Of a stretch of 39,970 nucleotides of DNA, positions 1-39,970 are shown in pieces. A program made the position numbers and the translations under genes. The stretch lies in assembly GCA_001045525.1 (NCBI GenBank), contig LDWW01000031.1, positions 1 to 39,970 on the forward strand, read 5' to 3'. Every line of letters begins with the position of its first letter. The stretch's first letter is position 1. The notes beneath the pieces were generated by a model. The model saw only the letters and a list, made by a program, of their open reading frames with translations, was not told where the DNA came from and made no database searches. This DNA is from Chitinispirillum alkaliphilum. Lineage in GTDB: Bacteria > Fibrobacterota > Chitinivibrionia > Chitinivibrionales > Chitinispirillaceae.

Positions 1-483
1 ATTGCTATTGGCTCCTAAAACGCTTAATTTGCATGGAAGTTTAAATAAAAATAGATTCTGCCCCACATATTATCCCGCCCTGCTGGTTTATTCTAACGGG
101 GGCTTTGCCTTTTTCATGCATTTTATTCCTTCTTCCGCCGCCGACTAACATTCATTCTTGCCCGGTTTATTGCACAAAACGGCTCAAAGGGTGAATTGTT
201 TATGTCAATGTATCGTTTGATTTAGGTAGTAGATAGTGTCCTCAGCCCGCGGTTGCACTTTTCCTGTGTTTTTCAGAATATTGATATGATGATTGATTTG
301 TATTACCTTCATCTTTTTGTGTCTTTAAAAGCAGGCTTTATCACATGTTTCAATTTAGCGGGTGTTAGGGTCACTTTTGAAAGCCTAAGTGGGGGGGGTT
401 GTATTTATAGTATACTCAAACTACAAATACAACCTTTGAAATGTAAAAACTTGAGTAGGTGGTTAGAATCGGATGTGACTTGG
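1..483. other. Gene-free left edge
   Basis: No convincing gene is visible. An 87-codon open frame at 253-516 on the plus strand has no Shine-Dalgarno and runs into the end of the barrel gene on the other strand, so I treat it as chance. The only structure I see is an inverted repeat at 397-434, listed separately. Confidence 0.5.
397..434. repeat. 15-bp inverted repeat (hairpin) downstream of the barrel gene
   Basis: Left arm 397-411 (GGTTGTATTTATAGT) and right arm 420-434 (ACTACAAATACAACC) pair with one mismatch around an 8-base loop. It lies about 50 bases beyond the stop codon of the minus-strand barrel gene and could end that operon's transcript. There is no T-run on that strand; the flank is a run of C (G on plus). 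It is therefore not a classical intrinsic terminator. Confidence 0.5.
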
Positions 484-1116
484 TTAAATACCGATTCCCA
501 ACCCCGCGTTTATTGACCAGTAATTGAAAGCTTCGTCATTATTACCAAAAACCCAATTGAGCATAGGGAAAATTTCGATGGCAAAATATCTCACACTTCC
601 AATCAACAAACCAGCCCCAACCTGTGCTCCGAAACGGTAACTGGTATCATCACCAAACACTCTTTCGATAGGGTTGCCATTTTCGTCATTTCCGTTTACC
701 GTAATTTCGGTATTGAAAATGTACATACCAGCCCCCGCATGCACAAAGAAATTTATTGGGCTCAACGGATAGGTGGTGATAAGTCTTATTGCGGGAACCA
801 CTTCCACGGCAGTAGCTCTACCTTCCACTTCTGCGGTATCCACAATATCGAAGGGGTCAATTCTTTCCAGAAACTCTGCTTCATCTGGTCCCCAGCTGTT
901 GTAAGCCAGGCGGCCTCCGAACTGGAAGTTATCGGTTATATTAAAGAACAGGTTAGCCCCAAGTGAATATCCCCAGTTAAACTGATCGAATGCATCGCCC
1001 AATGGTCTTGAAGCCCCGCCATCGAGGCTAAGGCGTAATCCCTGGGCCGATGCAGGTCCCGCAAATCCCAACGAGAGAAACAGTAACAATGCTGCAAACA
1101 AGCTCTTCTTGCCCAT
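484..1116 (-). CDS. Outer-membrane beta-barrel protein, exported
   Basis: About 210 residues. The N-terminus is a clear Sec signal peptide: GKK, then a leucine-rich core, ending ASA-QG. The rest is rich in alternating aromatic/hydrophobic strands and glycines (for example the FGAQVGAGLLIG stretch) and ends in GLGIGI, as expected for a small OmpA/OmpW-like barrel. I chose the ATG at 1116 because AGGGAG lies 8 bases upstream; a TTG two codons earlier is less likely. It is last in a minus-strand series of six genes, 64 bases after the preceding small ORF. The barrel assignment rests on composition and signal peptide, not on a recognised family motif. Confidence 0.8.
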   Translation of the reverse strand: MGKKSLFAALLLFLSLGFAGPASAQGLRLSLDGGASRPLGDAFDQFNWGYSLGANLFFNITDNFQFGGRLAYNSWGPDEAEFLERIDPFDIVDTAEVEGRATAVEVVPAIRLITTYPLSPINFFVHAGAGMYIFNTEITVNGNDENGNPIERVFGDDTSYRFGAQVGAGLLIGSVRYFAIEIFPMLNWVFGNNDEAFNYWSINAGLGIGI

Positions 1117-1180
1117 AATCAACTCTCCCTTTTGTGATCTTGTCCTTTTTCTTGATACACCTTGGTAAAGGTGGATTGTA

Positions 1181-1390
1181 TCAACCCACCTTCACCAACC
1201 GGGAGATGCCTTTTTTCTGATGAAAAATCCCCCGGGTTTTTTTCTGTACTGATTTTGCGCCTTTGCTCATTTTTTGGAACAGACCTTTTTTCATATGTTT
1301 GCTCCTAAAAATTATCACCTTCCTCATCAAGCCCCCGGCCATTGAGGCAAATAACATCGAGAAAAATACCTTCTTCACTATACCCATCAT
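1181..1390 (-). CDS. Small basic protein with N-terminal hydrophobic segment, unknown
   Basis: About 69 codons, not recognised. The first 20 residues are hydrophobic (VFFSMLFASMAGGLM), and the remainder is strongly basic with many Lys/Arg, so a membrane-tethered peptide facing nucleic acid or lipid headgroups is possible. Its ATG overlaps the TGA of the upstream mini-gene (AAATGATGG), and AGGAGG sits just before. The tandem second ATG at 1387 has the better spacing of 5 bases. The overlap plus Shine-Dalgarno argues for translational coupling and a real gene, although the lack of a family match leaves doubt. Confidence 0.45.
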   Translation of the reverse strand: MMGIVKKVFFSMLFASMAGGLMRKVIIFRSKHMKKGLFQKMSKGAKSVQKKTRGIFHQKKGISRLVKVG

Positions 1391-1596
1391 TTCCTCCTGT
1401 CTTTTTGATTAACGGATCCTCCCTTTAGGCGTGGAGGCCTGGTTTTCAGACCAACTACAAGCAGTATGAAAGATATGAGCAGAAACAGTACAAAAAAAAG
1501 CAACCCAGTTGCATAGGTCACCGCCGCAACTCCTGCCAGGGCTAAAACACCCCAGATTATGGCCAATAGAAAAAAAATCAGTGCTGCTGTAACCAT
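1387..1596 (-). CDS. DUF1328-like small membrane protein
   Basis: About 69 residues. Two hydrophobic helices (roughly 3-27 and 30-49) are separated by a Gly/Thr turn, followed by a basic, proline-containing tail. The layout (ALIFFLLAIIWGVLALAGVAA, then a LLFFVLFLLISFILL helix) resembles the DUF1328/YtjA family of short inner-membrane proteins, whose function is unknown. The ATG at 1596 has AGGGG 6 bases upstream. It lies 54 bases after the YihY-like gene and overlaps the next small ORF by four bases. Membership of DUF1328 is a judgement by eye. Confidence 0.6.
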   Translation of the reverse strand: MVTAALIFFLLAIIWGVLALAGVAAVTYATGLLFFVLFLLISFILLVVGLKTRPPRLKGGSVNQKDRRK

Positions 1597-1650
1597 ATCA
1601 AACCCCTACCTTTCTTTCCCAAACCGATTATAATTAAATAAAAATGCAAT

Positions 1651-2535
1651 TCACATACCAGCTCTGTGATTGGAGGAGGGTACAGTCCGTGCATCCTTTG
1701 AAGGCTTTATTGGAGTGCCTCTGTGAGATGCAAAAACCTGAGTGAACTCTGCTCCAAGGAAAAGAATCTGCGCTGAGTAGTAGATCCAAAACAAAATCAC
1801 AACCAGAGAACCTGCTGCACCATAAGTGGAGCCCGGGGTGATAAAGCCCAGATATAACCCCAACACATACCGCCCAAATGAGAAAAGAAGTGCAGTGAAA
1901 AGAGAACCTACCCAAACAGGAATCCAATCTATGTCTGCACTGGGGATAAACTTAAACACAAGTGCAAAAATCAACGTCGTTATGGCATAGAGAAAGAGGA
2001 AATTAAACACATGCCAAATTTCGTGGCCGAAAAAAAGATGCTCCCTCAGAAACTGTACCATAGTTACTATGGCTGTATTGGCAACTATAGTCGCTAAAAG
2101 TAAAAACCCCGTAATAAGAACAAGCAGCAGGGAAAATCCCTTTATCTTTATCTTATGAAGTATTCCAAGCTCCTCTTTTACTTTAACATTCCAGATCGAG
2201 TTCAGAGAAAAACGAAGATGGTTAAAAATTCTCGATGCTCCATAAATGAGAATTGCAACACCAATAATTGAAGCTAACAAACTCGAACCGGGTTGAGCAG
2301 CCTGGACAATGAGCATTTCGATGTATGCTGCTGCATTCTCCCCAATTACAACACCAAGCTGCTCCACAATAAGCCCCTGAGCTGCATCCTCACCATACAC
2401 CGCACCAACAATGGCTACCATTATAATCAAAAGCGGAGCAAGCGAGAAAATTGTGTAGTAAGAGAGTGCTGCAGCAAGACGCGGGGCACTGTCCTGAAGA
2501 AAACGGGAAAATGATTCCTTTAAGAGATGTAGCAT
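1651..2535 (-). CDS. YihY/BrkB-family (UPF0761) inner-membrane protein
   Basis: 294 residues, the usual length for the family. The N-terminus contains the typical RLAAALSYYTIFSLAPLL block (about residues 19-36). About six membrane helices follow, with the conserved IYGASRIFNHLRFSLNSIWNV region near 97-117 and a GAAGSLVVILFWIYYSAQILFLGAEFT-type end (split here only for description). The family is widespread; it was once annotated as RNase BN, which is wrong, and its role is unsettled, with transport or envelope functions proposed. GAGGGG precedes the ATG by about 9 bases. The upstream methyltransferase ends 18 bases away, so the two are probably co-transcribed. Confidence 0.85.
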   Translation of the reverse strand: MLHLLKESFSRFLQDSAPRLAAALSYYTIFSLAPLLIIMVAIVGAVYGEDAAQGLIVEQLGVVIGENAAAYIEMLIVQAAQPGSSLLASIIGVAILIYGASRIFNHLRFSLNSIWNVKVKEELGILHKIKIKGFSLLLVLITGFLLLATIVANTAIVTMVQFLREHLFFGHEIWHVFNFLFLYAITTLIFALVFKFIPSADIDWIPVWVGSLFTALLFSFGRYVLGLYLGFITPGSTYGAAGSLVVILFWIYYSAQILFLGAEFTQVFASHRGTPIKPSKDARTVPSSNHRAGM

Positions 2536-2553
2536 TGCCTGTTTCCCCTCGTT

Positions 2554-3306
2554 TCAGGTTTTTGAGGTTTTCTTTTTTGCCGTACAATAGATGTGGCCTG
2601 GAAAAATGGTTGCGCTCTTTAGTACAGAGCTTTTTTCGATTGTTTTAAAGAGAGATTGAAACTCTCCACGGGTGAAACCTTTTCTGATTGACAGTTTGCC
2701 GTCATGGTGGATGTAGCTTTTGTGTGAAAAGGGTAAGGAGATAAAAGAATAGGAGACGTAATTAAAACGGCTCCTGAAAAGATCATTAATGAGAAAAGCA
2801 CGATCAGCGGCTTTGTTTATCAATTTAACCAATTTTGAAGCCTGGGGTGTGCTGAAATGATGAAGCACATGGGTTGCAGTTATAAAATCAAACCTTTGAT
2901 TTTCAAGCACTTCAAAGGCATCACTGCAGATGATTTCTATTTGTTTGTCATGACAATGGTCTTTTGCATAACTGATTACCTCTGGATTATTATCGATACA
3001 AAGAATTGACACGGGTATCTCACTTTTCCTGCAATAGGAAGAGATCCATTGGGGCAAATCACATCCGCCTGCACCGATATCAAGAAAACTCAGTGGCTTG
3101 TTTTCCGCAGACTTTCTTAAATCATTGAGTATAAATCTTTTAATCAGAAAACGTGATCTGGAGAGGAAAAGATTAATATACCTGAAGTTATCGAGGGTTT
3201 TATGAAGCTGCTCAATTTCGGATGAAGAGGAGTCCATAATCTCCTCCTCATCCGAGCGTATTTCAAGTGAATTTAAGCGTTTGCGAATCCCGCTGATACT
3301 TTTCAT
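2554..3306 (-). CDS. Class I SAM-dependent methyltransferase
   Basis: 250 residues. SAM motif I is visible at 75-82 (LDIGAGGC), followed by an acidic residue at the end of strand 2 (CIDNNPE, about 103-109) and a UbiE-like post-strand-4 segment (ATHVLHHF, about 144-151). The N-terminal stretch with EEEIMD and, later, DNFRYINLFL resembles the start of a family of small-molecule/lipid-type methyltransferases. For that reason I keep the long start at 3306 (GGGG 4 bases upstream). An internal ATG at 3237 has a stronger GGAGGA and is the alternative start. The substrate cannot be read from sequence. Confidence 0.8.
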   Translation of the reverse strand: MKSISGIRKRLNSLEIRSDEEEIMDSSSSEIEQLHKTLDNFRYINLFLSRSRFLIKRFILNDLRKSAENKPLSFLDIGAGGCDLPQWISSYCRKSEIPVSILCIDNNPEVISYAKDHCHDKQIEIICSDAFEVLENQRFDFITATHVLHHFSTPQASKLVKLINKAADRAFLINDLFRSRFNYVSYSFISLPFSHKSYIHHDGKLSIRKGFTRGEFQSLFKTIEKSSVLKSATIFPGHIYCTAKKKTSKT

Positions 3307-3348
3307 AAGACCCCGGTTTTAAGTGGAATATGGTATGGGGAAAATAGT

Positions 3349-3594
3349 TTATGCTTTCTTTAACTTCTTTTGTGTTTTGCTGGTTGTCTCAGAAATCAAA
3401 AGCTTGGAAAAGGAGCTTATTAATCCACTTGCAATGGTCCATATGAAAGTTTTTTTCCAGGAAAAATCTTTCTTCCCACGTTTTTTTCTCTTAAGCTGCC
3501 GCTCTTTTCCCGCAAGAAAAATCCCTCCAAGGGTCACAAGTGAAACCGCAGCTGCTGCCAAAGAGAATGTTTTTGTCCCTGTTTTGCTACTCAT
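3349..3594 (-). CDS. Small two-helix membrane protein, unknown
   Basis: 81 residues from the ATG at 3594, which has GGAG 5 bases upstream; the open frame extends further but without a ribosome site. A hydrophobic, Ala-rich helix (about 9-28) is followed by a very basic stretch (about 30-48, KERQLKRKKRGKKD) and a second weak helix (about 51-67), ending in a Lys-rich tail. This is the first gene of the minus-strand series and is 42 bases upstream of the methyltransferase. I do not recognise a family; holin-like or DUF-type membrane proteins have similar layouts. Confidence 0.5.
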   Translation of the reverse strand: MSSKTGTKTFSLAAAAVSLVTLGGIFLAGKERQLKRKKRGKKDFSWKKTFIWTIASGLISSFSKLLISETTSKTQKKLKKA

Positions 3595-3873
3595 AATTAC
3601 TCCTGTTTGGTTTAATAACACTCAATCAATTCTACTCTCTATCTTAGCAAAAACCGGGACTTTCTTTGATAGAAATCTGCTAAGCTGTATTTTTTTACTG
3701 AAATTAAATATATTCTTTAATATTAGATTTCAATTGAATTGTCATAATGGTATGATTTTTAAGAAAAATATACTCTGGTTTTTCAGTTTGTGGGGTGTGG
3801 GGGTGTTGTTTGTATTTTTTCTCCTGGGCCATATTTTGTACCTTAAATTATTGATTTATAGGCGGTTACAAGT

Positions 3874-4896
3874 ATGTTTAAAAAGATAATGCTGGTTATT
3901 CTGCTCATTTTTCTCATCTTCTCTGCAACCTTTTATTACTTTCTTCTCCCCATGGGAAGAAGTGAAGAGACCGTAGAGATGGTTATTGGAAGAGGCAAAA
4001 CTCTTCGCTCGATTGCACAAAAGCTTGAAAATGAAAATGTAGTAACCTCAGCGGATGCTCTTATTCTGTTTCTGAAAATAACCGGTACCGATAAAAAAAT
4101 TCAGGCCGGAAGATTTGTTTTTAACAGAGGGGAAGGGGCATGGAGTGTGTCCAGGAAACTGATGAAGGCTGAAGCTGTAGATGTGGCAGTGACCATTAAT
4201 GAGGGGCTCACAGTTGAACAAACTGCTCAAGCAATTGCCGCTTCCAAACTTGAGATTGATAGTGCCCGTTTTGTTCAGCTCTGTTATGACTCTGCTTATG
4301 CCAGAAGTGTGGGTATAGAGCAGAACTCACTTGAGGGATATCTGTTTCCGGATACTTACCGTTTCTCCCAAAACAGCACAGAAGAGGATATTATAAAGAG
4401 AATGGTAAATAGATTTCTGCAGATATATAGGCTTATAGAAGTTGACAGTGCTGTTGCAGCCAGATATTCCCGTCATGAAATTATCACACTCGCATCAATT
4501 GTAGAGAAAGAAGCTACTCTTAAATCTGAACGTGGACTTATAGCTGGTGTATTTCATAACCGATTGATTAAAGGGTATCCCCTTGGCGCAGATCCAACTG
4601 TGAGATATATATTCAGAAAATTTGACGGACCATTGTATGTATCTGAACTTAACGTGGATAATCCATATAATACCAGGCGTTTCAGAGGGTTACCTCCCGG
4701 GCCAATCTGTTCACCGGGGCGGGGCTCAATTCAGGCTACCGCTACCCCGGAGGAAACCGACAAACTCTATTTCGTTGCAAAGTGGGATGGTACAGGGGCG
4801 CATGACTTTTCCAGAACATACAGAGAACATAACAGAAAAAAGCTTGAGTACAGAAGGCTTAATGAAATGAGAAGAAGAGAAAACAGGAGGAGGTAG
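3874..4896 (+). CDS. mltG: Endolytic murein transglycosylase MltG
   Basis: 340 residues, normal for MltG (YceG family). An N-terminal membrane anchor (about 5-26) leads into a LysM-like region (about 35-95) and then the YceG catalytic domain. The catalytic glutamate is E211 in ASIVEKEA, equivalent to Glu218 of E. coli MltG. Other family blocks are LEGYLFPDTY (about 153-162), LGADPTVRY and NPYNTRRFRGLPPGPI. The enzyme cuts nascent peptidoglycan strands at the outer face of the inner membrane and so sets glycan length. The start lacks a strong Shine-Dalgarno. Its stop TAG overlaps the GTG of the next gene by one base, with AGGAGGAGG in between, so translation is coupled. Confidence 0.95.
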   Translation: MFKKIMLVILLIFLIFSATFYYFLLPMGRSEETVEMVIGRGKTLRSIAQKLENENVVTSADALILFLKITGTDKKIQAGRFVFNRGEGAWSVSRKLMKAEAVDVAVTINEGLTVEQTAQAIAASKLEIDSARFVQLCYDSAYARSVGIEQNSLEGYLFPDTYRFSQNSTEEDIIKRMVNRFLQIYRLIEVDSAVAARYSRHEIITLASIVEKEATLKSERGLIAGVFHNRLIKGYPLGADPTVRYIFRKFDGPLYVSELNVDNPYNTRRFRGLPPGPICSPGRGSIQATATPEETDKLYFVAKWDGTGAHDFSRTYREHNRKKLEYRRLNEMRRRENRRR

Positions 4897-5723
4897 TGAT
4901 TTTTTCCGGCAAAGTAACTCACAAAAACAACACCTGGATACTTACGTTTCTGCTTGTTTTAGCCAGTCTAATTCTTGTACATGCTGAAATGATTCAACCC
5001 CGCAGACTTGTTGACAGTCACACAGCGGGAGTTTTACCAAGGGGATATTTTGATTTCGAGGTACGCTTTTACTCTGCTAATCCAAATTACGGTTCAGGGT
5101 TGCTCCTTGGACTCTCTGCCGGGCTGACCGACAGGCTCGATATCGGGATCATGTATGGGGGTGAAGGACTGATCGGTCGTGGTAAACATGTAAATTTCAA
5201 TCCTTACCCCGGGGCACACATTAAATACAGACTTTTTGAAGAGGGTTTTCTTTCACCCGCCCTGGCTATAGGCTTTGACAATCAGGGATATGGTGGCCAG
5301 GTTGATGCAGATGAATTTCATTATTCTGGTTATGTCTATAAATCACCTGGTGTTTTTATGGCGGTAAGCAAGAATTTTTTGATGCTCCATCTTATACAGT
5401 TGGGATTTCATGGTTCTCTCAACTACTCTTTTGAAGAGAGAGAAAATGTAAGATGGCCAAACCTGATTTTCGGGGTCGATATGGGGCTAAATGAAGAACT
5501 TGCTATAGTTGCTGAATATGATCTTGCATTAAACGATAAGGGACGCAGAGGGGATTATTTTAAACCACACAGGGGATATCTCAATCTTGGATTAAGGTGG
5601 GCCTTTACCCCCAGTTTCTATATTGAATTTGATGCCAAGGACATATTGCAAAACAAAGGCTTCGATGGTGAGAAACTGGGATGGGGCAGGGAAATGAAAA
5701 TCGTATACTATTCTCATTTCTGA
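4896..5723 (+). CDS. YjbH-like outer-membrane beta-barrel protein
   Basis: 275 residues starting at GTG 4896, immediately preceded by AGGAGGAGG. A signal peptide (hydrophobic core around residues 15-29, cleavage after VHA) is followed by alternating barrel strands with many aromatic residues and an F at the C-terminus (YYSHF), the classical outer-membrane signal. The opening LPRGYFDFEVRFY and GLSAGLTDRLDIGIMYG pattern resembles YjbH/exopolysaccharide-linked barrels. It is coupled to mltG, which suggests co-expression with cell-wall synthesis. Function is inferred only from topology. Confidence 0.75.
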   Translation: MIFSGKVTHKNNTWILTFLLVLASLILVHAEMIQPRRLVDSHTAGVLPRGYFDFEVRFYSANPNYGSGLLLGLSAGLTDRLDIGIMYGGEGLIGRGKHVNFNPYPGAHIKYRLFEEGFLSPALAIGFDNQGYGGQVDADEFHYSGYVYKSPGVFMAVSKNFLMLHLIQLGFHGSLNYSFEERENVRWPNLIFGVDMGLNEELAIVAEYDLALNDKGRRGDYFKPHRGYLNLGLRWAFTPSFYIEFDAKDILQNKGFDGEKLGWGREMKIVYYSHF

Positions 5724-5769
5724 TACGAAATAAATGAGAGACAGTTTAAAATTAAGGGGTCTAATCTCA

Positions 5770-6180
5770 ATGGTTAAAAAACATCTTCTTTTCTATGCTT
5801 TTATTTTATCTTCAATAATTATTCCAGCTAACACACTGGCATCACCAGAAAGAGTAGACTCTTCACAGCAGATTGCAGAAAAAATTATAAACTCTTCTAT
5901 CCCTGTACTGGTGGATTTCTGGGCTGAATGGTGCCCTGCCTGCAGAATGCTGGATCCCATAATCGATGAGCTTAAGGATGAGTATGAAGGAAGGGTTCTT
6001 TTTGTAAAGATTGATGTTGACGTTCACAGGGGGATAACTTCCTATTTTGGAGTCAGATCGATACCATCGACATTCCTTATTGATAACAAAAATGTGGTTT
6101 CTTCCATACCGGGCGTAAGACCAAAAGAGTATTACGCCTCGCAACTCGATCAACTTCTTACCAATCGTGAAGAGAAATAA
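5770..6180 (+). CDS. Exported thioredoxin-fold protein (WCPAC)
   Basis: 136 residues from the ATG at 5770, which has AAGGGG about 10 bases upstream; an ATG 12 codons earlier lacks a ribosome site and would bury the signal peptide. A signal peptide (about 1-25, ending TLAS) precedes a thioredoxin domain with W54-C55-P56-A57-C58 and the cis-proline SIPST (P99). The active site is CPAC rather than the CGPC of cytoplasmic thioredoxin; CPxC variants occur in periplasmic thiol-disulfide proteins. It probably handles disulfides of envelope proteins. It follows the barrel gene by 46 bases and the next gene starts 4 bases downstream. Confidence 0.85.
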   Translation: MVKKHLLFYAFILSSIIIPANTLASPERVDSSQQIAEKIINSSIPVLVDFWAEWCPACRMLDPIIDELKDEYEGRVLFVKIDVDVHRGITSYFGVRSIPSTFLIDNKNVVSSIPGVRPKEYYASQLDQLLTNREEK

Positions 6181-6184
6181 CAGA

Positions 6185-7423
6185 ATGGATTTCCCCGAAC
6201 TTCTTGCGCCCGCAGGATCTTTTGCCTGTGCTCAATCTGCTTACGACCATGGTGCAGATGCGGTGTATGCCGGTCTGGGTAGCTTCAACCTCAGGGCTCA
6301 TTCACCAAATTTTAACCACCAGGAAATGTGTGACCTTATAAGATACAGTCATAAAAGAGGTAAACGGGTATATCTTGCAGTAAACATCATGCCGGACAAC
6401 TCAATTATGAAAGATCTTGGTGAAGAGTTGGTCAGGTTATCAGACTCAGGGATTTTGCCAGATTCCTTTATTGTCTCTGATCCGGGAGTCATCAGGATGA
6501 TACAATCCCTTATTCCGCAAGCCAGACTGCATCTCAGTACTCAGACCGGCTGTTTCAACTCCCAGTCCCTTAATTTTTGGAAAGAGCAGGGGATAAACAG
6601 GGTAGTCTTGCCCAGAGAACTTACCTTATCCCAGATCAGCCAAATAAACTCAGAAGAAATTCTGGAAACTGAGATATTCATTCATGGTGCAATGTGTGTC
6701 TCTATCTCCGGGCGCTGCCTTCTGGGCGCCTATCTTGGCAGACGTCACCCAAATCTTGGTGATTGTCCTCAGCCCTGCAGATACAAATACAGAATCACGC
6801 CACTCGAAGGCAAAGACTCAAGCGGTGTGTCCTTTGTTGCTGAAGAATCTGAAAATGGTGTGTATCTCCTTAATTCAAAAGATTTGTGCACCCTGGAGCT
6901 TTTACCTCAGATTGTATCATCTGGTGTGAGTTCTCTGAAAATCGAGGGCAGAAACAAAAGTGCACATTATGTGGCTACGGTAGTGAAAGTATATCGGGAA
7001 GCACTCGATCAGTGTAAAAAGTCAAAAGGCAATTATGTCATTAATCCAAGGTGGACAGAGGAGCTTGAGTCGATTGAACATCGTCAGTATACAACCGGTT
7101 TTTACGGTCAGGAACAGCTTTGCCAGGACCTTCACTCCTCAAAGGCCAAATCAAAATACAGATTGGTGGCTGTGGTGAAAGAGATACATGATTCTGCAGC
7201 AATTCTTGATATCAAAAACAGTTTTGACATAACAGAAAAACTTAATGTACTCCCTGTACAGCAAAATCTTGACCCTTACGAAATCTTTGCAGAAACCGTC
7301 ACAGATCTTGCCGGCAACCCGCTTACCAGAGCAAACACAAACAGACTGGTCAGAATGACTGTTTCGGAGAACCGCCTGAGGCGTGGTGATATGCTTAGAA
7401 TAACAGCAGGGCAAGGTAGGTAA
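6185..7423 (+). CDS. U32 peptidase-family protein (TrhP/RlhA-like RNA hydroxylation type)
   Basis: 412 residues from ATG 6185, four bases after the thioredoxin stop; a GTG at 6167 would overlap that gene and has no ribosome site. The N-terminal motif ELLAPAGS is typical of U32. The family signature runs from EIFIHGAMC to GRC, and four cysteines at about 171, 178, 194 and 198 (HGAMC, GRC, GDCPQPC) match the Fe-S-binding set. Well-studied relatives do not act as proteases but are needed for hydroxylation of tRNA wobble uridine (TrhP/YegQ) or 23S rRNA (RlhA). Which of these applies cannot be decided by eye. Confidence 0.88.
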   Translation: MDFPELLAPAGSFACAQSAYDHGADAVYAGLGSFNLRAHSPNFNHQEMCDLIRYSHKRGKRVYLAVNIMPDNSIMKDLGEELVRLSDSGILPDSFIVSDPGVIRMIQSLIPQARLHLSTQTGCFNSQSLNFWKEQGINRVVLPRELTLSQISQINSEEILETEIFIHGAMCVSISGRCLLGAYLGRRHPNLGDCPQPCRYKYRITPLEGKDSSGVSFVAEESENGVYLLNSKDLCTLELLPQIVSSGVSSLKIEGRNKSAHYVATVVKVYREALDQCKKSKGNYVINPRWTEELESIEHRQYTTGFYGQEQLCQDLHSSKAKSKYRLVAVVKEIHDSAAILDIKNSFDITEKLNVLPVQQNLDPYEIFAETVTDLAGNPLTRANTNRLVRMTVSENRLRRGDMLRITAGQGR

Positions 7424-7435
7424 ACCTTAGCTGGT

Positions 7436-9505
7436 TTAGCCTTCGATGAGAGCAGGATTTTTTCCGTGAAGTATGCGTTGAATTTCAAAATCCAGCATAT
7501 TTTTGTCATAGGGTTTTGTAAACCATCTGTGAATATTGTATTTATCGATACTTCCTGGCTCTGCAGGGTACCCGGATACGATCATAATAGAGATATCAGG
7601 TTTAATTTTCCGCAGAGACTCGATTATTGCTCCAGGGTTTTCGGTACCCAATTTCCAGTCCATCAAAACAACTTCACACTCCTTGGTGTGATCTTTGAGA
7701 ATTTTAAGGGCTGATGCTCCGTTGTTCGCTTCACAGGTAGAGTAATTGAATTCTTTGAGGTAGAATCTGAGTATTTCCTGGATTTTAGGATCGTCATCAA
7801 GGAGAAGTACAGTTGAGCTGAGCCGTTCTCTGCTGACAATTTTTGCATCACTCAGAAGAGTTCGGTTATTTGTGAGGGGCAGTTCGATACAAAATACAGT
7901 CCCTTTGGAAGAGCTGTTTTCAACCGTTATATTGCCCTTGTGGAGGGAGATGATCCTTTGTACAAGGGCAAGACCCAGGCCGGTGCCTTTACCGGGATCC
8001 TTAGTTGTAAAAAACGGGTCAAATATCTTTTTCTGCAGTTCGGGATTTATTCCGCAGCCGGTATCTGATATTCTGACAAAGAGTTTCCCTGGAGTTTCAA
8101 GGCAGCTTTCGGTAGAGCAGCGGACAAAAATTTCTCCTCCTTCAGGCATTGCATCTCTGGCGTTGCCGAAAAGGTTCTGAAATATTCTTTTGAGGTATTC
8201 CCAGTCACCGAGTATGTAACACTCTTCCTCAGGAAGATCCATGCTGATTTTGTACCGTTCTCCAAGCTGTGAACCATAAAGCGGAACAATTGAGTTAAGC
8301 AGTTTTTGTATGCACACTGGATCTGTGTTTATAAGATTTTTCCTGCCAAGAGCGAGGAGTTCAGATACCAGAAATTTTGCATCGGTGAGAGTGTCGTTTA
8401 TCAGCTCCATACACTGGAGGGTGTTTTTTTCTCTGCTGTGGGAGGATACTTTGGCTGAGATATCCTTGACGGTCTGAAGTATATTGTTGAAATCATGAGC
8501 CATTCCGCTTGCCATGGTACCAAGCGATTCCATTTTCTGATACTGAAAGAGACGCTCTTTCATCTCTTCACGCTGTGAAATAGCAAGTTCACGATCTGTA
8601 ACATCGGAGATAATGCCCTCAAACAGCGGTTGTGAATTTTCGGTCTGAATATATTGAAGCACACAGTCCACAAATTTCCTGTTATTGTTTATATCCCATA
8701 TCTCAAAAGTACCTCTGAATCCATCTTTTGTAAATCGTAACTGATCGGAATCTATCAGAAAAGTGAGAAGGTTTTTGCCAGTAATTTTTGTTTCTGAAAT
8801 CCCAAGAATTGAGTTGCTGGCGGAGTTTGACCAGAGAAACCTGCCTTTGCTGTCAAGTGTAAAAAGCATTTCTGGAAGTCTGTGTACTACACTTAAGTAC
8901 TTTAATTCAGAGGAAATTATCTGACGTGATGTTTTTAGATTGTTTCTGGAAATAAAACCACTCAGCACGCTTGCGCTTAGGATAAAACCTAAATGTACCA
9001 CATGGTCATGTCCCCAAATGTTACAGTTGTTTGAATCAAGGCATGAAAAATAAAGCAGAACCGAGTAGGCGGCACCGCACAGAATTCCACAGAAAATTGA
9101 GAGCTGCATTCGGTGGTGAAAGGCGGTGAAAATAATCGCTAAAAAATAGGTCCCAAGGGCTGTATTTATAAATTGTGTTGCTTCGCTGCTGTTTAGAACA
9201 TAAGAATAGAGTATGAGTGTGATTGACGATATGTCAAAAAAATTCGCCGTAAAAAAAACATGTGGGGGGAGGTTTTGTTTCCCTGAACGTGAAAGGTTAA
9301 GAATGCTGTAGGAGAAGAGTATCGTTAAGGCTGTTAATTGTAAGATAAAGGGAAGAGGTTTGGTATTTCCCATCAGAATTTCAAATGTAACCAGAAACAG
9401 ATAAAGTGAACCTAAAATAATCCGAACAAAACAAAGCTGACGCTCTGCCTTTGTATCTGTAGAGAACAGTGGATTGTGGTCTGCAGAACTGTTTTTTTTA
9501 AACAT
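7436..9505 (-). CDS. Membrane-bound hybrid sensor histidine kinase
   Basis: 689 residues. About six N-terminal membrane helices (roughly 25-190) are followed by a PAS domain (about 205-300). The dimerisation/phospho-acceptor domain has H337 in MASGMAHDFNN. The ATPase domain (about 425-545) has an N-box around NARDAMPEGG, DTGCGI (481-486) and GTGLGLAL (507-514). The C-terminal receiver domain has D570-572, phospho-acceptor D616, S644 and K664. The AHDFNN acceptor is typical of hybrid kinases with this HisKA subtype. There is no DNA-binding output domain and no separate response regulator nearby, so the target is unknown. No clear Shine-Dalgarno precedes the ATG. It converges on the U32 gene with 12 bases between. 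Confidence 0.92.
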   Translation of the reverse strand: MFKKNSSADHNPLFSTDTKAERQLCFVRIILGSLYLFLVTFEILMGNTKPLPFILQLTALTILFSYSILNLSRSGKQNLPPHVFFTANFFDISSITLILYSYVLNSSEATQFINTALGTYFLAIIFTAFHHRMQLSIFCGILCGAAYSVLLYFSCLDSNNCNIWGHDHVVHLGFILSASVLSGFISRNNLKTSRQIISSELKYLSVVHRLPEMLFTLDSKGRFLWSNSASNSILGISETKITGKNLLTFLIDSDQLRFTKDGFRGTFEIWDINNNRKFVDCVLQYIQTENSQPLFEGIISDVTDRELAISQREEMKERLFQYQKMESLGTMASGMAHDFNNILQTVKDISAKVSSHSREKNTLQCMELINDTLTDAKFLVSELLALGRKNLINTDPVCIQKLLNSIVPLYGSQLGERYKISMDLPEEECYILGDWEYLKRIFQNLFGNARDAMPEGGEIFVRCSTESCLETPGKLFVRISDTGCGINPELQKKIFDPFFTTKDPGKGTGLGLALVQRIISLHKGNITVENSSSKGTVFCIELPLTNNRTLLSDAKIVSRERLSSTVLLLDDDPKIQEILRFYLKEFNYSTCEANNGASALKILKDHTKECEVVLMDWKLGTENPGAIIESLRKIKPDISIMIVSGYPAEPGSIDKYNIHRWFTKPYDKNMLDFEIQRILHGKNPALIEG

Positions 9506-9737
9506 ATATTTTAACTATTAATAATTTTTTTTAACAGGTAATAATGATGTCTTATAGCCCGAAATAAACAGGTTTTACAAAATATGTTACGGTTAAAGGT
9601 ATTCAAACAATAGAATCAAACACAATTATATAGTAAGATAAGGTAAAAAGAGGAGGATTTCCCGAAAATTACAGACAAATTAAATGCAAGCTGCTCTGTT
9701 GCTGTAAACCAGATAAATTCCTTACTGGACCGAGGGG

Positions 9738-10811
9738 TTATACTTTATCAATATTGGGTATCCACCATGGGACAGAAGGGATCTGATTGAGGATTGGATC
9801 TGAAGAGTATCCTGGAAAACCCAGCATTTTGCATAGAACCAAATGACGTGTGAAATTGTCAGTTGTATCAAGCACGGAAGGTACCCCCATCTTACCGGAA
9901 TAAAGATTCGTTAGTTGCGGCATCAGTTTTTCCCATGTGGAATCAGTATCTATAATCATAAACTGACTGGAATGTAATATTAACATCTGGGTGCAGCAGT
10001 ACTGTAGCATGGTTGTAATGACGTCATCGGTGTGGGGATGAAGGATATGAATGTCATCGAGATTATTATCGATGCAGTGCTTCAAAAGCAATAATTTTGC
10101 AGTTTCTGTATCGCCCTGAAGCTCAAGGATCTCCTCATTGTTTACCCTGTCATATACAATATATGCAAAACCCCTTGCTGACTCTGCACCTAACCACACA
10201 AGATTGTCTCTGTTAAGATGTAAAAGGAAATTCTCTATGCTCCGTTCTGCACGGTTTGGAAACTGGTTATAGGCTTTCATCAGCACAGGAAGAGAGTTTT
10301 CTTTCAGTATCTGTGAATTAATAGTGATATTACGGTTCACAAGTCTATGAAGGTCTCGCCTGAACAGACAGTAATTGCACGACTTTCCGCCAAGGTCCCA
10401 GCCAAACATCCTGTAACGGAACCGGTCTCCATCAAGACAGGATATATCAAAACTGCCATTCTGAAGATGTTTTTTAACCTGAAGAAGCATGGAGGTCATA
10501 AGCCCTCTTTTGCGGAATTCCGGGTGGACTGAAACAGAGCCTATTCCGGCAGTTTTCAGTAAAACTTCACCTATCCGGATTTTGAATGGATATATACCGA
10601 TAGCACCTTTTATTTCACCCTTATGTTTGTAGATGAAATGTCTGGAGATTGTTTCGGGATCAGGGCGGAATATATGTCCCATATTTGATGAAAACCAGTG
10701 AGTGGTTGGTTTTTCGAAACAAATGTCAAGAAAAGAGAGCAGCTTTTCGTAATCGGTTTCGGTGCAGGGTGAAAGTGGATAGGTTTTGTCGGTGATTTCT
10801 GGTTTGATCAA
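9738..10811 (-). CDS. Eis-like GNAT acetyltransferase
   Basis: 357 residues. The N-terminal GNAT domain carries the acetyl-CoA motif A (about 89-110, GSVSVHPEFRKRGLMTS, including the R/Q-x-x-G-x-G/A-like RKRGLM loop). A second, weaker GNAT-like half and a C-terminal lipid-carrier-like region follow, as in the Eis/Acetyltransf_9 class. The likely reaction is transfer of acetyl from acetyl-CoA to an amine; the substrate is unknown. The start is TTG at 10811 with GGAG 7 bases upstream; no ATG occurs until about residue 44, inside the domain. It is transcribed away from the hydrolase operon, sharing a 218-base divergent promoter region. Confidence 0.8.
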   Translation of the reverse strand: MIKPEITDKTYPLSPCTETDYEKLLSFLDICFEKPTTHWFSSNMGHIFRPDPETISRHFIYKHKGEIKGAIGIYPFKIRIGEVLLKTAGIGSVSVHPEFRKRGLMTSMLLQVKKHLQNGSFDISCLDGDRFRYRMFGWDLGGKSCNYCLFRRDLHRLVNRNITINSQILKENSLPVLMKAYNQFPNRAERSIENFLLHLNRDNLVWLGAESARGFAYIVYDRVNNEEILELQGDTETAKLLLLKHCIDNNLDDIHILHPHTDDVITTMLQYCCTQMLILHSSQFMIIDTDSTWEKLMPQLTNLYSGKMGVPSVLDTTDNFTRHLVLCKMLGFPGYSSDPILNQIPSVPWWIPNIDKV

Positions 10812-10949
10812 GTTTAATCTCCAAATTTGTGTAAGTATGTATAAAGTATATATTACACATCTCTTTTATCAATGGATAAGCATACTTCCACTAAATCCTC
10901 TTACCACCGACATCTTTTCGAGTTGATTTGAAGGTGAATGTGACAGGAG

Positions 10950-10965
10950 TATACATATATGTATA
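10950..10965. promoter_or_regulatory. 16-bp perfect palindrome in a divergent promoter region
   Basis: The sequence TATACATATATGTATA is its own reverse complement. It sits between the minus-strand acetyltransferase and the plus-strand hydrolase, 65 bases before the hydrolase ATG. A poor -35-like TTGAAG lies at about 10928. It could be an operator or simply part of an AT-rich promoter; no regulator gene is adjacent. Confidence 0.35.
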
Positions 10966-11029
10966 TTAATATATAGACTTGAACAAATAGGTCCTACTGC
11001 AACAAAAAAAAGACAGGGTGTATAATTCT

Positions 11030-11839
11030 ATGAAGATTATGGTACTTGGGGTTGTATTAGTTTTTATCAGTTGGGCACTAATTTTCGGATTTCCCCCTTT
11101 GGTCAGAATATTTGCTTTTTTTCCTGAAAAAACCGATGCTGAGGTTACTTACTCTCTGGATGATAATGTATCAGAAATTTTTATCACTACGCAGGATGGG
11201 GAAACACTTCAGTGTTTTTATATCGAAGTACCAGAGACAGAGAAAACTCTGATTTACTTCCATGGAAATGCTGGTAATATTTATAACAGAATGGATGAAC
11301 TTAAACGGATTTCACAAATTGGGGTAAATGTACTGGGTGTTGGATACAGGGGATATGGCAAGAGTAGCGGAAGGGCAACAGAGGAGGGGATTTATAACGA
11401 TGGTTGGGCTGCATTTGATTATGTTGTAAACGATTTGGGAGTGGAAAAAGAAAACCTCTTCCTTATGGGGCGCTCGCTGGGAACTACAGTAACCCTGAAT
11501 CTTGCACGCAATAAAAATCTGGGCGGCCTGATATTGATAACTCCTCTTACCAGTGCATATGAGTATGCTAAATCAAAAAATTTTGGTGTTTTTGCAAGAG
11601 TGGCAGGTAATGCCTTCAACAGCGTTAAATTCAGCAGTGATATCCAAACAAAAACACTTGTGATACATGGTACTGCTGATGAGGTAACTCCTTATTGGAT
11701 GGGTGAGAGGATATATGACTTGCTTACAACTGAGAAAAAATTTGTAACAATCAGTGGTGGCCGTCATAACTGTCTTGAATATACCGATTCTGCACTTTAC
11801 TGGGGCAGCATTGAGGAAATCATAAAAGGGAACAACTAA
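11030..11839 (+). CDS. Membrane-anchored alpha/beta hydrolase (BEM46/S33-like)
   Basis: 269 residues from ATG 11030; AGGGTG about 9 bases upstream supports this over the in-frame GTG at 11018. An N-terminal hydrophobic anchor (about 3-22) precedes an alpha/beta-hydrolase fold. The oxyanion HGNAGN block is near 78, the nucleophile is S149 in GRSLGT, the acid is probably D217 (HGTADEVTP) and the histidine is H246 (GGRHN). The substrate is unknown; esterase, lipase or peptidase are all possible. It opens a three-gene plus-strand operon, with the next ATG only 15 bases after its stop. Confidence 0.87.
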   Translation: MKIMVLGVVLVFISWALIFGFPPLVRIFAFFPEKTDAEVTYSLDDNVSEIFITTQDGETLQCFYIEVPETEKTLIYFHGNAGNIYNRMDELKRISQIGVNVLGVGYRGYGKSSGRATEEGIYNDGWAAFDYVVNDLGVEKENLFLMGRSLGTTVTLNLARNKNLGGLILITPLTSAYEYAKSKNFGVFARVAGNAFNSVKFSSDIQTKTLVIHGTADEVTPYWMGERIYDLLTTEKKFVTISGGRHNCLEYTDSALYWGSIEEIIKGNN

Positions 11840-11854
11840 TCAGAATACTTCAGG

Positions 11855-14344
11855 ATGATGTTTGAGATAAAACGGATTTCAGGTCTGCTGGATGCTCAGA
11901 TACTTGCAGTACTTGCTTTGGGTATAGTTTCACAAGTCGGGCAGGTGTTGGTGCTTCGCGAACTGCTGATGGTCTTCAGTGGCAATGAATTGTCAATTGG
12001 ATTGGTATACTCTGCGTGGCTCATATGGGGTGCAGTGGGTGCAAGAACCGCTGCATATCTGATGGAACGACTCATAAATCCCTTTCCGGTACTTTTGATT
12101 AATACAGCTCTATTATCATTTGTTCTCCCCTCAACCATAGTATTGATTCGAGGTATAAGAGGCTTTTTCGATCTGCTTCCGGGGGCATATCTGTCGCTTA
12201 ACGATATGGCTGTTTCATCTTTTGTAACCACAGGCCCAATCTGTTTCTCTCTGGGTGCACAGTTTGTTATACTATCTGCAATATGGCGCAGGAAAGATAA
12301 ATCAAAAGACACCTCATCTGCTTCCAAAACCTATGTTTTCGAAGCAATTGGGAATGTGTTTGGTGGAATTGCTTTCTCTCTTGTAATGGTGAACCGTATG
12401 GTTTCGTTGCAATCTGCTGCTTTTGTATGTTCACTTATGATGGGTATAACACTCCTTCTTGTTTGTATCCATAAGCCCAAAAACAAAACTATAAAAAGAA
12501 ATGTTATCTTGATAATTTCCGCTGCACTCCTATTACCACTGCTGTTCCAATCCATGTTGGGGGAAGTTGACAGTTGGGGGTATCGCTTGCTTTGGAGTAA
12601 TTTTGCGCCCCATCACGAGTTAACAGAAATCAGAGAATCAAAACATGGTACCATAGCTGTTGCCTCCCGCGACGGACAGTATAGCTTCTTTCAGAGTGGA
12701 AATCTGATTTATTCAACTCCGGGGTATAAAGCGGCTGCTTCAGGCTTTGAGAAACAGGAGGCTGCCACATTTGCGCATCTCGTAATGGCACAACACACAA
12801 ACCCTGAGAAAGTACTTCTTATTGGTGGGGGGATGCGTGGTACCCTGCCTGAAATCCTAAAGCACAATGTAATCCGTGTCGACTATGTTGAGCTTGATCA
12901 AGAATTGACTAATGTAGCACTTTCCTATGTTTCAGGCTACACCCGTCGTGCAGCAGAGGATCAGAGAGTAAATCTCATACATGCAGACGGAAGGCAATTT
13001 GTGAAACAGTCAGATCTTAAATATGACATGATCATTGTTGATATACCGGATCCTTCCACTGCAGTACTGAACCGTTATTATACACTTGAATTTTTTCAGC
13101 AGACAGCAGGGCGGCTGAAATCAGGCGGTGTACTGGCTTTGAGTGCCGGATCCTCACCGGATCTCAGAAATGTTGCTCTCGTAAATAGAAAGGCAACAAT
13201 GTACCATACGCTGAACCGGGTGTTTTCAACTGTGATACCGATGGGTGAGAGAACGATGTTTTTCTTCGCCACACAATATCCTGACCAAATTTCCACAGAT
13301 CCCTCAGTTCTTGAACAAAGATTCACAGCGCGCAATATTGAAAGTGAAGCCTTTACCCCAAGACATTATCACACCCTGATCCAAAAGCCCCATCTGAGAA
13401 GAATCAACTGGATTGTAAGATCTCATGGAAGAGAGCTGCATTCACATATCCAAGGAGTGCATAATCCTCCCATGATTGCTGAGCCTTTGTATAAACAAAT
13501 GCAGCTTGAGTCGAAACTTCCAGAGGTGCACGAGAAACATTTTTTAAATTCAGATTTCAGACCAATCGGTTATTTTTATACCATAATGCACTGGCACAGC
13601 ATAACCGGGAAAAATAGAAACGAAGTGTTTACCAATTTATTAAAAGTTAAACCGGTATGGATCCTGTTTCCTTTTGTGCTCTGTATTTTTATTGCTGTCT
13701 GTTTGAGAATTTCAAGTCGTGAGGCGGGAAACAAAAGAGGGGTTCGTTTTGCTGTGTTGACAACGGTATTCACAACCGGGATGTCCACTATGATTCTTCA
13801 GATCGGAATCCTTTTTCTTTTTCAGAGCCTCTATGGCTTTGTATATGAAATGGCTGGCGTTATAATAGCTGTCTTTATGCTGGGTTTGGCACTTGGTGCT
13901 GGATCGAGTCAAAAATTTATTTGCAATAAGAGCAGTCTTAAAAATTTGGCGCTGGTCCAGGCCTTTATGGCTGCACTTGCTGCATGTATCGCATTTATTC
14001 TGCCCGAAGCCGCAAAAATCAATTCAACAATGATAGTACTGATTGTGTTTTCAACCATAACATTCATTGCTGGTTTTCTTAATGGAATAGATTTTCCTAT
14101 AGCTGCAGCATGTTATCTTGGTACAAACAACAGGGTCGAAAAATCCACTGGTATTATATACAGTACTGAATTGACCGGGGCCTGTATAGGAGCAGTTTCA
14201 GCAAGTATTCTTCTGGTTCCTGTATTTGGTATTGTAACATGTTGTATTTTGGCATCGGTAGTGAACATTTTCGCTTTATTTACCATAATTCTTTCAGGGA
14301 AAACTGCTATATGGACAAAAGAGAGTTTTTCAAAACCTGTTTAG
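11855..14344 (+). CDS. Membrane protein with central spermidine-synthase-like domain
   Basis: 829 residues in three parts. An N-terminal block of about six or seven membrane helices (about 15-235) is followed by a Rossmann methyl/aminopropyl-transferase-like domain (about 240-500) and a second membrane block (about 595-820). The central domain has VLLIGGGMRG (near 320), YVELD, HADGRQFV and the VDIPDPSTAVLNRYYTLEFF-type signature of polyamine-synthase folds; both aspartates of the D-x-x-D pair are present. Such fused MFS/spermidine-synthase proteins are widespread but poorly characterised. The gene follows the hydrolase by 15 bases and overlaps the radical SAM gene by 34 bases, so the three are one transcription unit. 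An aminopropyl product is inference only. Confidence 0.85.
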   Translation: MMFEIKRISGLLDAQILAVLALGIVSQVGQVLVLRELLMVFSGNELSIGLVYSAWLIWGAVGARTAAYLMERLINPFPVLLINTALLSFVLPSTIVLIRGIRGFFDLLPGAYLSLNDMAVSSFVTTGPICFSLGAQFVILSAIWRRKDKSKDTSSASKTYVFEAIGNVFGGIAFSLVMVNRMVSLQSAAFVCSLMMGITLLLVCIHKPKNKTIKRNVILIISAALLLPLLFQSMLGEVDSWGYRLLWSNFAPHHELTEIRESKHGTIAVASRDGQYSFFQSGNLIYSTPGYKAAASGFEKQEAATFAHLVMAQHTNPEKVLLIGGGMRGTLPEILKHNVIRVDYVELDQELTNVALSYVSGYTRRAAEDQRVNLIHADGRQFVKQSDLKYDMIIVDIPDPSTAVLNRYYTLEFFQQTAGRLKSGGVLALSAGSSPDLRNVALVNRKATMYHTLNRVFSTVIPMGERTMFFFATQYPDQISTDPSVLEQRFTARNIESEAFTPRHYHTLIQKPHLRRINWIVRSHGRELHSHIQGVHNPPMIAEPLYKQMQLESKLPEVHEKHFLNSDFRPIGYFYTIMHWHSITGKNRNEVFTNLLKVKPVWILFPFVLCIFIAVCLRISSREAGNKRGVRFAVLTTVFTTGMSTMILQIGILFLFQSLYGFVYEMAGVIIAVFMLGLALGAGSSQKFICNKSSLKNLALVQAFMAALAACIAFILPEAAKINSTMIVLIVFSTITFIAGFLNGIDFPIAAACYLGTNNRVEKSTGIIYSTELTGACIGAVSASILLVPVFGIVTCCILASVVNIFALFTIILSGKTAIWTKESFSKPV

Positions 14345-15459
14345 GCTGTATTGCGGGCGCATCTTCTGCCCTTGGCTTACACGGATGCAATAATTCTGGT
14401 GATGCAGAGCACAGGGAGAATGACAATTTGAGCAAGGCTTCATTTAAAGGTGGAATGGAATCTCCCTGGTATACTTCACTTAACAATAACGCAATACGGT
14501 GTGAATTATGCCCCTGGCAATGTCGGATAGAGAATGGGAGACGTGCATTATGCAGGGTCAGAGAAAACAGAAATGGAAAATGTTACACAGTTGCTTATGG
14601 TAACCCGTCTTTGGTTCAGGAAGACGCAATAGAGCGAAACCCCTTCTTTCATGTCCTTCCCGGTACACGGGCTTTATCTGTCTCTACAGCAGGGTGTAAT
14701 CTTTCCTGCAGTTTCTGTGAGGTTTGGGATCTGGCAATGGCATCCCCTGAAGATCTTCACTGTTATGATATGTCTCCCAGGGTTGTTGTGGAAAATGCTC
14801 TTGCCGCTAATTTACGCTCGGTAAGTTACGCCTTTGGTGAACCGGTGATCTTTTATGAATATATGAGAGACACAGCAAAACTTGCCAAAGAAGCAAAACT
14901 TTTAAACTTGTTCCATACCGCAGCGTTTATTCAACCAAAACCACTGAAAGAATTAGCTCCATTGATTGACGCTGCCAATATCGACCTTAAAAGCTTTGAT
15001 CCTCAGTTTTACCGGGATATTGTTAAAGGGGAACTTCAACCGGTGCTCAATTCAATTAAAACTCTCAAACGGGCTGGTGTACACATAGAATTAACCTATA
15101 TAGTAATACCATCCCTTACTGACGGGCTTAAAAAAATAGGGGAGATGTGCAAATGGATTTATGAAGAACTTGGGGCTGAAACCCCGCTTCATTTCGCGCG
15201 GTTCTATCCGCTGCACCGGCTTGCGGATCTTCCCCCAACTCCGGTATCAACTCTTGACAGAATCAGGGAAACAGCTCTGGAGTCGGGGCTGAAATTTGTG
15301 TATGTAGGCAGAGTGACAGGGCATGAGGGTGAAAACACTTTTTGTCCCCGATGCGATAAGTTGATTATCAATCGGATTGGTTTCATAATAGATGAAATAA
15401 ATATGGACAAGGGACGCTGTAGTTTCTGCGGCTGCTCAGTACCCGGGATATGGAGCTGA
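14311..15459 (+). CDS. AmmeMemoRadiSam-type radical SAM enzyme with exported/lipoprotein-like N-terminus
   Basis: 382 residues from ATG 14311, with AGGGA 10 bases upstream; the frame is open further back but lies inside the preceding gene. The N-terminus DKREFFK, a hydrophobic stretch and LHGC (C26) looks like a Tat leader (Lys-Arg variant) ending in a lipobox. Then come four cysteines (C64, C67, C71, C81), the radical SAM cluster C129-x3-C133-x2-C136, and a C-terminal zinc ribbon C345-x2-C348...C370-x2-C373 ending in PGIW. This layout matches the radical SAM member of the AmmeMemoRadiSam system, related to PflA. The reaction is unknown, and no AMMECR1 or Memo partner is in the window. Confidence 0.87.
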   Translation: MDKREFFKTCLGCIAGASSALGLHGCNNSGDAEHRENDNLSKASFKGGMESPWYTSLNNNAIRCELCPWQCRIENGRRALCRVRENRNGKCYTVAYGNPSLVQEDAIERNPFFHVLPGTRALSVSTAGCNLSCSFCEVWDLAMASPEDLHCYDMSPRVVVENALAANLRSVSYAFGEPVIFYEYMRDTAKLAKEAKLLNLFHTAAFIQPKPLKELAPLIDAANIDLKSFDPQFYRDIVKGELQPVLNSIKTLKRAGVHIELTYIVIPSLTDGLKKIGEMCKWIYEELGAETPLHFARFYPLHRLADLPPTPVSTLDRIRETALESGLKFVYVGRVTGHEGENTFCPRCDKLIINRIGFIIDEINMDKGRCSFCGCSVPGIWS

Positions 15460-15462
15460 GGA

Positions 15463-16539
15463 TCAGCGGCCCTGATTCTTACGGATCCTGAACTGAGCCA
15501 TGGATCGCTTGTCCAGATTGCGCAATCCTGCATCTATAGCCCACTCTTTGGCTTCAACGAACTCTTCATTGGTTATTGCACGGGCAATTTTTTCATAATC
15601 GAATGCCAGGTATTCAACCCGGTACTGGGCCATTATGTTTACATATGTGTTTTTGGAAAGCTCTTCTGCAACCCACTTGACAAATTCTTTTGTGCCAGCA
15701 ACCCGGTTTGGCATAACAAGGTGTCTGATCATCAATCCCCTCAAAGCCACACCTTGCTGGTTGACGATCAGATTTCCCACCTGCCTGTACATTTCTTTAA
15801 TGGACGCCCTGGCCATTGCGGCATAATTGTCACTGTTTCTAAGGGAAAAACGGGTCATCATCTCCCCGTCCATAAATTTAAGATCTGGTAAATACAGATC
15901 AAATATTCCATCCAGAAGCCTTATTATTTCAACCCTGTCAAAGCCACTTGTATTATAGCACAACGGAATGTTGAGTCCTTTTTTGTGAGCAATTCGTACC
16001 GCATTGAGAATATTTGGTATGACATGGGTTGGGGTTACGAAATTGATATTGGGACAGCCACGGTTTTGAAGGTGAAGCATGAAATCAGCTAACCTCTCGT
16101 CTGAAATTTCCCGACCACGCCCTTCATGGGAGATTGGGTAATTTTGACAGAATACACACCGGAGACTGCAGTTGGAAAAAAATATTGTCCCTGAGCCGCT
16201 ACTTCCCACTAAGGGTAACTCCTCTCCGAAATGGGGACTGTAACTGTGAACCACAGCACGCTTGGGAGCTCTGCAAAAGCCTTTCTCCCCGGCACTGCGG
16301 TTAACCCCGCACAGATGAGGGCACAACTCACAACTCTCCATTATGGAATAAGCCTGATCGATCCGCTCTTGTAACTTCCCCTGTTCTTCAAGTGAAGCAT
16401 AGGCTGGCTTAAAACCATCAATGCCTTGCTTCTCATTTTGATGGTTCGTAGTATCTTCGGCCCGACTGCATGCTTTGAGAAAAGCAGAACCGCCGACCAT
16501 GCACATGATTTTCATGAAACTGCGTCTTGAGAGATCCAT
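15463..16539 (-). CDS. PflA/PflX-like radical SAM protein with Tat lipoprotein leader
   Basis: 358 residues. It opens with SRRSFMK, a full twin-arginine motif, then a hydrophobic stretch and the lipobox-like FLKAC (C24). Cysteines C70, C73, C77 and C89 precede the radical SAM motif C124-x3-C128-x2-C131 (NCSLRCVFCQNY). The body resembles COG1313 (PflX-type) activating-enzyme-like proteins. GAGGAG lies 11 bases before the ATG. Its stop lies 3 bases from the stop of the other radical SAM gene, so the pair is convergent. An exported Fe-S radical enzyme would be unusual; the leader may instead be vestigial. Substrate unknown. Confidence 0.86.
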   Translation of the reverse strand: MDLSRRSFMKIMCMVGGSAFLKACSRAEDTTNHQNEKQGIDGFKPAYASLEEQGKLQERIDQAYSIMESCELCPHLCGVNRSAGEKGFCRAPKRAVVHSYSPHFGEELPLVGSSGSGTIFFSNCSLRCVFCQNYPISHEGRGREISDERLADFMLHLQNRGCPNINFVTPTHVIPNILNAVRIAHKKGLNIPLCYNTSGFDRVEIIRLLDGIFDLYLPDLKFMDGEMMTRFSLRNSDNYAAMARASIKEMYRQVGNLIVNQQGVALRGLMIRHLVMPNRVAGTKEFVKWVAEELSKNTYVNIMAQYRVEYLAFDYEKIARAITNEEFVEAKEWAIDAGLRNLDKRSMAQFRIRKNQGR

Positions 16540-16926
16540 AACCGTAAATTCTCCTCAGTGCTACAAAATGATTTCTAAGAAGAAATATAATGTCTAAGCA
16601 TTGTCCGGTGATATGGTATCTGTATAAAGATGAAAAAACACAGCAACTAATGCCGAAGCCAATGGGTTGATTGACCCTGTATCCGTGGGGTGTTTATGTT
16701 TTTGATGAGGCATTCATTATTCATCCAGAACAGATAATCTGAGAGGAATTTTGTAATCAGGGACTTACCGCCTTAATGCTCCTGTGAACATGCGGCGTGC
16801 CCCTTTTGAAAAAAGGAATCATATTCAGGTATATTCTCCCGGTGTTTTAATTCCATCTGTTTGAATATTTTCGCGACACCGTTTTTACCTACAATCATAT
16901 TTCAATGCCGGGAAGATTATACCCTG
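16540..16926. other. Intergenic region, no gene seen
   Basis: This must hold the promoter of the minus-strand radical SAM gene and the 3' end of the macroglobulin transcript. The only hairpin I see (CCTTTT-GAA-AAAAGG near 16802) is too short to call a terminator. No open frame with a ribosome site was found. Confidence 0.4.
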
Positions 16927-19900
16927 TTACTCTCTTATCAACACCCGATCAGTTCCCGATCTTCCAAATATCTCCGGTGCATACATATCCTCGGCCTTTG
17001 CCGGAGGGACAATAAAATCTCCCGGGGTGGTAGCGCGGGCATAATACACATATTCATGATCTCTACCCCACAAAAATGATGAAAACACCTCTACCCGTTC
17101 ATCGCGCATATTCTGATGCTCATACCAGGGGCCGCTAAACCACCTACAGAAAAGTAGGGTACCGTGCCAGGGGACTTCTTCTGTCTCTACAAACGCCGGG
17201 TAGAGCACTTCGAGACCTGCCGGCAAGGGATCGACAAGTGCAACGTTGTATCTTTGGCCTGGTGCAACCATTCTTACGGTTACTCTTACCCGAGAACCGG
17301 TTCTTATCTCATATACTCCGTCATCCCTTAACACAACATCATCTTCATTGTCAACACCCCTATATGACCGTTCCACATGGAAACCATGATTCGCTGGTTC
17401 GAGCATAAGGTTTACGGGTGCATAATCCATCCCTATTCTGTAATACATCCTTCCCTGGCCCTCTTTTAACAAAACCAGATTTTGCGAAGTATCCATATCC
17501 AAAAGGTGGTGCATGGGAACATTAATCTGATGAGTTTCTGTGGTTCGTCCTCTAAAACTGTGATCGCCCGCATATTGATTACCAAGCCAGGTCTGGGTAG
17601 TAAAGTTTGGCATCTGTGACTCGTATTCGTTAAAATAAGTGTCAAGTGCAAGGAGCACGAACCCATTTTCCTGAGTGTTTCTCCAGCGGCCCGCTGTTCT
17701 GTCTGCAAGTAATCCCCGTACAAGTTTAATGATTAGATCGGACTGAGGCCTCACTTTCATCAATGCCTCAAGCGCTACTGCATTTGAACGTATTGCAGAG
17801 TGGAATACAAGACGATGACCGTGCTCCTTTAAACATTGTGTAAACTGAGCCGTATTTGCTGTTTCATCTACCCTGTTATGGAGATGAGAAATGATCTGTT
17901 TAACTTCTTCTGATTCAGGGGAGCCTGATAAGGCATAAAGAATCCAGCCCAGAGATTCAATGTTCCATTCCTCCACGGGGGCTTTTTCCAAAAGTGAGCG
18001 AGCCCTGCTTTCATCGAAATCACCTCTCAGAGCACGCACATAGAGGGAGTAGGCAATGATTGTTCTGCGAGTCCATGGGTTATAATCCGCAGAGATATGG
18101 CGATCAATATTTCTCAGATAGGAATTTGAAAGTATTTTCTGCCTTTCATTTGTTTCGTATCCCTTAAGCTCAGCTCTTGTTAGAGCGTGAATAGTATGGA
18201 GAGATATGAAAGGGGAGGAAACCTGCTGAGGTCTCCAAAATCCAAACCCACCATCAGCATTCTGTCTGCTTTCAAGTTCCTGGATATCTGAATACATCCG
18301 TTTTTCTATCTCTTGCAGTGATGGAATATTAGGTATATTAAATTCATGAATTACATCTCTTAAGGCCGTCATGGAAATAATGCGGGAGGCCATTGATTCC
18401 GAACTGGGGAAACTGTATCTGTAAAGAAATAAGAATGGATCTGTCAGGGCAAGAAGAGCCGTTGATGAGGTCGAAATCTGCACACCACCAAACTGAGGCC
18501 ATACATCCTGAGGTCTTTTGACAAGATGGGAAACAGCACCCTGATCAATAGTTCCATACGTTGCAAAGGCTTCAGTAGTTGCGGGTGTCCATACCGGGAG
18601 ACTGAATGCTGCAGCATCGGTCAGTTCATCGGTAACAGCCATAACCTGAAAGTGCGCTTCTCCTGCAGAGATGGTTGATGCCGGAAAACGGACCTCCACC
18701 CTGTCGTTCTCAGGAACTTCCACTCTGTAACCCTGTACTTTTAATTCCATGTTCTGAGCTCTTGAAACCACTTCAACTGTCAGTTTGTCTTCTGTTAAAT
18801 TCTGCAGGATAACAGGCAGCTCAAATGAATCACCATAATTTAGGAATCTGGGTGGGCTTGGCCTTACCATAAGCGGCAGGCGGGCAGTCATGTTGCTCTC
18901 TGCTGTACCAAAGCGTTTAGCACCGTCAGCCGCAACCACCATTACCCGGTACCGGGTAAGATTGTCGGGTAGTTTGAATTGAATCTCGAGCATTCCGGTA
19001 CTGTCCGTATATCCAGCAGGATGGAAGGCGGCCAGGGGATTAAAGTCTGTGCGCACGAAGGTTTCTGAAGATGCTTCAGTTTCAGGAGCATCAGCACCAT
19101 CAAAGAGGAATGTCCTTCTTGGAGTCATTTTGTCCCTGATTTCCTGTTCTATAGCTTCATTCACTTCTTCATCGATTATTTGATGATCCAAATCAGCAAG
19201 AACTACCCAGGGACGATTGTGAAAACCGGAAACCATAGATGGCCTGGTCCTGTAAAAGACTTCCATCGGGTTATATGTTTTGTAATCGGTCAGACTAAGG
19301 ATCGCTTCATCCACAACCACCACTGCAACTTCGGCACCCTGCACAGCGTTTCCATTCTGGTCATTTATCTGAACACTGACAGATGTACTCTCACCGGGGC
19401 TAAGCTGGTATTTTTGTGGCTTGGCTGTAACCTCCAGTTTCCTGTGATGAGGGGGAATAGAGAGATTTATCTTTCCGTTTGCCAGTGCGGGTTGCACTGG
19501 AAGTGTGCTGTCCGGTTGCCCATCTTCTGAAAACCGGGGCATAACACCTGAAATGTGTACCTGTACATGGAGATTGGGTGTGTAGCCCTCTATAATGGGA
19601 ATAGTAAATTCTTTGGATGTCTTACTGAGTGAAAAGCGTTTTTCTTCTACTATGCCAAATCTTTCCAAAAGGAGAACACCTTCTGAAGGAGCAAAGGGAG
19701 CCTGGATCAGAAGTCTTGCACTATCACCAGGAGCATAGAAATCCTTATCGGGAAATATTAAAACGTCCTGCATTTCCACTTTGTTCTGAGAAATGATCTG
19801 ATTACTTCTGACCCATCGTAAGATTGATGTGTAATTGTGTCGACCCTGTTTGTCAATTAGTGCAGCGGAAATTCTCCAAATGCCTCCTGATGCAGGAGTA

Positions 19901-22839
19901 AAGTTCCATGATGAAGGCTGGGCTTGCGAATATAACAGATCTTCATACATTTCGGGCTCAGAATTTCTGCCCATTCTAACTCTTTGAGCTTTTATTATGA
20001 CAGGTACTCCTTCGATGATTTCCCCCTCCACATCTGTCACGATCAGTTCAATTTCTTTCTGTCTTCCGGGTTCGGAATAAAAGCTATTTGTCTTTAACCC
20101 TACATAGTAGGTAGCCGGGTGGATAAGAGTGCTTGTTTTGGAGGTCCATTTTTGACGGTTTACATCTGTTACAGATGCTTCCAGTTCAAGTGTAAGAGGT
20201 CCGGGTGGAGTGCCACTTTCGGTTTGGATCTTTATAGCGTGTGTTCCTGAAATGTCAGTTTCTCCGGTAAATGAATTTCGGGCAACTGATCTGGAGTGTG
20301 AGGAAGGGGAGTGCCAATGCCAAAACCAGGGAATCTGCTTCCCGAAGGAGTATTGTCGCCAGTTAGGAGGTGTGTAGCGAGATGTACGGGCATTTAAAGA
20401 CCAGGTCGTCTCCGCACCTGCCAGTGACCCTCCAGTGTAGTATGAGCCTGTTACAGTTGCCGAAATTTCTTCACCGGTAAAGTGGGGCCCAGCACTTACA
20501 TTAGTTTTTACTTCGAACTCCGGTCTTCTGAACTCCTGAATTTTTAACAAGTGAGAATGGAAAAAGTTACCGATTTTCAACTGAACTGATGCATAACCAA
20601 GATTGGAAGTCGGTGGTATCGGAAAATTGAAATCAAAACCACCAAGTTCCGACAATGGTACAGTTCCATTTGCAATTTGATTATATCTTGAATCCTTGAC
20701 CGTGTAAGAGAGGTTGGAACTGTTACTAATCAGCTCTATATCCCCATCCACCTGTTGAGAAATTCTGCGCAACCATCCTTTTATATGAACTTCCTCACCA
20801 GGTCGGTATATTCCCCGGTCATCAAATGCATGGATAATCCCCTGATCATGTGATTGTTGTCTTCTCTGATACATTGGTATGAAAGCAGTATCTTTGTCCA
20901 ATACTGCTTTTAGTATACGGCCGTGATATGAAGGATGATGAAGATCTGCAAAACCGTCGCTAACAGTTTTTCCAATTAGCAAAGTATCTCTGAGTATTTT
21001 AACATCTGATAGGGGCTTACCTTCGTCGAGGGATGTTGTTTTTACCAATAGGCGGTTAGGGTCAGTCCAGGCATCAAGTCCGATATTGGTAACCTGCAAC
21101 CATGTTGCTGTCCTGTACATCATCGATCTTTGTTCATGAGGGTATACTACCTCCATATATTGTGCCGGTATGACAGACACGATCAGGTGCCCTTTTCCTT
21201 CCGATAAATACTCGCAAAGGTCTAACCTGGTTTCCACAAGTTCATTATGCTTGCCTCTGATTGTCAATGTATCATTGAGAACAATTTTGCCTGGCATTCG
21301 CCTGAGATAGCTGGTATCACTCTCGGAATACTGATATCTCGGAATACTGGCATAACAGTTCCAATCAGAGGGGTTTACACGCCAAACTCTTACAGAAAGT
21401 TTCTTGTAATTGCGTGTTATGACCCTGAAGGCTGGAGATGCGGCAGGATCCAGAATCGACATATTGGGTTTCTGGGCATAAAAAACGGGCCTGTTGTTAC
21501 CCACAGAAATATTAAAGACAGTGTCACCTGAAAGGTTTTGGCCAAAGAGGTCACGGATTTCACGGGAAAATTCAATTGTGTACACGGTATTGGGAATTAC
21601 ACGCCTGCTCCTGATTGTGATGCCCGTTTGAGATGCAGAAATATCGACCTCATCCACAGCAGGAGAGATCCTTATCATGGAAGTATCAAAATTTTCTGTA
21701 TCCAGAGAGTTGTTTAAATTGAAAAACCACTCCTGACCAGGTCTGCATCTCGAGTTTCCTCTGCAGTTTCTACGTGAAATAACCAAAGGACTATAAGTGA
21801 AAAATATAAAGCTTTGATTTACGGAGGTTTCCAATGTGCCTTCGAGTGATTGGGCACCTTTTGCAACCGTTACTCTCACTTCGGTTGCAGGCGGAAGCTC
21901 CTTATCCAAAAAGAGCAGAATCCAGCACCCTTCGCCTGCATTTGCTATCAGACTATGTATATGCCTGAACTCTTCTGAGAGCTCATCGGGATTTCCGGAT
22001 TTGAAACTGATGCTCTGACCTCTGGCACTAACATCTATTTTGTTTAAAATGCTTTTCTGATCAATTCTCTGATCAAAACCTATAAAAATTGGAGCATTGG
22101 TGCGGTTACCAGAGCCAGAAGGGTAAGATCTGCTGATTCTCAAGCTTTGAGTTCGGAAGGTGAATAAGCGCTCACCACTTATTCTTTCACCATCAATGCA
22201 GGTTGCATCTTCATTTATAGTAACCTGATACTCTGTAGCTTTGGGCAGGGAGCCATCTTGTGGTTCGAAGATGAGCGTTTGTGTATTTATCCACCTCCAG
22301 GAACCCTCTGGTTGTGGTCTCAGTGTGACGGGAACCTCTTCTGCAGCCTCGCTCTGGGATGTAACAGCCACCATGGGTCTGCTAAAGGTAAGGCTTACAT
22401 GAGGAGCAATTCTTACGTCTCCTTCAGGTGCGATTCTCAAAACCGAAAGAGGCTCATTGTTTTCAATCTCCAAAACCGTTGGTGGGGCAAGGTCCTCCTT
22501 TGAAGGGAATTCACCTTTAACAGTAATGCCAGAGCGCGGAATGCGTTTTCTTTTTTTGGGCATGGAAAATTCATACTCAGTTTGATCTTCGTATACAGGT
22601 TCAAGCCGCGTGAGATGTTCTTTGATAACTTCCTGGTTTAGCTCCTCAGCATCACCACGAGCTACCCTCACAAACTCCTGGTGCTCTTGGATTTCTCTTA
22701 TCTCTATGCTGGCCCGTTGTGAATTTTTAAATATGTCGGGATCGGGAAGTGTTGTAGTGTTTGCAGGTGTAGAATTACAAAAGAGTAATAAGAGAAGAAG
22801 TACAGAGGTATTAATTGGGATGACTCTGTTTATGTGCAT
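16927..22839 (-). CDS. Giant alpha-2-macroglobulin family protein lacking the thioester
   Basis: 1970 residues from the ATG at 22839, which has AGGACAGG just upstream and starts a plausible signal peptide; an ATG nine codons earlier has no ribosome site. Ig-like/MG domains fill the first half. The family block DDRGIYRPGEEVHIKGW is near residue 670. VVDEAILSLTDYKT and a following MEVFY are near 1175, and the A2M core LTRYRVMVVA and LPLMVRPSPPRFL follow. A helical terpenoid-cyclase-like thioester domain comes next. Where YPYGC-x-EQ is expected, the sequence has YSFPSSES, so the Cys is S1479 and the Gln is S1482 and no thioester can form. It is probably a periplasmic or surface protease trap or structural protein. 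No PbpC partner is adjacent. Confidence 0.92.
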   Translation of the reverse strand: MHINRVIPINTSVLLLLLLFCNSTPANTTTLPDPDIFKNSQRASIEIREIQEHQEFVRVARGDAEELNQEVIKEHLTRLEPVYEDQTEYEFSMPKKRKRIPRSGITVKGEFPSKEDLAPPTVLEIENNEPLSVLRIAPEGDVRIAPHVSLTFSRPMVAVTSQSEAAEEVPVTLRPQPEGSWRWINTQTLIFEPQDGSLPKATEYQVTINEDATCIDGERISGERLFTFRTQSLRISRSYPSGSGNRTNAPIFIGFDQRIDQKSILNKIDVSARGQSISFKSGNPDELSEEFRHIHSLIANAGEGCWILLFLDKELPPATEVRVTVAKGAQSLEGTLETSVNQSFIFFTYSPLVISRRNCRGNSRCRPGQEWFFNLNNSLDTENFDTSMIRISPAVDEVDISASQTGITIRSRRVIPNTVYTIEFSREIRDLFGQNLSGDTVFNISVGNNRPVFYAQKPNMSILDPAASPAFRVITRNYKKLSVRVWRVNPSDWNCYASIPRYQYSESDTSYLRRMPGKIVLNDTLTIRGKHNELVETRLDLCEYLSEGKGHLIVSVIPAQYMEVVYPHEQRSMMYRTATWLQVTNIGLDAWTDPNRLLVKTTSLDEGKPLSDVKILRDTLLIGKTVSDGFADLHHPSYHGRILKAVLDKDTAFIPMYQRRQQSHDQGIIHAFDDRGIYRPGEEVHIKGWLRRISQQVDGDIELISNSSNLSYTVKDSRYNQIANGTVPLSELGGFDFNFPIPPTSNLGYASVQLKIGNFFHSHLLKIQEFRRPEFEVKTNVSAGPHFTGEEISATVTGSYYTGGSLAGAETTWSLNARTSRYTPPNWRQYSFGKQIPWFWHWHSPSSHSRSVARNSFTGETDISGTHAIKIQTESGTPPGPLTLELEASVTDVNRQKWTSKTSTLIHPATYYVGLKTNSFYSEPGRQKEIELIVTDVEGEIIEGVPVIIKAQRVRMGRNSEPEMYEDLLYSQAQPSSWNFTPASGGIWRISAALIDKQGRHNYTSILRWVRSNQIISQNKVEMQDVLIFPDKDFYAPGDSARLLIQAPFAPSEGVLLLERFGIVEEKRFSLSKTSKEFTIPIIEGYTPNLHVQVHISGVMPRFSEDGQPDSTLPVQPALANGKINLSIPPHHRKLEVTAKPQKYQLSPGESTSVSVQINDQNGNAVQGAEVAVVVVDEAILSLTDYKTYNPMEVFYRTRPSMVSGFHNRPWVVLADLDHQIIDEEVNEAIEQEIRDKMTPRRTFLFDGADAPETEASSETFVRTDFNPLAAFHPAGYTDSTGMLEIQFKLPDNLTRYRVMVVAADGAKRFGTAESNMTARLPLMVRPSPPRFLNYGDSFELPVILQNLTEDKLTVEVVSRAQNMELKVQGYRVEVPENDRVEVRFPASTISAGEAHFQVMAVTDELTDAAAFSLPVWTPATTEAFATYGTIDQGAVSHLVKRPQDVWPQFGGVQISTSSTALLALTDPFLFLYRYSFPSSESMASRIISMTALRDVIHEFNIPNIPSLQEIEKRMYSDIQELESRQNADGGFGFWRPQQVSSPFISLHTIHALTRAELKGYETNERQKILSNSYLRNIDRHISADYNPWTRRTIIAYSLYVRALRGDFDESRARSLLEKAPVEEWNIESLGWILYALSGSPESEEVKQIISHLHNRVDETANTAQFTQCLKEHGHRLVFHSAIRSNAVALEALMKVRPQSDLIIKLVRGLLADRTAGRWRNTQENGFVLLALDTYFNEYESQMPNFTTQTWLGNQYAGDHSFRGRTTETHQINVPMHHLLDMDTSQNLVLLKEGQGRMYYRIGMDYAPVNLMLEPANHGFHVERSYRGVDNEDDVVLRDDGVYEIRTGSRVRVTVRMVAPGQRYNVALVDPLPAGLEVLYPAFVETEEVPWHGTLLFCRWFSGPWYEHQNMRDERVEVFSSFLWGRDHEYVYYARATTPGDFIVPPAKAEDMYAPEIFGRSGTDRVLIRE

Positions 22840-23067
22840 ATACCTGTCCTGTTTATATTGTTGCATAGCTTAGTGAAATGCGCTGCTTTCCGTAAAATTC
22901 GCTCATCTTAATATGGTTTACAAGGTGTTCAGAAACCCCTTTGTTTTTCCCCGAGCTGAAAACTTATGTTTTTTTGGATATTCTGACTTGAAAAGCGCAC
23001 GGAAAGAAGATACATGATTGCTTCACGAAAGTAAAGGTAAGCCAGCTGGAAAAGGAGGGGGAAAGAG

Positions 23068-23169
23068 ATGATCTATGCTGCAAATCACTTTAAGTCAAAA
23101 CCAAACGCTTCCTCTTACAGCATTTTCTTTTATTATTGCTGGTTTGATATGGAATCTGTGATGTGCTAA
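23068..23169 (+). CDS. Candidate 33-residue small protein
   Basis: The ATG at 23068 is preceded by AAGGAGGGGGAAAGAG, one of the best ribosome sites in the window. The frame runs 33 codons to TAA: a polar start (MIYAANHFKSKPNASS) and then an aromatic/hydrophobic tail (YSIFFYYCWFDMESVMC). A bidirectional intrinsic terminator follows 34 bases later, so promoter-ORF-terminator would make a compact unit on the strand opposite to both flanking genes. No family is recognised, and chance cannot be excluded for so short a frame. Confidence 0.35.
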   Translation: MIYAANHFKSKPNASSYSIFFYYCWFDMESVMC

Positions 23170-23203
23170 GAATTGAGAATATAAGCGTGTTTTTGCATTG
23201 CAC

Positions 23204-23242
23204 AAAAAAGATACCCGATTGTAGAAAACGGGTATCTTTTTT
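23204..23242. terminator. Bidirectional intrinsic terminator
   Basis: A perfect 14-bp stem (204-217 AAAAAAGATACCCG, 229-242 CGGGTATCTTTTTT, in 23-kb numbering) encloses an 11-base loop. A and T runs on both sides allow it to work in either direction. It lies 16 bases past the stop of the minus-strand deacetylase, so it should end the GH8/deacetylase transcript, and it also follows the plus-strand small ORF. Confidence 0.85.
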
Positions 23243-23258
23243 GATTTAAACAGAAGAA

Positions 23259-24452
23259 TTACTGAGTGATCGTTTCTGTATCTGCTTCAGTTTCCTGGTA
23301 TTCCTGACTAACAGGTACTGCAGTTTCAGGTGGATTGCGCATGAAATTAATGACATCTATGCCGGTTACAAAACGGACATCTTCAAGCTGCAGTGCATAG
23401 TCGATAAACTCCTCAATCACAGCTCTTCGTTCCATATAATCCTGAATATTCACAAAATCCGAGGGGTTCCAGTAGTTTGAGATATAGAAATCGGTGTGCA
23501 TACCCAAAGTCATAGGAGTTCTGTTTCCGTTATACATTTTATCGAGGGTGTGTTTGAGTACAGCCAGGCTTTGTTCTTTATTCAGTTCAACTCCCCCGGC
23601 ATTTCTGCTTGCCCACAGGTTATAGTCCAGAGGTGTGACTTTTCCGTTTGTTGCATATCCCAACATCTCATCCAGCTCTGCAATCAGACCTGGTTCTATG
23701 CCATACTGTTGACTCTCATCATCGGATGGTATTACAAAATTATAGCAGGGAAGAACCCAAAGTCCGGGGTGACTTCCAACCTGGATATCGAAAAATTGCC
23801 TGTACCATGAGGCGTTATGTCCCGGGCTGCCATTATTCATAGTGTAGGGCCAGTAGTACCTTCCCACTCTTTGTGTACCTGTACCTTCGATTATACTGCA
23901 ATCATATAGAAAGCCCAGTTCTCTTAAGACAGTAAACGTGCTGTCATTGTAGGCAAGAAAAGGTGTTCTGAATCCAGCGACACTCTCCACTGGTAACCCC
24001 AGAACTTCCACAATCGCTTCCTGGCATTCGGAAATTTCCGCTCTCCAGTCATCCAGAGTCATCTGTTTTCTGACTTTATCTCCACCCGGTGTCCAGTCGA
24101 GTTCAAGGGCGATATGATTAGCTGTATGATTTCCGATTTCACACCCCATGCTCACAGCCCGCAAATGCTGTTGTACAATCTGAGGGTCAGAAAAATTCCT
24201 GCTGTTGGAATAGAACACCATGGTAACAGGGGAGCCATCAGGGTTTGTGCGGCTTTCGATATAGTCAAGTATCCACTCCATTCCTTCGGCACTGCTCTGG
24301 TCATCTGAGCCCAGAACAATAAACTGCGGCACTTCACTTGGTGATAAACCGTGGGGAGGGTTTCTTGAGGGAGCGACGTTGTCGGAAAGATCATATCCGT
24401 AGGCCGCAAAACTCAAAACAGAAATAATGAAGGTGAGACATTTGATAAACAT
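23259..24452 (-). CDS. Exported NodB/CE4-type polysaccharide deacetylase
   Basis: 397 residues with a signal peptide (about 1-19, ending AAYG). The CE4 motifs are visible: the metal/catalytic pair D50-D51 (LGSDDQ), H109-x3-H113 (GNHTANH) and the motif 3 loop with R162 (GFRTPF). The enzyme family removes N- or O-acetyl groups from chitin, peptidoglycan or exopolysaccharides, using a divalent metal. AGGAGC lies 4 bases before the ATG. The C-terminus carries a Glu/Thr-rich tail. It lies 154 bases downstream of the GH8 gene on the same strand, so both may act on one glycan, such as chitin/chitosan or a similar amino-sugar polymer; that link is inferred. Confidence 0.9.
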   Translation of the reverse strand: MFIKCLTFIISVLSFAAYGYDLSDNVAPSRNPPHGLSPSEVPQFIVLGSDDQSSAEGMEWILDYIESRTNPDGSPVTMVFYSNSRNFSDPQIVQQHLRAVSMGCEIGNHTANHIALELDWTPGGDKVRKQMTLDDWRAEISECQEAIVEVLGLPVESVAGFRTPFLAYNDSTFTVLRELGFLYDCSIIEGTGTQRVGRYYWPYTMNNGSPGHNASWYRQFFDIQVGSHPGLWVLPCYNFVIPSDDESQQYGIEPGLIAELDEMLGYATNGKVTPLDYNLWASRNAGGVELNKEQSLAVLKHTLDKMYNGNRTPMTLGMHTDFYISNYWNPSDFVNIQDYMERRAVIEEFIDYALQLEDVRFVTGIDVINFMRNPPETAVPVSQEYQETEADTETITQ

Positions 24453-24555
24453 AATTGCTCCTTTTGTGAACAGCAGTATAATTATTACTCATATAATATA
24501 ATATCGACAGGCGCTGGGGCTGGGAAAATTTGGTAAACAGGCTGAGTTTAGGAAC

Positions 24556-24591
24556 CCTCTTATGGGTGGAGGTGTTTTGTCCCATAAGAGG
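24556..24591. repeat. 11-bp inverted repeat after the GH8 gene
   Basis: Arms 24556-24566 (CCTCTTATGGG) and 24581-24591 (CCCATAAGAGG) are perfect, with a 14-base loop. On the minus strand the hairpin lies 15 bases after the GH8 stop. It lacks a T-run, so it may stabilise or attenuate the message between the GH8 and deacetylase genes rather than end it. Confidence 0.5.
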
Positions 24592-24606
24592 ATTATAATT
24601 CAATCC

Positions 24607-25980
24607 TTATCTGTGTCCGGGCATTCTCCATGCACCGGCAAGAATGAAAAGTGAGTGCAGCTGGATGGATTCGCCATAATAGGAACCCCAGCTATAGGGT
24701 TGAGAATGATACTGCCAGAGAGAATCAAGCCAGTCCTGCTGATTTGAGCTGATAGCAGCACTGGCTAAAAAAGGAGCACTGAAGGCAAGATCGGACCAGT
24801 CCCTTCCTGGGATATAGGTTCCGGTTTCTCCGCTGCGAACATAGTAACCCGGCTTAATGTCTGCTACATCACCACCGGTTTTATTCTCAATCCATCGGTT
24901 TAGTTTCATAAGCTCTGAAAACAACACCGTATCACCGGAGGCGAAATAATCCGCGGCAAGTCTCCAGGGAACCCTGCAAGCATTAAAATTGTAATCACCA
25001 TCCTCGGCAGCCTCAAGAACCTGACCTTGTGCGGGTTCATAAGTGCCGTTTCTGTTTCTGACAATGAAATCGGGTACAAGGCCGGTTTCATTACTCCAGT
25101 TTGAAACCATCAGTTTGGTGATTTTTATGGTTTCCTCAAGAACTTTATTCCACAGTCGTTGATTATTGTGATCAGCCTCGGCAAAAGCTCTGAGATGTCC
25201 GAGGAGAAAATCGGAAGAGCGTGTTGTTCTTCCCAGAATATCCCTGTTGTTTTTGGCCCAGTCTCCAAGAAGAATGATTCCACTGTTTGGGTCGATATTG
25301 GATTCACGTATACCGTCAATTACACGCAGAGCTTCCTTTTTATAATTGATTTCTCCATCACTTCCCCACAAATCGTGAGCCAGCAAGAGAGCATAGGCAA
25401 TATCCATATCCCCGTCGGTTGCATTTGAGCACTGCGGATCATTGACTACAGAGGTGAGGGTTCCAGATCCGTCAGCCTGTATACCCACTCCCATCTGTCT
25501 CCAGCACATAAGGCGATTATCTATGGGGCTTGGGTATGCTTTGAAATATCTCACAAAAGCGTCAAAATCCTCTCTTCCCCTATGGAAGTAGGAGGTATCC
25601 AGGTCCGCACCAAGCACAATAGCAAGCATACCGTAACCATGGGCTTCTGAAACAGTCATGGCTCTTTTATCTGCCCATGTAATTTCCGGATCTGTACGCT
25701 GGTGTGCGATCCAGTCCACAAAGGATTGGCGAGGTTCCACATTTGGCACATCGGCCATATATTTGTCGAGGTAATAGTGCAGAAAAGCAATCGTTTTCTC
25801 TTTAACCTGTTGTTGAGTCACACCGGTTGGCAGGTTCGGAGTGATTGGGGAGATTGTCTGAGCTATCTCAAACTCAACCGGTTGTTTAAGGTCCTGAGTT
25901 GTTGCACTGCATCCTGATATCTGCAGGGTACTGAAGAGCAATGCTGCAGCACTCAGGCCTTTGAATGTTTTGGAATGCAT
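24607..25980 (-). CDS. GH8 glycoside hydrolase, lipoprotein
   Basis: 457 residues. A lipoprotein signal ends in ISGC (C24), so the enzyme is membrane-anchored at the periplasm or outer surface. The GH8 catalytic acid is E112 in VSEAHGYGM and the conserved Asp is D189 in ATDGDMDIAYALLLA; the WADKRAMTVSE lead-in is also typical. GH8 enzymes are inverting endo-acting chitosanases, endoglucanases, lichenases or xylanases; specificity cannot be read safely here, but the neighbouring deacetylase favours chitosan or a related polymer. AGGAGT is 4 bases before the ATG. It is transcribed divergently from treY. Confidence 0.92.
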   Translation of the reverse strand: MHSKTFKGLSAAALLFSTLQISGCSATTQDLKQPVEFEIAQTISPITPNLPTGVTQQQVKEKTIAFLHYYLDKYMADVPNVEPRQSFVDWIAHQRTDPEITWADKRAMTVSEAHGYGMLAIVLGADLDTSYFHRGREDFDAFVRYFKAYPSPIDNRLMCWRQMGVGIQADGSGTLTSVVNDPQCSNATDGDMDIAYALLLAHDLWGSDGEINYKKEALRVIDGIRESNIDPNSGIILLGDWAKNNRDILGRTTRSSDFLLGHLRAFAEADHNNQRLWNKVLEETIKITKLMVSNWSNETGLVPDFIVRNRNGTYEPAQGQVLEAAEDGDYNFNACRVPWRLAADYFASGDTVLFSELMKLNRWIENKTGGDVADIKPGYYVRSGETGTYIPGRDWSDLAFSAPFLASAAISSNQQDWLDSLWQYHSQPYSWGSYYGESIQLHSLFILAGAWRMPGHR

Positions 25981-26219
25981 TTTTACTCCTGTTTTTTTTA
26001 GGGGGATTAGTATGATTTAATTACAAATATAACAAAAAATTTCCTGAAAAAAGGTGTCGTTATCAGGCTAAAAGTTCTCTGAAACCCAAAACTGGAGTGT
26101 TTTTGAAAGAAATTCCCTGGTAGTTTACTTCCAGATACCTGGTGATATGGTCTGGAAATTGCAAATATTGTCTAAAAAATGATGTTTTTGGCTTACAAAA
26201 AAAACGGAAAAAAAACACT

Positions 26220-29015
26220 ATGAAAATACCCTGCTGCACCTACAGACTACAGCTCAACCAAGAGTTTTCATTCAATGATGCCAGAGTGCTGATCCCTTAC
26301 CTGGACAGGTTAGGAATTTCAGATATCTATTCCTCTCCAATTTTTAAGGCAAGGGAGGGGAGTACCCATGGCTACGATGTGGTTAATCCCCTTGAGATTA
26401 ATCCAGAGATCGGCACCAGAGTGGAATTTGATCATCTGCTGGAGGAGGTGAAAAACTACGAACTTGGCTGGGTTCAGGACATAGTTCCTAATCACATGGC
26501 CATAGACAGCGGCAATGAGTTTTTGATGGATATTTTTGAAAACGGCCCTTCATCCCCGGCATATAACTATTTCGACATAAACTGGAACCACACCTATGAG
26601 GGTATAAAGGGGAAGCTTCTTTTGCCCATATTGGGCAGTGTCTATGCCGATTGTCTTGAGAGCAGCCAGATTCAGCTTTCCTATGACGGGGAAGGGTTCT
26701 GGGTCAACTATTATGAGCATCGTTTTCCCCTGAAAATAGAAACTTACGCATCGATCCTGGGGCACAGGCTTGAACGTCTGAAAACAGATCTGGGCAGCAG
26801 TCATTCGGGATTGATTAAGCTACTAGGAGTCTTATACATCGTAAAAACCATCCATACCCAGCAAAACTATCAGGAGAGAAAGGGTCAGGTTTCCTTCGCC
26901 AAGGCGATGCTCCACGAGCTTTACACCGGTGATGTGAGCATAAAGGAATATATTGACGAGAATGTAAAAGAGTTCAATGGAACTGCCGGTGAACCACAGA
27001 GCTTTGAATTACTGGATAAACTTCACTCTGAACAGTATTTCAAGCTCTCCTATTGGAAAGTGGCAACAGAGGAGTTAAATTACAGGAGATTTTTCACAAT
27101 TAACGATCTCATCTCCATCCGGGCAGAGGATGAACATGTTTTCACCGATTCTCATGCACTGGTGATTGATTTGTTCAGCAGGGGAATTTTTACCGGCCTT
27201 AGAATCGATCATATAGATGGGCTATATAACCCCCTTGAATATCTTCAACGGCTTAGAAATCAGGCTCCCGATCTTTATATCGTTACCGAAAAAATTCTCG
27301 CTTACAGCGAAGAGATCCGTGGCAGCTGGCCGGTTCAGGGTACTACAGGATATGACTTTTTGAACATGGTGTGCGGGATTTTCTGCTACAGGGATAACAG
27401 CAAAAAATTCGATAAACTCTACCAGAAATTCACCGGTATCACATCTTCTTTCGATGAGTTACTCCTGGATAAAAAAAGACTGATTATCAAGCGACATATG
27501 GCGGGGGATATCGATAACCTCGCTCTTTTAATAAGGAGTGTCAGCTCAAGGGACCGGTGGGGCACAGATATGACCCTTTACGGCTTGCGAAATGCTCTGA
27601 TAGAGCTGATAGCTGCTTTCCCTGTCTACAGAACGTATATCAATTCCGGCAAAATCAGTGCTGAAGACAGTCACTGGCTTGAGCTGACATTTAAAAATGT
27701 TAAAAAAATCAACCCTCAACTAACCAGAGAGATTGAATTCATAGAACGCTATCTTATGCTTCAGTTTGAACCCTACGCTTCAGAACAAACAAAAAAAGAG
27801 TGGATCGATGTGATAATGCGTTTCCAGCAATTCAGCGGCCCCCTGATGGCAAAAGGGTTTGAGGACACACTGCTGTATCACTACAACAGATTTATTCCGC
27901 TCAATGATGTCGGAGGATTTCCGGAGCGTTTCGGAGTGGAGACTGGTAAGTTCCACTCCTTTAATGCAAAAAGGATGAGCCGTACACCTCACACACTTAA
28001 TGCCACCTCTACTCATGATACAAAGCGGGGCGAGGACGCAAGAATGCGCTTGTGTGTTGTGTCGGAGCTTTTTGAAGAGTGGAAGGATATAGTGACAACA
28101 TGTTCAAAAATCAATAAGCAATACAAGAGAAAAGTCGATAATGAAAACTTCCCCGACAATAATGATGAATACTTCCTTTACCAAACACTTATTGGCTCCT
28201 GGCCAAATCAAGATGAGAAATATGTCGAATTTATTCACAGGATCAAAGAGTATATGCTCAAAGCTGTGAGAGAAGCTAAAGCTCATACCGGTTGGATTAA
28301 ACCATTCATGGAGTATGAGAATCAACTCCTGGAGTTTATATCAAATGTTCTCGACAAAGAAAACAACAGTGAATTTTTCCACACATTCGAGCCTTTCCAG
28401 AAAAAAACAGCATGGTATGGAGTGTTCAACTCCCTTTCTCAGCTGATTATCAAGTGCAGCGCCCCGGGAATACCAGATTTTTACCAGGGAACCGAACTAT
28501 GGGATCTGAGCATGGTTGATCCGGATAACAGAAGAGATGTGGATTATGCAAAAAGGGAAGAGATACTCTCGGAAATACGCACTCTTGAGACAACCGCTTA
28601 CCCCGCTTTCATACATCAAACGCTGTCTAACCCCCAGGACGGTAAAATCAAGTTTTTTACAATGTATAACATGCTTAAAAACCGTAAAGAAATAAACAGA
28701 GTATATAATTGCGGAGATTATTCAACTATCACAACAAACGGTGAACGGAAAAGAAATATCTTTGCCTTCAGCCGCAAATATGAAAACGACATTCTGATCA
28801 CAGCGGTTCCCAGACTATTAACAGAGGTAGTCTCCGAAAAGAAATTACCTCTTGGAAGAGAAGTATGGAATGACAGCTGCATAGAATTACCTGACAATTT
28901 CCCCAAATACTACAGAAACGTTCTCACAGAGGAAAGAGTGGAACTTAAAAACGGCAGATTAGATATCGGTGATCTATTCACACTGTACCCGGGGGCTGTT
29001 TTAATCAATCAATAG
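26220..29015 (+). CDS. treY: Malto-oligosyltrehalose synthase (TreY, GH13)
   Basis: 931 residues from ATG 26220; an in-frame upstream extension of 26 codons is basic and lacks a ribosome site. The protein begins CCTYRLQLNQEFSF and has YSSPIFKAREGSTHGYDV, both TreY hallmarks. The GH13 triad appears as D330 (GLRIDHIDG), E357 (VTEKIL) and D600 (STHDTKR). TreY turns the reducing end of maltodextrins into a trehalose unit, normally released by TreZ. No treZ is in the window, so it must be elsewhere or absent. It overlaps the aldo/keto reductase tail to tail by 7 bases. Confidence 0.94.
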   Translation: MKIPCCTYRLQLNQEFSFNDARVLIPYLDRLGISDIYSSPIFKAREGSTHGYDVVNPLEINPEIGTRVEFDHLLEEVKNYELGWVQDIVPNHMAIDSGNEFLMDIFENGPSSPAYNYFDINWNHTYEGIKGKLLLPILGSVYADCLESSQIQLSYDGEGFWVNYYEHRFPLKIETYASILGHRLERLKTDLGSSHSGLIKLLGVLYIVKTIHTQQNYQERKGQVSFAKAMLHELYTGDVSIKEYIDENVKEFNGTAGEPQSFELLDKLHSEQYFKLSYWKVATEELNYRRFFTINDLISIRAEDEHVFTDSHALVIDLFSRGIFTGLRIDHIDGLYNPLEYLQRLRNQAPDLYIVTEKILAYSEEIRGSWPVQGTTGYDFLNMVCGIFCYRDNSKKFDKLYQKFTGITSSFDELLLDKKRLIIKRHMAGDIDNLALLIRSVSSRDRWGTDMTLYGLRNALIELIAAFPVYRTYINSGKISAEDSHWLELTFKNVKKINPQLTREIEFIERYLMLQFEPYASEQTKKEWIDVIMRFQQFSGPLMAKGFEDTLLYHYNRFIPLNDVGGFPERFGVETGKFHSFNAKRMSRTPHTLNATSTHDTKRGEDARMRLCVVSELFEEWKDIVTTCSKINKQYKRKVDNENFPDNNDEYFLYQTLIGSWPNQDEKYVEFIHRIKEYMLKAVREAKAHTGWIKPFMEYENQLLEFISNVLDKENNSEFFHTFEPFQKKTAWYGVFNSLSQLIIKCSAPGIPDFYQGTELWDLSMVDPDNRRDVDYAKREEILSEIRTLETTAYPAFIHQTLSNPQDGKIKFFTMYNMLKNRKEINRVYNCGDYSTITTNGERKRNIFAFSRKYENDILITAVPRLLTEVVSEKKLPLGREVWNDSCIELPDNFPKYYRNVLTEERVELKNGRLDIGDLFTLYPGAVLINQ

Positions 29016-29839
29016 TCAATGTTAAACTCAGCCCAGTGTGGCTGCACCAGACGTTCACCGCTGTTACAATTTTCCATTGCCTCCATCTCTTTGGGGGTGA
29101 GTCTGATCTGCTGAGAGTCAAAGTTTTTCTTTATGTGCTCCGTAGTCGAGGCTTTAGGAATTACCACTATCCCTTTTTGCATCAACCACGCAAGGGTGAG
29201 TTGTGCAGCTGTTACCCCCTTATCCATTGCAAGTTTCTTTATTGTGAGATGCCCAGTTACCTTACCACGGGCAATAGGGGAGTAAGCTGTAACTACGATG
29301 TCATGTTCTTTACAATATATTAAAAGCTCTTTTTGGTTAAGGAATGGGTGAAACTCTACCTGGTTGACACTGATTGGAATTGTGTTAATCGCTTGGGCTC
29401 TCTTAAGATGGTTGATGGTAAAATTGCTTACTCCTGCACTGCGGATCATTTGGGAATCAAGAAGCTGCTCCATTGCCTTTAGAGTGTTAGAGATTGGAAT
29501 AGATTTGTTTGGCCAGTGTATCAGGAGAAGATCCACATAGTGGGTGTTTAATCTGTCCAGAGAACGGCGGCATTCATCAATTGTGTCCTGAAAATGGAGA
29601 TTGGAATGCCAGACTTTGGTCGTGATAAATAGCTTTGACCTTTCTATGTGAGAATCTTTGATAGCCATGGCTACATCGCTTTCGTTATCATAAGCTGAAG
29701 CTGTGTCGATGTGCCTGTAGCCAGTTTGAAGAGCATTGAGAACCGCACTTCTACATTTCTCTCCTGTGAGGCGATAGGTTCCAAAACCCAATAGGGGAAT
29801 CTCATGGCCGCTTTTCATTTGGATTTTTCCTGTACTCAC
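29009..29839 (-). CDS. Aldo/keto reductase (AKR5-like)
   Basis: 276 residues from GTG 29839, which has AGGAG 7 bases upstream; a TTG five codons earlier and an ATG seven codons later are alternatives. The catalytic tetrad is D45, Y50, K75 and H108 (HIDTASAYDNE, TTKVWH, LLIHWP). NADPH-binding features are IPKAST and the SVNQVEFHPFL strand. It resembles 2,5-diketo-gluconate reductase-type enzymes that reduce aldehydes and ketoses. The physiological substrate is unknown. Its end overlaps treY by 7 bases on the other strand. Confidence 0.92.
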   Translation of the reverse strand: MSTGKIQMKSGHEIPLLGFGTYRLTGEKCRSAVLNALQTGYRHIDTASAYDNESDVAMAIKDSHIERSKLFITTKVWHSNLHFQDTIDECRRSLDRLNTHYVDLLLIHWPNKSIPISNTLKAMEQLLDSQMIRSAGVSNFTINHLKRAQAINTIPISVNQVEFHPFLNQKELLIYCKEHDIVVTAYSPIARGKVTGHLTIKKLAMDKGVTAAQLTLAWLMQKGIVVIPKASTTEHIKKNFDSQQIRLTPKEMEAMENCNSGERLVQPHWAEFNIDY

Positions 29840-30054
29840 TGCACTTCTCCTCAATGTTAAAAGAGCATAAAATCTGTTATATAGTCAGAAGTTGCTAAAC
29901 CGGTTTTTAACAAGGTGTTCTTCGGTAATTGGGCAAAAATTATGCCTTGGTTATCTGTTGAAAATAATAAATCAGGACAGTCGCGCTCATTGTTCAGCGG
30001 AAAACCAGTATATTAATGTATATATTGCGCATACATTTTGCTTGAGAGCAGCTT

Positions 30055-30957
30055 ATGAACAAATGTTACTTCTACACTTTTATGCTGATCATGATACTGA
30101 GCGGATTTTTCTCCGCAGGGAAAAGTTTCATCAGATTTGAAGGAGAAATACCTGCTTCAATCAACAAAGACCATCTGGAGAGAGAATATATAAGGATTTG
30201 GAACCGTTTGTCTCCCGATACAGAAATAGACACAGGAAATCTATATATAATATTTTATCATCACCAGGCGGGAAAACAATATGGAGTGCGGCTTCCTGAA
30301 TGGGGTGGAGGTGGTGCCATAGGTACAGATAGTATTATCATACCAGTGAACAGACGGCGTGTGATCGGTGAGAACTATAATCAGACAGCAGTTCATGAAT
30401 TGGTTCACATAGTTGTGAATCGTGCATTTGGGACTGTTTATGTCCCCAGGTGGCTTCATGAGGGGCTTGCCATGGTACTCTCTGGAGAGATCCCTTCCGA
30501 GGGGCAGTTGCTGTTATCGAGAGCGGTCTGGAGTGGCAAGATATTCTCACTCGACACAATAGAGTATGTCAACAGGTTTAATGCATCGGGTGCAATGCTT
30601 GCCTATGCAACCAGTCACGCAGCTGTTCTGTATTTGATCGAGACATATGGAATGTGTGGAATAGTGGAATTACTTGATAATGCAAGGGGCAGACGTAGTT
30701 TCCCTTCAGCATTGGAAAATATTTACGGAGTTGGACCAGATAAACTTAATGAAGAGATCAGGGAACATATAATAAAGAGTTATCGTTTGAAAATTCTCTC
30801 AGATGAGCGGTATATATTTGCACTTATTGGTATTCTTGCACTGCTTGCAATTATTGTATCGCGCTTTAGATACCGCAGGAGACTGCGTGAGATGGCAGAG
30901 ATAGAGTCACGGGAGTTCTCAGCGGAGAGTATGAACAGGGAGGATCCTTTAATATAG
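30055..30957 (+). CDS. Membrane-anchored MA-clan (gluzincin) metallopeptidase
   Basis: 300 residues. A signal peptide or N-terminal anchor (about 5-22) precedes a domain with the zinc motif H114-E115-LV-H118 (TAVHELVHIV) and the third ligand region RWLHEGLAM (E136), typical of Peptidase_MA_2-type gluzincins. A C-terminal membrane helix (about 255-272) and a basic cytoplasmic tail follow, so the catalytic domain lies outside the cytoplasm. Its substrate is unknown; such proteins are common but uncharacterised. No strong ribosome site is visible before ATG. It overlaps the following minus-strand barrel gene by 9 bases at their 3' ends. Confidence 0.85.
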   Translation: MNKCYFYTFMLIMILSGFFSAGKSFIRFEGEIPASINKDHLEREYIRIWNRLSPDTEIDTGNLYIIFYHHQAGKQYGVRLPEWGGGGAIGTDSIIIPVNRRRVIGENYNQTAVHELVHIVVNRAFGTVYVPRWLHEGLAMVLSGEIPSEGQLLLSRAVWSGKIFSLDTIEYVNRFNASGAMLAYATSHAAVLYLIETYGMCGIVELLDNARGRRSFPSALENIYGVGPDKLNEEIREHIIKSYRLKILSDERYIFALIGILALLAIIVSRFRYRRRLREMAEIESREFSAESMNREDPLI

Positions 30958-31536
30958 GATCCCTATTCTTGCGGTGTAGACAGTTGGGAAGCCGTTTTCT
31001 ATATCGTCAAACAGTATGCTGGCTTTAGCTTCGAGCAACATCTGTACAGATGCGGTTCGAAAGAGTATTGCTCCTAAGGAGCCTGCAGCATTGAATCCGA
31101 AAAAGTTATTTGATCCCTCTCTGCCGCCACCGAAACCAAACTCAGCAGCTGCATAGGGTGAGATTTCCTCAGGAAATGGAATAACTTTGAGCCCCAGATT
31201 CAGACTGCCAATAACAGAGTTCTCAAAATCGGTAGTGAAATCTGCATTAACCCTGATTCCTGCAAATGGATTAACTTCCCATAACCTGCCTACCAAAAAA
31301 TTGTAGGAGAGTGTTCTTGCCGGGATATTTTCAACATATGCAGGCCCAAAAGCGAAAAGAGAAAATTCACCCCGCCTGAGCACTACAGGCCTTTGATATT
31401 CCTGGGATGATTCTGACCTGAGTGTAAGGTAGTTTTGGCTGAGGTTAGAATTTTCAAGGCTGTGTACCTGAGAGTGCAGACAAAACAATAAAAATAGAAG
31501 AGCTGTGAGTGTGCTTTTTGGAAACGGTACTCTCAT
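30949..31536 (-). CDS. Small outer-membrane beta-barrel-type protein
   Basis: 195 residues with a signal peptide (about 1-26, hydrophobic core LTALLFLLFCL, cleavage near VHS). The mature part has alternating strand-like segments with glycines and aromatics (FGFGGGREG, GFNAAGSLGAILF) and ends in TARIGILY, as expected of an outer-membrane barrel. GGGGGAT is 4 bases before the ATG. No specific family is recognised. It converges on the peptidase gene with a 9-base overlap, and its promoter region borders the transposase remnant. Confidence 0.7.
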   Translation of the reverse strand: MRVPFPKSTLTALLFLLFCLHSQVHSLENSNLSQNYLTLRSESSQEYQRPVVLRRGEFSLFAFGPAYVENIPARTLSYNFLVGRLWEVNPFAGIRVNADFTTDFENSVIGSLNLGLKVIPFPEEISPYAAAEFGFGGGREGSNNFFGFNAAGSLGAILFRTASVQMLLEAKASILFDDIENGFPTVYTARIGILY

Positions 31537-31726
31537 TTTTATCCCCCATATATTATATCAAGAGATTAAATTCTCAAAACGAATGTCTCTTTAAGTATTG
31601 TGCAAACTGCATACCAGAGGATAAAAATTTTTGCATGAGAGGTTGTTACCAGATTCAATCAATGAATACACATTCAATTCTTTGTAAAATGCAGTAAGCA
31701 TTTTTCTTGGTCACGGGACGTAGTCT

Positions 31727-32226
31727 TCAGTTTTCAAAAGCTTCATCAAAATTTTCAAATGCAAATTCATGAATTTCAAAGTCTGCAGCACCTTTTACTC
31801 AAATCATTGTCGAAATTATAGAAGGCTTATACAGGCTTAAATTCTCCTTCATCCGTTTTAATTTCATCTTGATCATGTAGCAAAGCAAAACTGAATGCAA
31901 AGTCACCACAAAATTATTTGATTTTTTTTCATTAACACCATGCTTTTTTTGTTTGTTTTTAATATCAATAGCAGCTAACCCTCGTTCGATCGTTTCCTGT
32001 GAGATTGTAACAGCCTTGTGTGAATTTTTCAACCGGTGCTCAGCCTTCTTCTGTGCCTGTTTATGACTGTAGTCTCTTTGCCCTTTGGTGCAAAGTATCT
32101 AACGGGAAACCGTATTGAAAGTATTTTTGTTGATACAATGGCTGATTTTTCGAATACTGTTACCCTGTTTTCAAGCGTCTCAATCATGTATCTTTCCTCC
32201 AGGATCAAATGCTGGTAATGGTTCAT
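31727..32226 (-). pseudogene. Decayed IS30-type transposase
   Basis: The start, NHYQHLILEERYMIETL, matches the IS30 N-terminal helix-turn-helix (YxxLTxEERYxIExL). After it the frame shifts. A second frame gives NSIRKISHCINKNTFNTVSR, the recognition helix region, and a third gives DYSHKQAQKKAEHRLKNSHK, the usual IS30 continuation. The third frame runs to an in-frame TGA at 31799 and stays readable for 24 codons to 31727. The later part (FVVTLHSVLLCYMIKMKLKRM) is not recognisably IS30 and may belong to another element. At least two frameshifts and one stop show it is dead. Confidence 0.65.
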
Positions 32227-32533
32227 AAAGCTACTTTAGTTAGTGTTTTTTTAACTCTCAGAACAAAAAAACGTATCTGGGCCACTCTTTTATCACACTA
32301 ACTGTTGCAATTGTTACTTGAATTCAGTGTTTTTTTAGTACGTACACCAGCTGATTAAATATTGGAGAAGTCCTAAACATAATCAGGACTGTAGGGCAAT
32401 TAACGCTTATTTGCACGAGTTATTATTTTATTATAATTTCCATATTTTTAGATAAAGGCAGTATTACCCTTTTCTAAATCAGTTTATATGTGTTATTTTA
32501 TCAAAGAAAAATTTATCTATAAGGATTACATTC
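32227..32533. other. Upstream region of the YfhO-like gene
   Basis: AT-rich and gene-free. It contains a 6-bp inverted repeat (32369-32374 AGTCCT, 32385-32390 AGGACT) and the tentative promoter listed separately. Confidence 0.4.
32411..32437 (+). promoter_or_regulatory. Tentative promoter for the YfhO/GT4 operon
   Basis: A -35-like TTGCAC (32411-32416) and a perfect -10 TATAAT (32432-32437) are separated by 15 bases, shorter than ideal. It lies about 100 bases before the ATG at 32534, which itself has AAGGA 8 bases upstream. Confidence 0.35.
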
Positions 32534-34894
32534 ATGATAAAGATGAACAAAAAATGGGAAAACACCATCTATTTTGCAATATTTGCCCTCATAGTAGTTT
32601 TTCTTTTTGAAAGTTTTATATTTGACAGCAGCACTATTTTAGGTGATCAGCACAGTGACCGAATAAAGGATCTTGGAATCAAGCAGCCTTTTCAGACAGC
32701 TTTGCAGGAGCAGGGAGAGTTTTCAGTCTGGAACCCTTCAGTGCTTGGTGGAATGCCTTTAATTGATGCTACGGCCGGGGATATAGTTTATCCGCTGTCT
32801 ATACCTTTTTATTATGTTATGCCTCTTGTAAGATCAGAAGGTTTCAAGATGATCATGCATGTTTTCTTTGCAGGTGTAGCAATGTTTCTGATGCTTGCAT
32901 ATTCGTTTAAGACTACAAAATTCACCGCCTTTATTGGTGGTGTATTTTATATGCTTAATCCACAGTTTCTTTCTCATGTGATGCCGGGCCATGATGGAAA
33001 AATGTTCGTTATAGCCTGGTTGCCTCTGATTATCTGGGCCTTGAGATCCCTTATGGAAAAGCCTACAATTCTGAAAACCACTCTTTTGGCAGCTGCGATA
33101 AGTATGTCTATATATACATCACATATTCAGATGACCTACTTTTTACTGTGGGGATTATTTGCTTACTGGGTTTATATATCTGTTTTTAAATATGTCAAAG
33201 AAAAAAGTATCAAAAGTATACTACCACAGGCAGCAGGCTTTTGGTCTGCAGTTGTTCTGGCTCTTATATTGGGGGGTATCCAGCTCTATCCTGCCTTTTC
33301 CTTTGTGCAGGATGGCTGGTCGGTTAGAGGCGAAACCCGTGGTATCGATTTTGTTGCTTCTTGGAGTCTTCACTGGCCGGAATTTCTCTCACTGTGGGTA
33401 CCGGATTTCGGAAATTGGCTTCAAAATTACTGGAGTGAAAACCACTTCAAACTGAATACTGAATATGTGGGAGCGGTTGCAACACTACTCGCTGTCATGG
33501 CTTTGATAACCAGGCCGACCGGTAAAAGATTTTTCTGGTTTGGAGTAGGTGCATTTGCTGTATTGATGAGTATGGGTATTCATACTCCAGTGCTAAGGAT
33601 TGCATATTACATAATACCCGGAGTGAATAAGTTCCGTGCAATCAGTATGATAATGTTCTGGTTTGCTTTTGCTACGGTTTTGCTGGCCTGTTACTTTGTC
33701 AAGGATATATGCTCCGGATATTTTAAAAATCTTGCTCCGGAGAGAATTGAAAAAATCGAAAAGGCAACATATATCCTGATAGGGGTATCGTCGTTAGCTT
33801 TTCTGATATTTCAGAGTCAGAATTTCGTTTATCAAAGCCTTGTCTCCTTTACTGCTTCCTTACCTGAAAAGGAAAATGTATTCAGAAACAATTTTAGCCA
33901 AAATTTCGTCCCGGCTCTTTACGGGTGGTTTGCTATTGCATTGACAGTTCTTATCAGCTTCCTGCTTGTAATAAAAAACAAACTGTCTGGAACTATTTTT
34001 CTGGGCATAGTGCTTCTTCTTAGTGTAATAGATACTGTACGGGTGAATAAAAATTTCATTCGCATTGAAAATAACAGACAGTACACACATGTGCCAAAAG
34101 AGATCGAAATGTTAAGGGAAGAGATGAAGGAGGAGCCTTTCCGTGTGTTTTTTCTCCCAGGGGTCAGCCATATTCACAATGTAGCTGGCATGTACAATCT
34201 GGAAGGTCTGGGAGGATTCCATGATAATGAATTGCGCTGGTACAGGGAGTTTCGCGGACAGGGAAGTCGTGATTTTATAATACCTCTTCTTAATCAGACC
34301 GGTGATCAGTTCCAAATCCAGGCAATCCAGCAGGGACACAATAAGTTAAATGTCGCCAATTGCAAATACGTTATTGCCCGCTCTCATACGGGATTTCTGC
34401 CTATTAAAAACGAAAATTATATACCAAGACTCTCTTTTGTAACCGACTACAAGGTTCTCAGTGAAAGTGAAGCTCAGGTTATGCTGAGAAATTCCCGGTT
34501 TGACTCCAGAAGAACAGTGATTCTGGAAACTTCTCCTTCTTTTGACCCTGTTCAGACGGAAGATTTAAGTATAGATGTACAATGGATTAGCTACACTCCC
34601 AACAAAAGGGTTGCCAAGGTGACTGTTCCACGGGAAGGACTGCTGAGAATATCTGAAGTATACTATCCGGGCTGGACAATAAAAGTCAACGGAGAGGAAA
34701 AGGAAGTATACAAAAGCGATATTTCATGGATGTCTGTTCACGTGGATGGCGGAGAGCATCTGGTAGAGATGAGAGTCGATTCATTGTACCTTTCAAAGAT
34801 TATGCCCTTTTCTGTGATTACAATGTCTGCAATTCTTATATTCTGGGCCGTAATGGGGGTTAAGTACATTAAGAAGAAAAAAGCTACATCCTGA
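32534..34894 (+). CDS. YfhO-family polytopic membrane protein (putative GT-C glycosyltransferase)
   Basis: 786 residues. About a dozen membrane helices cover residues 10-500, followed by a soluble outward-facing domain and a last helix near 758-778. The early loop DSSTILGDQHSDRIKDLG (acidic, in the first outside loop), then WNPSVLGGMPL and MPGHDGKMF, are typical of YfhO proteins. The late block VYYPGWTIKVNGEE and the following WMSVHVDGGEH are also hallmarks. In Gram-positive relatives YfhO-type proteins attach sugars to teichoic acids using lipid-linked donors; here a role in surface glycan synthesis is inferred. Its TGA overlaps the next ATG (TGATG). Confidence 0.88.
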   Translation: MIKMNKKWENTIYFAIFALIVVFLFESFIFDSSTILGDQHSDRIKDLGIKQPFQTALQEQGEFSVWNPSVLGGMPLIDATAGDIVYPLSIPFYYVMPLVRSEGFKMIMHVFFAGVAMFLMLAYSFKTTKFTAFIGGVFYMLNPQFLSHVMPGHDGKMFVIAWLPLIIWALRSLMEKPTILKTTLLAAAISMSIYTSHIQMTYFLLWGLFAYWVYISVFKYVKEKSIKSILPQAAGFWSAVVLALILGGIQLYPAFSFVQDGWSVRGETRGIDFVASWSLHWPEFLSLWVPDFGNWLQNYWSENHFKLNTEYVGAVATLLAVMALITRPTGKRFFWFGVGAFAVLMSMGIHTPVLRIAYYIIPGVNKFRAISMIMFWFAFATVLLACYFVKDICSGYFKNLAPERIEKIEKATYILIGVSSLAFLIFQSQNFVYQSLVSFTASLPEKENVFRNNFSQNFVPALYGWFAIALTVLISFLLVIKNKLSGTIFLGIVLLLSVIDTVRVNKNFIRIENNRQYTHVPKEIEMLREEMKEEPFRVFFLPGVSHIHNVAGMYNLEGLGGFHDNELRWYREFRGQGSRDFIIPLLNQTGDQFQIQAIQQGHNKLNVANCKYVIARSHTGFLPIKNENYIPRLSFVTDYKVLSESEAQVMLRNSRFDSRRTVILETSPSFDPVQTEDLSIDVQWISYTPNKRVAKVTVPREGLLRISEVYYPGWTIKVNGEEKEVYKSDISWMSVHVDGGEHLVEMRVDSLYLSKIMPFSVITMSAILIFWAVMGVKYIKKKKATS

Positions 34895-36114
34895 TGAAAG
34901 TATTAACTCTAACTCATGTATTTCCGCGCAGCAGAGAAGACACTGTTGCGCCTTTTCTGTGGAATTTTCAGCAGGCTCTTGTTGAAAATGGGATTGAAGC
35001 GATAGTTTGTGCTCCTCACAATAAGGGCCTTCCGTTGAAAGAAAACTATCCCGGTTACAGAGTTGAACGTTTCAGATATGCTGCTGAAAATATGGAAATT
35101 CTGGCTTACAGGGGACAAATGCATGAGCTTGTGTTTAAAAACTTTTTAAACAAACTGATATTCGCACAATACATGGTGTGCGGGTTTGTAAAGCTATGCA
35201 GTCTTTTGAAAAGAGAAAAACCAGATCTTGTACATGTGCACTGGTGGGTCCCTTCAGGCATTATCATGTACGCAGCTTCACTCCTTTTCAAAACCCCGTT
35301 TATAATCACAACACACGGTACAGATGTCTTCATAGTGCGTAAATTCAAGTTTCTTAAATCTATTATGAAGAGAATCTTCGGTAAAGCCGGTAGGATACAT
35401 GTTATTTCTACTTATCTTAGTGATTACCTGACAGAAAACCTCAAAATCGATAAGAATAAGATTGATATCATCTCTATGCCAGTAAGGGAAGACAAAATAC
35501 CTTTACAAGCTCCGGGATTTCGCGATGGAACAAAACTCCTTTTCGTAGGTAGATTGATTAAGAGAAAGGGTGTTGATGTACTGCTGAAAAGCCTGGAACT
35601 GCTGCCTGAAAGCTATCAGTTAACAATCGTAGGTGTAGGGCCTGAAGAGCAAAATCTGAAAAAGCTTTGCAGTGACAAGAAACTTAATTCCAGAGTAAAT
35701 TTTTTACCCAATGTTTCACCTGACGAACTGCCTTCCGTTTTTAACCAGTCTGAGATTTTTATACTGCCATCGCTGACAGATTGGAAGGGGGAAAAAGAGG
35801 GTTTGGGTATGGTACTTCTGGAAGCACAGAGGATGGGCCTTGCTTTAATAGCCTCAAAATCCGGTGGTATGACAGATATTGTCATACACAATGAAACTGG
35901 TCTTCTTTTTGAAGAAGGCGATTTTCTTGGTTTAGCAGAGAATATTAAAAGATACTCTGACAGGGAGTTCTTTGAGAAAATGGTAATCGGAGCACAGTCG
36001 CATTATGAAAAGAACTATGCTCAACAGACAATTGCTAAAAAAACAGTCGTCTCCTACAATCTTGCCCGTCAAAAATTACCGGCTGTCTCTCAAAACCCAT
36101 CAACAACACACTGA
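34894..36114 (+). CDS. GT4-family glycosyltransferase
   Basis: 406 residues, GT-B fold. The N-terminal half begins KVLTLTHVFPR, with HVHWWVPSG and TTHGTDVF in the acceptor/donor cleft. The C-terminal half has LLFVGRLIKRKGVDVLL and the EGLGMVLLEA nucleotide-sugar motif with E302 and E310 (E-x7-E). The family uses NDP-sugars and retains anomeric configuration. It begins at an ATG that overlaps the TGA of the YfhO-like gene, so translation is coupled and the two likely act in one surface-glycan or glycolipid pathway. The acceptor is unknown. Confidence 0.92.
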   Translation: MKVLTLTHVFPRSREDTVAPFLWNFQQALVENGIEAIVCAPHNKGLPLKENYPGYRVERFRYAAENMEILAYRGQMHELVFKNFLNKLIFAQYMVCGFVKLCSLLKREKPDLVHVHWWVPSGIIMYAASLLFKTPFIITTHGTDVFIVRKFKFLKSIMKRIFGKAGRIHVISTYLSDYLTENLKIDKNKIDIISMPVREDKIPLQAPGFRDGTKLLFVGRLIKRKGVDVLLKSLELLPESYQLTIVGVGPEEQNLKKLCSDKKLNSRVNFLPNVSPDELPSVFNQSEIFILPSLTDWKGEKEGLGMVLLEAQRMGLALIASKSGGMTDIVIHNETGLLFEEGDFLGLAENIKRYSDREFFEKMVIGAQSHYEKNYAQQTIAKKTVVSYNLARQKLPAVSQNPSTTH

Positions 36115-36784
36115 CCCCTTTGGAAATGCAGGACGAATTTCCTCTCTTGGAATAAACCTGGTCTTTTAAACGAGAATTTTTAACCAAATTAGTTTATTGA
36201 AAAATTAGAATAGGTTAAAGGTTTTCCGGTGTGCTTTTCAGAGTTCAATTTCAGTAACCTCTAATGGTAGATGGGAAAAGCATTCCCCTGGTTGCAGCTC
36301 CCTCTTTGGCAGACCCATCGGGATCTTCCACCACCCCTTCAATGCGGTCGGGGATTTATACTGATCACAGCCAAAGTATCACGGGGGCACAGTTCGGCAA
36401 TTCGTGTTTTCAGAATCTTTGAATATATCATTATACTTTGTATTATCCCTCTTTATTTCGTGCCTTTTGTGTATTTCTTGGTTTATCTACCCCACTAAGT
36501 TTTATTAAATTCAGGGATTCCATATTCCAGTCAGGTGGTACAGAATCTGGCTCCTTTTATTTGCTGAAAGATAAAGACAAACTCCTAAAAGTAAAAATTG
36601 ATTTCTTTTCACATACACACCCGCTGTAAAGATACAATATACATTTAATAAGGTTGTGATATTTGGAAGACTTGGATTCAATTTGTAAGTGCAAACCATA
36701 TCACATAGCATGAAACCTCTATGTAAATCATAAAAACAGAAACAAGAATATGGGCGCCTCCCTCCGAGGACTCCGAACTGAAAT
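36115..36784. other. Gene-poor region left of the repeat array
   Basis: Several short open frames exist on both strands, but none has a ribosome site with a recognisable product. The stretch 36764-36784 (beginning CCGAGGACTCCG) loosely resembles one more degenerate repeat unit. No tRNA or terminator is seen. Confidence 0.4.
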
Positions 36785-37082
36785 GTTAGAAACATGGCCT
36801 TAAATGTTAGAAACATGGCCTTAAAAGTTAGGAACAAGGCCTGAAAAGTTTAGGAACAAGGCCTGAAAAGTTTAGGAACAAGGCCTGAAAAGTTTAGGAA
36901 CAAGGCCTGAAAAGTTTAGGAACAAGGCCTGAAAAGTTAGGAACAAGGCCTGAAAAGTTAGGAACAAGGCCTGAAAAGTTAGGAACAAGGCCTGAAAAGT
37001 TAGGAACAAGGCCTGAAAAGTTAGGAACAAGGCCTGAAAAGTTAGGAACAAGGCCTGAAAAGTTAGGAACAAGGCCTGATTT
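36785..37082 (+). repeat. Tandem 21/22-bp repeat array, 14 units
   Basis: The unit is GTTAGGAACAAGGCCTG followed by four A. Units 1-2 (36785-36826) are diverged (GTTAGAAACATGGCCTTAAA). Units 3-14 are almost identical; four of them (36848-36935) carry an extra T (GTTTAGG, 22 bp). The last unit ends in TGATTT. No spacers separate the units, so this is not a CRISPR. On the minus strand the array reads as heptapeptide repeats (SGLVPNF or QALFLTF) because 21 is divisible by 3, but the 22-bp units break the frame. Confidence 0.97.
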
Positions 37083-37086
37083 TGCT

Positions 37087-37254
37087 GCCAAAGCACCTGT
37101 TCCGAACATTTTTAGGCCTGTTTCAACCGTTTTTGACCATGTTTCTATGATTTTTGTTATTGTTCCAGAGAGATTGATAGCTGTTCCTTGCTATTTTGGC
37201 CATGTTTCTACCGATTCTGTGGTTGTTCCTAACATTTATGGTGATGTTCCTAAC
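37087..37254 (-). repeat. Degenerate 21-bp repeats in opposite orientation, 8 units
   Basis: Starting 4 bases after the forward array, eight consecutive 21-bp units carry the reverse complement of the same motif. Each has TGTTYC at positions 12-17 of the unit (for example the last two end TGTTCCTAAC). Several contain GGCCATGTTTCTA, which is the reverse complement of the diverged forward units 1-2. The exact 21-base phase over 168 bases is directly visible; the units are much more diverged than those of the forward half. Confidence 0.85.
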
Positions 37255-37367
37255 TTTTTTGCTTTAAACAACCCTCTTTTGGTAACATTTGCATTCATAT
37301 AAGCACATCCTGTTTTCCGTTGGGGTCTAAATTGGATTCAACAAAATTTACCAATGATCAGGAACAG

Positions 37368-37518
37368 ATGTAAAACTGATTTCTTTTCTGAGTCGCTCGA
37401 CAGGTTTCTTCATCAGCCGATGTGATCATAATGGAAGGAGAAAGCTACAGAATCAAAAACCGGATAGGTATTGATCATGCCTCCAGGCAGGAGGGATATG
37501 CAATGGTAACATAGTAGA
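37368..37518 (+). pseudogene. Fragment resembling the C-terminus of IS21 IstB
   Basis: One frame reads DFFSESLDRFLHQ, and after a one-base shift another reads ADVIIMEGESYRIKNR and then continues to TAG at 37518. Together this resembles the IstB/DnaC-like helper-ATPase ending (A-x-LDRLxH-x-A-x-x-I-x-x-xGESxR). No upstream Walker motifs or IstA are visible, so it is a decayed tail only. The match is by eye over about 30 residues. Confidence 0.4.
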
Positions 37519-37702
37519 TGAATGTGCGGTAAAGGAGTGTGTCATTGCCGATGTCAAATAAGAATCGTCATACAGTATGTATCTTTAAGGGATTGGTGTC
37601 TGTCTCAAAACAGAATGCCCCGGAATCTGAAGTTAAGCCCTGAATACTTTTTCCTATAAATAATATAGCAGCAGTTGCTTTGATGAGCGCTTCGTTCAAC
37701 AG

Positions 37703-37733
37703 GTTTTTTCTGCATCCTGAATGCAGAAAAAAC
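37703..37733. terminator. Strong hairpin with A/T arms, possible bidirectional terminator
   Basis: A perfect 13-bp stem (37703-37715 GTTTTTTCTGCAT, 37721-37733 its complement) encloses a 5-base loop. The arms end in runs of T/A, giving an intrinsic-terminator look, but the GC part is small. It lies 160 bases downstream of the minus-strand PIN-like gene and could end that transcript. Confidence 0.5.
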
Positions 37734-37893
37734 GCTTGATGTTGTGCGGAGTTCTGGAGCATTTTTTGACCTGCTGCTCTTTTTTCTGTGCCGATATTAT
37801 TCTAATATCTGCGCGAATCCCATCTCTTTTCTGTTGTTTTGTTGAGTTCTTCGTTGCATTCTGTCCGCTTTGAATTGATTGGTATGCTATAGA

Positions 37894-39834
37894 TCATAAG
37901 CACGGGTTTTTGGAAATTATTTTCTCTGCCAAAAAAGTGATTTTTTCGATCCCTTCTTTCTGGGTTAATACTCTAAAAAACATACGACCAAATGCGGTTG
38001 CCATGCTTGGATAGTTACAAGAAAATACTTTTTGTGCCAACTTTTTAATGTAATTAGCATTAGTAGCAATGGACGATGAAAGGTAAACAAATGTAATAAA
38101 TGCTGTGAGTACTACTGAATCTTTGTTAACTACAAAAGCGATTACTGAAAGAATTGTTGTTACTAGTAAAGACAAAATTGAGAGTAGAATAAAATATGGA
38201 AAACTTGCATTTGCATATCTACGTTTGTATGAAATATAATTAGGGTTGTCGATAATTTTTATAACTTGCAAATTGAAGTGATTATCTTTATTGTTTTTAT
38301 ATTCTTCTACAGTAGTTGAATTGAAAAACACTGCATCTAGAATACTTTCAGCATTAACCTCAATTTTTGATGATAATTCTGTTACTTTTGTAGCTGTTTT
38401 AAGATCAAGTCGTGTTCCCTGTAGGCATTTTGATAAAATGATTTTAGCTTCAAAATTCATTTTTACTTTGGGGTCGAGAATCCAAATCATTCCAGCTAGT
38501 TCATAGTCAAGGTAAGCATACGGAATTTCTCTTTGACCGATGTTGTTTTTATTCCAACTCCGTAGTTTTTTAGAACAGGTAACTATTAATGCATTTGCTT
38601 GTTCAAACTTGGTAACCACACTTCGCCTTCTACTTCTGACAACCTGACATATTGACATTAAATAATCAGTTTGATTCTCTGCCCGGGCACATATTTCTGG
38701 AGGAATTTTATTATACTCTTCAGAATTTATCATGTCTTCAAAATTGTCGGGAATGGGCATTTCTGTCTGAATAGGAAAATGTCGATTTTTTCTTCTGCTT
38801 ATTTCCCTCTTAGTCGCACTAACTAAACTCCGGTTAAGTAAATCTCTGTATGAAGAGTGTGCTTTGTCGATTGTTGTAATATTTTGAACAATTGTTCCTA
38901 TACCAAAGTTATTGAAAAGAATTGCTTCAATATTCCTAGAGATGTTATCCAGTTCTGTTGCTGTAATACCCTTTCTAATACAGGCAGCTGTAATTCCTTC
39001 CATATATCTTGCAATTTGTGGGCTTATTACGTCACCACTACGTTGATAATTTTTTAACGATTCAATGGCACCATCGAATATTTTGTGAAGATCCTCAATT
39101 GTTATGGACAATACTGAAAGTTTAAACCCTGCATTTTTGTAAATCTTTAAACACTCAAAAGCGGCATTGTAGAGCAAGGGTTCTTGCAAATCTAATAAGC
39201 GAAGCAAAAAATTTGTATCAAAAAAAAGAACTATATTTTTTGCAGATTCCAGACGTGACGGCAACCCGTTCGTTAAAGGGGCTGATGTCAATAGACGAGA
39301 ATATATCTCTGACAATATAAGCTGTTCAAAAAAAATGTAGATTTCGCTGTTTTTTAATGCTTCTTGCTCTAGAAAGTGGGCTAACTGTTGCAATTCAGGC
39401 TCATTGATTTCCAATGCTATGGAATCAGTGTTTTGAACCTTGTAGTCAGAATTAACGGATATTAATTTTTCTAATACCTGTTCTAAATTGTCTATATTGG
39501 GTAAGTATTCATGACAATGTTTTATTAGTTTTTCATATTCTGATCGATACTTCTTTTTTTGCACTTCGGTTTGTTGATAATTGTTCGTTCGCTCAATCGT
39601 ATGGGACTTATAATGTAGATTAAAATTTGGTGATTTATCTACAAGATATCTTATCACGGGGTCATTAACAGAAATCCCATATGCTGCATTTATTTGATTG
39701 ATTGCATTTTCTATCGAGATTGATTTTTTGTTGCCGATTCCGATGTTCAAAATGTGCAAAAAGGCAGTACAAATATCTACATCTTTGTCTGTGTGTAGTC
39801 GAATAAAATTGTACTTATGAGCTAAGGTATTCAT
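37894..39834 (-). CDS. PIN-like nuclease-domain protein with C-terminal membrane helices
   Basis: 646 residues; no full-length family recognised. An N-terminal helical region (about 1-190) leads to a PIN-like start, IVLFFDTNFLLRLLDL (D206, N208). A conserved-looking acidic residue (E247 in ITIEDLH) and D390 (NQTDYLM) could complete a metal site. IVTCSKKLRSW (about 417-427) resembles the last PIN strand but lacks its usual Asp. Two membrane helices follow near 546-570 and 575-592. GAGGGG is 4 bases before the ATG. Codon use is more AT-rich than in the neighbours. RNA cleavage in a toxin or phage-defence role is inference. Confidence 0.6.
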   Translation of the reverse strand: MNTLAHKYNFIRLHTDKDVDICTAFLHILNIGIGNKKSISIENAINQINAAYGISVNDPVIRYLVDKSPNFNLHYKSHTIERTNNYQQTEVQKKKYRSEYEKLIKHCHEYLPNIDNLEQVLEKLISVNSDYKVQNTDSIALEINEPELQQLAHFLEQEALKNSEIYIFFEQLILSEIYSRLLTSAPLTNGLPSRLESAKNIVLFFDTNFLLRLLDLQEPLLYNAAFECLKIYKNAGFKLSVLSITIEDLHKIFDGAIESLKNYQRSGDVISPQIARYMEGITAACIRKGITATELDNISRNIEAILFNNFGIGTIVQNITTIDKAHSSYRDLLNRSLVSATKREISRRKNRHFPIQTEMPIPDNFEDMINSEEYNKIPPEICARAENQTDYLMSICQVVRSRRRSVVTKFEQANALIVTCSKKLRSWNKNNIGQREIPYAYLDYELAGMIWILDPKVKMNFEAKIILSKCLQGTRLDLKTATKVTELSSKIEVNAESILDAVFFNSTTVEEYKNNKDNHFNLQVIKIIDNPNYISYKRRYANASFPYFILLSILSLLVTTILSVIAFVVNKDSVVLTAFITFVYLSSSIATNANYIKKLAQKVFSCNYPSMATAFGRMFFRVLTQKEGIEKITFLAEKIISKNPCL

Positions 39835-39970
39835 TTTACCCCTCTATGTAAAGGAAAAATTATAGGTCATATCGGCTTTTATGTGTTATCAAGCTTTTCT
39901 CCTTCGCGCCTCCTACTCCTCGGCACTCTTATTTACGCAGCATCTTATGTCCTGCGGAAAAATTGCGCAC
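39835..39970. other. Right edge, upstream of the PIN-like gene
   Basis: The 136 bases hold the ribosome site and presumably the promoter of the minus-strand PIN-like gene. No other gene is identifiable before the window ends. Confidence 0.4.

Follow-up and report, generated by a model that had tools for sequence, protein, structure and literature searches.

The 21-bp repeat array in the window, a stretch of 39,970 nucleotides from Chitinispirillum alkaliphilum, is an orphan copy of a dispersed element, some other copies of which stand beside genes of a protein family whose members are 240–300 residues long. We judge it rather probable that these arrays are binding sites for the protein encoded next to them. 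Profile searches found no gene of the array-linked family on the window contig, and the gene pairs beside two further arrays of the same genome, on contigs C21 and C59, are the presumed cognates of the window array. The dispersed copies and their link to a protein family emerged from searching this genome and related genomes, as the first-pass annotation of the window had proposed; neither is visible from the window alone.

The array spans positions 36789–37265 and consists of a 26-bp centre flanked by 14 forward units on one side and 8 reverse units on the other. Its variable arm (36789–37071, minus strand) holds 14 units that read TGTTYC plus 15 bp on the minus strand, appearing as GRAACA cores on the forward strand; the outer two units are diverged and the inner ones homogenised. 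The centre (37072–37097, unstranded) runs from the last GRAACA to the first TGTTYC. The fixed arm (37098–37265, plus strand) has exactly 8 units of TGTTYC plus 15 bp, with degenerate linkers; its eight cores lie at 37098–37250 and its last unit ends at 37265. The first-pass annotation had described 14 forward units meeting eight reverse-oriented ones at the centre, and both sets were located (GRAACA 14 times, TGTTYC 8 times), as was the resemblance of forward units 1–2 to the reverse half. The junction that it gave as 4 bases is a constant 26 bp from GRAACA to TGTTYC, and the exact 21-base phase that it saw on both sides is kept in the reverse arm, where 8 of 8 units are in register, and lost in the outer part of the forward arm, where the spacing (21, 21, 22, 22, 22, 22, 21…21) includes four 22-bp steps. 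It had also warned that the reverse units might match the motif no better than shuffled sequence; that concern falls away, since they form a chain of 8 GTTYC against a maximum of 2 in 5000 dinucleotide shuffles. An assembly artefact, its other concern, is unlikely because related arrays occur at four further loci of the genome and the reads behind the assembly had a mean length of 554 bp (PMC4814513), which exceeds the 300 bp of the forward arm. The published assembly of C. alkaliphilum ACht6-1, a member of the Fibrobacterota, comprises 160 contigs with an N50 of 123,925 and a total of 4.43 Mb (PMC4814513). The array was rejected as coding sequence, given its 22-bp steps and the stop codons that interrupt every one of the six frames over 36785–37313.

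Beyond the fixed arm, an unstranded tail (37266–37313) is conserved with the C21 copy; the two part after ...AAGCACATCCTGT, and the C53 copy parts a few bases earlier. The left flank (36268–36776, unstranded) is 95% shared with the C53 copy and is context outside the array, a mosaic of other dispersed repeats. Such repeats, with up to tens of genome copies, occupy 36268–36400, 36530–36670 and 37373–37750, and the family at 36268–36400, which has a GGGAAAAGCATTTCCC-like palindrome, recurs beside some of the four modules of gene and array whose duplication is described below. The two flanking genes are convergent. The left one (34894–36114, plus strand) encodes a glycosyltransferase (Pfam group 1), with nothing pointing to its membership of the array system; the right one (37894–39834, minus strand) encodes a 646-residue protein without a Pfam match and outside the array-linked family, in which a PIN-like motif (VLFFDTNFLLRLLD) can be seen by eye.

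The arrays hold both their core and their period. In the 8-unit arms, which total 104 units, TGTTYC is nearly invariant (T in 99, G in 102, T in 104, T in 104, Y in 104 and C in 102), while the 15-bp linkers drift. Between the window and C59 copies, 5 of 48 core positions and 58 of 120 linker positions have changed; between L118 and the copy in the sister species (G001), the figures are 2 of 48 and 52 of 120. Neighbouring cores are exactly 21 bp apart in 326 of 349 steps. The 26-bp centre is common to the arrays at C21, C53, C59, G001:C51 and G006:C2, with sequences unrelated between classes; only G000 (the C. alkaliphilum genome), C59, G001 and G006:C2 are unbiased for its length, the other loci of G006 having been found with a pattern that fixes 26 bp. 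Across the junction the innermost core centres are separated by 32 bp, or about three helical turns, and within an arm the step of 21 bp is two turns, so the cores of both arms lie on one face of the DNA. A protein-binding array with its sites on one helical face, which the first-pass annotation had raised, is the best-supported reading.

TGTTYC-class arrays occur at five places in the C. alkaliphilum genome (the window, C21, C53, C22 and C59), at one in the sister species (C51 of G001) and at no fewer than 12 in G006, a genome of another genus. Every copy carries TGTTYC each 21 bp in two diverging arms. Most have exactly 8 degenerate units in one arm and a homogenised second arm of 8 to 25 units, which bears out the earlier suggestion that the inverted array is old and that one of its arms was homogenised recently; a few copies in G006 have both arms expanded. 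Similarity between copies stops from a few to ~200 bp beyond the arrays, so the copies occupy different surroundings, the exception being a 500-bp left flank common to the window and C53. The copies favour neither side of genes. A scan of genome contigs gave only two 2+2 matches, neither with an array. At C53 (L015, 2566–2700), an IS256-like end and a transposase N-terminus, recognised by eye, interrupt the array tail, and the C22 copy is truncated by an end that matches this IS256-like end. A Cas1-like gene was noticed by eye near C21. We rejected a CRISPR array as the identity of the element: the 21-bp units have no spacers, and no cas family recurs at the other loci.

Five loci, spread over three genera, have the TGTTYC array 150–390 bp from one or two genes of ~260 codons, the 3′ end of which faces the array. 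These array-adjoining genes form the A1 subfamily, from which profile A1 was built, followed by A2 and A3 from wider members. Of 168 Fibrobacterota genomes, 19, all of one order, carry family genes by these profiles, more than 60 in total and up to 15 per genome. Almost all of the members inspected by eye adjoin a tandem array of ~21 bp or a multiple thereof, each built on a core of its own (CAAATATA, CGCAAGA, GCGCAGTGGG, TCAGG and CTAACGG among them). In an unbiased test of lags 10–63, 38 of 61 testable 3′ flanks were significantly periodic, 36 of these at 20–22, 41–44 or 62–63 bp; among 5′ flanks 12 of 63 were significant, 8 at 21-bp-type lags, and none of 96 control genes from the same loci had such a lag. 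The 3′ flanks with no significant array (23 of 61) include some gene fragments and contig ends. A strong intrinsic terminator stands close behind the gene, between it and the array, in 21 of 61 cases, so the array is probably outside the mRNA at those loci. The genes are under purifying selection (dN/dS of 0.08–0.35 between paralogue pairs), and at four near-identical modules in C. alkaliphilum the gene and the array region have been duplicated together; the array of these modules is weak and degenerate (lag 22, z 5.3–6.4). No relative of the proteins was found in Pfam or the PDB, nor can a DNA-binding domain be recognised in them; their median pI is 6.0 and their C-terminus is only modestly basic. 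The A1 and A2 alignments contain no conserved His pair, and in A2 no columns but E36 and Y235 are invariant.

Several family loci carry further repeats. Directly behind one of the four near-identical genes (L210, G000:C12) is a MITE-like insert of ~128 bp with terminal inverted repeats TCCGGCAATTA/TAATTGCCGGA, which recurs behind the C26 gene (L162, from ~7470). Large tandem arrays with 132-bp and 103-bp units containing CACGAAACA/TTTCGTG lie on C6 (L163, 2110–2879 and 16405–17124), close to genes of the family and remnants of genes. In G006, family genes also occur as divergent pairs (L220 and L226, on C17 and C8). At C17, the plus-strand gene has an inverted array with a different core next to it; the same holds for its relative at C15 (L234). 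There, from ~2070, the 21-bp array gives way to a long, degenerate satellite with a unit of ~12 bp (GTATGTATGCGG).

Unit sequences vary between loci, with some thirty that are unrelated, and the period stays constant. TGTTYC is kept in one subfamily over three genera and TCAGG is common to two species; within one genome, the cores of paralogues often differ. In G008, proteins that are 91% identical nevertheless have different cores, so specificity would need to change very fast. If modules have to avoid cross-reaction, such fast core change among co-resident paralogues is what one would expect. Over the whole family, the correlation between unit sequence and protein identity is marginal (Mantel r 0.157, permutation maximum 0.165) in a weak 6-mer test, which overlooks the TCAGG core common to the G031 and G025 loci, and we make no claim of family-wide co-evolution of unit and protein.

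The family reaches a second phylum. Searching 395 Bacteroidota genomes with A3 returned five distant homologues in four genomes (E 3e-13 to 5e-4), four of which have a 5′-flank array with a best lag of 21 or 42 (z 5.4–13.5); the fifth has a weak hint only (lag 42, z 4.5). The array side differs between the phyla, being 3′ in Fibrobacterota and 5′ in Bacteroidota. One Bacteroidota homologue, L248, scores 246 bits against NCBIfam NF052641, "PQLLE family protein", above the curated cut-off of 80 bits and the only one seen to pass it. The other four score 34–50 bits, below the cut-off. Of the Fibrobacterota members of A3, 12 of 22 give weak matches (best E 6e-8; 18 bits for one member). Four of the five homologues that resemble NF052641 carry 21-bp arrays, whereas the model itself is silent on arrays and function. 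The open-access papers searched yielded no function for, or mention of, PQLLE.

The data establish dispersal, linkage to the gene family, the period, constraint on core and protein, and joint duplication of gene and array; from these patterns we infer DNA binding, cooperative assembly and a biological role for the family. The TGTTYC sites would be recognised by one or both products of the A/B gene pair beside the C21 and C59 arrays, and assembly of the protein could proceed outwards from the 26-bp centre over the two arms, with its sites all facing one side of the DNA. The wider family would behave alike: each gene would have beside it an array that repeats every 21 bp and is built on a core of its own. 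The module of gene plus array can be duplicated as a whole, and arrays also spread alone. The most likely role would be that of a self-propagating or domesticated module, the array holding or titrating its protein by a logic comparable to that of iterons. The chief difficulty for the binding reading is that cores turn over more quickly than the proteins; the lack of a recognisable DNA-binding domain, the median pI, the 3′ flanks with no significant array and the different array side in the two phyla also count against it.

The family protein could instead be an enzyme or recruiter whose action both spreads and expands the arrays, on the model of RAYT and REPINs, with the window array a non-autonomous copy. 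This we regard as unlikely, although the arrays are dispersed both with and without the gene, the gene-bearing module has been duplicated at four sites, and a fixed 8-unit arm is paired with an expanded one. Neither target-site duplications nor common precise ends were established, there is no match to a transposase family, and the alignments have no conserved catalytic His pair. In the RAYT (TnpA-REP) and REP/REPIN system (PMC3116915), a gene is linked to a repeat type, gene-less copies are dispersed and several types occur per genome. The array family shares all three traits, but the HUH motif that marks RAYT proteins, along with a catalytic Tyr, is missing, the A1 and A2 alignments conserving no pair of His residues, and the units are not hairpin palindromes: 21-bp direct repeats with a 6–9 bp core and a fixed 21-bp step stand against palindromic hairpins of 20–40 bp.

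A segregation or replication module, with the arrays serving a ParR- or Rep-like protein as centromere-like or iteron-like sites, we consider very unlikely. Direct repeats with a two-turn step beside a gene would suit such a system, and the different cores of paralogues in the same genome are what incompatibility demands. The Rep and Par Pfam domains are, however, all absent, no replication gene or motor NTPase family recurs among the neighbours (the result that also counts against the partition-like site of the first-pass annotation), no family member occurs in 72,556 plasmid records, and chromosomes carry up to 15 copies. Viral contigs and phages, also searched as carriers, had no family member, and PADLOC gave no match of note that would mark a defence system. 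As in ParR/parC, a small protein gene lies next to a repeat array and specificity differs between paralogues; here there is no ParM or ParA partner, and the 240–300-residue proteins have no ParR domain. In iterons, a gene adjoins direct repeats spaced by about two helical turns. The likeness to iteron-Rep systems lies in this arrangement, whereas here there are many paralogues per genome, 8–40 units that are sometimes inverted, no significant Pfam match to a Rep domain (e.g. Rep_3), and no member found on plasmids. By analogy, the arrays may work like an iteron array, and we do not class them as iterons.

That the arrays are functionless satellites expanded by slippage, with the gene link a matter of hitch-hiking, is disfavoured and just as improbable. 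Homogenised arms, quick turnover of unit sequence and occasional 20- and 22-bp steps would fit, but a 21-bp period that is constant over about thirty unrelated unit sequences and two phyla, cores that are kept while linkers drift, and the absence of such arrays from all 96 control genes would not. Hardly probable at all is transcription of the inverted arms into a long imperfect hairpin, an RNA structure for which the array folds better than shuffles (z −8.0, expected and uninformative because shuffles destroy any inverted repeat) and its linkers can pair more than composition predicts (0.62 vs 0.38, much of it accounted for by an extended core), since most family arrays have a single orientation, the window has no Rfam match at gathering threshold, which led us to reject an RNA family, and a constant centre length is unexpected of a loop.

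Binding sites for the neighbouring protein thus remain our preferred reading, and the pairing of gene and array looks like an undescribed protein-plus-DNA-target system; no description of one was found in open-access papers, and a subscription-journal account may exist. A broader proposal, plausible and held tentatively, is that these are an unrecognised class of module found across phyla, a small protein with its own 21-bp satellite at up to ~15 per genome, the cores of which shift repeatedly, keeping apart the modules that share a genome, while the one-face geometry is fixed. If this is true, a family that has no Pfam entry, and has been named in part by NCBI without a function, gains a testable partner in the neighbouring array. 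Near-identical proteins with different cores would then reveal how DNA specificity shifts, and could be a source of orthogonal binding modules. The combination of a fixed step and a fast-changing sequence recalls centromeric satellites, but in bacteria, and with proteins that can be expressed in a laboratory host.
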